NCBI GenBank assembly: GCA_902762655.1
Contig: CACWOZ010000002.1
Span: forward strand, 30,743-94,742
DNA: 64,000 bases
Origin: an uncultured Bacteroidia bacterium
Lineage (GTDB): Bacteria > Bacteroidota > Bacteroidia > Bacteroidales > UBA932
Reading direction: 5' to 3'
In this document: positions 1-64,000 of the stretch, piece after piece
Layout: every line of letters starts with the position of its first letter
Position numbering within the stretch: position 1 is the stretch's first letter
The notes under the pieces: model-generated
Told to the model about the DNA's origin: nothing
Seen by the model: the letters and a program-made list of their open reading frames with translations, nothing else
The model's database searches: none
Translations under genes and position numbers: made by a program

Positions 1-781
1 TTTCACTCTGTTCATAGCGCACCACTATCTTGTCATCGCGCAGGAAAGCACCCTGCGACACCTCCGTCTTCTGAGTGAATGGAAGCATCTTTGCCTGGAG
101 CACAATCTTGTCAAGGTGCTCGATGGTTATAGCATCGTCTGAGTCGAAGATGAAGCAGTCTTCGGGACGCAGGTTCTGCGTAATGCGGAATTTGGCCCGG
201 ATGTAATTCTCAAAGTTGTAGTCGTAGCGGTCAAGATGGTCTGGAGTGATGTTGGTGATGATTGCAATATCCGGGCGGAAATCATAGCAGTTGTCCAGTT
301 GGAAACTGCTGATTTCAAGCACATAATAATCGTGCTGCTCGGTTGCCACCTGCATAGCGTAACTTTTGCCGATGTTCCCTCCGAGGCCGACATTCAGTCC
401 GGCGTTCTGCAGCAGATAGTAGATTATGCTTGTGGTGGTTGTCTTGCCGTTCGAACCGGTAATGCACACCTTCTTGGCGTTATCGTAACGCGCTGCAAAT
501 TCTATCTCCGAAATGATGTGGGTGCCCTGTTCCGTGAGTTTGCGTACCATGGGTGCGGTTGAAGGAATGCCGGGGCTCTTGACAACCTCGTCGGCATTCA
601 GTATCAGGGACTCAGTGTGCCCTCCCTGCTCGAAGGGGATGTCCCATTCGCGCAAGGTCTTGATATATTCTTCTTTTATGTTGCCGTTGTCGGAAAGGAA
701 AACGTCGAAACCCTTTACCTTTGCGAGCACCGCAGCTCCTACTCCGCTTTCGGCTCCGCCGAGAATGACCATTCTGTTCAT
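1..781 (-). CDS. murD: UDP-N-acetylmuramoylalanine--D-glutamate ligase (partial, C-terminus beyond the window)
   Basis: Cytoplasmic Mur ligase that adds D-glutamate to UDP-MurNAc-L-Ala in peptidoglycan precursor synthesis. About 260 codons are visible; the 3' end lies beyond position 1. The protein opens MNRMVILGGAESGVG, a Rossmann-like N-terminal domain typical of MurD. The ATP-binding loop GTNGKTTT is at residues 109-116, followed by a LEISSFQLD motif and an HLDRYD motif, all characteristic of MurD. The start at 781 lies 10 nt after the mraY stop. It is the last visible gene of the division/cell-wall cluster and shares its orientation. The assignment is secure from motifs and gene order. 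Confidence 0.95.
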   Translation of the reverse strand, partial: MNRMVILGGAESGVGAAVLAKVKGFDVFLSDNGNIKEEYIKTLREWDIPFEQGGHTESLILNADEVVKSPGIPSTAPMVRKLTEQGTHIISEIEFAARYDNAKKVCITGSNGKTTTTSIIYYLLQNAGLNVGLGGNIGKSYAMQVATEQHDYYVLEISSFQLDNCYDFRPDIAIITNITPDHLDRYDYNFENYIRAKFRITQNLRPEDCFIFDSDDAITIEHLDKIVLQAKMLPFTQKTEVSQGAFLRDDKIVVRYEQSE

Positions 782-791
782 ATTGTATATA

Positions 792-1943
792 TTATCTAAT
801 CTTCAATAATGCGAGTGTCCCTACTGCGAGGATGATTCCGATTATCCAGAAACGGATGACGATGCGAGGCTCCGGCATATCCTTTTTCTGGTAATGATGG
901 TGGAGGGGAGCCATGCGGAATACGCGGCGCCCTTCTCCATATTTGTGCTTGGTATATTTAAACCAGTATTTCTGTATAAGTACGCTGACGCTTTCCATGA
1001 GGAAAATGCCGCAGAGCAGGGGCAGGAGGAGTTCCTTACGGATGAGCACGGCGCTTACTCCTATGATTCCCCCGATGGTGAGGCTTCCGGTGTCGCCCAT
1101 GAATACCTGGGCCGGAAAGGTGTTGTACCAAAGAAAACCTATCAAGGCACCCACCAGAGCCGCCATAAATATGGCGATCTCCCCTGTGCCAGGAATGTAC
1201 ATTATGTTGAGGTATTCCGAATTCAGGACGTTGCCGGAGAGGTAGGCGAGAAGACCGATGACCACCGCTACCAGAGAGGATGTGCCTGCCGAGAGGCCGT
1301 CCAGACCATCCGTGAGGTTCACGCCGTTGGAGCAGGCGAGAATGACGATGATGATCATTATCATGTAAATGCCCCAGGAGCAATAAACGCCCAGTTGCCC
1401 GTGGAAGGGTGAGAGCCAGGAATAGTCGAACTCATGCGCCTTGACGAAGGGGATGGTGGTGATCAGTTTGTCGGTAGGGATGTCCGGACTGATGCAGACA
1501 GTGAGCGCTACGATAAGGCCCAGGCCGAACTGCAGCACAAGTTTGCCCCTCTCGGAAAGGCCTTCCTTATTGTGTTTGAATACTTTTATATAATCGTCGG
1601 CGAAGCCTATGCTGCCGCACCATACCGTAGTGAGGATAAGGAGTTGGATGTAGATATTGCTGAGGTCGCAGATAAGCAGGACAGAGACCAGCAGAGAAAT
1701 CAAGATGATGATTCCTCCCATGGTAGGTGTCCCTTTTTTCTCCATCTGGCCGGCGAGACCGAGGTCGCGGATGCTTTCACCTATCTGCTTGCGCTGCAGC
1801 CAGCGGATGATGCGGCCGCCGGCGAAGAAAGCAATCAGCATGCTCAGCACGATGGCTGCCATCGCCCTGAAGGAGAGGTAGGTCATCAGACGGATTCCGG
1901 GGAATCCTGTGTCCTGCAAATAATCGAATAAATGGTACAGCAT
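792..1943 (-). CDS. mraY: Phospho-N-acetylmuramoyl-pentapeptide-transferase
   Basis: Integral membrane enzyme that transfers phospho-MurNAc-pentapeptide to undecaprenyl phosphate, giving lipid I. The 383-residue protein has about ten hydrophobic segments. It carries the signature motifs of the family: the acidic FADDYIK loop, NLTDGLDGL, and the late HHHYQKKD histidine loop. Its ATG overlaps the murE stop codon (TAATG), indicating translational coupling. The length is at the short end for Bacteroidota MraY, but all catalytic motifs are present. Confidence 0.97.
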   Translation of the reverse strand: MLYHLFDYLQDTGFPGIRLMTYLSFRAMAAIVLSMLIAFFAGGRIIRWLQRKQIGESIRDLGLAGQMEKKGTPTMGGIIILISLLVSVLLICDLSNIYIQLLILTTVWCGSIGFADDYIKVFKHNKEGLSERGKLVLQFGLGLIVALTVCISPDIPTDKLITTIPFVKAHEFDYSWLSPFHGQLGVYCSWGIYMIMIIIVILACSNGVNLTDGLDGLSAGTSSLVAVVIGLLAYLSGNVLNSEYLNIMYIPGTGEIAIFMAALVGALIGFLWYNTFPAQVFMGDTGSLTIGGIIGVSAVLIRKELLLPLLCGIFLMESVSVLIQKYWFKYTKHKYGEGRRVFRMAPLHHHYQKKDMPEPRIVIRFWIIGIILAVGTLALLKIR

Positions 1944-3346
1944 TACTTCAACAGTTCAAATATCTCGTTAACTATCTCACGTTCATCGAAATGATGTTTG
2001 GTCGTTCCGATAATCTGGTATGTTTCGTGACCTTTTCCGGCAATTAGGATCGTCGAGGAAGGCTTCGCAAGGGTGATGGCGGCCTTGATGGCCTCCCTGC
2101 GGTCGGTGATGCAAACCGTTTTCAGGAGCCCTGCCTTTGTAAAGCCGGTTTTGATTTCTTCTATGATTGCATCCGGATCCTCGGTGCGGCAGTTGTCGGA
2201 GGTGACAAATACTCTGTCGGCCATTTTCTCCGCGATGGCGGCCATTTCCGGACGCTTGCTGCGGTCGCGGTCGCCGCCGCATCCGAACAGGCAGACCAGT
2301 TCGCGTTCCGGAGAAATGTCGCGGAGAGTCTCCAGCACATTTTCCAGAGCATCCGGGGTATGGGCATAATCTATAACTACCGCGAGGTCGCGGGGGCCGC
2401 GCAGGGTTTCCAACCTGCCGGGAGCGGGCTCAAGTTTGCTTATTGCAAGCAGGGCTTCTTCTGCCGGTGTGCCCAGAGAAAGTGCCGTGCAATAGATAGC
2501 CAGGATGTTGTATGCATTGTGCCGGCCGGTGAGTTTTGTCCACGCCTCTGTGCCGTCAATGCGAAGCAGCATTCCTTCGAAACTCTCTTCCAGAATCTTG
2601 CAGCGATGGTCTGCGGCTCCTCTACATGAGTAGGTTACGACTCTGGCATCGCAGTTCTGTACCATCACGGCCCCGTTCTTGTCGTCGGCGTTGATAATTG
2701 CCGTTGCATCCTTGCCAAGGCCGTCGAAGAACAGTTTCTTGCAGCGGAGATACTCTGCGAAAGTCTTGTGGTAGTCCAGATGGTCGTGTGTAAGGTTCGA
2801 AAAAATCCCTACTTCGAACTGCAGCCCAGCGGTGCGCTCCTGCTCAATGCCTATCGAACTGACTTCCATGAAGCAGTACTGGCAGCCGGCCTCCACCATC
2901 TCTGCGAGGAGCGAGTTGATGGTGATGGGGTCTGCAGTAGTGTTCGCGGTCTCGCTGCAGCGTGTGCCTACATAGTTTGCTATCGTCGAAAGCAGTCCAC
3001 ATTCATATCCCAGATTGCGGAACATATGGTAGAGCAGGGTGACGGTAGTTGTCTTTCCGTTCGTGCCGGTGATGCCCACGAGCTGGAGTTTGCGGGAAGG
3101 ATGTCCGAAGAAATTGTCGGCGCAGAGAGCCAGTCCCTTGCGGTCGGCGTCCACTACTGCTGCGGCACCTTTAGCAATTGCGTCTTCGATGTATGCATGA
3201 CCGTCAGCATTGCATCCCTTTACCGCGATGAACAATGCGCCTGGACATGCCTTGCGGGAATCGCTGGTTATACTTGCGATCTCCAACTCTGCGCTACCGT
3301 GGAGTATACTTGCTCCTGTATTCTTTATGATGCTTTCAAGTCTCAT
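1943..3346 (-). CDS. murE: UDP-N-acetylmuramoyl-tripeptide synthetase, MurE
   Basis: Mur ligase that adds the third amino acid, expected to be meso-diaminopimelate, to UDP-MurNAc-L-Ala-D-Glu. The 467-residue protein has the ATP loop GITGTNGKTTT and HDHLDYH in the central domain. The usual substrate-recognition motif DNPR reads DNCR here (residues 384-387): the arginine associated with diaminopimelate selection is kept and the proline is cysteine. It overlaps ftsI by 4 nt (ATGA) upstream and mraY by one base downstream. A lysA-like diaminopimelate decarboxylase at 10.7 kb fits use of diaminopimelate. Confidence 0.96.
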   Translation of the reverse strand: MRLESIIKNTGASILHGSAELEIASITSDSRKACPGALFIAVKGCNADGHAYIEDAIAKGAAAVVDADRKGLALCADNFFGHPSRKLQLVGITGTNGKTTTVTLLYHMFRNLGYECGLLSTIANYVGTRCSETANTTADPITINSLLAEMVEAGCQYCFMEVSSIGIEQERTAGLQFEVGIFSNLTHDHLDYHKTFAEYLRCKKLFFDGLGKDATAIINADDKNGAVMVQNCDARVVTYSCRGAADHRCKILEESFEGMLLRIDGTEAWTKLTGRHNAYNILAIYCTALSLGTPAEEALLAISKLEPAPGRLETLRGPRDLAVVIDYAHTPDALENVLETLRDISPERELVCLFGCGGDRDRSKRPEMAAIAEKMADRVFVTSDNCRTEDPDAIIEEIKTGFTKAGLLKTVCITDRREAIKAAITLAKPSSTILIAGKGHETYQIIGTTKHHFDEREIVNEIFELLK

Positions 3347-5253
3347 TTCTTAGGCAGTTTTTCCCTGAATCTGGGGTCATTCACATATACATAATCTACC
3401 AGTGTCTTTATCACTGCGGCCGGAATTCCGCCACCCTGGTAACTGGTGCGTGTAGGTTTCGAATATACGGCGCAGATTACGCTGTACTGGGGGTCTTCGG
3501 CAGGGAAGTATCCTACGAAGGTGCCCTGGTACTGCCTGCGTCCGGCAGCGTCGCTGTACTGGCCGTTCTCGAAAGTGGCGAAGGATGTGCCCGTCTTTCC
3601 TGCAACCTTGCACTTTGCACTTTTCAGCCTTCTGGCGGTGCCTTCTTCGGTAACGGAGAGCAGGGCCCTGGTCATGGTGTCGGCGATTGCACGGGAGCAG
3701 ATGGAGGCGTTCAGAACGCTCGGACCTCTCCGGTCGATAATCGTGCCGGCTTTTTCGATGTCTTCCACCAGATACGGCTTCACCATCCTGCCTTTGTTCG
3801 CAATTGCATTGTAGAAGGTAAGGATGTGCAGGGGAGTTTCCTCGGTTGCATATCCGAAGCCCATGGTGCCGAGGGTTGTGTTGGACCAGGTCTTCGATTT
3901 GGGATCCGGAATCAGAGGGGTTAGAAGTCCTTCCAGATCGAAATCGAAGGAATCACCAAGCCCGTAGGAATAGACTTTTTCGACATATTGGCGAGGATTT
4001 GCGGCATAGTTCTGCACTGCAAGTGTGCCGAAGACATAGTTGGAAGAGATCTTGAATCCGTCCAGAATGCTGATTTCCTTTGTCTTGTGCTCACGTTCCC
4101 AATCAAGTATGTGGACATCCTGCTTCATCCTGGTATTTTTTACGATACCGTGGTTGGTGGGGATGGTTTCGTCCAAGCTCTTGTATATTCCGTCGCTCAT
4201 CACGCTGAGAAGCGTCACGGTCTTGAACACAGAGCCGGGCTCGCAACGGCGACCTATGGCAAAGTTCGTAATCTCTTCGAAGGCGTTTCCACGATTAGGA
4301 TCTCTGGAGAGATTGACCATGGCGCGGATAGCTCCTGTCTTCACCTCCATCAGCACGAGGCAGGCTCCACTGAGGTCGTCGAGGGAGTCGATGCGCTCGC
4401 GCAGAGCCCTGTCGGCCACATCCTGATAGTCGATGTTGAGGGTGGTGCGGAGGTCCTTTCCATCCACGGCGCGTACATAACTGCTGTCGTAGTTGCGCAC
4501 TCGGCCGCGGTCGGTCTGTTTCAGGTATTCGCGACCGTCTTTTCCATGCAGGATGGCATCGTAGCGGCCTTCAAGTCCGGGATTGCCTTTGATCTCCTCT
4601 TCGGGAAGCCCTTTGTTGTCGCGGACAAAACCTATGGTGCGGCGTGCGAGTTTCCCGTAGGGATATTTGCGGACGTTGCGTGTCTCCACTATCATTCCGC
4701 CCTTGTTCGCTCCTTCTTTGTAAAGGGGCATGGCCTTGATTTTAAGCATCGTGCTGCGGTCAACCCCCTTTGCTACCATAAGATATTTCCTGCCCCTTGC
4801 ACGGCCATCCTTGATCTGACTGAAAATCTTATCGGCATTGGTGCCTGGCACGAGTTCCGCAAGCCCCTGGGACAGCAGGCGAGCCTTGTCAAGCCATTCC
4901 TGCTCTTTCATCTGCCCCTTCTCACGGTTCTTCATCTTGCCATATTCGGCCTTCATGACGGTGCAGTCCATATGGATGTCGTATATGGGATAGGACATTG
5001 CCAGCAATCTTCCGTTGCAGTCGATGATATTGCCGCGGACAGGTTCCACAGTGCGCTTTACTATGCTGGGAGTCAGCGCTCCGGCAATCTTGGGCTCAGG
5101 CTTCCAGATAATCTGGAAGTAAACGAGTTTGAAGAATACGAGAACGGCGACAATCAACAGCAGGACATAGAAAATGTAGAGGACCATTCCTATCCTGTCC
5201 CTCTTCTTCTTTGTGCTCTGCTGAGGCAACTGTCTGATTTCGTTCTCTTCCAT
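3343..5253 (-). CDS. ftsI: Division-specific peptidoglycan transpeptidase (FtsI/PBP3)
   Basis: Class B penicillin-binding protein that crosslinks septal peptidoglycan. The 636-residue protein has one N-terminal membrane anchor (about residues 22-46), a dimerisation domain and a transpeptidase domain. Active-site motifs are SVFK at 341-344, SSN at 403-405 and KTG at 553-555. The protein ends shortly after the transpeptidase domain (PRFREKLPKK), so no C-terminal PASTA domain is visible, although many Bacteroidota FtsI proteins have one. It lies 1 nt after the ftsL-like gene and overlaps murE by 4 nt. Confidence 0.95.
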   Translation of the reverse strand: MEENEIRQLPQQSTKKKRDRIGMVLYIFYVLLLIVAVLVFFKLVYFQIIWKPEPKIAGALTPSIVKRTVEPVRGNIIDCNGRLLAMSYPIYDIHMDCTVMKAEYGKMKNREKGQMKEQEWLDKARLLSQGLAELVPGTNADKIFSQIKDGRARGRKYLMVAKGVDRSTMLKIKAMPLYKEGANKGGMIVETRNVRKYPYGKLARRTIGFVRDNKGLPEEEIKGNPGLEGRYDAILHGKDGREYLKQTDRGRVRNYDSSYVRAVDGKDLRTTLNIDYQDVADRALRERIDSLDDLSGACLVLMEVKTGAIRAMVNLSRDPNRGNAFEEITNFAIGRRCEPGSVFKTVTLLSVMSDGIYKSLDETIPTNHGIVKNTRMKQDVHILDWEREHKTKEISILDGFKISSNYVFGTLAVQNYAANPRQYVEKVYSYGLGDSFDFDLEGLLTPLIPDPKSKTWSNTTLGTMGFGYATEETPLHILTFYNAIANKGRMVKPYLVEDIEKAGTIIDRRGPSVLNASICSRAIADTMTRALLSVTEEGTARRLKSAKCKVAGKTGTSFATFENGQYSDAAGRRQYQGTFVGYFPAEDPQYSVICAVYSKPTRTSYQGGGIPAAVIKTLVDYVYVNDPRFREKLPKK

Positions 5254-5254
5254 T

Positions 5255-5608
5255 TTAATCTATCTCGATTGCCTGTTTTTCGGGCTCCTTTACCTTGGAC
5301 CCCATTGCTTCCAGCCTTTTCTCGACTTCGCTGCGGCGGCTCATGGAGGCCACTTCGAAAGTCTTGTCGGCATATACTATTTCCATCTCCTTGATCCTTG
5401 CCTTGTTCTTTTCAACTTTGCTAAGTGCATTTTCTGCCATCAGGCTTTCGAATATCAGTATCCAGAATAGCAGGAAGGTATAGGCGATGTGGATGAAGTA
5501 CTTGCCCGCATTGAGACGCAGGAGCAGATTCCCCGTGACAATCGCGGAGATGCCGTTTTTGAGAAGTTCCCAAAAATCTGAAATCTTCCATTTACGTTTC
5601 TGTTCCAT
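5255..5608 (-). CDS. ftsL: FtsL-like cell division protein
   Basis: Small bitopic division protein of 117 residues. A basic cytoplasmic N-terminus is followed by one hydrophobic segment (about residues 36-58, with the core HIAYTFLLFWILIFE). After it comes a charged, coiled-coil-prone periplasmic part rich in Lys and Glu. The sequence is not diagnostic by itself. The call rests on size, topology and its fixed place between rsmH and ftsI. It should act with the FtsB/FtsQ-type divisome proteins. The spacing is 3 nt to rsmH and 1 nt to ftsI. Confidence 0.85.
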   Translation of the reverse strand: MEQKRKWKISDFWELLKNGISAIVTGNLLLRLNAGKYFIHIAYTFLLFWILIFESLMAENALSKVEKNKARIKEMEIVYADKTFEVASMSRRSEVEKRLEAMGSKVKEPEKQAIEID

Positions 5609-5611
5609 ACC

Positions 5612-6514
5612 TCAGAGTTTTTCGGCCACGCGCATTTTGGCGCTGCGGGCCCGGGTGTTACTTGCAATTTCTTCTTCGGAAGGCAGCACCGGCTTGCTGC
5701 CGATGGGCTTCAAGGGTGCACTGCTTCGTCCGTAGATGTCTTTTTTTACCTCTCCTTCAATGTTTCCGGCACGGAAGAAATTTTTCACCATGCGGTCTTC
5801 GAGGGAGTGGTAGGTGATGATGACCAGCCGGCCTCCTTTCTTAAGGGATGCCGCCGCGCCTGCGAGGAACTTCTCGAGGGCACGCATTTCCTGGTTCACT
5901 TCGATACGGAGTGCCTGGTAGACCTTCGCAAGGAATTTATGCTCGGCGAAAGACGGCAGGGCTGCTGCAAGGGCTTTGTCTAGGTCGTCCGTGGTGAGGA
6001 TGGACTTCTGCTGCCTGGCAGCAGTGATGAGTCCGGCGACTTTGTGCGCATTATCAATCTCACCATAGACTTTGAGGATCTTTTCCAACTCGTTTTGCGT
6101 ATACGAATTGACAATGTCCGCTGCAGTCTTGTCGCCCTGCACGTTCATTCGCATATCGAGCGGGGCGCTATAGCGGAACGAGAATCCGCGCTCCGCCGTA
6201 TCGAACTGATGTGACGACACTCCCAAGTCTGCCAGGATGCCGTCGAGGCCCTCGCTGCAGTGCAGGAGGGTGTAGTTGTGTATAAATCTGAAATTGTTGT
6301 GTATCAACGAGAACCGCTTGTCGGATGGGGCATTTGCCGCCGCGTCGGCGTCGCGGTCGAAAGCCATCAGGCGGCCTTTTGCGCTGATGGCCGCAAGTAT
6401 GCCTGCACTGTGCCCGCCTCCGCCGAAGGTGGCGTCTGCATAGTATCCGTCCGGATTGGTAACAAGTGCGGAAATGCTCTCGCGGAGCAGGACTGGGTTG
6501 TGGTACGCGCTCAT
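5612..6514 (-). CDS. rsmH: 16S rRNA (cytosine(1402)-N(4))-methyltransferase
   Basis: S-adenosylmethionine-dependent methyltransferase (formerly MraW) that modifies C1402 of 16S rRNA. The 300-residue protein starts MSAYHNPVLLRESI and has the cofactor loop DATFGGGGHS near residue 27. It also has DGILADLGVSSHQ, GFSFR, and the late motif ITYHSLEDRMVKNFF, all hallmarks of the family. It sits between mraZ (12 nt gap) and the ftsL-like gene, in the conserved order for the division cluster. Confidence 0.97.
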   Translation of the reverse strand: MSAYHNPVLLRESISALVTNPDGYYADATFGGGGHSAGILAAISAKGRLMAFDRDADAAANAPSDKRFSLIHNNFRFIHNYTLLHCSEGLDGILADLGVSSHQFDTAERGFSFRYSAPLDMRMNVQGDKTAADIVNSYTQNELEKILKVYGEIDNAHKVAGLITAARQQKSILTTDDLDKALAAALPSFAEHKFLAKVYQALRIEVNQEMRALEKFLAGAAASLKKGGRLVIITYHSLEDRMVKNFFRAGNIEGEVKKDIYGRSSAPLKPIGSKPVLPSEEEIASNTRARSAKMRVAEKL

Positions 6515-6526
6515 TGCAGACTTCTC

Positions 6527-6976
6527 CTATTTGTCGGAGAGGCTTTCTGCAATGGCAATGTATTCGTCGTTCGGGATTCGTTCTTTCTCAAATTCTTCCT
6601 TCGCCCAGATCTCGATCTTGAAGTCATTGCCGTAGAAAACCACTTCTTTGGTTACACCTATGGCATCGAGAAGTTTGCGCGACACGGTGATGCGCCCGAG
6701 TTTGGCGTCGGGCTCCACAACGTCGCGGTCGCGCATATATTCTCTCCAGAATATTGCGTGCTGTCTGTTGAAGAAATTGAGTCTGCTCTTTACCTCTGCA
6801 CTGGTGTGTTCCCACTCTTCGAGGGTGTACATCTGAAGGCAGGGTTCGAAAAGATCTTTCTTGATGACAAACCTCATGTCACTTCCCGGAGGCAGCATCC
6901 CCTTGAGCGGCGCAGGGAAGACCATTCTACCCTTGTCGTCAATCTTGGAAGTATATTCTCCGATAAAAGTGACCAT
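6527..6976 (-). CDS. mraZ: Transcriptional regulator / division cluster protein MraZ
   Basis: First gene of the division/cell-wall cluster. MraZ proteins bind DNA upstream of their own operon and form rings of AbrB-like folds. The start is placed at 6976 because the family opens with MVTFIGEYTSKIDDKGR. A longer frame to 6997 would begin inside the promoter -7 element. The protein is 149 residues with two SpoVT/AbrB-type repeats, each with the D-x-K-G-R or GRITVSR type signature. The promoter lies about 20 nt upstream, so the 5' leader is short. Confidence 0.95.
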   Translation of the reverse strand: MVTFIGEYTSKIDDKGRMVFPAPLKGMLPPGSDMRFVIKKDLFEPCLQMYTLEEWEHTSAEVKSRLNFFNRQHAIFWREYMRDRDVVEPDAKLGRITVSRKLLDAIGVTKEVVFYGNDFKIEIWAKEEFEKERIPNDEYIAIAESLSDK

Positions 6977-6996
6977 AATTCGTATACGCAATGGCA

Positions 6997-7029
6997 CAAA
7001 GGTAGTAAAATTTTTCCATTTTCTTCCAA
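6997..7029 (-). promoter_or_regulatory. Promoter of the mraZ division/cell-wall cluster
   Basis: On the minus strand the sequence has TTG (7027-7029), a 22-nt AT-rich spacer and TACCTTTG (6997-7004). This matches the Bacteroidota primary-sigma pattern of a TTG -33 element and a TAnnTTTG -7 element. The -7 element ends about 20 nt before the mraZ ATG. No direct MraZ repeat boxes were identified. Confidence 0.75.
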
Positions 7030-7226
7030 TGTTTTACATTTTTTTCCACAAAGTTATAAACAGCTTATGCCTTTCGTCACTTAAACGTTTCAATCGTTTA
7101 TTGCCCCGGCATGTAAATACGTGAGTATCCGCAGTTTGCCATGCGCGAAAAAAAAGCTGATCTGTTTTATGTCACTATTATATGTTTTTGATTGATTCCA
7201 GCCGCAGAAATGTTTTTCTTGCAGCC

Positions 7227-7913
7227 ATGAAGATAAAGGAACTGTGCGAGAGCGAGCGTCCTCGGGAGAAGATGCTGGCGAAGGGGGCCGCCGCCCTGAG
7301 CGAGGCGGAATTGCTGGCGGTGTTGCTGCGTAGCGGCACCAGAGAAGAGGGTGCACTGGATTTGGCGAACAGGCTGCTGAGTCTTGCCGAAGGCAGTCTT
7401 ACGTATTTGTTTTCGATGTCTATGCCTGCTATGCGTAAACTCTCCGGCATAGGTCCGGAAAAAGCCTGTTCGGTAATGGCTGCATTTGAACTTGGGCGGC
7501 GTTTTCTGGAAGACGAGTCAAGGCGTGAGAATGTTGCCCTGAATGCTCCCAGGCGTATCTACGAACTGATGATTCCCAGCATGAAGGGATTGATGCACGA
7601 GGAATTGTGGGTGCTTTTCCTGAATAAGAACAATAGGCTTATAGGTAAGCAGAAACTCACTTCCGGAGGCCTGGACTCGACGGTGATAGACAACCGCATG
7701 GTGATGCATGCCTGCATCGAGCGTTGCGCCACGTCAATAGTGTTGGTGCACAATCATCCGTCCGGAGATCCACGCCCGTCCCATGACGACATAGTGTGCA
7801 CTGCCGGACTTCGGAAAGCCTGCTCGTCATTCAATATCATCCTGCTCGACCATATAATCGTCTGTGACACGACTTTCTGGTCGTTTGCTGACGAACGACT
7901 GTATGGAGCATAA
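7227..7913 (+). CDS. radC: RadC/JAB-domain DNA repair-type protein
   Basis: RadC-family protein of 228 residues. The N-terminal part has a helix-hairpin-helix-like region (LSGIGPEKA). The C-terminal MPN/JAB domain carries the metal-binding motif HNHPSGDPRPSHDD. The molecular role of RadC in housekeeping cells is unsettled. The start is set at MKIKELCESERPREK because the family begins there; the frame is open 45 nt further upstream (to 7182). It is divergent from mraZ and followed by a bidirectional terminator. Confidence 0.93.
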   Translation: MKIKELCESERPREKMLAKGAAALSEAELLAVLLRSGTREEGALDLANRLLSLAEGSLTYLFSMSMPAMRKLSGIGPEKACSVMAAFELGRRFLEDESRRENVALNAPRRIYELMIPSMKGLMHEELWVLFLNKNNRLIGKQKLTSGGLDSTVIDNRMVMHACIERCATSIVLVHNHPSGDPRPSHDDIVCTAGLRKACSSFNIILLDHIIVCDTTFWSFADERLYGA

Positions 7914-7947
7914 AAAAAAGGCTTGTGTAGACGCACAAGCCTTTTTT
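7914..7947. terminator. Bidirectional rho-independent terminator between radC and fba
   Basis: GGCTTGTG (7920-7927) and CACAAGCC (7934-7941) form a perfect 8-bp stem with a 6-nt loop. It is flanked by an A-run on the left and a T-run on the right, so it can terminate transcription in both directions. It lies between the convergent radC and fructose-bisphosphate aldolase genes. Confidence 0.9.
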
Positions 7948-7962
7948 ACATGGGAAGGAGAC

Positions 7963-8964
7963 TTACTCTGCCTTGCCGTTGCTGCCAAGAACGTTGACGA
8001 TCTTGTGCATATAGAGTTTCTTCATCTCGTCGCGTGCAGGACCGAGGTACTTGCGGGGATCGAATTCGCCCGGTTTCTCGTCGAATACCTTGCGGATTGC
8101 TGCGGTCATTGCAAGACGGCTGTCGGAGTCGATGTTGATCTTGCAGACAGCACTCTTGGAAGCCTCGCGGAGCTGCTCTTCGGGGATACCTACTGCATCG
8201 GGAAGTTTGCCGCCATGAGCGTTGATGATGTCGACATATTCCTGAGGAACGGAGCTGGATCCGTGGAGTACGATGGGGAAGCCGGGGAGCTTCTTCTCGA
8301 TTTCGTGGAGAACGTTGAATGCGAGGGGCGGAGGTACCAGACGGCCGGTCTTGGGATCGCGGGTGCACTGCTCGGGTTTGAACTTGTATGCGCCGTGGCT
8401 GGTGCCGATGGAGATTGCGAGGGAATCGCAGCCGGTGCGGGTTGCGAAGTCGATAACCTCTTCGGGACGGGTGTAGTGGGATTCCTCTGCGGAAACCTCA
8501 TCCTCTACGCCTGCGAGGACGCCGAGTTCGGCCTCGACTGTCACATCGTACTTGTGTGCATATTCAACAACCTTCTTGGTGAGGGCGATGTTCTCTTCGT
8601 AAGGAAGGGAAGATGCATCGATCATCACGGAACTGAAGCCCATATCGACGCAACTCTTGCAGAGCTCGAAACTGTCGCCATGATCGAGATGGAGAACGAT
8701 CTGGGGATGCTCCCAGCCGAGTTCCTTTGCATATTCTACCGCGCCTTCTGCCATGTAGCGGAGGAGGGTCTGGTTGGCATAGTTGCGCGCACCCTTGGAA
8801 ACCTGGAGGATAACCGGGCTCTTGGTCTCAGCAGAGGCCTGGATAATGGCCTGGAGTTGCTCCATGTTGTTGAAGTTGAATGCGGGGATGGCGTAACCGC
8901 CTTTGACAGCCTTTGCGAACATCTCGCGGGTGTTCACAAGGCCAAGATCTTTGTAATTTACCAT
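7963..8964 (-). CDS. fba: Class II fructose-bisphosphate aldolase
   Basis: Zinc-dependent glycolytic aldolase that cleaves fructose 1,6-bisphosphate to dihydroxyacetone phosphate and glyceraldehyde 3-phosphate. The 333-residue protein begins MVNYKDLGLVNTREMF. It has the zinc-ligand motif LHLDHGDSFE, the segment VEAELGVLAGVED, the phosphate-binding IGTSHGAYKF, and LHGSSSVP. Full length for the family. It is divergent from the YqiA-like gene. Confidence 0.96.
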   Translation of the reverse strand: MVNYKDLGLVNTREMFAKAVKGGYAIPAFNFNNMEQLQAIIQASAETKSPVILQVSKGARNYANQTLLRYMAEGAVEYAKELGWEHPQIVLHLDHGDSFELCKSCVDMGFSSVMIDASSLPYEENIALTKKVVEYAHKYDVTVEAELGVLAGVEDEVSAEESHYTRPEEVIDFATRTGCDSLAISIGTSHGAYKFKPEQCTRDPKTGRLVPPPLAFNVLHEIEKKLPGFPIVLHGSSSVPQEYVDIINAHGGKLPDAVGIPEEQLREASKSAVCKINIDSDSRLAMTAAIRKVFDEKPGEFDPRKYLGPARDEMKKLYMHKIVNVLGSNGKAE

Positions 8965-9004
8965 AGTTATAAAGTAATTGATAGATTTCTAACCAAAAGC
9001 AGCG

Positions 9005-9022
9005 CAAATTTAGTTATTTTTG
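9005..9022. promoter_or_regulatory. Divergent -7 promoter elements for fba and the YqiA-like gene
   Basis: The minus strand reads TAAATTTG (9005-9012), 40 nt before the fba start. The plus strand reads TATTTTTG (9015-9022), 29 nt before the YqiA-like start. Both fit TAnnTTTG. No TTG was found at the usual 19-23 nt upstream for either, so the calls rest on the -7 match and position only. Confidence 0.5.
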
Positions 9023-9051
9023 CGGATACTTTATATTATTTACTGCAAGAA

Positions 9052-9636
9052 ATGAGCCATCGTATTCTCTTTATTCACGGGCTTGCCTCCTCTGGCCGCT
9101 ACAAAATGGCGGACCAGTTGCGTATACTTGTGAAAGGGGCCGAAGTGCTTGCTCCGGATGTGCCTCCGGAGCCTGACAAGGCACTGACATTTTTGCAGTC
9201 GCTATGTCTGGAATACCGGCCGGACCTCATAGTCGGTCACTCGCTTGGAGGCTTCTGGGCGCAAAAACTGCGCGGATGGCGGAAGGCGTTGGTCAATCCC
9301 ACCTTCCATATAGCGGAATTCCTGCGGGAGCTGCCTTCCGAAATGAAGTACCTCAGCCCGCGCGAAGATGGTGCCGTGTCTTTCTTTATTACGGAAGAAA
9401 TGTGCCGCGGATACGAGATGTTGGAAGAAACTGAATATGACGGACTTGACCAAAAAGAGAAGGATCTTACGATTGCATTCTTTGCAGATTCAGACGAGAC
9501 AGTCCGTCAAGGGCCGGAATTCGCCCTGCGCTATGGTAAACCGGGCATTTCCTATCCTGGGAAGCACCAGCCGGTGTTTCCGGAGATGAAACAGTATATA
9601 GTACCTGCGATCAAGGAATTCTGCGGCTGGCAATGA
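9052..9636 (+). CDS. YqiA-like alpha/beta-hydrolase (esterase)
   Basis: Small alpha/beta-hydrolase of 194 residues resembling the YqiA/UPF0227 esterase family. It begins MSHRILFIHGLASSG (oxyanion-hole region) and has the nucleophile elbow GHSLGG near residue 61. An acidic residue in FFADSDE and a late histidine in PGKHQPVF could complete the triad. The frame is open far upstream, but that part is antisense to the aldolase gene. The ATG at 9052 gives the family N-terminus and lies 29 nt after a TATTTTTG element. It overlaps lplA by 4 nt (ATGA). The substrate is unknown. Confidence 0.85.
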   Translation: MSHRILFIHGLASSGRYKMADQLRILVKGAEVLAPDVPPEPDKALTFLQSLCLEYRPDLIVGHSLGGFWAQKLRGWRKALVNPTFHIAEFLRELPSEMKYLSPREDGAVSFFITEEMCRGYEMLEETEYDGLDQKEKDLTIAFFADSDETVRQGPEFALRYGKPGISYPGKHQPVFPEMKQYIVPAIKEFCGWQ

Positions 9637-10607
9637 GGTATCTGATCAATAACTGTACTGACGCCTGCCGTAACATGGCTTTTGACGAGTATGCCCTTGA
9701 AAGCCTGCCTCTCGACGAGCCGGTGTTCTACCTCTGGAGGAACGCCCCATCGGTAATTATCGGCCTAAACCAGAGCGCTTATGCAGAGGTTAATCTACCT
9801 TATTTGAAGGAGCACGGGATTGCCCTCGCCAGGCGGGTGACAGGCGGAGGTGCAGTCTATCACGACCTCCAGAATCTAAATTATACTATAGTAGGAAAGT
9901 CGCGCGACCTTAATGCGGATTATCCCGACTATCTGCATTTCATGGTGAATGCCCTGCGTTCTCTCGGTGTGCGTGCCGAACTCAGCGGGCGCAACGACAT
10001 AATGGTGGACGGTCGCAAATGCTCCGGCTATGCAAAGCGCGTCTGGAAGGATCGCCTGATGGTGCACGGCACGCTGATGTTCGATGTGGATCTGGAAACC
10101 CTGCAGGAAGTCCTGTCGGTGCCCGGAAGCAAGATGGCCGCATCCGGCATCGCCTCAGTACGGAGCAAAGTCGCGAACCTGCGGGAGTATCTGCCGCAGT
10201 TCAGTGATGTGCTGGCATTGAAGGAGACCCTGCGCGGTATCCTGGCCGGCGCTGATACCGAGGTGTTGCTGGACTCCGGGCAGCAGGAAGCTATAGACAG
10301 AATGGCTGACGAAAAGTTCCGGACCTGGGACTGGATTTACGGGAAGTCTCCTGAAGCCCAGTTCCGCACATCCCGCAAGTTTGCCTGCGGCACTGTCGAA
10401 CTGTCGTGGTCGGTCCGTCATGGCCTTCTGGAGGATGTCCGCTTTGGAGGAGACTTTCTGGGTAACCTCTCCGCCGAAGGTCTGGCAGGCGGCCTTAACG
10501 GCCTGCGTTTTGATGGGCAGGTCATCCTCGCCGCTCTCCGGACAGAGAATGTTTCAGATTATTTCGACGGACTTGTCGCAGAAGATATCCTGGGGCTGAT
10601 GATGTAA
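9633..10607 (+). CDS. lplA: Lipoate--protein ligase
   Basis: Cytoplasmic enzyme that attaches scavenged lipoate, via lipoyl-AMP, to lipoyl domains of 2-oxo acid dehydrogenases and GcvH. The 324-residue protein has the family motif RRVTGGGAVYHD, the internal GRNDIMVDGRKCSG, and a C-terminal accessory domain. It overlaps the YqiA-like gene by 4 nt. Its obvious local client is the E2 protein encoded at 29.6-31.0 kb, which has a lipoyl domain. Confidence 0.93.
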   Translation: MRYLINNCTDACRNMAFDEYALESLPLDEPVFYLWRNAPSVIIGLNQSAYAEVNLPYLKEHGIALARRVTGGGAVYHDLQNLNYTIVGKSRDLNADYPDYLHFMVNALRSLGVRAELSGRNDIMVDGRKCSGYAKRVWKDRLMVHGTLMFDVDLETLQEVLSVPGSKMAASGIASVRSKVANLREYLPQFSDVLALKETLRGILAGADTEVLLDSGQQEAIDRMADEKFRTWDWIYGKSPEAQFRTSRKFACGTVELSWSVRHGLLEDVRFGGDFLGNLSAEGLAGGLNGLRFDGQVILAALRTENVSDYFDGLVAEDILGLMM

Positions 10608-10657
10608 TTCCGGCCATTTTTCTTATCTTGCGTCCTTGTTGGTTAATTAGTGTTATT

Positions 10658-11812
10658 ATGCTGAAATTCAAGAACCCTGAAAGGATTGCCACTTTGGAGA
10701 CCCCGTTCTGGTACTACGACATGGATCTTTTCCGCCGGACTGTCGATGCAATGGTAGAAGCTTCGCGTAAATACGGCATTACGGTTCACTATTCCATCAA
10801 GGCCAATACGGAAAAACGGCTTGTGGAGATAATCAAGGACCGTGGCATAGGCATCGACTGTGTGAGCGGCAACGAGGTGAAGTGGAGTATAGTCAATGGC
10901 GTGGAACCCGCTGGGATAGTGTTTGCAGGAGTGGGTAAGAGTGATGCCGAGATTGTGTATGCCATGAAAGTAGGCATAGGCTCTTTCAACTGTGAGTCGC
11001 TGGAAGAACTGGAGATCATTGAGTCGTTGGCTGCAAAAGAGGGGATGCGGGCCAATGTTTCGTTGCGCATCAACCCGGAAGTGGACGCAAAGACGCATAA
11101 ATTTATAACCACGGGGCTGGAAATGGATAAATTCGGCATTCCCCGGCGTTTCATCCAAAAGGCAATAGACATCCTGCGCAAGTGCCCCCACCTGACTTTC
11201 AAGGGACTGCATTTCCATATAGGGTCCCAGATTACGGATGTGGAAAATGTGTTTGCAAATGAATGTAGGAGCGCCAAAGCAATTATCGATATTTTTGAAC
11301 AGGAAGGGATAATGGTGGAGAATGTCGATCTTGGAGGAGGTCTCGGAATAGATTATCATAATCCTGACAGCCATGCCATACCGGAATTCGATTTATGGTT
11401 CCGTACCCTCAGGGAGAATCTTCCGTTGAGGCTGGGACAGCACCTGCATGTTGAGCCAGGGCGTTCAGTAGTAGGACAGTGCGTATCACTCATCTCGCGC
11501 GTGATCCTGGTTAAGGAGGGAGAGAAAAAGAACTTCGTGATACTGGATACGGGTATGAACGATCTTCTTCGGCCGGCTTTGTATGGGGCCTATCATAAGA
11601 TCGAGAATCTGGATGGCAAGGGTCGAGAACTACGTCTTTACGATATAGCCGGCCCGATATGCGAGAGTGCCGATGTGCTGGCCGAAGACCGTGTGCTTCC
11701 GGAAACGAGGCGTGGGGATTTGATTGCTATCCGCAGCACAGGTGCGTATGGAAGCGTGATGAGCTCATCATACAATATGAGGACCCCGGCCTATTCGGTT
11801 TTTTCGGATTAA
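10658..11812 (+). CDS. lysA: Diaminopimelate decarboxylase
   Basis: Fold-type III PLP decarboxylase that converts meso-diaminopimelate to L-lysine. With the start at 10658 the protein is 384 residues. The PLP lysine is K48 in HYSIKANTEK. Other marks are HFHIGSQI, the glycine-rich phosphate loop NVDLGGGLGIDY, EPGRSVVG, and CESADVL, which places the active-site cysteine. The frame is open 30 nt upstream, but the family N-terminus matches MLKFKNPER. An ornithine or carboxynorspermidine decarboxylase role is less likely given the motifs. Confidence 0.9.
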   Translation: MLKFKNPERIATLETPFWYYDMDLFRRTVDAMVEASRKYGITVHYSIKANTEKRLVEIIKDRGIGIDCVSGNEVKWSIVNGVEPAGIVFAGVGKSDAEIVYAMKVGIGSFNCESLEELEIIESLAAKEGMRANVSLRINPEVDAKTHKFITTGLEMDKFGIPRRFIQKAIDILRKCPHLTFKGLHFHIGSQITDVENVFANECRSAKAIIDIFEQEGIMVENVDLGGGLGIDYHNPDSHAIPEFDLWFRTLRENLPLRLGQHLHVEPGRSVVGQCVSLISRVILVKEGEKKNFVILDTGMNDLLRPALYGAYHKIENLDGKGRELRLYDIAGPICESADVLAEDRVLPETRRGDLIAIRSTGAYGSVMSSSYNMRTPAYSVFSD

Positions 11813-11826
11813 ACTGTAAAAAAAAC

Positions 11827-11857
11827 TTGCGGCATTTCCGGAATTGAATTATATTTG
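11827..11857 (+). promoter_or_regulatory. Promoter of the phosphoribosyltransferase/permease pair
   Basis: TTG (11827-11829), a 20-nt spacer and TATATTTG (11850-11857) match the Bacteroidota promoter consensus fully, including spacing. Transcription should begin within a few bases of 11862. That is at or inside the hairpin ahead of the next start codon. Confidence 0.8.
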
Positions 11858-11860
11858 TAT

Positions 11861-11887
11861 CCCGATTGGCTCTAATCGGGATTTTTT
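11861..11887 (+). terminator. Terminator-like hairpin immediately before the phosphoribosyltransferase start codon
   Basis: CCCGATT (11861-11867) and AATCGGG (11874-11880) form a perfect 7-bp stem with a 6-nt loop, then ATTTTTT, then ATG at 11888. It can end lysA read-through. Because a promoter lies just upstream, it would also be the very 5' end of the next mRNA and could affect initiation of translation. Confidence 0.75.
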
Positions 11888-12976
11888 ATGTCCACAACGC
11901 TACGTAATGCAAGCCTTCAATTTGTCGGCCTGCAAGAAGACACAAGCATATACGAACTGCACGCTCCGCAGTTCACAAACAGGTATTTTATAATCAGCGG
12001 GGCAGGGACCCGTCGCCTCATGGCCTTCCCTGAAGTCGTAGGCTTCGATTCCTACTCAGCAATGCTCCCCGAAACTGTCGCCGCCCTCCGTTACCTTTTC
12101 CCTTCTGGTTCGGAGGGCGACGTCGATATACTCACCATCCTCCGCGGGGGGCTGAACTATCCTGTAGAAGAGGCCTGCCATAAAGTAGGCATAAGGGTGA
12201 GGGATATCCACTTCCTTTCTTGTGAGCGTATTATAGAGGAACATGTGATTACGGGGCTCGATATAAAGTATGAAAAACTCCGCATTACCCGCGACCGAAC
12301 CCTTGTAATTGGCGATATCATAGCCACAGGCGATACCCTTCGTATGTGCCTCGACCAGGTGGTGGACCGCTTCCGTCGAAAGGGAGGCAGCATCAGGAAG
12401 ATTATCTTCTTTACTATCGGAGGCACGCGTGCCATCCCACTCATGGAGAGGATGGCCGAAAGGATTTCGGCTTATTTCCCAGAGTTCGAGGGCTTCGAAT
12501 GTTTCTTCTATGAGGGCATCTTTTCGGTGTACAAAGACAAGGGAGTGAGCGGAATCAACGTGCCGGACATCGATTTCGGCTGGAACGACGGGGTAGTATC
12601 GCCGGAATTCAGGCATTATGTGATGGAACACCCAGATGCTCTCTTCGAAAAGTGCATAATCTACGATGGTGGAGCACGCCGCTATGAGATTCCGGTCCAT
12701 TTCGAGGAAGTTCTTGATTATTGGCACGGTATCCTTGAGCGTGAAGGCCAGATAGACATTAAGGCCCTGGTGGCTGAGAAACTCGGATATGAGGGGCCGG
12801 TTGACTTTGCGGTATGGCTGCTGGTCACCGGACTTGGCACGCTTCCGCAGGAAGGGCTTCGCGAATTGTGGGAGAAGGAGCAGGATCTTTGCCGGATGGC
12901 GGCGGGTATTTCGCTTAAGGAGATCGCTGAACGAAGAATAAAAGAAATCACCTTTATATCAAAGAATTATGAGTAA
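11888..12976 (+). CDS. Phosphoribosyltransferase family protein coupled to a nucleobase permease
   Basis: Cytoplasmic protein of 362 residues with a type I phosphoribosyltransferase core. The PRPP-binding loop is VIGDIIATGDT at residues 140-150, and a pyrophosphate-loop-like LRGG is at 85-88. The C-terminal half (about 215-362) is longer than in small salvage enzymes and is not recognised. It overlaps the following permease gene by 8 nt, so the two are translationally coupled. This suggests, by inference, that it acts on the base imported by the permease or on a related metabolite. The exact base is undetermined. Confidence 0.75.
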   Translation: MSTTLRNASLQFVGLQEDTSIYELHAPQFTNRYFIISGAGTRRLMAFPEVVGFDSYSAMLPETVAALRYLFPSGSEGDVDILTILRGGLNYPVEEACHKVGIRVRDIHFLSCERIIEEHVITGLDIKYEKLRITRDRTLVIGDIIATGDTLRMCLDQVVDRFRRKGGSIRKIIFFTIGGTRAIPLMERMAERISAYFPEFEGFECFFYEGIFSVYKDKGVSGINVPDIDFGWNDGVVSPEFRHYVMEHPDALFEKCIIYDGGARRYEIPVHFEEVLDYWHGILEREGQIDIKALVAEKLGYEGPVDFAVWLLVTGLGTLPQEGLRELWEKEQDLCRMAAGISLKEIAERRIKEITFISKNYE

Positions 12977-14222
12977 ACAAAAGTTCGATGTGGACTACAC
13001 ATCCAAAGCGGTAGACCGCGCAGGGCGCAAGAGCACCCTCAGTATGTTCATGGTAATGCTTGGCTTTACTTTCTTCAGCGCAAGTATGTGGGTGGGTCAG
13101 AATCTTGCCGCAGGCTTGAATTTCAGCGGTTTTATCTGGGCTCTCCTGCTCGGCGGTCTCATCCTGGCAGCCTATACCGGAGCACTCGGTTGGATTGGTG
13201 CTGAGAGCGGTCTTTCTTTGGATATGCTTGCACGACGCAGTTTCGGCCAGAAGGGAAGTTGGCTCCCCAGCGCAATGATCAGTTTCACTCAGATCGGTTG
13301 GTTCGGCGTGGGTCTTGCCATGTTTGCCATCCCTGTGGCGAAAGAGTTGCTCGGACTTGAAGTTACTCCCGATTATATGCCCTGGCAGGGATATCTGCTG
13401 GTGCTTATTGCCGGTATCCTTATGACCGGTAGTGCATATTACGGAATCAAGAGCCTTACCATCATCAGTTACATCGCTGTTCCTGCAGTGGCAATCCTCG
13501 GCACCGTGGCAATGATCATGGCGGTCAACAAGGGTGACCTTGGACTCGTTGAACAGTTCAATCAGGGCACCAAGAGTCTCGGAATCATTGCCGGCGCAGG
13601 CCTTGTGGTTGGAAGTTTCGTATCCGGCGGTACCGCAACTCCCAACTTCACCCGCTTCGCAAAGAGCGGTAAGGTCGGTCTCTGGACAACCGTGGTAGCT
13701 TTCTTTATCGGCAATAGCCTGATGTTCTGCTTCGGAGCCGTCTCCAGCATCTATGTGGGCGGAAACGACATCTTCGAGGTTATGCTCAATCTCAATCTCT
13801 TCTATCTCGCAGTACTTGTGCTCGGCCTTAACATCTGGACTACGAACGACAACGCCCTTTACACTGGCGGTCTTGGCCTCAGTAACATTTTCGGCCTCAG
13901 TAAGAAAGCCATGGTCCTTATCTCTGGTCTTATCGGCACCGTTGCTGCAGTGTGGCTCTATTGGAACTTCTGCGGCTGGCTGAACGTGCTCAACTGCACC
14001 CTGCCACCCGTCGGTATCATTCTAATCCTGAGTTACTTCCTTAACCGCAAGGCTTATCTTGAGGACTCTGTTCCCGAGAAGACCGTCAACTGGTTCGCAG
14101 TTGCCGGAGTGGTGCTCGGCGCCGTGGTTGCCAACCTCGTTAAATGGGGCTTCCCTGCAATCAACGGTATGGCAGTCGCCGCCATCTGCTACTGCTGCGG
14201 CCGCCTTGTCTGCAAAAAGTAA
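12969..14222 (+). CDS. NCS1-family cytosine permease-like transporter
   Basis: Inner-membrane transporter of 417 residues with about twelve hydrophobic segments. The pattern resembles the CodB branch of the nucleobase:cation symporter-1 family. Visible marks include SMWVGQNLAAG near the first helix, GAESGLSLDMLARRSFG, SFTQIGWFGVGLAMF, and NIWTTNDNALYTGGLGLSN in the later half. Cytosine is the likely but unproven substrate; other purines or pyrimidines are possible. It follows the phosphoribosyltransferase with an 8-nt overlap and ends at a strong terminator. Confidence 0.85.
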   Translation: MSKQKFDVDYTSKAVDRAGRKSTLSMFMVMLGFTFFSASMWVGQNLAAGLNFSGFIWALLLGGLILAAYTGALGWIGAESGLSLDMLARRSFGQKGSWLPSAMISFTQIGWFGVGLAMFAIPVAKELLGLEVTPDYMPWQGYLLVLIAGILMTGSAYYGIKSLTIISYIAVPAVAILGTVAMIMAVNKGDLGLVEQFNQGTKSLGIIAGAGLVVGSFVSGGTATPNFTRFAKSGKVGLWTTVVAFFIGNSLMFCFGAVSSIYVGGNDIFEVMLNLNLFYLAVLVLGLNIWTTNDNALYTGGLGLSNIFGLSKKAMVLISGLIGTVAAVWLYWNFCGWLNVLNCTLPPVGIILILSYFLNRKAYLEDSVPEKTVNWFAVAGVVLGAVVANLVKWGFPAINGMAVAAICYCCGRLVCKK

Positions 14223-14256
14223 TCGGGCACCTAAGTTGATGATATTTAGAGAGTTG

Positions 14257-14295
14257 CTTAAAACAAATCGGCAGAATACGCCGATTTGTTTTAAG
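14257..14295. terminator. Strong inverted-repeat terminator after the permease gene
   Basis: A perfect 16-bp stem (14257-14272 with 14280-14295) starts CTTAAAACAAATCGGC and encloses a 7-nt loop. The outer stem is A/T-rich, so the right arm supplies the T-run. It separates the permease from the acetyltransferase gene. Confidence 0.85.
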
Positions 14296-14336
14296 TAAGT
14301 AATTGAGTATTAGATAGATGATTGCCCGATTATAAC

Positions 14337-14344
14337 TATATTTG
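14337..14344 (+). promoter_or_regulatory. -7 element directly before the GNAT start codon
   Basis: TATATTTG fits TAnnTTTG exactly and ends 5 nt before the ATG at 14350. No TTG lies at the usual spacing. If used, transcription would begin at or next to the start codon and give a leaderless or nearly leaderless mRNA. Confidence 0.45.
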
Positions 14345-14349
14345 GAGCA

Positions 14350-14937
14350 ATGAACAGTATCCGGCTAGCCAATGAAACTGATATCCCGCGAGTAATGACC
14401 GTCATGGAGGCGGCCAAGGGGATAATGCGTGCATCGGGGAATATGAACCAGTGGGTGAACGGCTATCCTTCTGAGGAGGTGATCAAAAATGACATCGCCA
14501 ATGGATGGGGGTTTGTAGTCGAGGAGGGCGGACGGATTGTAGGCTACTTCGCCTTCATCCCTTCGCCGGAACCGACATACGCAAGAATCTACGAGGGTGA
14601 GTGGCTGGACGATGAACGGCCCTACCACGTGGTGCACCGCATAGGCAGCACTCCGGACTCGCACGGCATCTTCGCCGCCATCATGGATTTCTGTTTCTCG
14701 CACGATCCGAATATAAGGATAGATACGCATCGCGACAATCTGATAATGCGGCACAGTATCCTCAAGGCAGGGTTCGGCTATTGCGGCATCATCTATCTTG
14801 AATCCGGCGACGAGCGCCTGGCTTATCAGCGTTGTATCCACGGATCCGGGCCATCTGGTGTCTGCGGCGAGGAAAACGGCCGTGCAGACACGGAAACGGC
14901 CGCCGTGGTGTCTGCGACGGCAAAAATGGGTGAGTAG
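14350..14937 (+). CDS. GNAT-family N-acetyltransferase with a repeat-encoded C-terminal tail
   Basis: Acetyl-CoA-dependent acetyltransferase of 195 residues. Residues 1-162 form a GNAT fold, opening NSIRLANETDIPRVM and including IRIDTHRDN and ILKAGFGYCGII, the typical late motif. The substrate is unknown. The fold is complete by about LAYQR at residue 162. The following residues are encoded by two 34-nt palindromic units and look like an acquired tail. The start cannot be moved downstream without losing the first beta-strand. Confidence 0.8.
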   Translation: MNSIRLANETDIPRVMTVMEAAKGIMRASGNMNQWVNGYPSEEVIKNDIANGWGFVVEEGGRIVGYFAFIPSPEPTYARIYEGEWLDDERPYHVVHRIGSTPDSHGIFAAIMDFCFSHDPNIRIDTHRDNLIMRHSILKAGFGYCGIIYLESGDERLAYQRCIHGSGPSGVCGEENGRADTETAAVVSATAKMGE

Positions 14938-14941
14938 ACAC
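14858..14941. repeat. Two tandem 34-nt palindromic units at the 3' end of the GNAT gene
   Basis: Unit 1 (14858-14891) begins GTGTCTGC and ends GCAGACAC. Unit 2 (14908-14941) begins GTGTCTGC and ends AGACAC. Both are 34 nt, start 50 nt apart and have an A-rich centre (GAAAAC, CAAAAAT). They supply the last codons and the stop codon of the acetyltransferase and resemble REP-type elements. Confidence 0.75.
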
Positions 14942-14980
14942 GGATTGGGCCTTTATGGTGGAAACTAATTGGATAATATT

Positions 14981-15691
14981 ATGAAAAAGATTTTTTTATT
15001 GGCATTGCTGGTGATTGCGACATCCTGCGGCACAGCAAGGCAAGGTGCCAAGTATTTCACTATGGAAGAAATGCCGGATCTGGTAAAGTGCCTTCCTGCT
15101 CCTCCTGCATTCGGCTCTCCCGAGTTCGCCTACGACTCTCTCCGCTATTTCTGGGGGAAGGAGCAGCGCAAAGACCCGGTCAGGGCAAGGATTGCGGCAC
15201 GCGATGCGGCCTGGCAGCTGGATACCGTCTTTACGACCTTCAACGAGGCCATCGGGCTGGAACTTTCCCCCGAGCGCACTCCGCAGATATGGAAGCTGCT
15301 CTATGACGGAATCAAGACCATAGAACAGATCCGGGTGCATCCCAAGAAGTATTATCACCGCCTGCGTCCTTTCGTTTATTTCGGGGAGCAGACCCTCTGC
15401 CCTTGGGAGGATGATGAACTCCGCGGAGAGGGCTCCTATCCTTCCGGACACACCATCAGGGGATGGAGCTGCGCCTTGATGCTTGCGGAAGTCGCACCCG
15501 AAAGGGCGGAAGAACTTTATGCCCGCGGCTGGATGTACGGCGAGAGCCGCGTGATTGCCGGAGCCCATTGGCAGAGCGACGTGGACGCCAGCCGCGCCGC
15601 AGCGAGCATAGCCTATGCGAAAGTAAATACAAGCAAAGAATTCCGAAGACAGATAAAAAGGGCGAAAAAGGAATACGAAAGGATGAGATAA
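14981..15691 (+). CDS. Class A non-specific acid phosphatase, PAP2 superfamily lipoprotein
   Basis: Predicted exported lipoprotein of 236 residues. The signal sequence ends in the lipobox ATSC, near residue 16. The three PAP2 phosphatase motifs are present: KKYYHRLRP, GSYPSGHT and SRVIAGAHWQSDVD. This matches the class A (PhoN-like) pattern KxxxxxxRP / PSGH / SRxxxxxHxxxD. It should release phosphate from organic phosphomonoesters in the periplasm or at the outer membrane. A start 12 nt upstream is possible but would only add MDNI before the signal peptide. Confidence 0.9.
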   Translation: MKKIFLLALLVIATSCGTARQGAKYFTMEEMPDLVKCLPAPPAFGSPEFAYDSLRYFWGKEQRKDPVRARIAARDAAWQLDTVFTTFNEAIGLELSPERTPQIWKLLYDGIKTIEQIRVHPKKYYHRLRPFVYFGEQTLCPWEDDELRGEGSYPSGHTIRGWSCALMLAEVAPERAEELYARGWMYGESRVIAGAHWQSDVDASRAAASIAYAKVNTSKEFRRQIKRAKKEYERMR

Positions 15692-15701
15692 TGCATTGTT
15701 T

Positions 15702-15744
15702 GTCAGATTTTTATTACATTTACGCGGTGTATTATAAATCTGAC
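15702..15744. promoter_or_regulatory. Inverted repeat around a possible promoter upstream of spt
   Basis: GTCAGATTT (15702-15710) and AAATCTGAC (15736-15744) are perfect 9-bp inverted arms, 25 nt apart. They flank TACATTTA (15714-15721), a 7-of-8 match to TAnnTTTG. The repeat ends 4 nt before the spt ATG. It could be an operator for a dimeric regulator or a leader hairpin. Which one is not decided by sequence. Confidence 0.5.
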
Positions 15745-15748
15745 CGTT

Positions 15749-16939
15749 ATGAACAAAGCCATTGCATCGGCCTGTGCAGGATACACTTTGGCAGATGAAG
15801 TAAAGACTAAAGGCATATACCCTTATTACAAGCCTATATCATCAGGGCAGAATCCGGTTGTCAAGATGCAAGGAAGGGATGTGATGATGTTTGGATCCAA
15901 TTCCTATCTCGGGTTGTCTGATGATCCCCGGCTCAAAGAAGCCGCTATTGAAGCTATAAGAAAATACGGCACGAGTTGCTCGGGCTCCCGCTTCTTGAAT
16001 GGAACGCTGGATATTCACCTTGCACTCGAAGAAAAACTTGCCCGTCTCGTGGGAAAAGAAGAGGCTGTTACATACAGCACAGGCTTTCAAGTTAATTTGG
16101 GAGTTGTATCGGCACTTGGTTTCCGTGGGGGTTATATCTTTCTCGATGCACTCGACCACGCCTGCATAATAGATGGCAGCCGCCTTTCTTTCAGCAAGGT
16201 TCTAAAGTTTGCGCACAATGACATGGCTGCCCTTGAACGCAAACTCAAGACCGTTCCCGACAACGCGCCCAAACTGATCGTGGTGGACGGTGTTTATTCA
16301 ATGGAAGGAGATATCGCTCCCGTGCCCGAGTTGGTGCGTCTGTGTGAACAATACGATGCAATGCTGATGATAGATGATGCCCACGGCCTTGGTGTCATTG
16401 GAGAAGGGGGGCGCGGAACAGCCAGCCACTTCGGACTTGCCGACAAGGTGGACCTGATCATGGGAACTTTCTCAAAGTCTTTCGGCTCTCTTGGAGGATT
16501 CATCGCCGGAGACCATACTGTAATCAATTATCTGAAACATAATTCAAGGTCTCTGATTTTCAGTGCGAGCATGCCTCCTGCAAATGTTGCCGCCGTGAGC
16601 AAGGCAATAGATATCATGGAAGAAGAACCGGAACGCATCCGGCATCTTTGGAATCTGACCAATCAAGCTCATGCGGTTTTCCGTGAGCGCGGTTTCGATA
16701 TAGGACATACGCAGTCACCGATAATCCCATTGTTCGTCCGAGATATGGAAAAGTGCCTCACGGCAGTCAAAATGGCCTTGGATGAAGGCGTGTTCGTCAC
16801 TCCGGTAATTCCTCCGGCAGTTCCAGAGAATTCGGTAATTATCCGCTTTGCCCTTATGGCTACACATACGCAGGACCAATTGGACAAGGCTATAGACATT
16901 CTTACGGGAATATTCAGAAAACTGGAGATTATAAAATGA
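15749..16939 (+). CDS. spt: Serine palmitoyltransferase (alpha-oxoamine synthase family)
   Basis: PLP enzyme of 396 residues that condenses L-serine with a long-chain acyl-CoA to 3-ketosphinganine, the first step of sphingolipid synthesis in Bacteroidales. The PLP lysine is K243 in GTFSKSFGSLGG. The stacking histidine is in LDHACIIDGS (H138), and IDDAHGLGVIG supplies the PLP-binding aspartate. Related KBL and BioF enzymes share these motifs. The spt call is favoured by the N-terminus, by a protein close in style to Bacteroides Spt, and by the coupled dehydrogenase. Confidence 0.83.
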   Translation: MNKAIASACAGYTLADEVKTKGIYPYYKPISSGQNPVVKMQGRDVMMFGSNSYLGLSDDPRLKEAAIEAIRKYGTSCSGSRFLNGTLDIHLALEEKLARLVGKEEAVTYSTGFQVNLGVVSALGFRGGYIFLDALDHACIIDGSRLSFSKVLKFAHNDMAALERKLKTVPDNAPKLIVVDGVYSMEGDIAPVPELVRLCEQYDAMLMIDDAHGLGVIGEGGRGTASHFGLADKVDLIMGTFSKSFGSLGGFIAGDHTVINYLKHNSRSLIFSASMPPANVAAVSKAIDIMEEEPERIRHLWNLTNQAHAVFRERGFDIGHTQSPIIPLFVRDMEKCLTAVKMALDEGVFVTPVIPPAVPENSVIIRFALMATHTQDQLDKAIDILTGIFRKLEIIK

Positions 16940-17733
16940 TAGTTTTGATTACAGGCATCAGTTCCGGTTTCGGACGGGCTATGGCAGCGCAACTTTCAGC
17001 CGAGGGAAACAAGGTGTATGGAACTTATAGGCATTGCGAGGATTTTCTGCCGGAGGTTGAGTATATCAAGGCTGATGTTACATCGGATAAGGATGTTGAA
17101 TCTGTCGTGAAGAAAGTGATTGACACAGAAGGCTGCATCGATGTGTTTATAAACAATGCCGGGATGGGATACGGAGGACCTCTGGAATTCGCTTCAATCG
17201 AAGAAGCCAGGAATCAGATGGATGTCAACTGGCTGGGAATGGTTCGTTTCCTCCATTATATTTTGCCTGAAATGCGGGAGCGGCATTCCGGCAAGATAAT
17301 ATGTTTCAGCTCTATCGGGGGGCTGATGGGCCTGCCGTTCCAGGGCTTGTATTCTGCAAGTAAATTTGCCATGGAAGGATACTGCGAGGCCCTGCGTCTG
17401 GAACTGAAGGACACGGGAATAAAAGTCGTCATCATCGAACCGGGAGATTTCTGCACGTCCTTTACCGCGAGACGTCAAAGCTCTGATTGTCCGGGGGTAC
17501 ATGCCGCTTATCCTAAATATGCAGCATCGCTTGCCGGTATAGAGCATGATGAGCAGACAGGCCTAAAGCCGGAGTATCTTGCGAAAAAAATAGCCCGGAT
17601 CGTGAAATCCGGGCATCCGGCATATCATTATGTCATAGCGTCTCCGATTCAGAAACTCTCTGTTTTTGCAAAAAGGTTGCTGCCTTCCAGATGGTTTGCT
17701 GCCATCCTTGCAATGTATTACAAATTGAATTAG
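16936..17733 (+). CDS. Short-chain dehydrogenase/reductase, candidate 3-ketosphinganine reductase
   Basis: Classical SDR of 265 residues. The cofactor loop TGISSGFGRAMA is at the N-terminus, NNAG marks the fourth strand, and the catalytic tyrosine and lysine lie in LYSASKFAMEG. It overlaps spt by 4 nt (ATGA), so the two are translationally coupled. The next step after Spt is reduction of the 3-keto group, so this SDR is a candidate for that reaction. That role is inferred from context; SDR sequence alone does not show substrate. Its stop overlaps the convergent aldolase stop. Confidence 0.82.
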   Translation: MIVLITGISSGFGRAMAAQLSAEGNKVYGTYRHCEDFLPEVEYIKADVTSDKDVESVVKKVIDTEGCIDVFINNAGMGYGGPLEFASIEEARNQMDVNWLGMVRFLHYILPEMRERHSGKIICFSSIGGLMGLPFQGLYSASKFAMEGYCEALRLELKDTGIKVVIIEPGDFCTSFTARRQSSDCPGVHAAYPKYAASLAGIEHDEQTGLKPEYLAKKIARIVKSGHPAYHYVIASPIQKLSVFAKRLLPSRWFAAILAMYYKLN

Positions 17734-19037
17734 GCTTCCCCTACGTGGAACGCAACCCTAAGGTCCTCGATCTCATCATCTGTGATCGGGGACAATTTGC
17801 CTATAGGCGCTGCCATTATCAGTGAACGCGCACTGAAGTCGGCTACCTCCAGACGGTCGAAGGTGTTGATCAGCTTGTCTCCAGTCACTACGACAGAATC
17901 GTTCTCGAGCATCACACAGGGGCGGCTCTTGAACTCTTCAGCAAGTTCGTTCAGATTGTCGTACTGGCTCCCGAACGGGAACTTTGGAACATCCTGAAGG
18001 AATATCCAGCTCTCGGGGATGGTGCGCACGTCGAATTTCTCGTCGGTGCAGCAGTACCCCATCAATGAAGGAGTTTGAGTGAGGATGATGGAATTAATCT
18101 TCGGATTGCGCTTGTATATTTCGTAGTGCAATGCTACGCTGCGGCTGGCGGTTTTGCCGGCCTCGATCATTCCATCCTTCACCTGAACGATTTCACTTGG
18201 CTCCATGTCCCAGCGCTGTACGTTCGCGGGCGTAATCAGAAAGTCATCCCCTCGCCATCGTATCGAAGCGGTGCCGTAGGAAGAACTCATCAGACCCTGG
18301 GTGCAGGCGCGGCGCACTACTTTGCAGATTTCAGTACGGATTGCACGCTCGTCGGAAGGATGCTCTACATTCATAAAGTGGGGGAAACTGTTGTGGACAG
18401 CCTGTGTGTGATGCTTTATCTGGTCAGGAGTAAGATATCTCGTGGTGCCCAGGGTATCTGCATTCAGTATGGTGCGCGCGCAGAGCTCAAGAGTCTCGAG
18501 ACGCTGGTATGCATCGGCGATATCATCGCCCATCAGCACAACACCGTGATTCTCCATGATTACCGCTTTGTAGTCCGGATTTTTGGCGAACTCTCCGGCT
18601 ATTTTCTCTCCAAGCAGTTCGCTGCCTGGCAGTGCGTAGGGGGCAAATCCGACTGGCCCGCACACGCCGAGAGCCTGAGGCAGTATGGTGGTGTCGGGAA
18701 TCTTCTTGGTGATACTGAAGGTCACCAGTCCCGGAGGGTGTGCATGAATCACGCTGTGAAGATTGGGGCGGATTTTGTACAGCGCCCTGTGAAAAGGATA
18801 CTCGGAAGATGGTTTGTGTGGCCCTACGATGGTGCCGTCCGCCTTCACGCACATAATGTCTGCGGGAGTGAGGGAACCTTTATCTATCCCGGCGGGGGTA
18901 ATCCACATATCCCCGTTTTCATCCATAATGGAAAGATTTCCACCGGATGTGGTGGTCATCCCGCTACGGTAGATGCGCCCGATAATGATAGCAATCTGCT
19001 CTGCGGGATGCATGAGTTTGACGTCTAGTTGTTTCAT
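17730..19037 (-). CDS. Tandem class II aldolase/adducin-domain protein with a degenerate second domain
   Basis: Cytoplasmic protein of 435 residues made of two class II aldolase domains. Domain 1 (about 9-205) has the full metal/catalytic set: E79 in SSEYPFH, H98 and H100 in HAHPP, and H164 in ENHGVV. Domain 2 (about 230-430) aligns to it, but the equivalents are S300, T320, T322 and D380, so its metal site is lost. Domain 1 could act as a fuculose- or ribulose-phosphate-type aldolase or epimerase. It is the last gene of the minus-strand 2-oxo acid dehydrogenase operon, 63 nt after the receptor gene. Confidence 0.85.
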   Translation of the reverse strand: MKQLDVKLMHPAEQIAIIIGRIYRSGMTTTSGGNLSIMDENGDMWITPAGIDKGSLTPADIMCVKADGTIVGPHKPSSEYPFHRALYKIRPNLHSVIHAHPPGLVTFSITKKIPDTTILPQALGVCGPVGFAPYALPGSELLGEKIAGEFAKNPDYKAVIMENHGVVLMGDDIADAYQRLETLELCARTILNADTLGTTRYLTPDQIKHHTQAVHNSFPHFMNVEHPSDERAIRTEICKVVRRACTQGLMSSSYGTASIRWRGDDFLITPANVQRWDMEPSEIVQVKDGMIEAGKTASRSVALHYEIYKRNPKINSIILTQTPSLMGYCCTDEKFDVRTIPESWIFLQDVPKFPFGSQYDNLNELAEEFKSRPCVMLENDSVVVTGDKLINTFDRLEVADFSARSLIMAAPIGKLSPITDDEIEDLRVAFHVGEA

Positions 19038-19100
19038 AATATCTACTAACTTCTAATTTATATTTGCTGCAAATTCTGTTCCATGCCTGCCATCGGCCTA

Positions 19101-21068
19101 TCATAGTTTTACTATCGTTCCGACTTTCAGCCATAGTCCAGGCTGAGGAATGTTTCCATGGTCGAAATATCTTGCGTCCAAAAGGTTCTCGGCTTGAAGG
19201 AAAAAGGTCCATGTTGTCAGTTGGCAGGAAATCTTCGCATCCAGCAGGCTGTAAGGTTTGTAGGAAACCGCCTCCCCACTTCCTTTGCCGTCCAGAAATT
19301 CTTCGTAGTTACCAACCCTGTCCATCCATCTGTACGAAAGGTTTATGCTGAAGTGCTTCATGAAATTCAAGTCTGCCTGCAGTACGAATTTGTTCCGCAG
19401 ATACTCCAGTGCATAGAATGACTGTATGCCGTCTTTGCTATCTTTCTTTTGATTGATATGTGCGAAACTTGCAGAAATGTTCTTCAATGGAAAGCCTGGC
19501 TTTCCGATCATGATGGTAGGATCGAGGCGTAGGGTGATTTCTTCGCCGAACGATTTGATGCGGGCGTGGTTTACTGACTGCCAGGGCGCATCTTCCACGC
19601 CCGTCACCCTTATCCAGTCGATCAGGTCGCGTCCGTCCAGAGCATAGATGCTTCCGACTAGTCTGATTCCCCGAGCAAGATACTTGAATCCACCTTCCAG
19701 AGACTGCATCTTTTCAGCCTTGAGGTTCTTGTCTGCCTTGTATCCTCCGACCGAATAATAAAGTTCGGTGAAGGATGGCATGCGCAGAGAACTGTTGTAG
19801 GAAGCATAGAGTTTCAGTTTCGGTGAGATGCGTAAACTGGCGTCGGCGCCAGGGTAAATCCTGAAGCCTTCATTGTTGCCGGTGTTGCGTGAGATGCTTG
19901 CCCCTCCCGAGAAACTGAACCAGGATATGCTGATGTCGTGCTCCAGGAAAAGGCTTATGTCGGAACGGTTAAGGCCGACCTTATAGCTCGCATCGTGGCC
20001 GCGCACCTTGCGCTCTTTCTCCAGCGGCTCACCCAGATTCGTGCTGATTATGTCTTCGTTGCGCACTTCAGCCCCAAATGCTGTCTTTCCGAGCGCGGAA
20101 CTGAACCATCCGTCCAGGTTGAATCCGAGGACGTTGGTCCTGTGGTAGTTGAAAGGATAGAGGTCCGGTCGCGAACGGAACAGTTCGAAGCGGTCTTCGC
20201 CGTGATTCCAGTATATTCTGGGGCGGAGATGCAGCTTGCCTGAAGACTCTCCCTGCAACGCCAGGAAGGTCTTGGCTGTATGCTCGAACTGGTCGTCGAA
20301 GCGGGGAGAGTAAAAGGTCCCCGATCCGAAATCCTTTACTGATATGCCTGAGTGCCATCCCAACTTGAATCCTTTGATGGTGGCGTCGCCGTGATAGAAG
20401 GCCTTGGCCGTCTTGAAATCCATATTGAGGCCACCGGCGGAATTGCGGGTGTATCCGTCACTGCGGGAGTATCCTGCCGACAGATTGTGACTTGCATTCC
20501 TCCCGGCCATTCCTGCTGCGACCGAGCCTGACGCCAGCCCGTGGGAGCCGCCTTCAAGTCTGGCTTCCACGCTGTTGCTGGTAGATTTCTTCGTTACTAT
20601 GTTGATTGCTCCGAGGAGGGAAGATGTACCATAGGTGCGTGCGGCCGGGCCTTCCAGGATTTCGATCCGTTCTATTTGTGAGATGGGTACTGGAAAATCT
20701 GCGGAGTTGTGCCCTGTCTGCGGGTCGGAGATGCTAATCCCGTCCAGCAGGACGGCGATCTGTTCGCAGGTGCCTCCACGCAGGCTGATGTCGGTCTGTA
20801 TACCTTGAGGGCCTCTCTGCCTCACGTCTACTCCGACGGCGGCTTTCAAGAGGTCGTTTACCGTAGTGGCGGGTATCGACGCGATGGCCACGCTGTCCAT
20901 AACCGTCACCATCCTTGCGCTCTGTCCGAGGAAGGACGGGAGACGGCTGGCTGTCACCACCACGCCTTCAAGTTTTTCAAAGTTGTCCAGGCTCTGGGCT
21001 CTGAGACCAATATTCGCAGCCATGACTATGGCTGCGAATACCGGAAATAATAACTGTTTGATAGGCAA
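19101..21068 (-). CDS. TonB-dependent outer-membrane receptor, BtuB-like size class
   Basis: Outer-membrane receptor of 655 residues. A signal peptide covers about residues 1-24. A TonB-box-like EGVVVTASRLP follows, then a plug domain (about 40-160, with the motif LRGGTCEQIAVLLDGI), then a 22-strand-type barrel ending in TIVKL with a terminal hydrophobic residue. It lacks the carboxypeptidase-like N-terminal domain and SusD partner of SusC proteins. It is closer to small-ligand receptors such as BtuB or siderophore receptors. It sits 4 nt after the SorE-like gene, so it probably imports a compound used by this operon. Confidence 0.87.
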   Translation of the reverse strand: MPIKQLLFPVFAAIVMAANIGLRAQSLDNFEKLEGVVVTASRLPSFLGQSARMVTVMDSVAIASIPATTVNDLLKAAVGVDVRQRGPQGIQTDISLRGGTCEQIAVLLDGISISDPQTGHNSADFPVPISQIERIEILEGPAARTYGTSSLLGAINIVTKKSTSNSVEARLEGGSHGLASGSVAAGMAGRNASHNLSAGYSRSDGYTRNSAGGLNMDFKTAKAFYHGDATIKGFKLGWHSGISVKDFGSGTFYSPRFDDQFEHTAKTFLALQGESSGKLHLRPRIYWNHGEDRFELFRSRPDLYPFNYHRTNVLGFNLDGWFSSALGKTAFGAEVRNEDIISTNLGEPLEKERKVRGHDASYKVGLNRSDISLFLEHDISISWFSFSGGASISRNTGNNEGFRIYPGADASLRISPKLKLYASYNSSLRMPSFTELYYSVGGYKADKNLKAEKMQSLEGGFKYLARGIRLVGSIYALDGRDLIDWIRVTGVEDAPWQSVNHARIKSFGEEITLRLDPTIMIGKPGFPLKNISASFAHINQKKDSKDGIQSFYALEYLRNKFVLQADLNFMKHFSINLSYRWMDRVGNYEEFLDGKGSGEAVSYKPYSLLDAKISCQLTTWTFFLQAENLLDARYFDHGNIPQPGLWLKVGTIVKL

Positions 21069-21072
21069 TTCT

Positions 21073-22341
21073 TTAGTTTAATTGATCGGCGTGCGAAAGG
21101 AGATACTTTTCTGCTTCTGCGTTCCAAAGACCGTTATGGGCCTTGCATATGCGGTCGAGTTCGTCGTAAACGGGCTTGCCCATCTTTCCGAAGTCGGCGA
21201 TTGCTGTGAGAGGCATCGTCAGCTGTGTGTAAACCATCTTCTTTCCCCCGGGAATATTCGGGAGATTGAGGGTAGTATCCACCACGGTGTTGAGGCCGCC
21301 GATATGGGTGATGAGCCCGGCTGGATCCATACCCTTGCCCATCAGGTCGATGGCTTCGCGCATATCGTCGGTGTTGCCGCCGCTGGTGCCCACGATGTGG
21401 TGGGCTTCGTAGTGCACATTGTAGAAGTTGAACTTGGCGCTGAAGTCCGGGCTCTTTGGGCCGGAGAAGAAGTCCAGGCACCCGTCGAAGCCGAGGATGG
21501 CATCGGCCTGCTCGACAACCGCCGGCACGGGGGCCATTACCACGACATCGTCGTAGCCTGTTCCGCCGGAGAGTTCCTTGAGGGTGGCTACCGGATCTCC
21601 GCTGCCGGTGTTTACATAATGTATGTCGATTCCACGCTTTGCAAACATCTCTTTAGTGTAAAGGGACTCTGCACGGTCGAGGCGGCTCTGGTCGATATCC
21701 GTAACGACAAACAGGGAAGGAACCGGTCCCTCGCGGTGCAGCACGTAGTTGATCATTGCCAGTCCCATAGGGCCGACACCTGCGAGCAGGGCAAGTTTGC
21801 CTCCTTCCTTGATTTCCATCTTGTGTTCATACGATCCGGGAGTCGTGTGATAGTGAGCGTGGAGAGCGCCAATCACGCAGCTGATTGGTTCGCTGAGAGA
21901 TGCAGGGTAGAAGGCGTCGCCGAAATAGCGGAAGAGGCACTTCTGCTCCATCACCTCGTTGGGGATGATGACGTAGGTGGCGTCGCCGCCGCAATACTTG
22001 TATGAGTAACCAGGGGCCGAGAGGATGCCTACGGGGCCGCCGGGATAATTGATTGCGGGCTGGATGCTGAATCTGTCGCCAGGTTTGAACTCATCCTGCC
22101 ATTTCTTGCCCACTTCCACGATGACACCGGCGAATTCGTGGCCGATGATGGTCGGATTCTCCGCCACATCGTCGGGAACGCGCTTGTGGTCTGCTCCCTG
22201 GTGGGAGGATTTGTAGGACGACATACAGATGTCATCGCTGATCACTTTTGCGAGGATCTCGTCTTCTTTGATTGCAGGAAGTTCAAATTCTTCCAACCTC
22301 AAATCGTCTTTTCCGTAAAGACGTACTGCTTTTGTTTTCAT
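21073..22341 (-). CDS. Zinc-binding alcohol dehydrogenase, SorE/L-sorbose-1-phosphate reductase-like
   Basis: Medium-chain dehydrogenase of 422 residues. The start at 22341 gives MKTKAVRLYGKDDLRLEEF; upstream in-frame codons fall in the palindromic spacer. Catalytic-zinc ligands are C39 and H68-E69 in IIGHEF, and the NAD(P) loop is LLAGVGPMGLAM. The N-terminal style resembles SorE-type reductases that interconvert ketose phosphates and polyol phosphates. This, with the neighbouring sorbitol-6-phosphate-dehydrogenase-like SDR domain, suggests a polyol or ketose substrate. The exact substrate is unproven. Confidence 0.82.
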   Translation of the reverse strand: MKTKAVRLYGKDDLRLEEFELPAIKEDEILAKVISDDICMSSYKSSHQGADHKRVPDDVAENPTIIGHEFAGVIVEVGKKWQDEFKPGDRFSIQPAINYPGGPVGILSAPGYSYKYCGGDATYVIIPNEVMEQKCLFRYFGDAFYPASLSEPISCVIGALHAHYHTTPGSYEHKMEIKEGGKLALLAGVGPMGLAMINYVLHREGPVPSLFVVTDIDQSRLDRAESLYTKEMFAKRGIDIHYVNTGSGDPVATLKELSGGTGYDDVVVMAPVPAVVEQADAILGFDGCLDFFSGPKSPDFSAKFNFYNVHYEAHHIVGTSGGNTDDMREAIDLMGKGMDPAGLITHIGGLNTVVDTTLNLPNIPGGKKMVYTQLTMPLTAIADFGKMGKPVYDELDRICKAHNGLWNAEAEKYLLSHADQLN

Positions 22342-22367
22342 ATTTCTGTTCGTTTTCTTCTTCTGAA

Positions 22368-22436
22368 CTTTTTGCCGGAGCATTTGTCCGGCGAAGCATT
22401 TTTTCGGCGAGCCGGAAAATGACTCCGGCAAAAAAG
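22368..22436. repeat. Palindromic element A, intergenic
   Basis: Arms 22368-22392 and 22411-22436 pair over about 25 bp, with GCCGGAG repeated outward and GTCCGGC inward. They enclose the 18-nt loop GAAGCATTTTTTCGGCGA. It fills most of the spacer between the aldolase/SDR gene and the SorE-like gene. The loop is shared in pattern with elements at 23736, 24425 and 25047. It could also act as an attenuator, since its arms are tipped with T/A runs. Confidence 0.8.
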
Positions 22437-22437
22437 C

Positions 22438-24408
22438 CTAGGCAAGCATTACCTGGCCGCCCGTCACCGGAATTGCCTGGCCGGTCTCGCCGGTCTGCTC
22501 GATTGCATAGAGGATCGCACGTGTCACATCCAGGGGATTGCATCCCTTGTGCATGGGCACTTTGCTAAGGTAGTACTCCTTCACGTCCTCCACAGTCTTT
22601 GCGCCGGGCACCTTGCCTGCATTGAGATACTGCACATAGAGCCCCTTCACCGGGTCGCTCCACAGCGGACCGTCCAGGAAGTTTCCGGGGCAGATGCTGT
22701 TCACCTTGATGCGGTAGGGGGCGAGTTCGAGGGCGAAGGACTGGGTGAGCCCGATGCCGCCGAACTTGCTTCCGGCGTAGGCGAAATTGGCCTTGCTGCC
22801 GACCAGTCCGCTCTTGCTGTTCACCTGGATGATGTCGGCGAAGTATTCGGGATCCACTGCAGTCTGCAGTTTCATCACGTGCTGGGCAACCTTGGCGCAG
22901 TAGAAGTATGCGCTGTAGTTGATTTTGGTCACGAATTCCATATTCTCGGGAGTCATGGCCTCGAGGTCGCCTGCTCGAACGACGCCGGCGTTGCTTACGA
23001 ATGCGTCAAGCGCACCGAAGTTGCAGATGGTCACAGCCATAAGATTGTTCAGGCTCTCCATATCGGCGACATTGGTCTTGACGAAGATGGCCTTGTTGTT
23101 CTTGGCAATCTCATTGAAGGATGCTGCCGTTGCCTCTCCGGTTACCTCATTGAGGTCGGCGACAACGATATTGGCACCCTCTTTCATAAGTTCGCGGGCG
23201 ATTCCCTCGCCGAAGCCTTGTGCCGCGCCGGTTACGATTATTGTCTTGCCTTCTGCGCGTCCTGCGGATGCTCCTGCGGATACCTTGCGGCGGTAGTTCT
23301 CAACTTCCCAATTATCGATGAAATCGATCCACCTGGGCTCCATCGGATGTTCTCCACCGAATGCCTGGGCACCGGCGGCGACCTTCATCGCATCCAGGAA
23401 TACCTCTGTGATGATGCCGGCATTCTTTGCGTTGTCGCCCACGGCTACCAGCCCTATGCCCTTGATGAGCAGCACCTTGGGAGTGTGGCCGTATTTGGAG
23501 ACATAATCTTCGATGGCCTTTTCGGCATCAGCGGTGTCTTCAAGCCAGATGTAGTGACTCTTGCAATACACTATGATGTCGGGCGTGAAGGGAGCGGACA
23601 CCTTCTTGAATCCGGCTTTGCTTTCGGTGAACTGGTCGGTCAGTTCATTCTTTGTGACATTCAGCGTCTTAAGCCCGCGTCCACTGCGACTCAGTATCTG
23701 GCGGATTGCAGGGATGGACTCCACAACAGATGAAGCACTGTCGGAGACGGCGCTTTCCTCTTCGAGGCATTTTTCTGCCGAGAAGAGGAATGACGCCGTC
23801 GCAGACCCCAGTGTTGCAATGATCTCGCTATATATCTTGTCTATTTCCGCGACAGAATCGGCTCCGACAAAGATTCCATGATTCTGCAGGAAGATGACCT
23901 GAGGTTCAGTTCCGCGGGCCGCCTTGTAGGCCTGGATCTCGTCGAAAACCTTTTTGAAAAGGGTATAGCCGGGATCGCAGTAGGGGATATAGAGAGCATC
24001 GGGGAACAACTCCTTGCACTTGGCTTCTGCCTGCACCGAGCACATCAGAGCATTGACTGCCGTAGGATGCAGATGGACGACGAATGCATAGTTGATGGCA
24101 TTGTGCATCGAAGTCTCCACCGAAGGACGGCGGTCCTTGGTGATGCAAGCCGCAGCGAGGTCGTCTTTCACCTGGGCTTCACGCTCGGCAGTGTCGGCAC
24201 TGTAGGCCTTGGTGCCCATTGGATTCAACTTGGCACGGTCCAGAACCGCGAAACCATCTTCTCCGATTGTTGCGAGTGCGTGGCCGCTGGCTTTCACCCA
24301 CAGGCGGTCTGCGGTCTTGAAAGACGTATTGCCACCCCCGGCAATCACGAAACGCGAATCAGCCCCGTACCTGCGGGACACCTCTATCAATTGTTCAATC
24401 TCTTTCAT
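22438..24408 (-). CDS. Bifunctional class II aldolase / short-chain dehydrogenase
   Basis: Two-domain enzyme of 656 residues. The N-terminal class II aldolase domain (about 1-360) has E98, H112 and H114 in HLHP, and H177 in QNHG. The C-terminal SDR domain (about 388-656) has TGAAQGFG at 393-400 and YAGSK (Y544, K548). Its end (ETGQAIPVTGGQVML) resembles sorbitol-6-phosphate 2-dehydrogenases. The architecture is that of the RhaD-SDR fusion family, which links aldol cleavage and oxidation in deoxysugar or ketose-phosphate catabolism. Residues 199-225 are encoded by palindromic element C. The substrate is not determined. Confidence 0.87.
   Translation of the reverse strand: MKEIEQLIEVSRRYGADSRFVIAGGGNTSFKTADRLWVKASGHALATIGEDGFAVLDRAKLNPMGTKAYSADTAEREAQVKDDLAAACITKDRRPSVETSMHNAINYAFVVHLHPTAVNALMCSVQAEAKCKELFPDALYIPYCDPGYTLFKKVFDEIQAYKAARGTEPQVIFLQNHGIFVGADSVAEIDKIYSEIIATLGSATASFLFSAEKCLEEESAVSDSASSVVESIPAIRQILSRSGRGLKTLNVTKNELTDQFTESKAGFKKVSAPFTPDIIVYCKSHYIWLEDTADAEKAIEDYVSKYGHTPKVLLIKGIGLVAVGDNAKNAGIITEVFLDAMKVAAGAQAFGGEHPMEPRWIDFIDNWEVENYRRKVSAGASAGRAEGKTIIVTGAAQGFGEGIARELMKEGANIVVADLNEVTGEATAASFNEIAKNNKAIFVKTNVADMESLNNLMAVTICNFGALDAFVSNAGVVRAGDLEAMTPENMEFVTKINYSAYFYCAKVAQHVMKLQTAVDPEYFADIIQVNSKSGLVGSKANFAYAGSKFGGIGLTQSFALELAPYRIKVNSICPGNFLDGPLWSDPVKGLYVQYLNAGKVPGAKTVEDVKEYYLSKVPMHKGCNPLDVTRAILYAIEQTGETGQAIPVTGGQVMLA
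23736..23813. repeat. Palindromic element C, in frame inside the aldolase/SDR gene
   Basis: Left arm 23736-23763 and right arm 23782-23813 pair with small bulges, sharing GACGGCG and CCTCTTC. They surround the 18-nt loop GAGGCATTTTTCTGCCGA. The element encodes residues 199-225 of the aldolase/SDR protein, a Ser/Ala/Glu-rich stretch beyond the last metal histidine. The reading frame is kept. The loop matches elements A, B and D. Confidence 0.75.
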
Positions 24409-24424
24409 AGTTATTATTATTTGA

Positions 24425-24483
24425 GTCGGTTCCTATTGCTTTTCGGAGCATTTTTTCTGCGGAGAAAAGCAATAGGAACCGAC
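24425..24483. repeat. Palindromic element B, intergenic
   Basis: Perfect 20-bp arms (24425-24444 and 24464-24483, outer part GTCGGTTCC/GGAACCGAC) enclose the 19-nt loop GGAGCATTTTTTCTGCGGA. It occupies most of the 82-nt gap between the PHP-domain gene and the aldolase/SDR gene. It has the same loop pattern as elements A, C and D. Confidence 0.85.
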
Positions 24484-24490
24484 GTCCAGA

Positions 24491-25624
24491 TCATGAAATT
24501 TTTTTTAGGATCAGATCCTCGCCAGCCGCAATGGAGTCAAGCCCTGCTTGATGCGCTGCAATCGCGCAGGCGCCACGGAAGTTGATGGCCTTCAGCTTGT
24601 CGGAAAGGTCAGCGGCATCGCGAGTGCGAAGCTTGATGGGCTCCATAGCCGGCGTATTGTGCTCCGAACCGAAACTCACGATGAACCCTTCGTCTTCCAG
24701 ATATCCGGCATACTGCTCCAGAACGGCGGTGGTGTTACGGGTGGTAATGAACTCCACAGAACGGAAACCGCGCTTTTTCAGGGTATCCGCAGCTTTCTGA
24801 AGATCGCCCTCAAAATCAGTGAAATTTCCCTTGGCGTCATCTGCCAGGAAAGGATAGGTGGGTATGCCTCCGGCAGCCTCGATGATGCGCTGAACGGTAG
24901 TCATCGGAAGGAAAGCCTTGGGATCTTCCGGCACGAAAGCAGCACCTCCAGCCTTCAGCAAACGGCTGCGAATCTCGTTCTCTATGGCCGCGACGTTGCT
25001 CACATCCGACTTCGCCGCCTGCCCAAAGATCTTCGCGTAGTGATCAGCGATTGCCTGGAGTTCCGACGCGGACGCTTTTTTTGCTTGAGCGTCGGAGACT
25101 CCAGCAAGCGCTATACGTTCTACTGCAAGTCGCAACGCCTTGGCAAGGTGCCTCTCGCGGATAGAACCGCGGGTAAGATCGGCGGCAATCTTTGCAAAGT
25201 CCAGCGTGAACTCCTCGCCAACAGTTTTCAGATGCTCGTTCAGTTTGACGCACATGCGCTCCACCTGGGCATTGCTCTCGGCCTTCACGTCCGCAAGTTG
25301 GCGGGCTTCTTCTCCGGAGAGAATGACGGGATATGCCAGACCCTTGCCGCTGATATAGGTACGGCCGGGATTGTTGGGGTCGTTCACGCGCAGGCCTGCA
25401 GCCTGATCTTCGGCATTGAGGGAGATGAACTCGATACCAAAAAGAGGGAAGAGGGCGCGCTCGGCGCAGCCCTCCTTCCAGTCCTTGTATCCGTCCATCG
25501 AATAGAAATCGTTGATTCCCACAACCTTGACTCCTTCGGAAGCGGCCATGTCAAGGGCCTGCTTCACATCGCTGAAAGCGCTGAAGGAGTATGGGGTGTG
25601 CAGATGGGCATTTACATCTATCAT
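24491..25624 (-). CDS. PHP-domain metal-dependent phosphoesterase-like protein
   Basis: Protein of 377 residues with a PHP (polymerase and histidinol phosphatase) metal-binding N-terminus, H7 and H9 in NAHLHTPYSFSAFSD. Later candidate ligands include the histidine of FGSEHNT and a late AAHQAG. PHP proteins hydrolyse phosphate esters with two or three divalent metals. Residues about 172-193 (Ala/Lys/Ser-rich) are encoded by palindromic element D. It is 3 nt downstream of the E1 gene, within the operon. Its substrate is unknown; a sugar phosphate would fit the neighbours. Confidence 0.78.
   Translation of the reverse strand: MIDVNAHLHTPYSFSAFSDVKQALDMAASEGVKVVGINDFYSMDGYKDWKEGCAERALFPLFGIEFISLNAEDQAAGLRVNDPNNPGRTYISGKGLAYPVILSGEEARQLADVKAESNAQVERMCVKLNEHLKTVGEEFTLDFAKIAADLTRGSIRERHLAKALRLAVERIALAGVSDAQAKKASASELQAIADHYAKIFGQAAKSDVSNVAAIENEIRSRLLKAGGAAFVPEDPKAFLPMTTVQRIIEAAGGIPTYPFLADDAKGNFTDFEGDLQKAADTLKKRGFRSVEFITTRNTTAVLEQYAGYLEDEGFIVSFGSEHNTPAMEPIKLRTRDAADLSDKLKAINFRGACAIAAHQAGLDSIAAGEDLILKKIS
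25047..25111. repeat. Palindromic element D, in frame inside the PHP-domain gene
   Basis: Arms 25047-25069 and 25089-25111 pair along CTGGAG and CCGACGC with small mismatches. They enclose the 19-nt loop GGACGCTTTTTTTGCTTGA. The element encodes about residues 172-193 of the PHP-domain protein and keeps the frame. The loop design matches A, B and C: a T-run on the plus strand, or A-run in the mRNA, flanked by GC and GA steps. Confidence 0.7.
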
Positions 25625-25627
25625 AAC

Positions 25628-28111
25628 TTATACACCTTTCTTAGCACGGAGAATCTGCTGTGCAGATGTAAAGTTTCCGGTAGGAACATATCCGGGCAGC
25701 GGGACCATCTTCTCGTTGATCACGTCCAGGAACCAACTGGGCTGAGGGAAGAATGCTTCCTCGAGTTCATGGCAAGGGGTGATCCAGTTGCGCGAACCGA
25801 GCACCACAGGAGCTGCGTCGAGGTAGTCGAAGCAGAGGTCGGCGATGTTGGCTGCGAGGTCGTTGAGGAAGGACCCGCGGGCGGAAGCGTCGCCGGCGAT
25901 GATGATGCGGCCGGTCTTCTTCACGCTCTCAATAACCTTCTCGTAGTTGAACGGCACCAGGGTGCGGGCGTCGATGACTTCCGCCTCCATGCCATATTTC
26001 TCCTTGAGTTCGTCGGCTGCCTTGAGGGCGCGGTAGAGGGTTGCGCCGATGGTGAGGAAGGTGACATCCTTGCCTTCGCGTTTGACATCCGGCTCGCCGA
26101 AGGGGATTTCGTAGTATCCTTCCGGCACTCCACCCTCGTGGAACTGCTCGCCTATGCCGTAGAGACGCTGGCTCTCGAAGAAGATGACCGGATCAGTACC
26201 CTGCAGGGCGCTGTTCATGAGACCTTTGGCATCGTAAGGAGTGACGGGGAAGACCACCTTCAGGCCGGGGATGTGGGTGCAGAGGGAGGTCCAGTCCTGA
26301 GAGTGTTGTGCGCCGTACTTGGATCCGACGGACACGCGTACGACCACAGGCATCTTGAGGATGTTGCCGGACATTGCCTGCCACTTGGGAAGTTGGTTGA
26401 AGATTTCGTCGCCGCAGCATCCGAGGAAGTCGCAGTACATTATCTCCGGAATCACGCGACCGCCGCACATGGCATAACCGATGGCGGTGCCGATGATGGC
26501 CGCCTCGGCGATGGGGCTGTTGAAGAGGCGGTGATAGGGGAGAGCCTCGGTGAGTCCGCGGTAAACGGCGAATGCGCCGCCCCACTCACGGTTCTCCTCG
26601 CCGTATGCCACGAGGGAAGAATCCTTGTAGAAACGGTCTACGACAGCCTCGAACACACCGTCGCGGAAGTTGTACATCTTCATGCTGCTGACGGGTTTGC
26701 CGTCCTTGTCAAGATAGAAGCGGCTCTTGCCTGCGATCTGCTTGACGCGGGGATTCTCCTCGAGAGGCATCAGCACGTCGGGCTTGGCGTCGCCGAAAGA
26801 ATCGACGCTGCCGTTCGAGAACATCATGTCGCCGAGAAGTTCGTTCTCCTTGACGAGGTCCATGCGGGGAGACAGCTCGGGATCGATGGCGAGTTTGTAC
26901 ATCTCGAAGATGATCTCCTTCATCTTGGCCTGGATGGCGTCGAGGTCTTTCTGGGTGGCTACGCCGGCTTCGATAAGCTTCTTTCCGAAGGCTACGATGC
27001 AGTCTTCTGCTTCCCAGGCCGCGATTTCTTCCTTGGTGCGGTATGAGCTCTGGTCCGAAGGGGAGTGTCCGCTGTAGCGGTAGGTCACGACGTCTAGCAG
27101 GGCCGGTCCTTCCTTCTTCTCGAGGAGGGCCTTCTTGCGGCGGAATGCGTCGATTACTGCGAGAGGATCATATCCGTTCACGCGCTCAGCGTGCCATGCT
27201 TCGGGGTTGAAACCTGCGCCGAGGCGTGCGGGGAAGGTGTATCCCATGGTCTCGCCCTTGGTCTGGCCGCCCATTGCATACTGGTTGTCCATCACGTTGA
27301 TGAGCACCGGCAGGCCGCCCTTCATGTCGCCCTCCCAGAGGGTGTGGAACTGGTCCATCGATGCGAAGGTCATGCCTTCGAGCACGGGGCCGCGGGCCAT
27401 TGCGCCGTCGCCGAGGTTGGCGACCACGATGCCCTTCTTGCGGTTGACTTTCTTGTAGAGAGCGGCACCCACCGCGATGGAACCGCTGCCGCCCACGATG
27501 GCGTTGTTGGGATAGATTCCGAAGGGAGTGAAGAAGGTGTGCATGCTTCCGCCCAGACCCTTGTTGAAGCCGGTGGTGCGGGCGAAAATCTCGGCGATTG
27601 CGCCGTAGATGAGGAAGCGGATGCCGAGTTCCTTGGTGTCCTTGCCCTTATATCCCTTCTTGGCTACTTCCAGGGTTGCTCCGCCCCAGAACTCTTCCAT
27701 GATCTTCTTGAGTTCCTTTTCGGGGAGGATCTGGATGCTGCGCAGACCCTTGGCGAGGATTTCGCCGTGGCTGCGGTGGCTGCCGAAGATGAAGTCGTCG
27801 GTGTCGAGGTTGTAAGCCATACCTACGGCTGCGGCTTCCTGGCCTGCGGAAAGGTGTGCAGGACCCGGGTTATTGTATTCTACTCCGTTGTAGCCGCCCG
27901 TGGTCTTGACCAGGTTGAGCATGGTCTCGAACTCGCGGATGGTGAACATGTCGCGGTAGATGTGCAGCAGGTCTTCCTTGCTGAAATTGCCCTCTTTTAG
28001 TTCTTCCTTTACAGTCTTCTTGTACTGCATTACGGGAATCTTGGGGAATTTGATCTCGTGCTCCTGGGGGCGGAGGGTGACTTCGGGATCGATATAAAGT
28101 GATTTAGGCAT
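25628..28111 (-). CDS. 2-oxo acid dehydrogenase E1 component, fused alpha and beta subunits
   Basis: Thiamine-diphosphate-dependent decarboxylase/dehydrogenase of 827 residues. E1-alpha covers about 40-440, with the TPP motif starting GDGAMARG and the downstream asparagine in VMDNQYAMGG. E1-beta covers about 480-827, with RVSVGSKYGAQHSQDW and the C-terminal transketolase-like domain. Such alpha-beta fusions occur in Bacteroidota. The substrate could be pyruvate, a branched-chain 2-oxo acid or another 2-oxo acid such as one from the adjacent aldolase. It is 3 nt from both neighbours, so E1, E3 and the PHP gene are co-transcribed. Confidence 0.92.
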   Translation of the reverse strand: MPKSLYIDPEVTLRPQEHEIKFPKIPVMQYKKTVKEELKEGNFSKEDLLHIYRDMFTIREFETMLNLVKTTGGYNGVEYNNPGPAHLSAGQEAAAVGMAYNLDTDDFIFGSHRSHGEILAKGLRSIQILPEKELKKIMEEFWGGATLEVAKKGYKGKDTKELGIRFLIYGAIAEIFARTTGFNKGLGGSMHTFFTPFGIYPNNAIVGGSGSIAVGAALYKKVNRKKGIVVANLGDGAMARGPVLEGMTFASMDQFHTLWEGDMKGGLPVLINVMDNQYAMGGQTKGETMGYTFPARLGAGFNPEAWHAERVNGYDPLAVIDAFRRKKALLEKKEGPALLDVVTYRYSGHSPSDQSSYRTKEEIAAWEAEDCIVAFGKKLIEAGVATQKDLDAIQAKMKEIIFEMYKLAIDPELSPRMDLVKENELLGDMMFSNGSVDSFGDAKPDVLMPLEENPRVKQIAGKSRFYLDKDGKPVSSMKMYNFRDGVFEAVVDRFYKDSSLVAYGEENREWGGAFAVYRGLTEALPYHRLFNSPIAEAAIIGTAIGYAMCGGRVIPEIMYCDFLGCCGDEIFNQLPKWQAMSGNILKMPVVVRVSVGSKYGAQHSQDWTSLCTHIPGLKVVFPVTPYDAKGLMNSALQGTDPVIFFESQRLYGIGEQFHEGGVPEGYYEIPFGEPDVKREGKDVTFLTIGATLYRALKAADELKEKYGMEAEVIDARTLVPFNYEKVIESVKKTGRIIIAGDASARGSFLNDLAANIADLCFDYLDAAPVVLGSRNWITPCHELEEAFFPQPSWFLDVINEKMVPLPGYVPTGNFTSAQQILRAKKGV

Positions 28112-28114
28112 GGC

Positions 28115-29503
28115 TTATTTGATTGTGAATGCTGTTTCTTTGATGATTTCAGATACTGTGGGGTGAGGGAATACGACCTCTTTGAGCTGCTCGAGCGTCA
28201 TTTCCTGCTCGATTGCGATGCAGGCAGCGTTGATGATCTCGGAGCAGGGATTACCCATCATGTGTACGCCGAGTACCTCGTGGTATTTGGCGCCGACGAT
28301 AATCTTGCAGATGCCATCTCCGCGCTCGTTTTCTGCTACGAAGCGCCCGGAATAAGCCATAGGGAGCTTGACTACTTTGTAATCGATGCCCTTCTTCTTG
28401 GCCTCTTCTTCGGTGATTCCTGTGCCGGCCACTTCCGGATTGGTGTAGACCACACCTGGGATTGCGTTGTATCGCATATGGTCCTTCTTGCCGAGAATAT
28501 TGTTAACTGCGACTTCTCCTTCGCGGGATGCGGTGTGGGCAAGCATGGAGAATCCAGTCACGTCACCTGCCGCGTATACGCCGGGGATGTTGGTACGCAT
28601 ATGCTCGTCCACCTTGATGCCGTAAGGACGGCCGGCAGGGTTGAGGGCGAGTTCAACGCCGAGATTTTCGAGGCCGAAGCCCTGCAGGTTCGCACGGCGG
28701 CCGACGCTGACGAGTATCTTGTCGCCGGAGACTCGCTGTACCTTTCCTTCGGGGTCTTCATAGACTACAGTATTGCCTTCGATTCCAGTGACCTTGCACT
28801 TGAGGCAGAAGTTGATTCCGCGCTTCTCGTAGGTCTTCTGGAGCATAGAGCTGATTTCGTCATCGAGGGGGCCGAGGATCTTGGGAAGCATCTCCACTAC
28901 TGTCACCTTCGTTCCGAGGGTGCTGTAAAATGCTGCGAATTCCATTCCGATAACACCTCCGCCGATGACCACAAGTTCCTTGGGCTGTTCTTCAAGGGCG
29001 AGGATTTCACGGTTTGTAACGATAACGTCGCCTGCTTCTTTAAGGCCGGGGAAAGGAGGAACGGCTGCTTCTGAACCTGTGCAGATGAGAAGGTTCTTCG
29101 CGGTGTAGGTTTCTCCTGCAGACTTGATGGTGATGCCTTCCGCTCCGCGGCCTTCGATTACGGCCTCTTCGGCAACTACGTTGACCTTGTTAGCTTTCAT
29201 CGCGGCCTTGACGCCGGCGACGAGTTTCTTGACTACCTTGTTCTTGCGGGCTACGATCTCTTCGTACTTGAATGAAGGGTTCTCGGTGTACACGCCGTAG
29301 TGGTCGCCTTCCTTTGCATAATTGTAGACCTTGGCGCTGTAGAGCAGGGTCTTGGTGGGGATGCAACCTTCGTTGAGGCAGACACCGCCCAGGTTCTTGC
29401 GTTCGAACAGCACTGTGCTGAGACCCTCGGCTCCGGCCCTCTCTGCAGCCACATAGCCGCCCGGGCCTCCGCCGATGATCGCTAAATCAAAAATCTGTTC
29501 CAT
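28115..29503 (-). CDS. lpdA: Dihydrolipoyl dehydrogenase (E3)
   Basis: FAD-dependent E3 of 462 residues that reoxidises dihydrolipoamide on E2 with NAD+. The FAD loop is GGGPGG at 11-16. The redox disulfide is C42/C47 in CLNEGC, and the NAD loop VIGGGVIGMEFA is in the middle. The catalytic histidine motif is in FPHPTVSE near the C-terminus. It lies between E2 and E1 in the operon and is full length. Confidence 0.96.
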   Translation of the reverse strand: MEQIFDLAIIGGGPGGYVAAERAGAEGLSTVLFERKNLGGVCLNEGCIPTKTLLYSAKVYNYAKEGDHYGVYTENPSFKYEEIVARKNKVVKKLVAGVKAAMKANKVNVVAEEAVIEGRGAEGITIKSAGETYTAKNLLICTGSEAAVPPFPGLKEAGDVIVTNREILALEEQPKELVVIGGGVIGMEFAAFYSTLGTKVTVVEMLPKILGPLDDEISSMLQKTYEKRGINFCLKCKVTGIEGNTVVYEDPEGKVQRVSGDKILVSVGRRANLQGFGLENLGVELALNPAGRPYGIKVDEHMRTNIPGVYAAGDVTGFSMLAHTASREGEVAVNNILGKKDHMRYNAIPGVVYTNPEVAGTGITEEEAKKKGIDYKVVKLPMAYSGRFVAENERGDGICKIIVGAKYHEVLGVHMMGNPCSEIINAACIAIEQEMTLEQLKEVVFPHPTVSEIIKETAFTIK

Positions 29504-29561
29504 ATATTTGTTACTAAGTTTTATTGCTATTCCGGTAGTTTTATTGTCATTCCGGAGGAAT

Positions 29562-30956
29562 CTAGAACTCTACCTCAAGTGTCTCGATCTCCGTAGCAAC
29601 CTGTTTCAAGAAACGGGTTGCTTCGCCGCCATCGATTGCACGGTGGTCGTAAGTAAGGCTGAGGCCGAGATAAGGCACGAATGCATAGACTCCTGCGCCG
29701 AGGTCCTTTGGCCTTGCGACGATTGTTCCGACCCCGAGGATGGCGCTCTGGGGAACGTTGATGATGGGGGTGAACCACTCGACTCCGTATCCGCCGAGGT
29801 TGGAAACAGTGAAGCTTCCGGCTTCGCTGGCAAGAAGATCAGGGTTGAAAGAACCCTTCTTGCAGGCATCGGCTGCTTTCTTCAGTTCCTTGCTGAGGCC
29901 TATGATATTGAGTTCGTCGGCATTCTTGATTACGGGAACCATCAGGCCACGCTCCGTATCGACAGCGCAACCGAGGTTGACGGTCTTGAAGATGCGCATG
30001 GCATCGCCGAGGCAGTGCGAGTTGATGTTCGGGAATTTCTGCAGGGCTTTGATTACTGCGAAGCATACAAAGTCGTTGATGGTGATGTTCGCATCGATCC
30101 TGCCTTCTTCGAGGGCCTTCTTCGCCTTCTTGCGTAGAGCCTGTATCCTGCGGGCGTCGGCTCCGAGCATGTGGGTGAGCTGTGCAGAATTCTGCAGTGA
30201 ATTGTACATACTCTTTGCAATGAGTTTGCGCATGTTGCTCATCTTCACTACTTCGAATTCTTCGCCTTCTCCGGCGATATCGGTGTGATTTGCCTTCCAG
30301 GTCTTGAGGTCGCCGCCCTTGACGGTGCCTGCAAGTCCGCTGCCTTCTCCGGCCACCAGTCCGCCTTCGGCCATCTTCGCCTTTGCGAGGCCGCTGAGTT
30401 TGCCCTGTGCAGCGGCTGCAGCCTCGACGTCACGTGCGATGATGCGTCCGTGAGGGCCGCTGCCGGCGACTGCGTCCAGGTTGACGCTCTTCTCTTCGGC
30501 AAGTTTACGTGCACGCGGAGATGCGGGTGCCCCGGGAACGGCGTTGACTGGAGCGGAAGGAGAGGAGGTTTCCTCTGAAGCCGCTGCCACCCTCGGCACG
30601 CTAAGAGGGGGGACCGCTCCGCTTTGCGGAGTGGTGGGGTCGAGCGGATGCGAGACGGCTGAAGAGGAATCACTCCTCTCCTGAACGCCTGCCGGCGCAA
30701 ATTCGGCGAAAGACTCGCCGGGCTGACCGATCACCATAACGTTCTGCAGAACGGGAATCTCATCGCCGTCTTTATAGAAAATGGCGAGAACGGTACCCTC
30801 TACCTGGGATTCTTCTTCAAAGGTGGCCTTGTCTGTTTCGTATCCGAAAAGGATATCGCCTACTTTGACGCTGTCACCAACTTTCTTCTTGAATTCGGAG
30901 ACTATGCAGCTCTCCACTGACTGGCCCTGTTTGGGCATGATTACGACTTGTGCCAT
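29562..30956 (-). CDS. 2-oxo acid dehydrogenase E2, dihydrolipoyl acyltransferase
   Basis: E2 core protein of 464 residues and first gene of the operon. The lipoyl domain (1-80) has lipoyl-lysine K43 in ETDKATF. The E1/E3-binding domain is at about 146-182, opening SPRARKLAEEK. The catalytic domain (about 235-464) ends with DHRAIDGG (H438, D442). The linker, residues 92-132, is encoded by a large inverted repeat, which lengthens a normally flexible region. The nearby lplA could lipoylate it. A start at 30956 places the ATG 39 nt after the -7 element. Confidence 0.94.
   Translation of the reverse strand: MAQVVIMPKQGQSVESCIVSEFKKKVGDSVKVGDILFGYETDKATFEEESQVEGTVLAIFYKDGDEIPVLQNVMVIGQPGESFAEFAPAGVQERSDSSSAVSHPLDPTTPQSGAVPPLSVPRVAAASEETSSPSAPVNAVPGAPASPRARKLAEEKSVNLDAVAGSGPHGRIIARDVEAAAAAQGKLSGLAKAKMAEGGLVAGEGSGLAGTVKGGDLKTWKANHTDIAGEGEEFEVVKMSNMRKLIAKSMYNSLQNSAQLTHMLGADARRIQALRKKAKKALEEGRIDANITINDFVCFAVIKALQKFPNINSHCLGDAMRIFKTVNLGCAVDTERGLMVPVIKNADELNIIGLSKELKKAADACKKGSFNPDLLASEAGSFTVSNLGGYGVEWFTPIINVPQSAILGVGTIVARPKDLGAGVYAFVPYLGLSLTYDHRAIDGGEATRFLKQVATEIETLEVEF
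30558..30682. repeat. Large inverted repeat encoding the E2 linker
   Basis: Arms 30558-30583 and 30656-30682 pair over about 25 bp with minor bulges (AGGAGAGGAG outward, AGCCG inward). They enclose about 72 nt with its own small hairpin around GCTCCGCTTTGCGGAG. The element encodes E2 residues about 92-132, Ser/Pro/Ala-rich, between the lipoyl and peripheral-subunit-binding domains. Its loop differs from elements A-D, so it is a separate class. Confidence 0.75.
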
Positions 30957-30994
30957 TATTATGTTTTGAATATTACACTTCTATTTCAAGTCAA

Positions 30995-31025
30995 CAAAAT
31001 TACTGAGAATCTGGCTGAACTGCAA
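30995..31025 (-). promoter_or_regulatory. Promoter of the 2-oxo acid dehydrogenase operon
   Basis: On the minus strand TTG (31023-31025), a 20-nt spacer and TAATTTTG (30995-31002) match the Bacteroidota consensus fully. It lies 39 nt upstream of the E2 ATG and diverges from gmk. No equally good promoter was found further down in the eight-gene run. Confidence 0.8.
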
Positions 31026-31086
31026 ATTTTGACCTCTGTCTGATATTTGATTTTTGGCAATTGGATTGTGATTTTTGAGATTTTGC

Positions 31087-31094
31087 TAACTTTG
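31087..31094 (+). promoter_or_regulatory. -7 element of the gmk-nadD promoter
   Basis: TAACTTTG fits TAnnTTTG and ends 17 nt before the gmk ATG at 31112. TTG triplets lie 18 and 23 nt upstream, so either could be the -33 element. It overlaps a GTG at 31094 that could otherwise be read as an upstream start, which argues against that start. Confidence 0.65.
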
Positions 31095-31111
31095 TGGAAA
31101 CATTTCTTGTA

Positions 31112-31678
31112 ATGAGCAACAAAGTAGTCATCTTTTCGGCCCCCTCCGGTTCGGGGAAAAGCACCGTCGTGAATCATATTTTAGGGCTGCATCCGGAGAT
31201 GGAATTCTCGGTCTCTGCTACATCCAGGCCCCCTCGCGGAACGGAGCAGGACGGGGTCGAGTATTATTTTCTCTCTGTTGAGGAATTCCGCCGCCGCATC
31301 GAGGAAGACGCTTTTGTCGAGTACGAACAGGTTTATGCCGGCCGTTATTATGGAACTTTGAAAAGTGAGGTGGAACGCATCTGGGCGAAGGGTCATGTAA
31401 TCATCTTCGACGTGGATGTGAAAGGAGGAGTCAATCTCAAGAAATACTTCGGCGATGCCGCTCTCTCCGTGTTCATCAAGGCTCCGTCCGTAGAGGTTCT
31501 CAGGCAGCGCCTTATCGGTCGCGGAACCGATACCATGGAGGCAATCGAAGAGCGCGTCGCAAAGGCTTCTGAGGAACTTACATACGAAGATAAATTTGAT
31601 TATGTGCTTGTAAATGACGATCTTTCAACTGCTTTTGCGGATGCAGAAAAGGTTGTCGATGATTTCCTGTCGAAATGA
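31112..31678 (+). CDS. gmk: Guanylate kinase
   Basis: Cytoplasmic kinase of 188 residues that phosphorylates GMP to GDP with ATP. The Walker A loop is FSAPSGSGKST near the N-terminus. The GMP-binding region follows with SATSRPPRGTEQDGVEYYF. The lid and late IFDVDVKGG segments are intact. The ATG at 31112 is chosen over an in-frame GTG at 31094 that lies in the promoter. It overlaps nadD by 4 nt (ATGA). Confidence 0.96.
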   Translation: MSNKVVIFSAPSGSGKSTVVNHILGLHPEMEFSVSATSRPPRGTEQDGVEYYFLSVEEFRRRIEEDAFVEYEQVYAGRYYGTLKSEVERIWAKGHVIIFDVDVKGGVNLKKYFGDAALSVFIKAPSVEVLRQRLIGRGTDTMEAIEERVAKASEELTYEDKFDYVLVNDDLSTAFADAEKVVDDFLSK

Positions 31679-32244
31679 GAATCGCGGTCTATCCCGGATC
31701 CTTCGATCCTCTGCATATAGGGCATAAGGCCATCCTCGAATATTTGACCGGGGATGGCGGGTTCGACTGCACCTATCTGATAGTATCTCCCCAGAATCCA
31801 TTCAAGGACCCGTCCAAGGCGATGAACGCCCGCAGGCGTTACGAGGCGGCATGTGCGGCAGTGGCAAGATACCCTTCTCTCAAAGTTCGCGTAGATGACA
31901 TAGAGCTTGGGATGGATCCCCCGAATTATACCATAAGGACCCTGGACGCCCTGAAGGCGCGCGAGCCGGACAATACTTTCACACTTGTCATGGGTGCGGA
32001 CAATCTTGAGGGACTACCCAGGTGGCGCTGTTCAAGGCGTATACTGTCTGAATATGAAATCGCGGTTTATCCGCGTCCAGGCTATGATTCCGAGGCTCTG
32101 CTGGATGTACTTCGCGAGCACTGCCGCAAACGCCATATTGGATGCCACGTAACTTTGATTAATGCTCCGCTGGTAAACCTCTCCTCCACCCGCATCCGCA
32201 AGGAACTCTCCCGCGGCCGCGACGTGTCGGCCCTGCTGATGTAG
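31675..32244 (+). CDS. nadD: Nicotinate-nucleotide adenylyltransferase
   Basis: Enzyme of 189 residues that adenylylates nicotinate mononucleotide in NAD synthesis. The nucleotidyltransferase signature GSFDPLHIGH is at the N-terminus and the second motif SSTRIRKEL near the C-terminus. It is coupled to gmk by a 4-nt overlap and ends 3 nt before the convergent corA stop, with no obvious terminator between them. Confidence 0.94.
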   Translation: MRIAVYPGSFDPLHIGHKAILEYLTGDGGFDCTYLIVSPQNPFKDPSKAMNARRRYEAACAAVARYPSLKVRVDDIELGMDPPNYTIRTLDALKAREPDNTFTLVMGADNLEGLPRWRCSRRILSEYEIAVYPRPGYDSEALLDVLREHCRKRHIGCHVTLINAPLVNLSSTRIRKELSRGRDVSALLM

Positions 32245-32247
32245 GGA

Positions 32248-33195
32248 CTACAGCATCTTCTTCCGGTGGAATATCCACCATGCGGTAAAGACGATTGCAG
32301 CCATAACGGCGAGCAGGATAACCCAAGCCCAGCGCAAGCCATCCAGAGGCAGTTTCACATTCATTCCGTAGAAACTGGCCACCAGTGTTGCAGGCATCAG
32401 GAGCAACGAAATGAAAGTGAAGATTTTCATTATGCTGTTCTGGTCGAGATTGATGATTCCCAACACTGTATCCTGCAGGTATTCAAGCCTTTCGAACGTG
32501 AAATTCGTATGGTTGATGAGCGAACCGATATCCTGCAGCAGCACATTCAGTTTCGCATCGTACACATCAGGTGTGCGCCCGCTCTTCAAAAGATTGGTAA
32601 TCAAACGCTGTTTATCCACGATATTCTCGCGGACGAACATTGCATTCTCCTGTAACTGATTGATGTCCAGGAGGAAGTCCTCGTTGATATCTTCTTTCTG
32701 GTTGATGCGTTTGCTGAACTGCGAGGTTTCCTTGGACATCAACTCGATGATATCGGCATCAAGGTCGACACGCTGGTCCATGATGAACAGGAATACTGTC
32801 CATCCGCTTTTGAATTGGGCAGGACGTGCCTGGATGCGGCGCTGCAGCGATGTAAAGGATCGCAGCGGAATTTCGCGCAAGGTAGTAAGCACATCTCCTG
32901 CCAGAGTGAAAGAAACAGGGTCGATTGCCATCTCGTCATCGGCTGGCGAGAGAAAGTTTGTATTGGCGAAAATCGCCACGTCGTTTTCAGAGAAACGGGA
33001 TGAACTCTCAATCTCTTCGGCCGTCGCGCGGCTTTGGATCTCGGTGCCGAGAAATGCTTCAGTAGCACGCTTTTCATCTCCCGTTGGAGACAGGAGATCT
33101 ATCCATAACACGTTCTCTTTGCCCAGCTTGGCAAAATCCGTTTCGTGCTGGCTTACGTTAATGTCAGCTCCTTGCCTGTAGAAAATGCTGATCAT
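32248..33195 (-). CDS. corA: CorA-family magnesium transporter
   Basis: Pentameric inner-membrane Mg2+ channel of 315 residues. A large cytoplasmic alpha/beta and helical N-terminal part precedes two C-terminal membrane helices. The signature GMN lies in ASFYGMNVKLP at the end of the first. The second helix is AWVILLAVMAAIVF, followed by a basic tail. Cobalt or nickel could also be carried. Its 5' leader holds two hairpins, and its promoter probably comes from the palindrome shared with recR. Confidence 0.93.
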   Translation of the reverse strand: MISIFYRQGADINVSQHETDFAKLGKENVLWIDLLSPTGDEKRATEAFLGTEIQSRATAEEIESSSRFSENDVAIFANTNFLSPADDEMAIDPVSFTLAGDVLTTLREIPLRSFTSLQRRIQARPAQFKSGWTVFLFIMDQRVDLDADIIELMSKETSQFSKRINQKEDINEDFLLDINQLQENAMFVRENIVDKQRLITNLLKSGRTPDVYDAKLNVLLQDIGSLINHTNFTFERLEYLQDTVLGIINLDQNSIMKIFTFISLLLMPATLVASFYGMNVKLPLDGLRWAWVILLAVMAAIVFTAWWIFHRKKML

Positions 33196-33211
33196 TCCAC
33201 TTCCAATTATG

Positions 33212-33283
33212 TTCCCGGCGCCCCTTAGGCGCTGGAAGGGTTAATATTTACGGGTTAGCTGACGTCACGGACAAGTCAGCCCG
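33212..33283 (-). other. Two hairpins in the corA 5' leader
   Basis: Hairpin 1 (33212-33237) pairs GCGCC with GGCGC plus flanking TTCC/GGAA. Hairpin 2 (33251-33283) pairs GCTGAC with GTCAGC plus outer CGGG/CCCG. Both lie between the predicted minus-strand promoter and the corA ATG. They could be a metal- or translation-responsive leader. No known Mg2+ riboswitch class was recognised. Confidence 0.45.
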
Positions 33284-33322
33284 CAAAAATAAGCAAAAAA
33301 ATTTTTTTTTGCTTATTTTTGC
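33283..33322. promoter_or_regulatory. Perfect palindrome carrying divergent -7 elements for corA and recR
   Basis: The 19-nt arms 33283-33301 and 33304-33322 are perfectly complementary (GCAAAAATAAGC on one side), with 2 nt between them. The plus strand shows TATTTTTG (33314-33321), 9 nt before the recR ATG. By symmetry the minus strand shows the same motif at 33284-33291, about 88 nt before the corA ATG. No TTG -33 element was seen for either. Confidence 0.55.
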
Positions 33323-33330
33323 ATATAAAT

Positions 33331-33945
33331 ATGAATGAATATCCTTCCAAAGTACTTCAGGAAGCCGTAGAGGCCATAAGCTCGCTGCCCGGCGTGGGCT
33401 CGAGAACCGCCCTCCGGCTCGCCCTCCACTTGCTGCGCCAGCCTGCCGAGAACGTGCACCATTTTGCCACGGCGATAGACGATCTGGCCACCAAAGTCCA
33501 CTATTGCAAGGAATGCAACATGATTGCGGACGAGGACATCTGCGGCATCTGCTCGGACAACAGGCGGGACCACGGCATCATCTGCGTGGTGGAAAGCGTG
33601 CGCGACGTGATGAGCATAGAGGCGACCGGCCAGTATCACGGCGTATACCATGTGCTCGGAGGAATCATTTCGCCGATAAACGGGATAGGCCCCGGCGACC
33701 TCAGCATCGACCGCCTCGTGGAGCGACTGCAGAAAGCTGAAGTTCCGACTGAAGTCATCCTCGCCCTCAGCGGTGACGTGGAAGGGGAGACGACATCTTT
33801 CTATCTTTACAGGAAGATCTCCGGCCTTGCCGCACGCATTTCCACCCTCGCCCGAGGCCTTGGCTTCGGCGACGACCTTGAATATGCTGACGCACTGACG
33901 CTGGGCCGTTCGATAGTCAACCGCCAGATTTTCAAACCACAGTAA
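33331..33945 (+). CDS. recR: Recombination mediator RecR
   Basis: Protein of 204 residues that works with RecO/RecF to load RecA at gaps. It has an N-terminal helix-hairpin-helix (LPGVGSRTALRLA). A four-cysteine zinc finger follows (CKEC then CGIC), then a Toprim domain (ICVVESVRDVMSIE). The ATG at 33331 is used; a TTG 12 nt upstream lies in the promoter palindrome. The GH27 gene starts 1 nt after its stop. Confidence 0.95.
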   Translation: MNEYPSKVLQEAVEAISSLPGVGSRTALRLALHLLRQPAENVHHFATAIDDLATKVHYCKECNMIADEDICGICSDNRRDHGIICVVESVRDVMSIEATGQYHGVYHVLGGIISPINGIGPGDLSIDRLVERLQKAEVPTEVILALSGDVEGETTSFYLYRKISGLAARISTLARGLGFGDDLEYADALTLGRSIVNRQIFKPQ

Positions 33946-33946
33946 T

Positions 33947-35545
33947 ATGCGCAAAACTCTGTACCTGACAGCCTTCGTACTTGCAGCCGCCTGTACGCAG
34001 GCTCCCACGGCCGTGACACCACCCGCAATGGGCTGGAGCAGTTGGAATGCTTTCATGACCGACATTTCCGACACTCTCATCATGCAGCAGGCGGACCTTA
34101 TGGTCTCTACCGGGCTCGCTGCGGCAGGTTACGACCATATAAATATAGATGACGGATATTTCGGCCCGCGCGGCGAAAACGGCAGAATGAGCGAGAATCC
34201 TGTGCGTTTCCCCGGAGGCATGAGGCCGGTCGTTGACCATATCCATTCCCTTGGACTCAAGGCCGGCATCTACAGCGATGCCGGCGACAACACCTGCGGA
34301 AGCGGATACAATGACGATTTCTACGGTTTCGGGGCAGGATTCTGGGGCCATGAAGCCCAGGATGCCCAGGTGTACTTCAACGACTGGAATTTTGATTTCA
34401 TCAAGATAGATTTCTGCGGAGGCAAGCACCTGAAGCTCGATACGAAAGAGAGGTATATGCGCATACGCGAGGTGATAGACAGCGTTTCCACCCATCCTGT
34501 GGAAGTGAATATCTGCCGCTGGCACTACCCCGGAACCTGGGTGAACCAAGCTGGAGACTCCTGGCGCATCAGCGGCGACATCGCTCCGGGATGGCATTTC
34601 GTCACATACATAATGGGAATGAACATGTACCTTTCCGCTTATGCCGGAGGCGGCAGATACAACGACATGGATATGCTGGTGGTCGGATATGCCGGCAGAC
34701 CTTCAATGCTGCGTCGGGGCAACGGAATGACCTTCGCAGAGGAGGAAGCCCATTTCGGACTGTGGTGCATCATGAGCTCCCCGTTGATGATAGGCTGCGA
34801 CCTGGCGTATCTGCCGGAAGATACCCGCGCCCTCGTCACCAATCCCGAACTTGTCGCAGTCAATCAGGATCCCCTCGGGCTGCAGCCGCATGTGGTTCAG
34901 CACGAAGGGAACGGGTACGTGTTCGTGAAGGACGTCAAGACCCTCCGCGGGCATGAACGGGCCGTCGCGCTTTACAATCCTTCCGAGGAAGCGGTGATCT
35001 TCGACGTCCCCGCAGAAATCCTCGGGTTCAAGGGAGACATTGCGCTGCGCGACCTGGTCCGCCGGGAGGATATTGGAAGCTCACAGGGCATCCGCATGGA
35101 AGTGCCCGCCCACTATGCCAGAATACTGTCGGTCAAGGGAAAGCACAGGCTGGAACAGTCCGTCTACGAGGCGGAGTGGGGATACATCCCCGCCTACAAC
35201 GACATAGGGCTAGGCGGAGGAAAATACGTGCAGATGGAAGGGGCGTCCTGCGGAGCGGTCGTGAAGGGCTTGGGCGGATCGGAAGAGAACTGCTTGCAAT
35301 GGCGCAACCTGCACCGCCGCAGGGGAGGGAAGCACACCCTGGAACTGCGCTACCGTTCCGATGCCGACTGCGAGGCGGTCCTGACCGTCAACGGCGTTTC
35401 GCAAGGCATCAAACTTAAAGCAGGCAGCGGCTACTCCGAAGCAGCCGCTGTCGTGAATCTCAGGCGTGGAGACAACCTTGTGGAGATATCTTCTCCTTCG
35501 GCAGAGATCCCGGCAGTCATAGACTGCATAAGGATTACTCGTTGA
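33947..35545 (+). CDS. GH27 alpha-galactosidase-type lipoprotein with C-terminal carbohydrate-binding-like domain
   Basis: Exported glycoside hydrolase of 532 residues. The lipobox is AAAC near residue 16. The GH27 barrel opens MGWSSWNAF and includes INIDDGYF. The predicted nucleophile is D155 in KIDFC and the acid/base D211 in WRISGD. The family removes terminal alpha-galactose; some members act on beta-L-arabinopyranose or alpha-N-acetylgalactosamine. Residues about 400-532 form a beta-rich domain resembling CBM35-type modules. It begins 1 nt after recR and faces the GH20 gene. Confidence 0.9.
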   Translation: MRKTLYLTAFVLAAACTQAPTAVTPPAMGWSSWNAFMTDISDTLIMQQADLMVSTGLAAAGYDHINIDDGYFGPRGENGRMSENPVRFPGGMRPVVDHIHSLGLKAGIYSDAGDNTCGSGYNDDFYGFGAGFWGHEAQDAQVYFNDWNFDFIKIDFCGGKHLKLDTKERYMRIREVIDSVSTHPVEVNICRWHYPGTWVNQAGDSWRISGDIAPGWHFVTYIMGMNMYLSAYAGGGRYNDMDMLVVGYAGRPSMLRRGNGMTFAEEEAHFGLWCIMSSPLMIGCDLAYLPEDTRALVTNPELVAVNQDPLGLQPHVVQHEGNGYVFVKDVKTLRGHERAVALYNPSEEAVIFDVPAEILGFKGDIALRDLVRREDIGSSQGIRMEVPAHYARILSVKGKHRLEQSVYEAEWGYIPAYNDIGLGGGKYVQMEGASCGAVVKGLGGSEENCLQWRNLHRRRGGKHTLELRYRSDADCEAVLTVNGVSQGIKLKAGSGYSEAAAVVNLRRGDNLVEISSPSAEIPAVIDCIRITR

Positions 35546-35554
35546 AGCAGGACG

Positions 35555-37255
35555 CTAGTACTCCATATAAGGGACCTTATGATAGTTCAGGGTGTCCAGC
35601 TCTTCCTTGCTCCGTGCAGGCAGTTCGTGGCCTGGAAGACCCACATACCCCCACAGGTAGCGGCAGTAGACGAAATCGAGGGCCTTGTATATGCCTGTCA
35701 TATGTTCGAGTGAAGTCAGGAAACGTCCGTAATCCTTATTATCCTTCCGGCACCACGCGACTTCGCTGAATGCGCTCATTCGCGGGAGCAACTGGTACTC
35801 CAAGTGTGTGGTGTCCGGCAGGAATTCGCCCCAGAGATTGCACTGGACGCCAAGAACATAGCCCATTCCGTCTTCTGGAATGCCTTCGGACGGCTCATAA
35901 CCGTATACCTTCTCGATAGGGAGATAACGGCCGTTTCGGCGAGGCTCCTTGTCGCGCTCTTTTGTCTGGAAGTAATTGATATAGCAATAGTTGTTAGGAC
36001 TCATAATAACATCGAATCCTTTGCCGATGGCCTCGATGCCGCCTTTCGTGCCACGCCACGACATAACTGTCGCGCCTTCCGCAAGTTCACCTTCCAGGAT
36101 CTCGTCCCAGCCGATGATCTTGCGTCCGTGGTCGTTGATAATCTTCTGCACACGTGCGGTTACATAGTTCTGAAGGTAGTGCTCGGCCATAAATCCGTCT
36201 TTGTCTTTCAGGCCGAGTCGGCGGATCCTTGCCTGGCAGCGGGGGCAGTTCTCCCAACTCTGCTTCGGGCACTCGTCACCTCCTATATGGATATATTCCG
36301 AAGGGAAGATATCCATAAGTTCCGTCAGTATGCCTTCCAGAAATTCGAAGGTGCTTTCTTTGCCTGGGCATAGCACGTCTTCGCTGATACCCCATAACTG
36401 GCGCACTTCTACCTGTTTGCCACTGCAGCCAAGTTCGGGATAAGAGGCAACGGCCGCTGTAGTATGCCCCGGGATATCAATCTCGGGAACGATGGTGATC
36501 CCTCGGGCAGCAGCATACTTTACTATTGCACGAAGCTGATCCTGAGTATAAAAACCTCCATATCGAATACCGTCAGCTACTTTCCTGCGCTGAATCTCCG
36601 TACCGTTTCTCCAAGCCCCGATTTCGGTCAGGCGGGGATATTTTTTACTCTCTATACGCCATCCCTGATCGTCGGTAAGGTGCCAGTGAAGACGGTTCAT
36701 CTTATGGACAAGCATCAGGTCGATTATTTTATACACCTCTTCGGCAGGGATGAAATGCCGGCTGCTGTCAAGCATCAGTCCGCGGTATGCAAAGCGCGGC
36801 CCGTCCTGAATTCTGACTGCAGGAAGAATCCATTTCTCTTTGGATGCCGTATTGCCGTATACAGCCGTGGGCAACATCTGTTTCACCGACTGGATAGCAT
36901 AAAGGAATCCGTTGAGATCGGATGCGCTTATGTTTGCACCCTTTCTGTTGATTTCTATTGTATAAGCCTCAGGCGCAAGTTTTTCGTCCAGCTTATAAGA
37001 GAAAGCCGGAGCATTCTTCCGGATGGGTTTTCCGGTAACGGTCTGCAGATGGTTTGAAAAGTCCTTGATTGCTTCTACTGCGCTGGCAGGGATATTGTCT
37101 CCTACTATGGATGGGGCTCCCGCCACCTTGAAACAATCCTCTCCAATGCTGATACTGTCCGGCTCCGGGATAATGGCGACCGGCACGGTGGCGTCCTTGC
37201 AGGCAGAAGCAAATGCAATGGCTGCAGTGATGACAATTAGTTGTATTGCTTTCAT
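35555..37255 (-). CDS. GH20 beta-N-acetylhexosaminidase lipoprotein
   Basis: Exo-beta-N-acetylhexosaminidase of 566 residues that removes terminal GlcNAc or GalNAc by substrate-assisted catalysis. The lipobox is ASAC near residue 19. The GH20b domain (about 28-150) precedes the GH20 barrel with FAYRGLMLDSSRHF and HWHLTDDQGWRIE. The catalytic pair is D327-E328 in HIGGDECPK. It is the last gene of the minus-strand carbohydrate gene run, convergent with GH27 with a 9-nt gap. Confidence 0.96.
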   Translation of the reverse strand: MKAIQLIVITAAIAFASACKDATVPVAIIPEPDSISIGEDCFKVAGAPSIVGDNIPASAVEAIKDFSNHLQTVTGKPIRKNAPAFSYKLDEKLAPEAYTIEINRKGANISASDLNGFLYAIQSVKQMLPTAVYGNTASKEKWILPAVRIQDGPRFAYRGLMLDSSRHFIPAEEVYKIIDLMLVHKMNRLHWHLTDDQGWRIESKKYPRLTEIGAWRNGTEIQRRKVADGIRYGGFYTQDQLRAIVKYAAARGITIVPEIDIPGHTTAAVASYPELGCSGKQVEVRQLWGISEDVLCPGKESTFEFLEGILTELMDIFPSEYIHIGGDECPKQSWENCPRCQARIRRLGLKDKDGFMAEHYLQNYVTARVQKIINDHGRKIIGWDEILEGELAEGATVMSWRGTKGGIEAIGKGFDVIMSPNNYCYINYFQTKERDKEPRRNGRYLPIEKVYGYEPSEGIPEDGMGYVLGVQCNLWGEFLPDTTHLEYQLLPRMSAFSEVAWCRKDNKDYGRFLTSLEHMTGIYKALDFVYCRYLWGYVGLPGHELPARSKEELDTLNYHKVPYMEY

Positions 37256-37365
37256 TTGGGAATGTATGATAATAATCGTTCTTTAAGATCCGCCCATTTG
37301 TAGAATGACTCATTGTCGCTCTCGAGACCGATGAGCCCAGATGCACATCGCAGTGCAGGCAAGCA
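37252..37365 (-). pseudogene. Probable gene remnant: tail of a DUF1080-like domain
   Basis: A 37-codon open stretch lacking an ATG ends in TGA overlapping the GH20 start (ATGA), the usual form of coupled genes here. Its translation includes SGLIGLESDNESFYKW, which recalls the end of DUF1080 (3-keto-disaccharide hydrolase) domains, where an IGLQ-type strand precedes an FRNIRI strand. It is preceded by a stop in frame. This looks like the end of a deleted gene; the family match is tentative. Confidence 0.4.
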
Positions 37366-37379
37366 TTAGTATAATGTAT

Positions 37380-39239
37380 TTAGTTCGCATATCTGAAAGT
37401 AACTACAATTGGTAAATGGTCTGATCCGGGGGCGCCATTCGATCCTGGATGTATTTCAGTCTCCCATCTTACAGGCTTTGCGGATGCGGGTGTGTAGAGG
37501 ATATGATCTACGTGACGCGAATCTCTCGTTTTCTTTTCCACAGGCAACACCAGTCCGGCCCCGGAATAATAGTCCCACCATTTGCGGTCTTTGTCATCAA
37601 GGGCAAGGCCGGCATCCTTGAGATACTCGACATCTTCTTCCAGGTAGATGAAAGAGAAGCCTTTCTCGGTCAGATTGAAGTCTCCTGTGATGAATACCGG
37701 CAGGCCTTCTGCGACTCTTGCCGCTTCCTCTGCAACCATTTTGGCGGTAGCAAGTTTGGACGGCTCGCTTCTGGTAGGAAGGTGCAGGTTCATAACGCAG
37801 AATTTCTTCTTCGTCTGCTTGTCATAGAAGATACCCCAGATCATCGATTTGTTGGGGTCCTGGCCGTTGCCCCAGGATTCGGCGCTGGAGTTCGCTCCGC
37901 ATTTCACATCATTCACGATGTTGAACTCGAGCCATCCTTTCTTGACAAGATCGAAACGGCTTCTTCGCCACCACAGAGGCAACTCGCTGCTTTCTCTCTC
38001 CGGGCTTACGGAGGGGCCCATAATCTCTGGAGTGATGGCGATGTAATCGTAGTCTTTCAGGACCTCCTTGAAGTCATCGATGTCGCTCTTGGACGTCTCC
38101 TGCATCCCGATGAAATCGCCGTCGAATTGTGCAAGATGCTCGCAGATAGTCTCAAAACGGGGCAGCCATTTGGCACGGCCGCCGGACCACTGTGAGCGTA
38201 ATGTATTATATGACACTAACTTAACCTCTTCTTTGGCCCAATGACTCTTTGGGGTGAGCAGGCCGCCGACACTCCTCAGATAACCCTTTTCGGCTTTTCC
38301 GGCACTGGCAAGAGTAACGGGCGCGCCTGCTTTTCCGTTTTCCAGAACCACCAGTTCAATCTTGCAGCTCCGCTGATACTGATGCCTGTATGCGATATAA
38401 ATCTTGCCTTCTTCATCTACACAGCAGACAGGATTGGTGGAGAACTTCTGCCCGGATACTTTTATGCCCTTGCGCCAGCTTTCTCCGCCATTCGCGGAGA
38501 TATATGCATAGAGTTCATCATCGCGTGTGAATTCAACTTCGTCGATGCGGCAGTTCTTAATTAAAACTACACGACCCTGTGGTACCTGCGCAACAGCAAA
38601 GTCTCTGTCCGGACTCATTATCATCCGTTTCGGAAGATCCCAAGTAAGCCCTCCGTCAAGAGATGAGGCATAGTAGCAGAACGCTGTCCTGAACCCCTGT
38701 ACGGCCATTTTAACACTCCCGTCCGGAGCAATGAACAATTTGGGATTTCTTGCTGTGGTATCTGTCTTCTGCGGAACTTTCACTTTGTTTTTTGATTTAG
38801 TCCAGCTTTTCCCGTTATCCTTCGAAACGAAGGTGAAGGCTCCGTCTGCACTGTCGGCTGCAAGCACCCAGTTCCCATTCCCGGCAATGACCGGGGCACT
38901 GTTCACGAGACCTTTCCCGATGCTTTGCGGCTTGCTCCAGCGTCTGCCGGAAAGAACGGAGTGTGATGCCACACCGTCGAGAGAGTAAAAGAGATGAAGT
39001 GAACCATCGGGAGTAACGAACAAAGAGCCTCCGCTGATATTCCCGGAAACCACATTCCTGGGATAAGTCCAGTCCGACTCTCCGGTGGAGGTCATTGTCG
39101 ATATGTGATCCGTTCCTTTAAGGTCCGTCCATCTGACGGCCATTTCAAGGCCTCCGTCCGCGCGTGAAACCAGGCCGGATGGGCTCATTGTCGAAGCCGC
39201 CGCTATGACGGCCGAAGCAAGTATGGATAGCAAACTCAT
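37380..39239 (-). CDS. Asp-box beta-propeller fused to an endonuclease/exonuclease/phosphatase domain
   Basis: Exported protein of 619 residues; the start at 39239 gives a signal peptide (MSLLSILASAVIAAAS) and a 4-nt overlap with the upstream gene. The N-terminal half (about 20-330) is a sialidase-like propeller with Asp-boxes SKDNGKSW, SLDGGLTW and SANGGESW. It lacks the sialidase FRIP/YRIP motif. The C-terminal half (about 355-619) is an EEP domain with SYNTLR, GMQE, NLHLPT, GDFN, VDHIL and GSDHLP, a complete metal/catalytic set. It may bind a glycan and cleave a phosphodiester or phosphate ester. The substrate is unknown. Confidence 0.8.
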   Translation of the reverse strand: MSLLSILASAVIAAASTMSPSGLVSRADGGLEMAVRWTDLKGTDHISTMTSTGESDWTYPRNVVSGNISGGSLFVTPDGSLHLFYSLDGVASHSVLSGRRWSKPQSIGKGLVNSAPVIAGNGNWVLAADSADGAFTFVSKDNGKSWTKSKNKVKVPQKTDTTARNPKLFIAPDGSVKMAVQGFRTAFCYYASSLDGGLTWDLPKRMIMSPDRDFAVAQVPQGRVVLIKNCRIDEVEFTRDDELYAYISANGGESWRKGIKVSGQKFSTNPVCCVDEEGKIYIAYRHQYQRSCKIELVVLENGKAGAPVTLASAGKAEKGYLRSVGGLLTPKSHWAKEEVKLVSYNTLRSQWSGGRAKWLPRFETICEHLAQFDGDFIGMQETSKSDIDDFKEVLKDYDYIAITPEIMGPSVSPERESSELPLWWRRSRFDLVKKGWLEFNIVNDVKCGANSSAESWGNGQDPNKSMIWGIFYDKQTKKKFCVMNLHLPTRSEPSKLATAKMVAEEAARVAEGLPVFITGDFNLTEKGFSFIYLEEDVEYLKDAGLALDDKDRKWWDYYSGAGLVLPVEKKTRDSRHVDHILYTPASAKPVRWETEIHPGSNGAPGSDHLPIVVTFRYAN

Positions 39240-40786
39240 AACTGACGGTATTTTACGAGGATTTCCCCGAAGTTTACATAACACATTTCAGAGGAGTCTT
39301 CACAGATCTCAGAATTGTCCCTGTGCAGATATGACAGATTCCCGGCAATCTTGCAGGCGGGAGATATTCTTACTGTGACCTTCCGTTGTCCGAAAAGTCC
39401 CTTGGGAAGGAAGCAGACGTGTTCGGTATAACCGATACCGGATTCTGCCGTGGTTTCATAGAGATGCCCTTCATAGTTCCCTCTCATTGCGTAAGGCAGA
39501 CTTCTCATATTGGCAACGTGTCCCGGTACGACAGTGTAGTTTTTGCCGTCGGTCGAAAAGGATACCTGCCACCAGGCAGGGTAAAAAGTCGATGTCTGCA
39601 TACTTTCCCGTCCGGAACAGAAACTGTATGCCAGATATAATTCTTCGCCGCTGATTCCCTCTGTAGAAAACTCTATGCAAAGGGAACGCCCTTCATCTTT
39701 GCTCCAGTCCCACCAGTCGCAAAGCTTCGCATCGATAGCGAGGGCGCCTCCGTCCACTCTTCCCTGCTTTTCAACAGTTGTATTGTCGTAGTCGAAATAT
39801 CTTCCGGTCTTGCCCGGAACATCGGTACTGAGAATGCCTGCACCCTTTCCGGCATTGCCCAGGGTTTCGCTGTCGTCGTTCCAGTCCCATACCGCAATCG
39901 TTTTATACAAGGCAGGGGAGTCGAACACAATATCGTCAAGAGTCAGAGGACGTATGGTGTATTCGGAGACCTTGCCATATCGGGGCATATAGGTTGAAGT
40001 CAGGATGCCGCTGATGCTGCCGCTGCCTTGCGGAACGCCACTGCCTGTGCGTCTGCCCGGCACCCTGCTGTTCAAGCCGATATATATCGACCTGCCGTTT
40101 TTGTCTACAATCAGTCTCCTCCAGCTGTCCATCCATCCGGCACCTATTCCACGGTTGGTTTCTCCGCTTATCAAGGGGAGCTCCCAAACGTTGAGGTAAG
40201 CACCGTTCTTGCTGACAAATTCGCAGTCCTTTATGGTTACGAAAGTGTTCAGGTCGTCATCTGTGAGTTCAGCGATTGTCCGTATTTTTCCCGGAGCTGC
40301 TTCAGAAGGCTTGCCTGATCTGACTATGTTTTCTTTTGTAAGTCCGGATATTGTGTAGCAAGCACCTTCTTTATAAATAGTGCTTCCTTTAAGGTTCAGC
40401 CTGGTATTGCCGAACAACTTCAATGAAGAAGCGTCTTTGCCGTGGTCGAAGAAGAGTTTGAAACCATATCTTCCATCCGGGCTTTCGATATAGGCCACCC
40501 TGCTGCTGATAGCAGAGACAGAACGGGAACCTTGCTGCCAGCCTATTTCGGTATTTGTACCTCTGCTTGAGCCGCATCCTACTATGACTCCGTCAATGAA
40601 AAGGTCTTCTGTAATGCTTGTGGCCAGCCTTTCCGTGACATCTTCCGCAAAGGAGTATGTGGAAAGAATATCTACAATTTCCGGCGAGCCATTGTCCGCC
40701 ATCGAGCGCAGAGTCTCGAAACTCTCTGCATACAATATGGCCGGGAGCATCAGCAAACCTGCTATTATGGGCAATCTTGCATTCAT
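39236..40786 (-). CDS. Exported DUF5689-like protein, possible surface glycan-binding protein
   Basis: Exported protein of 516 residues with a signal peptide (about 1-20, ending LYAES). Residues about 60-160 resemble the OB-like DUF5689 domain of Bacteroidota surface proteins (FIDGVIVGCG and NLKGSTIYKEG). The rest is beta-rich with aromatic clusters such as LCDWWDWSKDEGRSLCIEF, consistent with carbohydrate binding. No catalytic motif was recognised. It overlaps the propeller/EEP gene by 4 nt. Confidence 0.6.
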   Translation of the reverse strand: MNARLPIIAGLLMLPAILYAESFETLRSMADNGSPEIVDILSTYSFAEDVTERLATSITEDLFIDGVIVGCGSSRGTNTEIGWQQGSRSVSAISSRVAYIESPDGRYGFKLFFDHGKDASSLKLFGNTRLNLKGSTIYKEGACYTISGLTKENIVRSGKPSEAAPGKIRTIAELTDDDLNTFVTIKDCEFVSKNGAYLNVWELPLISGETNRGIGAGWMDSWRRLIVDKNGRSIYIGLNSRVPGRRTGSGVPQGSGSISGILTSTYMPRYGKVSEYTIRPLTLDDIVFDSPALYKTIAVWDWNDDSETLGNAGKGAGILSTDVPGKTGRYFDYDNTTVEKQGRVDGGALAIDAKLCDWWDWSKDEGRSLCIEFSTEGISGEELYLAYSFCSGRESMQTSTFYPAWWQVSFSTDGKNYTVVPGHVANMRSLPYAMRGNYEGHLYETTAESGIGYTEHVCFLPKGLFGQRKVTVRISPACKIAGNLSYLHRDNSEICEDSSEMCYVNFGEILVKYRQL

Positions 40787-40806
40787 TGTAAGTTGATTTA
40801 TAAAAA

Positions 40807-40849
40807 CGCCCTCCGGAAGGGCTCAAAACCTTGTTCAATCCGGAGGGCG
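40807..40849. terminator. Hairpin between the GLUG-lipoprotein gene and the DUF5689-like gene
   Basis: CGCCCTCCGG (40807-40816) and CCGGAGGGCG (40840-40849) form a 10-bp stem with a 23-nt loop. On the minus strand it follows the GLUG-lipoprotein gene and precedes a run of T. It may partly terminate transcription and set expression of the downstream genes. Confidence 0.6.
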
Positions 40850-40867
40850 CATTCATAGTTTACCGGG

Positions 40868-43105
40868 TTATTCTTCCCAGTAGAGTTTGGGGTAAGCTTT
40901 TTCGGTTGCTGAGCCGAGGCTCTTCCAGTAGTATCCATCTGTTACTGTGCAGCCTTCTGTCCAGACACCCCAGCTCTTGGTGTTGTCGGCATCGGGCCAG
41001 GCGGGGGTTGTGCCATCGAATTTCTGCACATCGACGAGGTCGATGTTCCCATTGCCGAATACGCCGTTGGAGGTCTTGGGCTGTCCTTCAGAAACGGTAT
41101 AGCAATATTTGATGTAGCCCTGCTGGTTGCGTCCTGCAAGCCATCCGGCTGCTTTCCCGACGAGGCCGGCGCCAGCAGCGTCGATGAGGATACCTGTGTT
41201 GTAGCAGGCTACCAAGTTGCATCCGGCCTGATCTTTTGTCTGGGACAGTACGCCAACAACACCGCCGAAATATTGTGTTCCGGTAATGTTTCCAGTGTTC
41301 ACGCAAGCATAGGCGTTACCGCAATCCTCGTGACCGGTCGCGTGGTTCATAATGCCAATGACACCGCCGTTGCCGGCAGTCTGAGTACCGTTGTTAAGAA
41401 CCAGATCTGCAGTATTCTTGCAAGCGTATATGTTGCCCTGGTTGCGTCCGACAATGCCGCCGCAACCGCCTGCACTGGTCTCGATGTAACCTGTGTTCAG
41501 GCAATTCTCGATGACTCCGCTGAAGTAGATACCGCCTGTAATGCCACCGATCCAGGAACTCTTTAATTCCTTGTCGATAATGGAGCCGCTGAATTTGCAT
41601 CCGGAAATGACACCACCTTCGCTATGTCCGGTGATACCTCCGACAAAGTTCTTCTTTGCAGTGAAGACAATCTCGGCGCTGCTTTCGCAGTTGATGATAT
41701 CTTTATAGTTTCTGCCTGCGATTGATCCGGTAAATCCTCCGGCAACAATCCTGGACTCTTTAACGGTGAGGTTCTTGACGGTACCGTAGTTCTTTGCGAA
41801 GACACCTGTGTAATCTGCGGGCTCGGTAGTGTTTAAACCGGTGATTGCGTGCCCATATCCGTCATAGGTGCCGGTGAACTTGGAAGTGTCGGCTGCGTGG
41901 AGCGGTTTGAATCCGATGGGGACGGCAAGGTCGGCAGTCTGCACGAATGTGCCGTCGGCTGTAATGTATTCATCGCTGAGATGCTCACTCTTGTATACAA
42001 GTTTGCAGTCGGTCATAGTGACCACGCCGTCGGCATATTCAAAGTATCCTGCGGGTGCCAGAAGCCTTTCAGTGCCAAGATAGATTGCGATTTCTTCAAT
42101 CTGGTCGGCAGCAGGGAGAGAAGCAAAGCCATTGGTTGTGGTCTGTCCTGCTTCTGTGGCTTCGCCGAGTGCTCCGAAGTAAGAGAGACCTCCGGCAAGT
42201 ATTTCGACATTGTCTGCAGTATTGTAGCTGGGCCAATTGATGGTGATTTTCTTGTCACCGGCAGGAGCAGATGAGGAGTTGTCGATATTCTCGAGAGTTC
42301 CGTTGCTGGTAATCTCGGAAGAGAAGGTCTCTTCGGCGGTGCCGAGGTTGACGATACTGACGGAAATTACTTCGATGACGGTCTTGTCCTCGTTGAACTG
42401 TTCAGCATTCGCACTGATATCGACGGTAGTAGTACTGGTGGTGCCGTCGGTGTAGGTGAAGTTGAGCTTGAGAGCACTCTCTGAGTTGGGTATAAAACCG
42501 AGAACCCTTACCAGTCCGTAGAAAGAACCGGGGCGGTTGCCTTCTGGAAGTTTTGCAGAAGCACTTGCGGGAGCCTTGTAGACATTGTTGAGAATGTCTT
42601 TCTGTGCTGCAACCCCGGTCAGTTCAGCGGTGGCTTCGCTGATGTTGTTGCTCTTGCCTCCAAGAGAGCGTACGATCACATTGATTTGTTTGGTCTGCTG
42701 TTTGAGGGTAACACTGAGGGAAGTGCTGGCTTTGGTCAGCTTCTTGTTTTCAGCATAGGCAAACATCCAGTCTGCGGAAGGGAGTTGTGCCCCTTCTGCA
42801 CCCAAAGACAGGACACCGTTGTCCATAGTGACACCGGCAACCTCGTTGTATGCAGCAACAAGATGAGTCTCTGTCTCGCCGAGAATTTCAGCATTGAATT
42901 TTCCGTCGACAACATCAACTTTTGCGTTGTCGATGGTGAGAACGGCCTTTTCAGGCTTTGCGACGCCTTCGATTGTTTCCCCGTATTTCGCGGTGAAAGT
43001 AATCAGGGCATCTTTCTTCGTTTCTTCCTTAGGTTCATCCTTTTTACAGCCCGCCAGGATGGCGCTGCCCGCAAGGAGAACGATAAACAGATGATTTAGT
43101 TTCAT
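40868..43105 (-). CDS. GLUG-repeat surface lipoprotein
   Basis: Predicted surface lipoprotein of 745 residues. The lipobox is ILAGC near residue 20, followed by the acidic/basic stretch KKDEPKEETKKD, which fits outer-membrane lipoprotein export in Bacteroidota. Residues about 35-290 are beta-rich and possibly fimbrillin-like. Residues about 400-720 hold repeats of the form GGIVGRNQG / GGVVGVLSQ / CVNTGNITG, typical of GLUG-type beta-solenoids in adhesins. Role unknown; substrate or surface binding is likely. A hairpin follows it. Confidence 0.75.
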   Translation of the reverse strand: MKLNHLFIVLLAGSAILAGCKKDEPKEETKKDALITFTAKYGETIEGVAKPEKAVLTIDNAKVDVVDGKFNAEILGETETHLVAAYNEVAGVTMDNGVLSLGAEGAQLPSADWMFAYAENKKLTKASTSLSVTLKQQTKQINVIVRSLGGKSNNISEATAELTGVAAQKDILNNVYKAPASASAKLPEGNRPGSFYGLVRVLGFIPNSESALKLNFTYTDGTTSTTTVDISANAEQFNEDKTVIEVISVSIVNLGTAEETFSSEITSNGTLENIDNSSSAPAGDKKITINWPSYNTADNVEILAGGLSYFGALGEATEAGQTTTNGFASLPAADQIEEIAIYLGTERLLAPAGYFEYADGVVTMTDCKLVYKSEHLSDEYITADGTFVQTADLAVPIGFKPLHAADTSKFTGTYDGYGHAITGLNTTEPADYTGVFAKNYGTVKNLTVKESRIVAGGFTGSIAGRNYKDIINCESSAEIVFTAKKNFVGGITGHSEGGVISGCKFSGSIIDKELKSSWIGGITGGIYFSGVIENCLNTGYIETSAGGCGGIVGRNQGNIYACKNTADLVLNNGTQTAGNGGVIGIMNHATGHEDCGNAYACVNTGNITGTQYFGGVVGVLSQTKDQAGCNLVACYNTGILIDAAGAGLVGKAAGWLAGRNQQGYIKYCYTVSEGQPKTSNGVFGNGNIDLVDVQKFDGTTPAWPDADNTKSWGVWTEGCTVTDGYYWKSLGSATEKAYPKLYWEE

Positions 43106-43125
43106 AATAAATGTAGATTAGTGTA

Positions 43126-44748
43126 TTAATTGAAAAAAATGTCAATCTTCGTTTTGTCGACTGTAGTTATTGTTGCAGTCGCAGTTTTCTTTGTTATGAG
43201 GAAAGCGTCCGTAATGGCTTGTTTTGGAGAGGATGCACCGTCCAGAATCTTCTGGAAGGCCGCGTTGGTTCCTCTGGCGTTTTGGTCTCCGGCCGAAATC
43301 AGCGAAGCGCTGTTGATGCCCATATACCAGTTATTGTTCAGGACATCGCCGCCTTTCCCGGAGCGTTCGAAAGCGGAGTCGGTATTCTCGCTGTAGAAAA
43401 CATTGTTCTCAAGGGACACGCTCTTCGGCTCGCCGTACCAGGAATTGCCATAGTAGAAACGCTTGTCCTGGTCTTTTACAGTACGCTTGCATACGTAAAG
43501 AATGTTGTGGTATACCAGACAGTCTTCTACCGGCCCGGAAACGTGGATGCTTGGAGAGAACCATATTTTGTCCTTGGCCCTTTTCTCGGTACGGGTGCCG
43601 TCGTTGTAACTCACATTGCCGTATACTCTCGTACCTTTGTTACCTATACTGTAGGAGTTCATCGCGTTGCCATCGTTGCAAATCAAAATGAAGCCGCCTT
43701 TGTTGTCGTGACTGTAATTGTAGCGGATTGTAGTATTCTGGCAGTTGTAGTCTGCGTCGTATCCCTGTGCATCCCAGGTGGTTGTCTGCCCGGACGACTC
43801 GTTGAACTGAATTACGGTGTTGTCCGAAGACCAGGGCCAGATGCCTGCAGATGCATTGTGATTGTCGCCCCAGGGATCCGTGCAGTCCCGCACGACATTG
43901 TATTCCACAAGAGCTCCGTCACACTCTCCTACCACAATACCGTCTCCGGGTACTCTTTCAATGAGGTTTTCACGGATGACGACACGCTTGTGCGGATACC
44001 AGGCATCTCTTCCGTGGTTGCCCTGGAATCCGATGCCGTTTCGTGAGCAGTCTCGGATTGTACATCCTTCAACAGTTATCCCGTCCCAGTAGTTGATGCG
44101 TGTCTTGGTCATAGTGAAGCGTAGTGCGACGCCGGCGCCTTCACCTTTCCATAATCTTCCATTGACGTCGTGGATGTCTATGCCCCTGATTACTGTATTG
44201 TGGGCGATGCCGTAGTTGTCGAGATGGACATTGAATCCTACGCGGTCCCACATTTCGGGGTCCGAGCCGTGGTTGCTGACATCCAGATTCTCTATGGTTA
44301 TATAACTGCAGTTCTTGATCTGCACTGCATACTGCGAACCGTCCGGAGCGACTATCTTCGGTTTGTCTCCGCTGCCGAACGCTGCAATTGTTACTGGCTG
44401 GCTGGCAGTTCCGAGAGCGTTTGAAACCTGGAGAGTTTCGTTGAAGGTGCATCCTCTCTTGAGAAGGACTTGGTCTCCGGGAAGGAGATTCAGGCTCTTC
44501 GCTTTGGAAAGGCTTTTCCAGGCTTTGTCCCGGGAGGTTCCGTCGTTGATGTCGCTGCCATTCACGGAATCTATGTAATAACTGACAAAATCTGTCCTCA
44601 GCTCTTCCTGAGGGTCTGTTTCTCCCGAGTCGTCCGGCTCTTCGTAATCTACTGCAAAACTGGGCTGGTCGGCCATACAGGAAGGCGTGACAGCAGCCAT
44701 AATGCCGGCAAGAATAATGCTTGAAATATGAATCATCGTCTTTTTCAT
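43126..44748 (-). CDS. Right-handed parallel beta-helix lipoprotein
   Basis: Exported lipoprotein of 540 residues, lipobox TPSC near residue 24. An acidic linker precedes a beta-helix with repeated PbH1-like rungs: YITIENLDVSN, GITVEGCTIRDCSRNGIGF, VVIRENLIERVPGDGIVVG, and ALVEYNVVRDC. It resembles polysaccharide lyases and other beta-helix proteins, but no lyase active site could be assigned. It is 8 nt after the second susD and probably belongs to that transport unit. It may bind or cleave the glycan. Confidence 0.75.
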   Translation of the reverse strand: MKKTMIHISSIILAGIMAAVTPSCMADQPSFAVDYEEPDDSGETDPQEELRTDFVSYYIDSVNGSDINDGTSRDKAWKSLSKAKSLNLLPGDQVLLKRGCTFNETLQVSNALGTASQPVTIAAFGSGDKPKIVAPDGSQYAVQIKNCSYITIENLDVSNHGSDPEMWDRVGFNVHLDNYGIAHNTVIRGIDIHDVNGRLWKGEGAGVALRFTMTKTRINYWDGITVEGCTIRDCSRNGIGFQGNHGRDAWYPHKRVVIRENLIERVPGDGIVVGECDGALVEYNVVRDCTDPWGDNHNASAGIWPWSSDNTVIQFNESSGQTTTWDAQGYDADYNCQNTTIRYNYSHDNKGGFILICNDGNAMNSYSIGNKGTRVYGNVSYNDGTRTEKRAKDKIWFSPSIHVSGPVEDCLVYHNILYVCKRTVKDQDKRFYYGNSWYGEPKSVSLENNVFYSENTDSAFERSGKGGDVLNNNWYMGINSASLISAGDQNARGTNAAFQKILDGASSPKQAITDAFLITKKTATATITTVDKTKIDIFFN

Positions 44749-44755
44749 AATGCTG

Positions 44756-46453
44756 TTACCAATCTGGATTCTGCCCGAGGAGCGGGTTTTTGTTCAATTC
44801 TGTATCGGGAATAGGGTACAGGTACATCTTGTCGTCCCAGACTCTGGATTCCACCAGGAATCTCTCATATGTGAATACATCGTCTTTCTTTGTGACCTTC
44901 ACACCGTAGATGTCTGAGGTGCTGTCTGCGATTTTCCATCTGCGGATATCCCAGAAGCGATGATCTTCGAATGCGAGTTCGACCATTCTCTCGTTCCTGA
45001 GTTTTGCCTTGAACTGCGCCACGGTCATTCCGGCATCGAATTCCGGCATGCCTACTCCTTCACGTTTGCGTATCAGGTTCACGGCTTCCCTCGCACTCAG
45101 CGGTAGGGAGGGGGGATTCTTGTATTCATAATCGTTGTATGCCTCGACCATAGCCTCTGCGTAATTCAGAAGCACTTCCGAATAGCGGAAATAATTCCAG
45201 ACGTGGTTCTTTTTGGAAACGCTGCCAGTCCTGAGGCTTGTGGCTCCGTCCACGTATTTTTTTAGGTAGTAGCCAGTCAGTGTCGCAAGCCTGACCGGCT
45301 TGCCGCTCAAGCCGCCTTCCCATATTTCCAGAGGCTCATTGTATGCCCATCTGGAATTGTTGACGGCGATGGTGGCCTGCAGCCTGGGATCCCTGTTGCT
45401 GTAGGGATTGTGGCTGTCGACCTCATCTGTGTAAGAAGGATCCTTCTTGCTGTATTCTGTATCCTTGACAGGTTTGCCGTTCTTGGTTTCGAAGGCATCC
45501 ACAAGGTTCTGTGTCGGGCAGTGCCCGGTGCTTCCGCCTCCGTTGATGCCTACAGGAAAATTCTGGCTCTCGAAACTATTGGAAGGGGTCTCCATCCTGC
45601 CAAATATGAGTTCATTGTTCTGGAGGTAGTTCTTGTTCCAGAGATTGGATAGCTTTGGCAGGGGAACATATCCGTAACTTGATGCCTTGTTGATTATGGC
45701 GCCGGCGGCTCTTGCAGCGGCCCTCCATTTTGATTTGTCTCCGTCTTCATTGAAGAGAGGACTTGCCGCATACAGCAGTGTCCTGGCCTTGAGAGCCATC
45801 GCTGCGCCCTTTGTGGCTCGACCGACTTCGGAATTCGGAAGCTTGTCGTATCTCTCCGGGAGATTTGCGATGGCTACATCGCATTCCTCCACGATGAAAT
45901 TAACTACCTCGTCGAAGGAGTTGCGTTCCAGTTTGTTCGCCTCTTCTGCCGTGAGCACCGTAGTGATGACGGGCACTTCCTTGTAACGCCGCATCAGTTC
46001 GAAGTAGAAATATGCGCGCAGAAAACGGGCTTCATATGGATAGTACTCGAACTGCTTCATATAATTGTCGTATGCCTCGAGATTCTTGAGGTCATCGAAC
46101 TCCTGGCCCATTGTTTCTTCGAGGAAGATATTGACCTGACGTATGCCTGTGTAATAATTGTAGAAGGTATCGTAGGTCTTCGACGGTGACCAGCCTCCGT
46201 TGTTCATATTGTGTATGCCGCTGAGCTGGTTGACAAATACCGCCTCGTCACAGGCCGCGGCGCGCATCGCGTTGTCTATCGTGCCGTAGGCTGATGGGAT
46301 ATAGGCATATATATTTGTCAAAGACGCCTTTACTCTGTCGAAACTTGTGTAGACATCTTTTTTGTCGTAGCCTGAATACTCATTGTAGTCCAGCATAGTG
46401 CAGGCACTTGCCAGAAGACTTCCGAATGTTATGAGTGCAAATATTTTTTTCAT
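44756..46453 (-). CDS. SusD/RagB-like outer-membrane lipoprotein (second pair)
   Basis: Surface lipoprotein of 565 residues that forms the lid of the SusC transporter at 46466-49201. The lipobox is LLASAC near residue 18. A helical TPR-like scaffold is typical of the family (YYTGIRQVNIFLE, YPYEARFLRAYFYFELMRRY). The C-terminal part has FWDIRRWK and YLYPIPDTELNKNP, both family marks. An AGGAGG sequence 4 nt upstream of the ATG is unusually close to a Shine-Dalgarno site for this phylum. Confidence 0.94.
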   Translation of the reverse strand: MKKIFALITFGSLLASACTMLDYNEYSGYDKKDVYTSFDRVKASLTNIYAYIPSAYGTIDNAMRAAACDEAVFVNQLSGIHNMNNGGWSPSKTYDTFYNYYTGIRQVNIFLEETMGQEFDDLKNLEAYDNYMKQFEYYPYEARFLRAYFYFELMRRYKEVPVITTVLTAEEANKLERNSFDEVVNFIVEECDVAIANLPERYDKLPNSEVGRATKGAAMALKARTLLYAASPLFNEDGDKSKWRAAARAAGAIINKASSYGYVPLPKLSNLWNKNYLQNNELIFGRMETPSNSFESQNFPVGINGGGSTGHCPTQNLVDAFETKNGKPVKDTEYSKKDPSYTDEVDSHNPYSNRDPRLQATIAVNNSRWAYNEPLEIWEGGLSGKPVRLATLTGYYLKKYVDGATSLRTGSVSKKNHVWNYFRYSEVLLNYAEAMVEAYNDYEYKNPPSLPLSAREAVNLIRKREGVGMPEFDAGMTVAQFKAKLRNERMVELAFEDHRFWDIRRWKIADSTSDIYGVKVTKKDDVFTYERFLVESRVWDDKMYLYPIPDTELNKNPLLGQNPDW

Positions 46454-46457
46454 CGTT

Positions 46458-46463
46458 CCTCCT
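46458..46463 (-). promoter_or_regulatory. Shine-Dalgarno-like AGGAGG before the second susD
   Basis: The minus strand reads AGGAGG 4 nt before the ATG, within the 12-nt spacer after the upstream SusC stop. Bacteroidota rarely depend on such sites, so the strong match is unusual for this genome. It may be chance or may raise SusD translation. Confidence 0.45.
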
Positions 46464-46465
46464 TT

Positions 46466-49201
46466 TTAGAATGAAAGGCTGAGGCCTGTCTGGAATGTCA
46501 TCAACAAAGGATAGGCGGCATCAAGTACTTCAGGATCGAGGACTTTGATGTTTGTCAGCGTGAAGAGATTCTGGCCGCTGATGAACAGGCGGGCGTTGTC
46601 GATCTTTACTTTCTTCAGCCATTTCCCGGGCAGATTGTACCAGAGTTCCACATTCCTGAGCTTCACGAATGACCTGTCGGCAATAAACACGCTGTTCGCC
46701 CTGTAGTTGTTCGAACTGCCGGTTATTGTAGGCCTGGGATAGATAGCGGATTCCACCCCGGGTTTCCAGCAGTTGTCCCAATAGTATTCAGAGAGATTCG
46801 CGCCGTTGATAAGCGGTCTGTGCATACCTGTGGTGGAAAGGTTTACACTGTAATTCCAAAGTCCCTGGATGTTGGCACGGAAACCGATGTTCCTGTAGCT
46901 TAAGTTGATATCCAGCCCGTAATAGAACTCCGGGAAACTGGAATTCCCCCCGAGAGGGACTTCGTCGTATTCGTCAATGATCCCGTCTCCGTTCTGGTCT
47001 TTGTACTTGTAGTCGCCCGGGTAAAGTTCGCTGAAAGTCTGTCTGGGGCTGTTCTGGATTTCCTCTTCAGAATTGAAGAAACCGATGACCTCATAGCCCC
47101 ACAACTGTCCGGTGGAACGCCCCGTACGTTTCAGATAGTCATATTTGCGATATACTTCGTTCTGGTCGACGACCCGGCTTTTGACCATATTGAAATTGCC
47201 GCCAATGTCGAACTCCCAGTCTCCGGCTTTCTTCCTGTAATAGAGCCCGGCGTCGAATCCATAATAGACGTTAACTCCTTCGGAAACATTCGTGAGCGTA
47301 ATGCCTATCATACTCGAAGTCTCGTTGGCCCCGCTAACAAGGAGGTCGTAGTACCTGTCAAAGAATCCGTCGACAGTAAGAGAAAGAGCATCCCAAAGAG
47401 TGATGTCTGCTCCGATGTCGAACTTCGCCGCTTTCGAATATGAATAATATGCGCTCGGCAGCCGGATTTCACGCATTCCGCTGTAGCTGACCATATCGTT
47501 CGAGAATACGAATGAGGAACCCGAACCGAACTGGTATTTCTCCAGGTCCTGGGTGACGCTGTCGCTGCCGTTCAATCCTGCGGAAGCCCTGAGATTGAGC
47601 CCGTCGCTGACCTTCCATCCCAGACTCAATGCCGGGAACAGGCCCCATCTGCTTCCCTTGGGCAGGCGGTTGGTGCCTACATAACTGAGCGCGAAGGAGG
47701 CAGATAGTTTGTCGTTCCAGGAATAGTCAGCATATGAATATACTCCCTGGTTGATATACGTAGTCCCTTTCCCCAGGCCGATGGTATTGTTCATCTTGTA
47801 GAATACGGCGGCGTTCAGCAGTTGCCTGCCGAATGCTTTCTGATAGTTGAATCCGGCAAATACTGCGGTCCCCCTGGTCATCGAGGCAAGGGAAGAACTG
47901 AAGCCCAGGTCGTAGTCTTCTTCTCCATATTTGGTGGTATTCGTTTCGTTGACATACATCTCCCCTGTGCCGGGCACGACGTTCAGTTCTCCGAACTTGG
48001 TCTCATATTGGAAAGACTTGCTTCTTACATCGTTGTTCTGTGCGAGGATGTCGACGCTGCCGCGGGCGAAAGCTTTGAGCCCCGGAGTGATAAAGTCCAG
48101 CTTCTGGTCCAGCGCAAGGTCGGTGTACAGGGCCCTGACGTGGCTGGTGCTGTATCCTGTGTCGGAAGTTTGTGCAACCGGATTCCTGGAGTAGCCGGAA
48201 CGCCCGCCCCAAACACCGTCAGAATACTTGATAGGATACACATTGGCGGGAAGGGCGTAAAGAAGGGTCATAATGGAGTTGGCCGTAACTGCTCCCGGGG
48301 AGTTGTTCTCATAAATCTTGCCGAAGAGGTTGACGTGTGCGGAAGTCGTCCTGGAAATGTTTATGTCCAGATTCGTCCTGACATTAAGTGCGGAATGAGT
48401 CAGCTGGGTAGAATACTCCGGCTGGGCATCGTATTCCTTGACAAGCCCCTGAATATTGGTATACTTGAGCAGAGTATAATACCTGATGCGATTGTCTCCG
48501 CCGCTGGCGCTGATGCCGGCCTGAGTTGTAGTGCTCCATTTTCGAAGAGTCTCGCTGATCCAGTCCACATTCGGATAGAATTCCGGGGCGGCTCCGCTTG
48601 CATACGCTGCTATTTCATCCTTCGTGTAGGCAGGGGCAAGACCCTCCGACCTGCGGGCAAAATTGACGGCTGTGGCATAGGTGGAAGCATCTGCCCAGTC
48701 TGGAAGGGCGGTCGGAGTCCCGATTCCGGATTTGAAAGAAACGTTTATCTTTTTTCCGGGGGTGCCTCTCTTTGTAGTGACAAGGATAAGCCCGCCGGAG
48801 GCCTTCATCCCGTAAAGAGCCTGGGCGGCAGCGTCTTTGAGTACAATTATCTTGTCGATTTCTTCGATGGACAGCTGGTCGAGAGAACGCTCGACCCCGT
48901 CTACCAGAATCAAACGTGAAGTGCGTCCGCGGAGCACAAGAGAACTGGACTGATTGAAACCGCTTGCACATATTCCTGTGACTCCGGGAAGAAGCCCTCC
49001 GATTGCGTTGCTCGGACGCATAGAAGTAATCAGGGGAAGATCGTCTCCATCTACGCTGGCTATTGCGTGGCTATGTCCGTAACGGAGCCCCGTTGAATCC
49101 GGAACGAAACTCTCAGGATAAATGAGTTCCTGCGCATATATGTTCACGGACGCCAGGGCGGCCGTAAAGAATAGCGATATTATAGATAATCTTTTCATCA
49201 T
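46466..49201 (-). CDS. SusC/RagA-like TonB-linked transporter (second pair), lacking the N-terminal regulatory-like domain
   Basis: TonB-dependent transporter of 911 residues, probably importing oligosaccharides with the following SusD. A signal peptide (about 1-23, ending NIYAQ) leads almost directly to the plug (LVLRGRTSRLILVDGVERSL, IIVLKDAAAQALYGMKASGG). The carboxypeptidase-D regulatory-like domain and usual extension seen in the first SusC are absent. The barrel ends FQTGLSLSF. ATG codons at 49201 and 49198 are both possible. A conserved DQNGDG-type motif (YKYKDQNGDGIID) confirms the SusC class. Confidence 0.93.
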   Translation of the reverse strand: MMKRLSIISLFFTAALASVNIYAQELIYPESFVPDSTGLRYGHSHAIASVDGDDLPLITSMRPSNAIGGLLPGVTGICASGFNQSSSLVLRGRTSRLILVDGVERSLDQLSIEEIDKIIVLKDAAAQALYGMKASGGLILVTTKRGTPGKKINVSFKSGIGTPTALPDWADASTYATAVNFARRSEGLAPAYTKDEIAAYASGAAPEFYPNVDWISETLRKWSTTTQAGISASGGDNRIRYYTLLKYTNIQGLVKEYDAQPEYSTQLTHSALNVRTNLDINISRTTSAHVNLFGKIYENNSPGAVTANSIMTLLYALPANVYPIKYSDGVWGGRSGYSRNPVAQTSDTGYSTSHVRALYTDLALDQKLDFITPGLKAFARGSVDILAQNNDVRSKSFQYETKFGELNVVPGTGEMYVNETNTTKYGEEDYDLGFSSSLASMTRGTAVFAGFNYQKAFGRQLLNAAVFYKMNNTIGLGKGTTYINQGVYSYADYSWNDKLSASFALSYVGTNRLPKGSRWGLFPALSLGWKVSDGLNLRASAGLNGSDSVTQDLEKYQFGSGSSFVFSNDMVSYSGMREIRLPSAYYSYSKAAKFDIGADITLWDALSLTVDGFFDRYYDLLVSGANETSSMIGITLTNVSEGVNVYYGFDAGLYYRKKAGDWEFDIGGNFNMVKSRVVDQNEVYRKYDYLKRTGRSTGQLWGYEVIGFFNSEEEIQNSPRQTFSELYPGDYKYKDQNGDGIIDEYDEVPLGGNSSFPEFYYGLDINLSYRNIGFRANIQGLWNYSVNLSTTGMHRPLINGANLSEYYWDNCWKPGVESAIYPRPTITGSSNNYRANSVFIADRSFVKLRNVELWYNLPGKWLKKVKIDNARLFISGQNLFTLTNIKVLDPEVLDAAYPLLMTFQTGLSLSF

Positions 49202-49220
49202 TTTCTATTTTATTGACGGA

Positions 49221-51083
49221 TCACCACCCGGGGTTCTGAACAAGACTGCCGTGCGATTTTCGCACCTCGTCGCTTGGGATGGCGCTGAGATACCATTTGG
49301 GTGAGAAGTTGTCTTGCCACTGACGGTAGCCGTTTGCGACTTCCTGCGTGAAATCGTATACATAAGTTCCCTTCGATTCCTGCGTCTTGGCATCTGTACG
49401 TTTGATGTCTACGCGATGTAGTTTCTTCCTGAAAATATCTTCGCGTTTGTATCTTACCATATCGAACCAGCGGCACTCTTCGAAAGCAAGCTCGCAGACG
49501 CGCTCGTTCAGAATCTGGTTGATAAAATCAGCTCCGGGAACTATATGGCCGACACCCACTCTGTCGCGGAGGGCGTCTATATACTCGCAGGCTTCCGCCG
49601 TACCCCTTCCTGTCTGGTAAATGCATTCTGCCATACCAAGGTAGAGTTCGGGAAGACGCAGATATGGCCACGACACTTCCTTTCCGTCGAGCTCGGTAGG
49701 ATCCCAGGCGTGGGCGGCCACTCCGTCCAGAAGGAACTTGCGAAGTCTGTAGCCGGTTTTCCAGTCGGCATATCCTCCGAAGGGGTCGTCCCAGTCTGTC
49801 TTGGCGTCCAATCCGACGCGAGGTCCTGTGATAGGATATACCCAGGCTGTGCGGTTGCAGTAGTCCGTGTCGTTGCAGACAACTGTTTCATACAGACGGG
49901 GATCCCTTTTGTCATAAGGTCTCTGGGGATCATAACCGGAAGCAGGATCCGTTATGCTGCGCCCGTTCTGCATAGGGAAACAGTCTACAAGTTCCTGAGT
50001 GGGCCCTGCAATGCCATAATCTCCGGCCGCCTGTGCGAAAAAGTAAGACCTGTTCCACCAGTCGCCCTTGCTCTTGAATTTGATGAACCCGTTGTTCGGC
50101 CTGTGCGAAATAAGAGTTTCTCCATTCGCTCTTTCAAAATACCCTTTACGCCAGGCCTGGCGGACTGTCATAGAGCCGGAAGCCTGCACGAGACCGTATC
50201 CTCCGTTGGTTGAAAGTGCATCGAAGAAGTCCTTGTGTGCCTGATATGCTCTTTCCCAGAGCTCTTTATCGTATTTGCCGAACCAGGTAAGCAGATTGGT
50301 GGATGCTTCTCCATCCATATAGGGGGAATCGGAATTGAAGAGGGGACTTGCGGCGAAAAGGAGAACCCTCGCCTTGAGGCCCATAGCCCCTGCGGCTGTC
50401 ATACGGCCATCCTGCTCAAGAATCTGCACCTCGTCAAAGTTCCAGGGGAGATCTGGAATGGCTTCGTCCAAAAGTTTGACGATGAAGTCCAGAGTTTCCA
50501 TCGCCGTGGAGCGGGGGATGGAAAGATTCTCGTTCGGGTCGAAAGAATGATCGATAATCTGTACACCTCCGAAATGGCGGAACAACTGTGTGTAGTGGAT
50601 GGCGATAATCACCTTGGCTTCTGCCTTCAGGCGGGCTTTTTCAGCGTCGTCCATATTGGGAACGCGGTCTACGTTCTCGATGAAAAGCCAAGCCCTGCGA
50701 ATACCTTTCCAGTTGTCTTCCCTGGTGTAGGAGTATTTTGTTGCGTTGGAAGTGTTCTCCAGATCGGCGGTGACGGAACCGTTGTAGTAAATTGTAGAAC
50801 CGTTGTAAGCATATCCCAGATATGAATGGTTCAAGTCCGTGATGCATTCCAGAATATCGTTCGACATACAGGTTCCCTCGTTGCAGGGAACTCCGTAGGG
50901 GAGAGTCAGATATGCGGCCCATAGTGCCCTTCTTGCGTAGAAGGCATCGCTGTATACTGTATTGAGGTCGACTTCTACACCTGGCGCCTTGGACAGGAAT
51001 TCGTCACCGAATTTCAAATCCTGGCAAGCCGGGAGGATGGCAAGCGTAAGCAGCGCAATACTTGATATACTCTTGATTCTCAT
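49221..51083 (-). CDS. SusD/RagB-like outer-membrane lipoprotein (first pair)
   Basis: Surface glycan-binding lid protein of 620 residues for the SusC at 51094-54171. The lipobox is ILPAC near residue 20. Family marks include RRAWLFIENVDRVPN, a FRHFGGVQI segment, SIPRSTAMETLDFIV and, near the end, FEECRWFDMVRYKRED and WYLSAIPSDEV. It is 10 nt downstream of its SusC and full length. Confidence 0.95.
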   Translation of the reverse strand: MRIKSISSIALLTLAILPACQDLKFGDEFLSKAPGVEVDLNTVYSDAFYARRALWAAYLTLPYGVPCNEGTCMSNDILECITDLNHSYLGYAYNGSTIYYNGSVTADLENTSNATKYSYTREDNWKGIRRAWLFIENVDRVPNMDDAEKARLKAEAKVIIAIHYTQLFRHFGGVQIIDHSFDPNENLSIPRSTAMETLDFIVKLLDEAIPDLPWNFDEVQILEQDGRMTAAGAMGLKARVLLFAASPLFNSDSPYMDGEASTNLLTWFGKYDKELWERAYQAHKDFFDALSTNGGYGLVQASGSMTVRQAWRKGYFERANGETLISHRPNNGFIKFKSKGDWWNRSYFFAQAAGDYGIAGPTQELVDCFPMQNGRSITDPASGYDPQRPYDKRDPRLYETVVCNDTDYCNRTAWVYPITGPRVGLDAKTDWDDPFGGYADWKTGYRLRKFLLDGVAAHAWDPTELDGKEVSWPYLRLPELYLGMAECIYQTGRGTAEACEYIDALRDRVGVGHIVPGADFINQILNERVCELAFEECRWFDMVRYKREDIFRKKLHRVDIKRTDAKTQESKGTYVYDFTQEVANGYRQWQDNFSPKWYLSAIPSDEVRKSHGSLVQNPGW

Positions 51084-51093
51084 AGTTTTCTGA

Positions 51094-54000
51094 TTAGAAG
51101 GATAGATTGATGCCTCCGGTAATGGTGGTCTGAAGAGGATATGAACGGTTGGTGTTCTCCGGGTCGCTGATCTTGTAGTAATCGAGAGTCCAGAGATTCT
51201 CCGCCGTAACGTGGAAACGAACGCCTCTGATGGCGGCCTTCTTCAGCAGTTTGGAAGGAAGGGAGTAACTGAGGGTGACATTCCTCAGCCGGAGGTAGGA
51301 TGCGTCACGGAGCCAGAGGGTGCTGTTCATTTCGAAGTTGTTCACCGCGGAACCGGTGCTGACTCTTGGCAGGGTGGCGGTGCCGGCAGTCTCCGGAGTC
51401 CACCTTCCTTCGTAAATCCAGCGTTGCAGAGGATAGAGCTGGGTTTTGCCGAAGGGGATACGGAGGTCGTTGTTGATGTAGCGGGAAACCATTGCGGCTC
51501 CGTTCCAAAGCATACTGAAGTCCCAGCCCTTGAAGCCGAATCCCAGGGTCAAGCCTCCGTTGAGTTCGGGGTAGATGGAATAACCGACGGACTTCATATC
51601 GACGTCGGAGATGTTTCCGTCGCCGTTCAGATCTTTATATTTCGCATCACCTTCGTGAAGCTCGGTGTGGTGATCGGGGAGCTTCCCGGAAACCAGGTCT
51701 TCTTTCGTGACAAATCCGTCGAAAACGTAACCGAAGTTCTGCCCGACCGGGAGCCCGGTACGGACGAGCCAGTCATACTCCCTTGGAACTTCGTCCATTT
51801 CGATGATGGTGTTGTGGGCGTAGGAAACGTTCGCCTTGATCCTGTAGTTGAAGTTCTTCCCGATCTTGTCCTTCCATCCGAGTTCGATCTCGAAACCTCT
51901 GTTGTTCACTTTTCCGAGGTTCACGACGGGCAGGGAAACGGCCACGAAGACAGGCGTCGTATTGACGGTAGAGAGAATGTCGCGTCTCTTTTCACTGAAT
52001 ACGTCGAAGGAACCGCTGAGCCTGTTCTTGAAGAATCTGTAATCAACACCGACTGTCAGTTTGAGGGATTTCTCCCAGGTGACGTCGGGGTTGCCTATCT
52101 TCTTTTCCACCGCGCTGGGCAGCAATGTCGTGGTGCCTGTTCCAAAGTTGTATCCGGTGCCGTTTGCGTTATACTCGGCAGGCATATAGAAGAAGCGCTC
52201 CTTTCCGCTGACAATATCATTGCCGACCAGACCTATTGATGCACGTACCTTCAGGAAGCTTAGAGGCTTGAAGGCCTTCATCCATTTTTCTTCGGAAAGG
52301 ACCCATCCGGCCGAAACGGCGGGGAAGAGTCCGTAACGCTTTCCGGGAGCAAAGTTCTCGGAACCGTTGTAGCCAACGTTGAAGTCGAGCAGATATTTGC
52401 TCTTGTAGTCATAGGTCACACGACCGACGAGACCGACGTAGCCACGTGGAATTGCTGCATAAGTGTAACCTGCCGCACCCGGGTATTGCTGCTTCCACTG
52501 ATTGTAGAGGATCAGGCCTCCGATGTGATGCCCGCTGAAAGTCCTGTCGTAATTGATGCTGGCTTCCAGATACCAGTCGCGGCCTTTTCCTGTAGATTCG
52601 GAATATGCCAGGCTGGTCGCCTCGCGCTGCCTGCGAAAGAAGATCTCGCCATCTTCGTCGAGATGAGCAGTGTAGAACGGCTCTGTCTTGCTCCATTTCT
52701 TTGTCTGGGTGAAATAGCCGTTGTAAGATCCTTTGGCAGTGAAAGTCAGTCCTCTGGTGATGAAGTCCAGGCGCTGTTTCAGTATAAGGTCGAGGTTGAC
52801 TTCATTCCTGGCTGCTCTCTGATAACCTCGGCCATAGTACTGCTCGAACGCATCACCATTCTGCAATGCACCGGAAGTGAAAGGCAGATTGGCCTCTGCA
52901 CCCCTTATCCATTTGCCTTCATAAAGACCCGCACCTGCGAATGGAAGGGCAAAAAATAACTGAGGGTCGAATTTGCCATTGTCTTTCGTAATAGGAGTCC
53001 TGTTGTCTTCGATGCGGCCGCCCATATTGATGGACAGAGTAGTCGTCTTGGTAATGTCGATATCCAGGTTCGCCCTCCAATTGTAACGATTGTAACGTAT
53101 GTTGGAGTCGTAGTCTGTATCGAACGATTTGTATAGACCGTCCTGATTCACTACGCCTATCGATGTGAAGAAACGGACGTTGTCGGTGCCGCCGGAAACC
53201 GAGATATTGTTCTTCATCTGGAATGCGGCGTCTTTCAGCAGGTAATCCTGCCAGTCGGTATCGGGGTAAATCAATGGCTGAGAATGATCCTTGAACGCCT
53301 GAAGCATGTGCTCCTTGAAAGGTAGTTCGTCCGGAGTCAGGGTGGGATCGTCGTTGAGACGGCTCTCGTTGTAGACCATTCCGTATTCGTAACTGTTGCA
53401 GTACTGATAAAGCCTGATCGGCTTCTGGAATCCCGCCTCCGAAGACATCGATACGGACATCTTGCCGGCCGCGCCCCGCTTGGTAGTTACCAGTATGACA
53501 CCGTTCGCACCGCGCACACCGAAAACCGCTGTGGCGGATGCATCTTTAAGCACGGTGATACTTTCCACTTCGTTGGGGTCCAGGCGGTAGAAAGACCTCT
53601 CCACGCCATCGACCATCATAAGCGGAGTAGCCCTTGCGGCATCCAGTGAACCTATTCCTCGCACGAAGATGGTAGGGTCGTCAGCACCAGGCTGACCGGA
53701 CATCTGGATCGAGGAGAATCCGGAGATATTTCCTGCAAGGGCATTGGCAAGGTTGGTTCCTGCTGATTTGGCAAGATCCTCAGATTCTACCGAGGATACC
53801 GAGCCGGTGAGTGCTACTTTCTTCTGGGAGCCGTAACCGATGACTACGACCTCGTCCAGCACATTGTTTTTCTCCTGGAATACGATTCTCAGACCAGAAA
53901 TGTTCCTATTTCCGACCTTTTCCCGGATGGGCTCGTATCCGATGAAGGAGAATTCTACTTCTGCGCCAGGCTGTACGTTAAGCGTGAAGTTTCCGTTCAA

Positions 54001-54171
54001 GTCCGAGATGGCTCCATTCTTGGTCCCGACTTCCATTATGCCGGCACCGGGGAAGGGAAGACCTTCGTCATCCAGAATTGTTCCGCTCACTCTGATTTTC
54101 TGGGCGAACAAGCCTACGCTGGACAGTAGAAATACCGCTAATGAGAATAAGGCTATACGTTTTAGGTTCAT
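51094..54171 (-). CDS. SusC/RagA-like TonB-linked transporter (first pair)
   Basis: Outer-membrane transporter of 1025 residues. A signal peptide (about 1-23) precedes a carboxypeptidase-D regulatory-like domain (about 25-105, VSGTILDDEGLPFPGAGI). A TonB box (LDEVVVIGYG) follows, then the plug (GIGSLDAARATPLMMVDGV, ITVLKDASATAVFGVRGANG) and the barrel. The SusC-type KYKDLNGDGNISD motif lies in the last third, and the protein ends ITGGINLSF. It is the first transport gene after the HTCS gene. Confidence 0.96.
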   Translation of the reverse strand: MNLKRIALFSLAVFLLSSVGLFAQKIRVSGTILDDEGLPFPGAGIMEVGTKNGAISDLNGNFTLNVQPGAEVEFSFIGYEPIREKVGNRNISGLRIVFQEKNNVLDEVVVIGYGSQKKVALTGSVSSVESEDLAKSAGTNLANALAGNISGFSSIQMSGQPGADDPTIFVRGIGSLDAARATPLMMVDGVERSFYRLDPNEVESITVLKDASATAVFGVRGANGVILVTTKRGAAGKMSVSMSSEAGFQKPIRLYQYCNSYEYGMVYNESRLNDDPTLTPDELPFKEHMLQAFKDHSQPLIYPDTDWQDYLLKDAAFQMKNNISVSGGTDNVRFFTSIGVVNQDGLYKSFDTDYDSNIRYNRYNWRANLDIDITKTTTLSINMGGRIEDNRTPITKDNGKFDPQLFFALPFAGAGLYEGKWIRGAEANLPFTSGALQNGDAFEQYYGRGYQRAARNEVNLDLILKQRLDFITRGLTFTAKGSYNGYFTQTKKWSKTEPFYTAHLDEDGEIFFRRQREATSLAYSESTGKGRDWYLEASINYDRTFSGHHIGGLILYNQWKQQYPGAAGYTYAAIPRGYVGLVGRVTYDYKSKYLLDFNVGYNGSENFAPGKRYGLFPAVSAGWVLSEEKWMKAFKPLSFLKVRASIGLVGNDIVSGKERFFYMPAEYNANGTGYNFGTGTTTLLPSAVEKKIGNPDVTWEKSLKLTVGVDYRFFKNRLSGSFDVFSEKRRDILSTVNTTPVFVAVSLPVVNLGKVNNRGFEIELGWKDKIGKNFNYRIKANVSYAHNTIIEMDEVPREYDWLVRTGLPVGQNFGYVFDGFVTKEDLVSGKLPDHHTELHEGDAKYKDLNGDGNISDVDMKSVGYSIYPELNGGLTLGFGFKGWDFSMLWNGAAMVSRYINNDLRIPFGKTQLYPLQRWIYEGRWTPETAGTATLPRVSTGSAVNNFEMNSTLWLRDASYLRLRNVTLSYSLPSKLLKKAAIRGVRFHVTAENLWTLDYYKISDPENTNRSYPLQTTITGGINLSF

Positions 54172-54193
54172 ATCGATATTAATTATACCGATA

Positions 54194-54201
54194 CAAATTT
54201 A
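54194..54201 (-). promoter_or_regulatory. -7 element upstream of the first susC
   Basis: The minus strand reads TAAATTTG, 22 nt before the susC ATG, matching TAnnTTTG. No TTG lies 19-23 nt upstream. A missing -33 element suits a promoter that needs an activator, here probably the AraC-type output domain of the adjacent HTCS. Confidence 0.6.
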
Positions 54202-54239
54202 CCAAACTAGCACCCGGACTTTGGCCGTTTTATCGTATA

Positions 54240-57200
54240 TTAAAGGGTGTTTTTAGTATTGAGACTCAAAACATATTGTTTCGGGGTGAGCCCGGTTTTC
54301 CGGCGGAAAAGCTCCCTGAAATTCTTCTCATCCTTGAAGCCGCATTTCTCGCAAACCGATGTGACATTCGACTCGCCCTGACGGAAAAGGATTATTGCCT
54401 TGTGCAATTTGTAATCGTTGACAAAGCCTATCAGCGACAACCCGGTAATTGCTCTGATTTTCTTGTAAAGGGAAGAATGGCTCATGGCGAGCATGGCTGC
54501 CATGGTCTTGACGCTGAAATCGTCTTCGGAAAGATGCTGATCGATTATTTCCTGGCATCGCATAAGGAAGATTCGGTCTTCTTTCAAGATGCTTGGAGTA
54601 GAAGCCGTTTTCGCTGTATTGTCAAGAACTTCGGTTTCCTTCTCTTTGAGAAGTTTCTCCAGCCGAACTTTAAGTTCTTTTAGCGATACGGGTTTCAGCA
54701 GGTATGTATCGGCACCCTCCTCAAGAGACTTCAGGAGATCTTCTTCGGAATTGCTTCCAGTAAGGACAAGTACCTTGACGAGACTGTATTTTTTGTCCTG
54801 GCGTAGCCGCTGCAGGAATTCGTGCCCGCCGGTTCCCGGCATGTCCAGGTCGCATATCACGAGATCCGGAAGCGACTGCTCTACAAGTGCCAGTCCGGTT
54901 TCCCCATCATGTGCTTTCAGAATCCTGTAAGAAGATTCCAGGCATCTTTCAAGCAGATCGGTGGTTTCTATGTCATCATCTATGATCAGGATGCTGTGGG
55001 CGATGGCAGGATTGGGGATAGAAATCTGACCTGAGGTAGAATCATCCCGGACAAGCCTGTCTTCGTCTTCGATGATGGGGGCGGTATTTTCCGTACTAAG
55101 CCCGAACGGAATTGTGAAACTGAAAGAGGATCCTTCGTCCGGTTTACTGTCCACATGTATCTTCCCTCCATGAACTTCCACAAAAGACTTCACCATAGTT
55201 AGACCTATGCCATCGCCGCTTCCGTGCTGGGTGCTCCTTTTTGTCCTGTAGAAATTATCGAATATCTTGTCTTTGTCTTTGGATGCAATGCCTATTCCGG
55301 TGTCGGACACGCAGAAGAATACACCGTCTTTTTTCTCCTCGATCAAAAGGGAAACCCTGCCTCCTTCGTTCGTGTACTTGAAGGAATTCGAAATCAGGTT
55401 TCCCAGAATGGACTCAAGTTTCTCTGCATCATAGGAGAGGATTACCGGGTGATCCGGATGTGTGAAGGTAAATTCCAGATTCTTCTTTGAACAGAGACTC
55501 TTGTAATCGATAGCCAGGTTTTCGCAGAATGCGATTACGTCATTCTTCCTAAGTCTAAGGCCAAGATTTGCAGAGTCCAGTTTGCGGAAATCTATGATGC
55601 GGTTTATGAGATGCGTGAGTTTCCTGGAATTCCTCATCATCGAATCCAGATATGCTTTGGGAATGGATACCTCGGGGCTGTCTTTCTCCCTGAGTGACTC
55701 CAATTGGGTGTTTATCAGGAAAGAAGGAGTGCGCAGGTCGTGTGCAATCCTGGCGAAGAAGTCCATTTTCGCCTCGTTCACTTCCTTGAGATCCTTTATT
55801 CTCTGCTGACGCATGCGGAGGCGGATCAGCAGTGTGGCAGCAGTCACTAAAAGAAGCCCCCAGATAGTCTTCGCCCACCAGGTTGCATACCACATGGGCA
55901 TAACTTTTATCCTGAGCATGGAAGGCTGGCTCCAGCCTTGGTCCACAAACGAATATCGAACCTCGAATTCGTAATCTCCAGCTTTGAGACCGGTGTAACT
56001 CAAACTGCGCGACTGCCCTACAAATCTCCACTCTTTCTCCAGACCGTTCATTCTGCAGGAGAATCTGATGCTTTGAGGAAAGGTGTATTCAGGAACGGAG
56101 TATGAGATATCGAAGAAATTCTCCCCGGGCTGAAGGCGTAATGATGCTGGGGCGCTGCTGAACATCGGATAGTTTTTCGGCGTGCCGGAAACGATGTTGA
56201 CTCCCGTGAACGTCACTTTTTCAGAAGATGTGCCGTTTTTCATCTTGCCTGTATCCATGATAACCAGCCCGTCGGTGCTTCCTATGTAAAGCCTGCCGTC
56301 GCTCTGAAAACAACTTGAAGAGAAAAGATACTGGTCTGGCACATAGGTATCGTTCTGGAGATTCACGAAGCTACCGGACGAATAGGAATAATAGTACAGA
56401 CCGTTCATCGTTCCCATCCAAAGGTTCCCCTTGCCGTCTTCGCTGATGGTGGTAACATATCTGTTGAAGAGGCCGTTCCTTTCCCCGTATCTGGTGATTC
56501 TCCTGGTACTTTCATCCAAAGAGTACAGGCCGTATGTCTGTGTGTCGAACCATAACAGTCCGTGCGAATCCATGAATACATACCTCACGTCTTTCTCAGG
56601 GAAATCCTGCACTGTCTGGGGATTGAAACGGTCGATTATGTCCAGCGAATCGATATCTATCTTATAAATTCCGTTGTTGCGGGTGGAAATGTATGCCATG
56701 TCTCCGCTGAATGATATGGCGGAGATGAAGACATTCTCGAAGCCGGCGACTTTGATGAATCGCTGACTCTCTCTTGCGAACAAGAACAGACTCGGTCCGC
56801 CGACCCAGATACGACCCCTGTCATCGTGTCTTACTATCCAGGTCTTGTTATTGTCGACATACTGTGCGTCCTGCCCGTCCAGCGACCATGTCTTGAATCT
56901 GCCGGTTTTGATGTTGTACGAAGTGAGCCCCTTCGTATAGACAGCCATCCATATCTCGTCGTCCAGCAGGGTCATGGATACCACATTGTTGCCCGGGATG
57001 CCACTGTTGGAAGTGTTGAGAATGCGTGTCCTGCCGCTTTTCCTGTCAACAATGCCCAGACCGTAACTGTCGGTACCTGCATAGATGATGTCGTCGGTCG
57101 GGATGATGGACGAAACCATTTTGAAATCTTTGATTACGGAGAATGGTTCCATCATCTTATGGTTCAGCATGAGACCGCCGCGATAAAGGCCGAGCCAAAG

Positions 57201-58109
57201 GTCTCCCCTGGTATCATAGCAAAAGGCTGTAACCACGTCACTGGACAGCCCGTCCTTGACAGTCATGCGGGAAACTGTCCCGTTATCGAGGATGTATAAT
57301 CCGTTGCCATTGGTGCCGAACAAAGTCTTGCCGTCTATGTCGCAAACGGCATGCAGATTGTCTGGCACAAAAGAATCCTCCTTGACGAGCTGTCCGTCTC
57401 TACAACTGAATACGGCTGATTTTGTTCCGATGCTGTTGCCTACGTATATCTTGTCAGCCACCCTGCTGTAATAGACAAGGCTGTGGGAATATGTGCTGGA
57501 AGGGGAGGGAGCAAAGGAGAGCACCTTGAAAGTGGCTTTGTCCAACAGATACAGGCCCTCGTGGTCCGCGGCCAGAAAACGCCCCTCATCATAGTCACAC
57601 ATCGAAATAGGGACAATCCCAATGTCAATAGGGGCAAAAGAGATGGACCCTTTCGATTCCGAGCAAAGGAAAACCTTGGAACCAGAACAGCATAATACCC
57701 TTTCGCCTAAGAATAGCATATCCTTGGAGTATATTCCCGGTATCGCGTGAAAGAAACTGCCGGAAACGGGGTCAAAATAATCCAGACCAGCATTGGTCGC
57801 AACCCAGATACCACCTCTTTCCGGATCCGGAAGCAGTTTCCCGGCATTGTTGTCTGCTATGGAACCCGGATCGGACGGGTCGTGTGCCATCAATTGGAAA
57901 GTTGCTCCATCGTAACGCAGAAGTCCGCCGTAGGTGGAAATCCAAAGAAAGTTGTGACTGTCCTGTGCAATGCAGTTGATTGCCTGGTCGAGCAACCAGG
58001 CATAATTGCCTCCCTCAACGGCTCTGAACTTAAGAGCCCCATGGCATTCCAGACCAGTAGGGAACAATATTACAAAAAGCAGTATGCTTATGTGCAGTTT
58101 CCTGCGCAT
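54240..58109 (-). CDS. Hybrid two-component system sensor/regulator (HTCS)
   Basis: Single-chain glycan sensor of 1289 residues. An N-terminal signal/anchor leads to two periplasmic propellers of reg_prop repeats (about 40-680) and a Y_Y_Y domain (about 690-760). A membrane helix is near 765-790. HisKA has H790 in IAHDLRTP, and HATPase has NSFKYTNEGG and DTGIGIASKDKD. The receiver has D1087 in ICDLDMPG. An AraC-type helix-turn-helix domain covers about 1185-1285. Such proteins bind an oligosaccharide and activate their locus. It is 4 nt after the DUF5696-like gene. Confidence 0.96.
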   Translation of the reverse strand: MRRKLHISILLFVILFPTGLECHGALKFRAVEGGNYAWLLDQAINCIAQDSHNFLWISTYGGLLRYDGATFQLMAHDPSDPGSIADNNAGKLLPDPERGGIWVATNAGLDYFDPVSGSFFHAIPGIYSKDMLFLGERVLCCSGSKVFLCSESKGSISFAPIDIGIVPISMCDYDEGRFLAADHEGLYLLDKATFKVLSFAPSPSSTYSHSLVYYSRVADKIYVGNSIGTKSAVFSCRDGQLVKEDSFVPDNLHAVCDIDGKTLFGTNGNGLYILDNGTVSRMTVKDGLSSDVVTAFCYDTRGDLWLGLYRGGLMLNHKMMEPFSVIKDFKMVSSIIPTDDIIYAGTDSYGLGIVDRKSGRTRILNTSNSGIPGNNVVSMTLLDDEIWMAVYTKGLTSYNIKTGRFKTWSLDGQDAQYVDNNKTWIVRHDDRGRIWVGGPSLFLFARESQRFIKVAGFENVFISAISFSGDMAYISTRNNGIYKIDIDSLDIIDRFNPQTVQDFPEKDVRYVFMDSHGLLWFDTQTYGLYSLDESTRRITRYGERNGLFNRYVTTISEDGKGNLWMGTMNGLYYYSYSSGSFVNLQNDTYVPDQYLFSSSCFQSDGRLYIGSTDGLVIMDTGKMKNGTSSEKVTFTGVNIVSGTPKNYPMFSSAPASLRLQPGENFFDISYSVPEYTFPQSIRFSCRMNGLEKEWRFVGQSRSLSYTGLKAGDYEFEVRYSFVDQGWSQPSMLRIKVMPMWYATWWAKTIWGLLLVTAATLLIRLRMRQQRIKDLKEVNEAKMDFFARIAHDLRTPSFLINTQLESLREKDSPEVSIPKAYLDSMMRNSRKLTHLINRIIDFRKLDSANLGLRLRKNDVIAFCENLAIDYKSLCSKKNLEFTFTHPDHPVILSYDAEKLESILGNLISNSFKYTNEGGRVSLLIEEKKDGVFFCVSDTGIGIASKDKDKIFDNFYRTKRSTQHGSGDGIGLTMVKSFVEVHGGKIHVDSKPDEGSSFSFTIPFGLSTENTAPIIEDEDRLVRDDSTSGQISIPNPAIAHSILIIDDDIETTDLLERCLESSYRILKAHDGETGLALVEQSLPDLVICDLDMPGTGGHEFLQRLRQDKKYSLVKVLVLTGSNSEEDLLKSLEEGADTYLLKPVSLKELKVRLEKLLKEKETEVLDNTAKTASTPSILKEDRIFLMRCQEIIDQHLSEDDFSVKTMAAMLAMSHSSLYKKIRAITGLSLIGFVNDYKLHKAIILFRQGESNVTSVCEKCGFKDEKNFRELFRRKTGLTPKQYVLSLNTKNTL

Positions 58110-58113
58110 ATTG

Positions 58114-59934
58114 TCAGTTTTTCTTAGGATTAATTACCAAATAGTCGTTTGCATTGACAATCTTTCCCTCGTACAGGGCCGGTTCGTCGGAATAATTGCA
58201 GACAATTTGCGTGCCATCCGAAAAAATACTGCGGCAAACATTCTCCGATACTTCTTCGTGACAGTCAAGGGTTTCATACTGGAGATAAGCCAATGGACGG
58301 TACTCGTCATATCCCTCTTTTATGACTCTGACAGAGTGTTCGAGATCCTCCCTGTCTTTGTATGAAAGATCTTCCTCTCCCATCCAGTTGTTGCCGTTGT
58401 TCATGAATTTCGAGTAGAAATAATAGAGAGGCCGTCCGCCAGCTTCGATGAACTTCAGTTTATACTTTGGGCTCTTGATATTGTAATTGACTGTTTCGGC
58501 GGCAGGGTTGCTGAGAATGTAACCATGGAAGACAATATGCCAGACAGGTACATGAGAGTCGATGATTTCCTTTTTGTCCGGGAAAGCCATTTTCATGCTG
58601 GAATACATTGCAAAATCTACGCTTTTGGCGGCGAAATAGTGACATCCTTCGGATTGGCTCCCTCCAAACATATCCCTAAGGCCGGAAAGCATCTTGTTGG
58701 CGTATTCCGCCGCCTGCCTGCGGTTCAGGGGATGTGACGGATCATAGCATTCGTGAGGCGTGACCAGGGCCATCACATCGACGAACTCCAGGCCGCGGAA
58801 ACCCAGGTCGGCAACTTTTGGTTCGTCGCGCAAATAGAACTCGTATGATGGCGCATAGCAGAGGTTATACATGAGGCCACCGCTGAAACGCCACTTTTTC
58901 TGAAGTGATCCGTCCGGATTCTTGCATACCGGAGCGCCGTCGTTCCATTCCTTTGAAATGCTGTAGATATCCGTGTGGTTGGTGTGCCCTACAATCTGAT
59001 AGCCCTTCGCCTGGCTCTTGCTTATCAGGCTGCGAAGGGCTGTTTCACCACCCAGGGCTTCCTCTACAGGGAAGATGTCCGGGTCCCTGCCGTCATGCCC
59101 GCGGAGTTTCCATCCTACCAGGCAAAACTCGGCTTTGTCTATCCCCTGGCGCTGGAATTCATCCACGATGTCCCCGACCTGCTCGAAGGTGAGCGCGGTA
59201 TGCATGGGAGGCTCGGTTTCCAGGGTCTGGTGGGGGATTGGAGAAGGAGCGGGTTTCCAAGCTTGTCTTACTCGGATTTCGGGCGCTTCTACAGCATAGG
59301 CGATGGCCTCGTTTACACTGGCCCTCTCCTTGAGCGGCGCCGGCATCAGCCCTGCAGAAATCAAGTATTTCCTGAACTTCCTTGCCATTCCAGAATAATT
59401 GGCGTCCTCACCCTCGAGCCTGTAGAAATCAACCGTGAGTGGCTCATATAATCCGCAGTCCCCTATATTATACTGGAGGGCGAAAGTGTATTTGCCATCC
59501 TCGAATGAAACCACTTCCCTGCATTCCAGGTCCAGACTTTTCAGGATTGCCACCCAGCAATCCTGAGCGTGCTTGTAACCTGCAAGGCCAAGATCGTTGT
59601 ATTCTGTCCTGTATGAACACTTTTCTTCCCTGTGGAGGAATTTCGTGAGAAGCCCCTCTCCATTCAGGAAGTATCCTTCATCTCCTTCTTCCGCCTTGCC
59701 GAAGGAAGGGATAATCTCTATTTTCGCGACGTTGTCCAGATCGCCGTCTTCAAATTGCAGTCTGTAGCAGTCCCTGCCTTTGTCGACACCGCTTGCGAAA
59801 TGCTTCATGCCGACTGTCAGCGTAGTATCACTGCCGTCCTTGAAAGTAAGCATTACATCAGCCACAGGGCCGCGTGAGCAGGAAGCTGCGGCTGATGCAA
59901 CAATCAAAACACTAAGTATGGTAAACGTTTTCAT
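58114..59934 (-). CDS. DUF5696-like exported lipoprotein, possible glycoside hydrolase
   Basis: Exported lipoprotein of 606 residues, lipobox AASC near residue 19. Beta-rich residues up to about 200 are followed by a barrel-like region (KAEFCLVGWKLRGHDGRDPD, YQIVGHTNHTDIYS, FRGLEFVDVMALV). The overall look resembles DUF5696 proteins, thought to be related to retaining glycosidases of the GH101/GH-H-like type. D and E residues in FRGLEFVD could be catalytic, but this is a guess. It lies between GH35 (4-nt overlap) and HTCS (4-nt gap). Confidence 0.6.
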   Translation of the reverse strand: MKTFTILSVLIVASAAASCSRGPVADVMLTFKDGSDTTLTVGMKHFASGVDKGRDCYRLQFEDGDLDNVAKIEIIPSFGKAEEGDEGYFLNGEGLLTKFLHREEKCSYRTEYNDLGLAGYKHAQDCWVAILKSLDLECREVVSFEDGKYTFALQYNIGDCGLYEPLTVDFYRLEGEDANYSGMARKFRKYLISAGLMPAPLKERASVNEAIAYAVEAPEIRVRQAWKPAPSPIPHQTLETEPPMHTALTFEQVGDIVDEFQRQGIDKAEFCLVGWKLRGHDGRDPDIFPVEEALGGETALRSLISKSQAKGYQIVGHTNHTDIYSISKEWNDGAPVCKNPDGSLQKKWRFSGGLMYNLCYAPSYEFYLRDEPKVADLGFRGLEFVDVMALVTPHECYDPSHPLNRRQAAEYANKMLSGLRDMFGGSQSEGCHYFAAKSVDFAMYSSMKMAFPDKKEIIDSHVPVWHIVFHGYILSNPAAETVNYNIKSPKYKLKFIEAGGRPLYYFYSKFMNNGNNWMGEEDLSYKDREDLEHSVRVIKEGYDEYRPLAYLQYETLDCHEEVSENVCRSIFSDGTQIVCNYSDEPALYEGKIVNANDYLVINPKKN

Positions 59935-61799
59935 TTATGGTTCGGTTTAAGATTCATCAATACCGGTTTGGAAACGGCCTTGATTTTTTTTATCGTGTTA
60001 TTGTTGAGCTGCTCGAATATACGTATCTCGTTCCTCCCTTTCTTCAGCCAGACTCCCGGCACATAGAGTGTCTGTTGAGGCCCTATACTCCAGTACCGGC
60101 CAAGGTTGTGGCCGTTTATGAATACAATGCCTTTTCCTGCTCTGGACATGTCCAGGAAGGTGTCTCCGATTTTTTTCAGTTTGAACGAACCGGCGTAAAC
60201 TGCAGGACGCCCACTTTCCTGAGAGTCTTTTGAAAATGCCCAGGATGAAGACTCATCCGGCATTTCCGACATGGGTAGCCCTCTCATTTCCCATCCGCCG
60301 GTTATTTCACTGCCTTCAATGCAGACGCTGCCCGTGATTCCTTTGCGGTCGTCGAGAATCTTTTCTCCAAAATTGATCCTGCCCATGTTCTCAACCAATA
60401 TGTCCAGGGTGGAACCTATAGGTATGTCGATTTCAATGTCATATTTATTTTCAATCCTGTTAAGGGTGCCGGCTATTTCCCCGTCTATGTACACAGTGGC
60501 GAAATCGTGCAGGCCGGGAATGCTCAGGACACCGTTTTCGGGCTGGTTGAAGTGTCTGGAGTAAAGGACGTATCCATATCCTTGGCCAAGTTCCTCGAAA
60601 TCCATTGGACGGTCGGCTACGAGCGGTCGCTGTTGTTTCAGATGGTCGAGCACGTCGCAACTGCCGCTGAGGCGGATATCGGGAATCTCTATTACAGGAT
60701 TGGGTTCAGGAGGCGCGGGGAGAGTCTTCCCGAGGCTCCTGGAGATTGTCTCCCGCAGAATGTAGTATTTTTCAGTAGCCTGCCCGGCTTCGTTAATCGG
60801 CGCATTGTAGTCGTAACTTGTGAGGTCGGGCTGGAGGTCTTTGCGGGAGTTATAGTTGGCTCCGTTCCAGAATCCGAAATTCGTGCCCCCGTGGATCATA
60901 AAGAAACTGAAGTGGATTCCGTCTTCGATGTAACGTTTTACATACGATGCCGTCACGTCAGCGTCCACTACGGGGAATTTCTCAGCCCAGTGGGCCAGCC
61001 ATCCGGGGTAGAATTCCGAAATGAAGTAAGGGCCTCCCGGAGAATAGCAATCGATTGCCTCACGTACTTTCTCGGGGACCTTCTCCCCATCCACGCAAGT
61101 CAGAGCTCCGGGGACTTGTCCACCTCCGATTTTCTTGGCTCCGTCAGCCGTGTACAGGGGTACGTCGTAACCTATTTCAACCATCATCTCCTTGAGTTTG
61201 CTCATATATGAATGATGGCTGTCTGAAGGAATTTCAGGACACTGCAGGTAGAAGGATCCGAATTCATTTTCACACTGCACCATGACAATCGGACCGCCGT
61301 TGCTCGCCAACAGATCCTTGACTTCGGCATAAAGCCTTTCCAAATACAACCTGACGCGATGGAGATAGGCTTCATTATCCTGACGGAGTTCAAGCCCTTC
61401 GATAGTGCGCAGCCACCAGGGCAGGCCTCCGAAATCCCATTCTGCACACACATACGGCCCTGGCCGGAGCAGCACCATAAGCCCTTCCTCGCCGGCGATG
61501 CGGATGAATTCTGAGACGTCGTTCATTCCGCTGAAATCCCATTTGCCGGGTTCGGTCTCGTGGACATTCCAGAATACATAGGTAGACAATGTGTTGATTC
61601 CCATGGCCTTAGCCATACGTATACGGTGTCTCCAGTATTCCCTTGGTATGCGTGGATAATGAAGTTCCCCTCCAATCAGATAAACTTCTTTGCCATCTTT
61701 CCAGAATTTGCCGTCCCGAACCTCGAACGGAGATTCGGCAAATGTGTTGGCAGCGACCAGAATCGCGGCCAGGAATGTTATCAGTCTTACAGCGCGCAT
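59931..61799 (-). CDS. GH35 beta-galactosidase
   Basis: Exported exo-beta-galactosidase of 622 residues with a signal peptide (about 1-21). The GH35 barrel has GGELHYPRIPREYW, YVFWNVHE and LRPGPYVCAEWDFGGLPWWL. The predicted acid/base is E179 in VQCENEFGS and the nucleophile E262 in FISEFYPGW. C-terminal jelly-roll domains end with FINGHNLGRYWSIGPQQTLY. It would remove terminal beta-galactose. It is the first gene of the minus-strand run, overlaps the DUF5696-like gene by 4 nt, and diverges from the GH106 gene. Confidence 0.96.
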   Translation of the reverse strand: MRAVRLITFLAAILVAANTFAESPFEVRDGKFWKDGKEVYLIGGELHYPRIPREYWRHRIRMAKAMGINTLSTYVFWNVHETEPGKWDFSGMNDVSEFIRIAGEEGLMVLLRPGPYVCAEWDFGGLPWWLRTIEGLELRQDNEAYLHRVRLYLERLYAEVKDLLASNGGPIVMVQCENEFGSFYLQCPEIPSDSHHSYMSKLKEMMVEIGYDVPLYTADGAKKIGGGQVPGALTCVDGEKVPEKVREAIDCYSPGGPYFISEFYPGWLAHWAEKFPVVDADVTASYVKRYIEDGIHFSFFMIHGGTNFGFWNGANYNSRKDLQPDLTSYDYNAPINEAGQATEKYYILRETISRSLGKTLPAPPEPNPVIEIPDIRLSGSCDVLDHLKQQRPLVADRPMDFEELGQGYGYVLYSRHFNQPENGVLSIPGLHDFATVYIDGEIAGTLNRIENKYDIEIDIPIGSTLDILVENMGRINFGEKILDDRKGITGSVCIEGSEITGGWEMRGLPMSEMPDESSSWAFSKDSQESGRPAVYAGSFKLKKIGDTFLDMSRAGKGIVFINGHNLGRYWSIGPQQTLYVPGVWLKKGRNEIRIFEQLNNNTIKKIKAVSKPVLMNLKPNHK

Positions 61800-61902
61800 G
61801 ATTGTATGTTAATCCGAAATAAAGGTAATACTATAATTATATTAATAACAGGATGTTTTTCGTAAAGGAAAGGTGTTATTTCATATTTGATGTGGAATGT
61901 TT

Positions 61903-61933
61903 TTGCCAAAATGCTAAATAAATCATATCTTTA
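61903..61933 (+). promoter_or_regulatory. Possible promoter of the GH106-type gene
   Basis: TTG (61903-61905), a 20-nt spacer and TATCTTTA (61926-61933) match the consensus with one -7 mismatch. The -7 element ends 5 nt before the ATG, so the mRNA would be leaderless or nearly so. On the opposite strand TACCTTTA (61820-61827) is a similar 7-of-8 match ahead of GH35. Confidence 0.45.
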
Positions 61934-61938
61934 TACCT

Positions 61939-64000
61939 ATGAAGAAAGCATGTGTCCTTATTACTATCGCTGCTATGGCAGTTGCCTGCAGTGCACCGCA
62001 TTTTGATAAGAAGGAGTATGATAGCCTTAAACAGGCGTTCATCAATCCACCACAGCGCGCCAAACCCATGGTGTGGTGGCACTGGATGGACGGAAATATT
62101 ACGAAGGATGGGCTGCGGAAAGATATTGAATGGATGCACCGCAGCGGAATCGGCGGATTTCACGTGTTCGATGCCGCCCTTGAAACACCGCAGATGGTAC
62201 AGAAGCGACTTGAGTATATGTCGCCGGAGTGGAAAGAGGCATTTGCAGGTGCCATCGCCCTTGCGGATTCGCTGGGAATGGAGGTGGCTATCGCCAGTTC
62301 GCCCGGATGGAGTTCTACCGGAGGCCCGTGGGTGAACCCTGCTGATGCCATGAAGAAGTTGACTTGGAGCACCCTTCTACTGGAAGGCGGACACAACATA
62401 GAGGAGATTCTGCCTGAGCCGTTTACAGTGAGCAGCCGTTTCCTGAATGTGCCTCTGCCATATGAATATAACCATCATCAGGATGGCCCGATTCCAGAAT
62501 GGTACTATCAGGATATAGCGGTATATGCAGTGAAGTTACCAGATAATTTCCGGACCCTGCAGGAACTTGGAGCAATAGTTACTTCAAGTGGCGGTTCCTT
62601 CGATGTTTGTACTCTCACCGACGGCAACCTTGATAATGCCGGACTGCTTCCGGCGCATCCTTCTGGCTTTGCATGGATCCAGTATGAGTTCCCGGAACCG
62701 CAGAGTTTCAAAGCAGTTACAATTGTGAACCGGGTTGCCCGCAGCGGCGGCCATGGAGTGGCTGCCTCCTGCATCGATTCTCTTCAAATAAGTGATGACG
62801 GCAGCACCTGGCGCACTCTGTGCGGCATCACGCAGGGCGCTGCGCAGGAACAGACGGAGTATATTCCGGAGGCCAGAGCACGTTTCTGGCGTCTGAAGCG
62901 TCCCAATCCCCAGGCAAGTTATCATTATGGCATATTACGACTTCCAGCCGCTCCGGCAACGGAGGTGGGAGAATTCAACTTGTTGAGCCATCTGCCCGTG
63001 AACCATTTTGAAGAGAAGGCAGGCTTCGCCTATACCTGCGACCTGGCTCTCTATCATTCGGACCCAAGTGCGCAGGCTTCGGAGGTTATTGACATTAGTG
63101 CGAACTGTAAAGGTGGCGTGCTTCATTGGAATGCACCGGAGGGGCGCTGGATGATATACCGCTTCGGCACATCCCTCGTGGGTAAAAAGAATCATCCGGC
63201 ATCTGCGGAAGCCACCGGATTGGAGGTTGATAAACTCGACAAAACCGCATTCGGGAACTATATCCGCACCTATCTTGACATGTATAAGGAGGCAGCACGT
63301 GGCTTGCTTGGTGAGCATGGTATACAGTATTTGCTGATAGACAGTTATGAGTCTGGAGCGCAGACCTGGACACCCACTCTTCCGGAAGAGTTCAGGGCTC
63401 GTAGAGGCTATGACCTGCTGCCCTGGCTGCCTGCTATCGCAGGTGTGGTAGTAGAAAGCATGGATGCCACCGAACGCTTCCTCTGGGATTTCCGACGCAC
63501 TATAGGTGAGTTGTTCGCAGAGAACTACGATAATGTCACCCGGATATGTCGGAATGAGTACGGCATGCGAGGCGGGTTCTTCGAATCGCATGAGCACGGC
63601 CGAAACTGCCCTGCCGACGGCATCTCGATCAAAAAAACCGCAGCCTATCCTATGTCGGCGATGTGGATACAGAGTACTCTTGGAGGCAGCAGGACGCGCG
63701 CTTTCGAAGGACTTGCAGACATACGCGAATCGGCTTCTACCGCCCATATCTACGGACAGAAACTAGTGGCGGCTGAATCGCTCACGGCAGCCGGCGTGGA
63801 CCGTCAGGCCTATAGTTACTGTCCCGAGACTCTTAAGCCGACGGCCGATCTGGAACTCGCGGCGGGGGTTAACCGCTTTGTGATCCACGAAAGCGCTCAC
63901 CAGCCACTGGACGACAGCATCCCCGGCATGGGAATGTATGTGTATGGACAGTGGTTTAACCGGCACGAATGCTGGGCGGAGCAGGCGCGTCCGTGGATCG
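61939..64000 (+). CDS. GH106-type alpha-L-rhamnosidase (partial, C-terminus beyond the window)
   Basis: Exported lipoprotein, lipobox AVAC near residue 17, of which 687 codons are visible before the window ends. The opening region FINPPQRAKPMVWWHWMDG, SGIGGFHVFD and IASSPGWSSTGGPWV are typical of GH106 alpha-L-rhamnosidases and related Bacteroidota hydrolases. A discoidin-like insert covers about 210-330. A later segment, LLIDSYESGAQTWTP, probably carries a catalytic acid. Terminal rhamnose release would suit rhamnogalacturonan or a rhamnose-capped glycan. It diverges from the GH35 gene. Confidence 0.87.
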   Translation, partial: MKKACVLITIAAMAVACSAPHFDKKEYDSLKQAFINPPQRAKPMVWWHWMDGNITKDGLRKDIEWMHRSGIGGFHVFDAALETPQMVQKRLEYMSPEWKEAFAGAIALADSLGMEVAIASSPGWSSTGGPWVNPADAMKKLTWSTLLLEGGHNIEEILPEPFTVSSRFLNVPLPYEYNHHQDGPIPEWYYQDIAVYAVKLPDNFRTLQELGAIVTSSGGSFDVCTLTDGNLDNAGLLPAHPSGFAWIQYEFPEPQSFKAVTIVNRVARSGGHGVAASCIDSLQISDDGSTWRTLCGITQGAAQEQTEYIPEARARFWRLKRPNPQASYHYGILRLPAAPATEVGEFNLLSHLPVNHFEEKAGFAYTCDLALYHSDPSAQASEVIDISANCKGGVLHWNAPEGRWMIYRFGTSLVGKKNHPASAEATGLEVDKLDKTAFGNYIRTYLDMYKEAARGLLGEHGIQYLLIDSYESGAQTWTPTLPEEFRARRGYDLLPWLPAIAGVVVESMDATERFLWDFRRTIGELFAENYDNVTRICRNEYGMRGGFFESHEHGRNCPADGISIKKTAAYPMSAMWIQSTLGGSRTRAFEGLADIRESASTAHIYGQKLVAAESLTAAGVDRQAYSYCPETLKPTADLELAAGVNRFVIHESAHQPLDDSIPGMGMYVYGQWFNRHECWAEQARPWI

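Follow-up and report, generated by a model that had tools for sequence, protein, structure and literature searches.

A dispersed family of short palindromes with a constant T-rich apex, found between genes and in frame within genes of Bacteroidales: a probable counterpart of the Rickettsia palindromic elements

The 64-kb stretch of DNA analyzed here (the window) contains four members of a dispersed family of short palindromes that is apparently undescribed and distinct from the palindromes of Rickettsia (Rickettsia palindromic elements, RPEs). On balance, we favor the explanation that this is an RPE-like, non-autonomous mobile palindrome, the arms of which are at least partly kept alike by copying at the DNA level. 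The preliminary description of this region had proposed a small mobile or amplified element analogous to the RPEs; the results below support that proposal, with mobility deduced from dispersal, from sites that hold the element in some relatives and lack it in others, and from an inverted copy. Its placement in Bacteroidales likewise agrees with the closest named relatives, which are Bacteroidales MAGs, mostly from ruminant forestomachs to judge by their titles.

Both strands of the window were scanned for a 14–23-nt loop containing T5 together with a strong stem. At a score of ≥28 this recovered exactly the four palindromes with T-rich loops of 18–19 nt reported earlier (E1–E4; Table 1), whereas 40 dinucleotide shuffles of the window yielded none at ≥28 and four in total at ≥20. 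Their arms measure 20–25 nt and the T-run lies on the forward strand, with the genes on the reverse strand; two of them are intergenic (E1 and E3) and two lie in frame (E2 and E4), as had been stated, and the two frames are free of stop codons. Strong palindromes with loops of ≤24 nt number eight in the window, and the four outside the family have arms of ≤16 nt and loops unlike one another. A chance origin of the palindromes was rejected on the strength of the window shuffles and of a reversed-pattern control (below), and an assembly artefact is unlikely because E1, E4, L054, L057, and others are also present in other assemblies (G and L numbers denote genomes and loci, respectively).

Table 1. 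Palindromes of the family and their host genes in the window
Feature	Position	Strand	Details
E1, intergenic palindrome, subtype A (divergent)	22369..22434	+ (T-run strand)	24-nt arms; match to model R2 at E = 2.3e-7
E2, subtype A palindrome, in frame in aldolase/SDR gene, residues 201-223	23740..23806	+	member of R2 seed
E3, intergenic palindrome, perfect private 20-bp stem	24425..24483	+	
E4, private-stem palindrome, in frame in PHP gene, residues 171-193	25046..25112	+	
Host gene of E2: class II aldolase/short-chain dehydrogenase fusion, 656 aa	22438..24408	-	Pfam Aldolase_II, adh_short
Host gene of E4: PHP-domain protein, 377 aa	24491..25624	-	Pfam PHP

The plain shared loop of the preliminary description stands as regards the T5–7 plan but proves to have internal structure: the constant apex of the family comprises feet that are purine-rich and mismatched (commonly GA opposite GA), a mini-stem of the form GCN/NGC, and the T5–7 run, and a 23-nt version of it is identical at unrelated sites. 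Palindromes across the genome are mostly 48–76 nt long, with arms of about 17–28 nt and a loop of 18–23 nt. Two covariance models were built, namely R1, from 11 copies of the genome itself, and R2, from eight copies of a subtype termed A, including E2. In the R1 seed 87.3% of cells are paired (63.2% in shuffles) and 14 of 15 pairs have changed on both sides, figures that are descriptive rather than probative because the seed copies were found by their apex and partly kept for their stems. Subtype A is a coherent sequence family with conserved stem motifs, its plan being GACCGGMGCTTTTCC, a variable stretch, GAGCC-T6-GGCGA, a second variable stretch, and GGGAATGACKCCGGC. E1 is absent from the R2 seed, yet matches the model at E = 2.3e-7 (it is in neither seed alignment; L043 and L062 were omitted from alignment A4, and L166 from A8). 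The stems are therefore unrelated, as had been claimed, only in part: E3 and E4 have private stems, with likeness in this group limited to the apex-adjacent part, if there is any, but E1 and E2 have common stem motifs and both match R2. The further idea that structure is conserved rather than sequence is upheld in part by frequent compensatory changes, but the apex sequence and the stem motifs of subtype A are conserved too.

Further copies, for which the preliminary description had advised a search, are found by R1 or R2 at E ≤ 0.01 at at least 27 positions of the 2.18-Mb assembly, and also in related species; two of the 27 are doubtful, viz., C1:243968 (without purine feet) and C7:76330 (poor stem). 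At E ≤ 1, R1 gives at least 28 matches in the assembly and R2 at least 19, with 150 of 743 (R1) and 150 of 389 (R2) candidates scored and E-values being rough. These counts, like those from the large R2 runs with 14 candidates per genome, are lower bounds because only part of the candidates was scored. A loose apex pattern has 16 matches in the assembly against five for the reversed pattern, and 12 of the 16 lie within a palindrome, two of these being weak. About half of the copies are intergenic, and 14 lie inside 11 stop-free reading frames, in both orientations. The families of the host proteins were assigned by Pfam, and the short gene names IspH, TruB, AtpB, RnpA, and GcvPB are the labels that we presume to apply. 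One in-frame copy each occurs in the aldolase/SDR protein, the PHP protein, a 385-aa ORF without a Pfam match, IspH, shikimate kinase, TruB, AtpB, and GcvPB, and two each in a metallo-beta-lactamase-fold hydrolase, in RnpA, and, in opposite orientations, in a pseudouridine synthase with an S4 domain. IspH, TruB, and the hydrolase (twice) all contain the peptide TGAFPAEPFFGEDGNDAG or a closely similar one. Within the aldolase/SDR family, the insertion falls in a linker whose length differs widely among members.

Aligned orthologues show presence and absence of the inserts at the same sites with the frame kept, the outcome that the preliminary description had named as support. Among 18 sites of the genome compared with the corresponding stretches of relatives, 17 have at least one relative without the element; at the remaining one, in IspH, the relatives seen carry an inverted copy or another insert (L056 had no orthologue among the matches listed, and L240 and some other stretches were left out of the alignments). 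E1 is common to G136 and G189 and missing in 11 of 13 aligned relatives, while E2 is represented by one-arm remnants in G136 and G114, the remaining 11 of 13 lacking a palindrome. E3 is present in none of the 12 relatives looked at; E4 is common to G114 (one of 11 aligned relatives), with a single arm in four and nothing in six. L054, directly behind a stop codon, is common to G136 and missing in four others. Relatives that are empty at E3, L050, and L054 have neither arm. Elsewhere, an apex of this kind is found at the orthologous site but with a different stem (L051 in G186, G345, and G390; L053 in G100; and, by eye, L062 in G394), and at the RnpA site the same 23-nt apex stands on unrelated stems in our genome and G100. 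No target-site duplication of the kind that marks a MITE was found, the compared sites offering no precise empty site close enough for one to be read. By flank similarity 30 copies of subtype A fall into 15 groups, which may overcount the sites because some left flanks look alike.

In IspH, a 72-bp stretch that includes the element matches G136 and G189 at 97% identity in inverted orientation, whereas the surrounding 601-bp alignments reach 76–77%; this may reflect two insertions or a flip in place within the palindrome. The one-arm alleles of E4 were at first read as pointing to an inverted duplication of host flank as the source of the arms, a candidate that was rejected, given that complementarity does not extend into the host flanks (permutation p 0.06–0.40 for subtype A). 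These alleles are maybe deletion remnants, because the linker is shorter than in outgroups. One arm of E2 is, by eye, somewhat like the element-free relative L152, yet it also fits the subtype-A consensus.

Subtype A is restricted in lineage. Among 400 genomes sampled from the genus, at least 15 (our own included) contain R2 matches, at least 58 in all; with 14 candidates scored per genome, the subtype is found in at least 14 of 399 other members of the genus versus 0 of 392 others of the order. The matches of G079, G403, and G390 (E > 0.003) may be due to chance; one G390 match is orthologous to L061. Of the 14 R2 carriers other than our genome, 10 have the aldolase/SDR gene at E ≤ 1e-100, with 82–96% identity over the matched parts, and in six genus members without R2 matches it is 72–77% identical. 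Applied to 40 relatives, R1 gave nine matches in six genomes (best 6.2e-5), of which seven look unrelated, most being terminator-like, and two, both in G021, look kin. G021 is no R2 carrier, and at its loci L079 and L084 two long stems unrelated to each other bear a common apex; such apices are therefore not confined to R2 carriers. Viral contigs had no match to four exact patterns, and phage and plasmid collections none to one subtype-A copy.

We envisage a small dispersed DNA palindrome, with a core of about 55–67 bp, that would have spread within a clade of ruminant-associated Bacteroidales, landing in either orientation between genes or in frame in variable protein segments that would tolerate a short extra peptide. 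Recognition is likely to rely on the constant apex, presumably the target of an enzyme that would move the element in trans; no transposase was tied to the palindrome family. Arm complementarity would be maintained at least in part by copying one arm onto the other through template switching at the hairpin, and copies would decay by losing one arm. Template switching is described as homogenizing arms and inverting spacers in yeast genes (PMC8604942) and in RNA genes (PMC8794818).

The pattern of paired changes bears on this maintenance. Fitting 43 matches to R2 gave alignment A7, with 38 distinct rows; 95.0% of its cells are paired, and double changes are seen in 102 cells versus 28.1 in shuffles. 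Mismatches outside the pair of columns 16 and 50 comprise 12 G.T, 11 A.C, and 18 others; since G.T thus approximates A.C outside one pair, RNA selection is not evident. That one pair is T.G in 21 of 38 rows, its inclusion giving 33 G.T versus 12 A.C, an excess that speaks for the RNA view or for a fixed mismatch. Orthologues were compared 19 times, at 11 sites; of the 405 pairs covered, 338 are unchanged and 12 are double-changed and still paired, against about one expected by chance on our estimate; single-side changes number 48 (14 G.T, 11 A.C, and 23 others). Because single changes outnumber double ones by 48 to 12, copying between arms is not the dominant process.

Eleven private arms, including those of E3 and E4, occur only once in the assembly, and the strongest foreign match reaches E = 0.24. 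Such stems are unaccounted for by simple copy-and-paste and to that extent go against the explanation that we favor. A tentative, rather doubtful alternative is a modular mobile hairpin, in which nothing but the apex or core is passed on, a new, near-perfect private stem being made at each insertion. It is suggested by the single-copy private arms, by the apices of the RnpA site and of G021 standing on unrelated stems, and by the differing stems around G-rich cores: in six genomes, seven palindromes consist of a long G-rich core flanked by private arms of 13–31 nt, with stems that differ among them. At the pseudouridine-synthase site, G136 carries a long G-rich core on nearly the same stem that bears the short apex in our genome. 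The combination of constant core and private stem may be a common design in the genus. We know of no mode of transposition in which the stem is made at insertion.

It is unlikely that the palindromes are structured RNA elements, i.e., terminators, attenuators, or processing signals under selection in the transcript. Strong folding on either strand, the compensatory changes, the common T.G pair of subtype A, and the intergenic position of about half of the copies would fit such elements, as would the L051 site, where, by eye, relatives carry hairpins that resemble terminators, with the same apex plus a T-tract, and two have ordinary terminators, but the 14 copies in reading frames, in both orientations, the near-equality of G.T and A.C outside one pair, and the hairpin-free intergenic gaps of relatives at E1 (11 of 13) and E3 (12 of 12) argue otherwise. 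The family does not have the layout of intrinsic terminators, as the T-run lies in the apex rather than after the stem and 14 copies are inside ORFs, and no family hairpin reached the curated gathering cut-off of Rfam, either in a scan of seven loci, which gave only weak miRNA-type matches and, above the cut-off, solely a tRNA gene in L040, or in one of seven loci made later. Some intergenic copies may nonetheless act as terminators.

We give little credence to a REP-type repeat mobilized by a RAYT (Y1 tyrosine transposase). Genes of the Y1_Tnp type do occur in 20 of 23 searched genomes, our own among them, and subtype A has the ATGAC/GTCAT motif seen in CGTC-type repeats and RPE-4/6/7; however, the surroundings of 28 Y1 genes (30 loci) yielded no more than two clear copies of the family, at distances of about 1.1 and 3.6 kb, many of these loci have other palindromes, Y1 genes are also present in 7 of 10 genomes without R2 matches, and a terminal GTAG or CGTC tag was not seen. 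Purely mutational, local de novo formation of each hairpin by template switching, with the apex shared by chance or convergence, is very improbable: the process is known to create and homogenize hairpins and to invert spacers (PMC8794818, PMC8604942), and the stems are private, but a 23-nt apex is identical at unrelated sites, subtype A is a coherent family, and there is neither complementarity into host flanks (p 0.06–0.40) nor either arm in the empty relatives at E3, L050, and L054.

Rickettsia provides the best-known example of palindromes inserted in frame into functional proteins, the mechanism not being settled in the literature surveyed. A mobile, RPE-like palindrome in a species-rich bacterial genus would offer a second case, in which the co-occurrence of empty sites, alleles with one arm, and an inverted copy makes the mechanism of insertion testable. 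It also supplies a set of naturally occurring peptide insertions in enzymes that are widely conserved (IspH, TruB, AtpB, and RnpA, among others), together with near-perfect hairpins that seem to owe their maintenance to DNA copying and not to selection on RNA.

We found no prior description of such a family in Bacteroidales in the open-access literature searched, and several known systems resemble it in part. The short palindromic repeats of Volvox organelles are selfish-looking with recurrent loop words, and the coding palindromes of Nematomorpha mitochondria are near-perfect inverted repeats within genes; unlike our family, the former are mostly noncoding with 3–5-nt loops and the latter are without a dispersed common unit (PMC6649704, PMC2670323). 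The GTAG/CGTC REPs with their RAYTs are likewise dispersed palindromes, and the stem of subtype A contains a CGTCATTCC-like stretch; yet, in contrast to REPs (PMC3733652), our family has no terminal tag, the motif being internal, lies half inside genes, and is not beside RAYT genes. REP stems there are 6–13 bp (GTAG) or 8–9 bp (CGTC), mostly with a short loop (PMC3733652), in contrast to the arms of about 17–28 nt and loops of 18–23 nt here. The closest analogue is the RPEs, above all RPE-4/6/7, which share with our family short palindromes in frame in unrelated genes (here 14 copies in 11 ORFs), the recurrence of one peptide, more than one insert group at the same orthologous site, and the ATGAC motif, found in subtype A only (PMC10969869, PMC3767692). 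The RPEs of Rickettsia and Wolbachia differ in length (about 100–150 bp versus about 55–67 bp here, and mostly 48–76 nt for the palindromes of our genome), and the present family is set apart from them, by description and with sequence likeness judged on the ATGAC motif alone, by its Bacteroidales host, its constant T-loop apex, and the private stems of many of its copies.

Palindromes with a long, G-rich core of ~68-83 nt, which carries two GGGAGGGG-type motifs and is set between stems differing in sequence from copy to copy, are found at seven loci (L113, L136, L243, L241, L319, L072, and L004) spread over six genomes, including G014, a relative with no match to R2, the covariance model of subtype A. 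These palindromes are a sister set to the T-apex family. A variant apex is shared by two palindromes with long, unrelated stems (L079 and L084) in another relative, G021, which is likewise not among the R2 carriers.

The L061 element of the window's own genome is common to three relatives, one of which has an additional half copy; the downstream gene is, judging by eye, presumably a tmRNA gene.

Genomic location of the L061 element
Element	Location (own genome)	Context
L061	C4:89116	directly upstream of putative tmRNA gene

In G100, a different palindromic repeat, CGTGCCACCCGCGGCACGGAAGCGGGGGGACC, lies inside the shikimate kinase and IspH genes (L272, L274), occupying the same sites as subtype A in the own genome. 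Genomes of the same genus carry several genes for Y1 transposases (L295-L324), with palindromes of other kinds nearby. Finally, L146 and L216 contain TGTCATTCCGAGCG-type repeats, which by eye appear to resemble the widespread CGTC-like palindromes.
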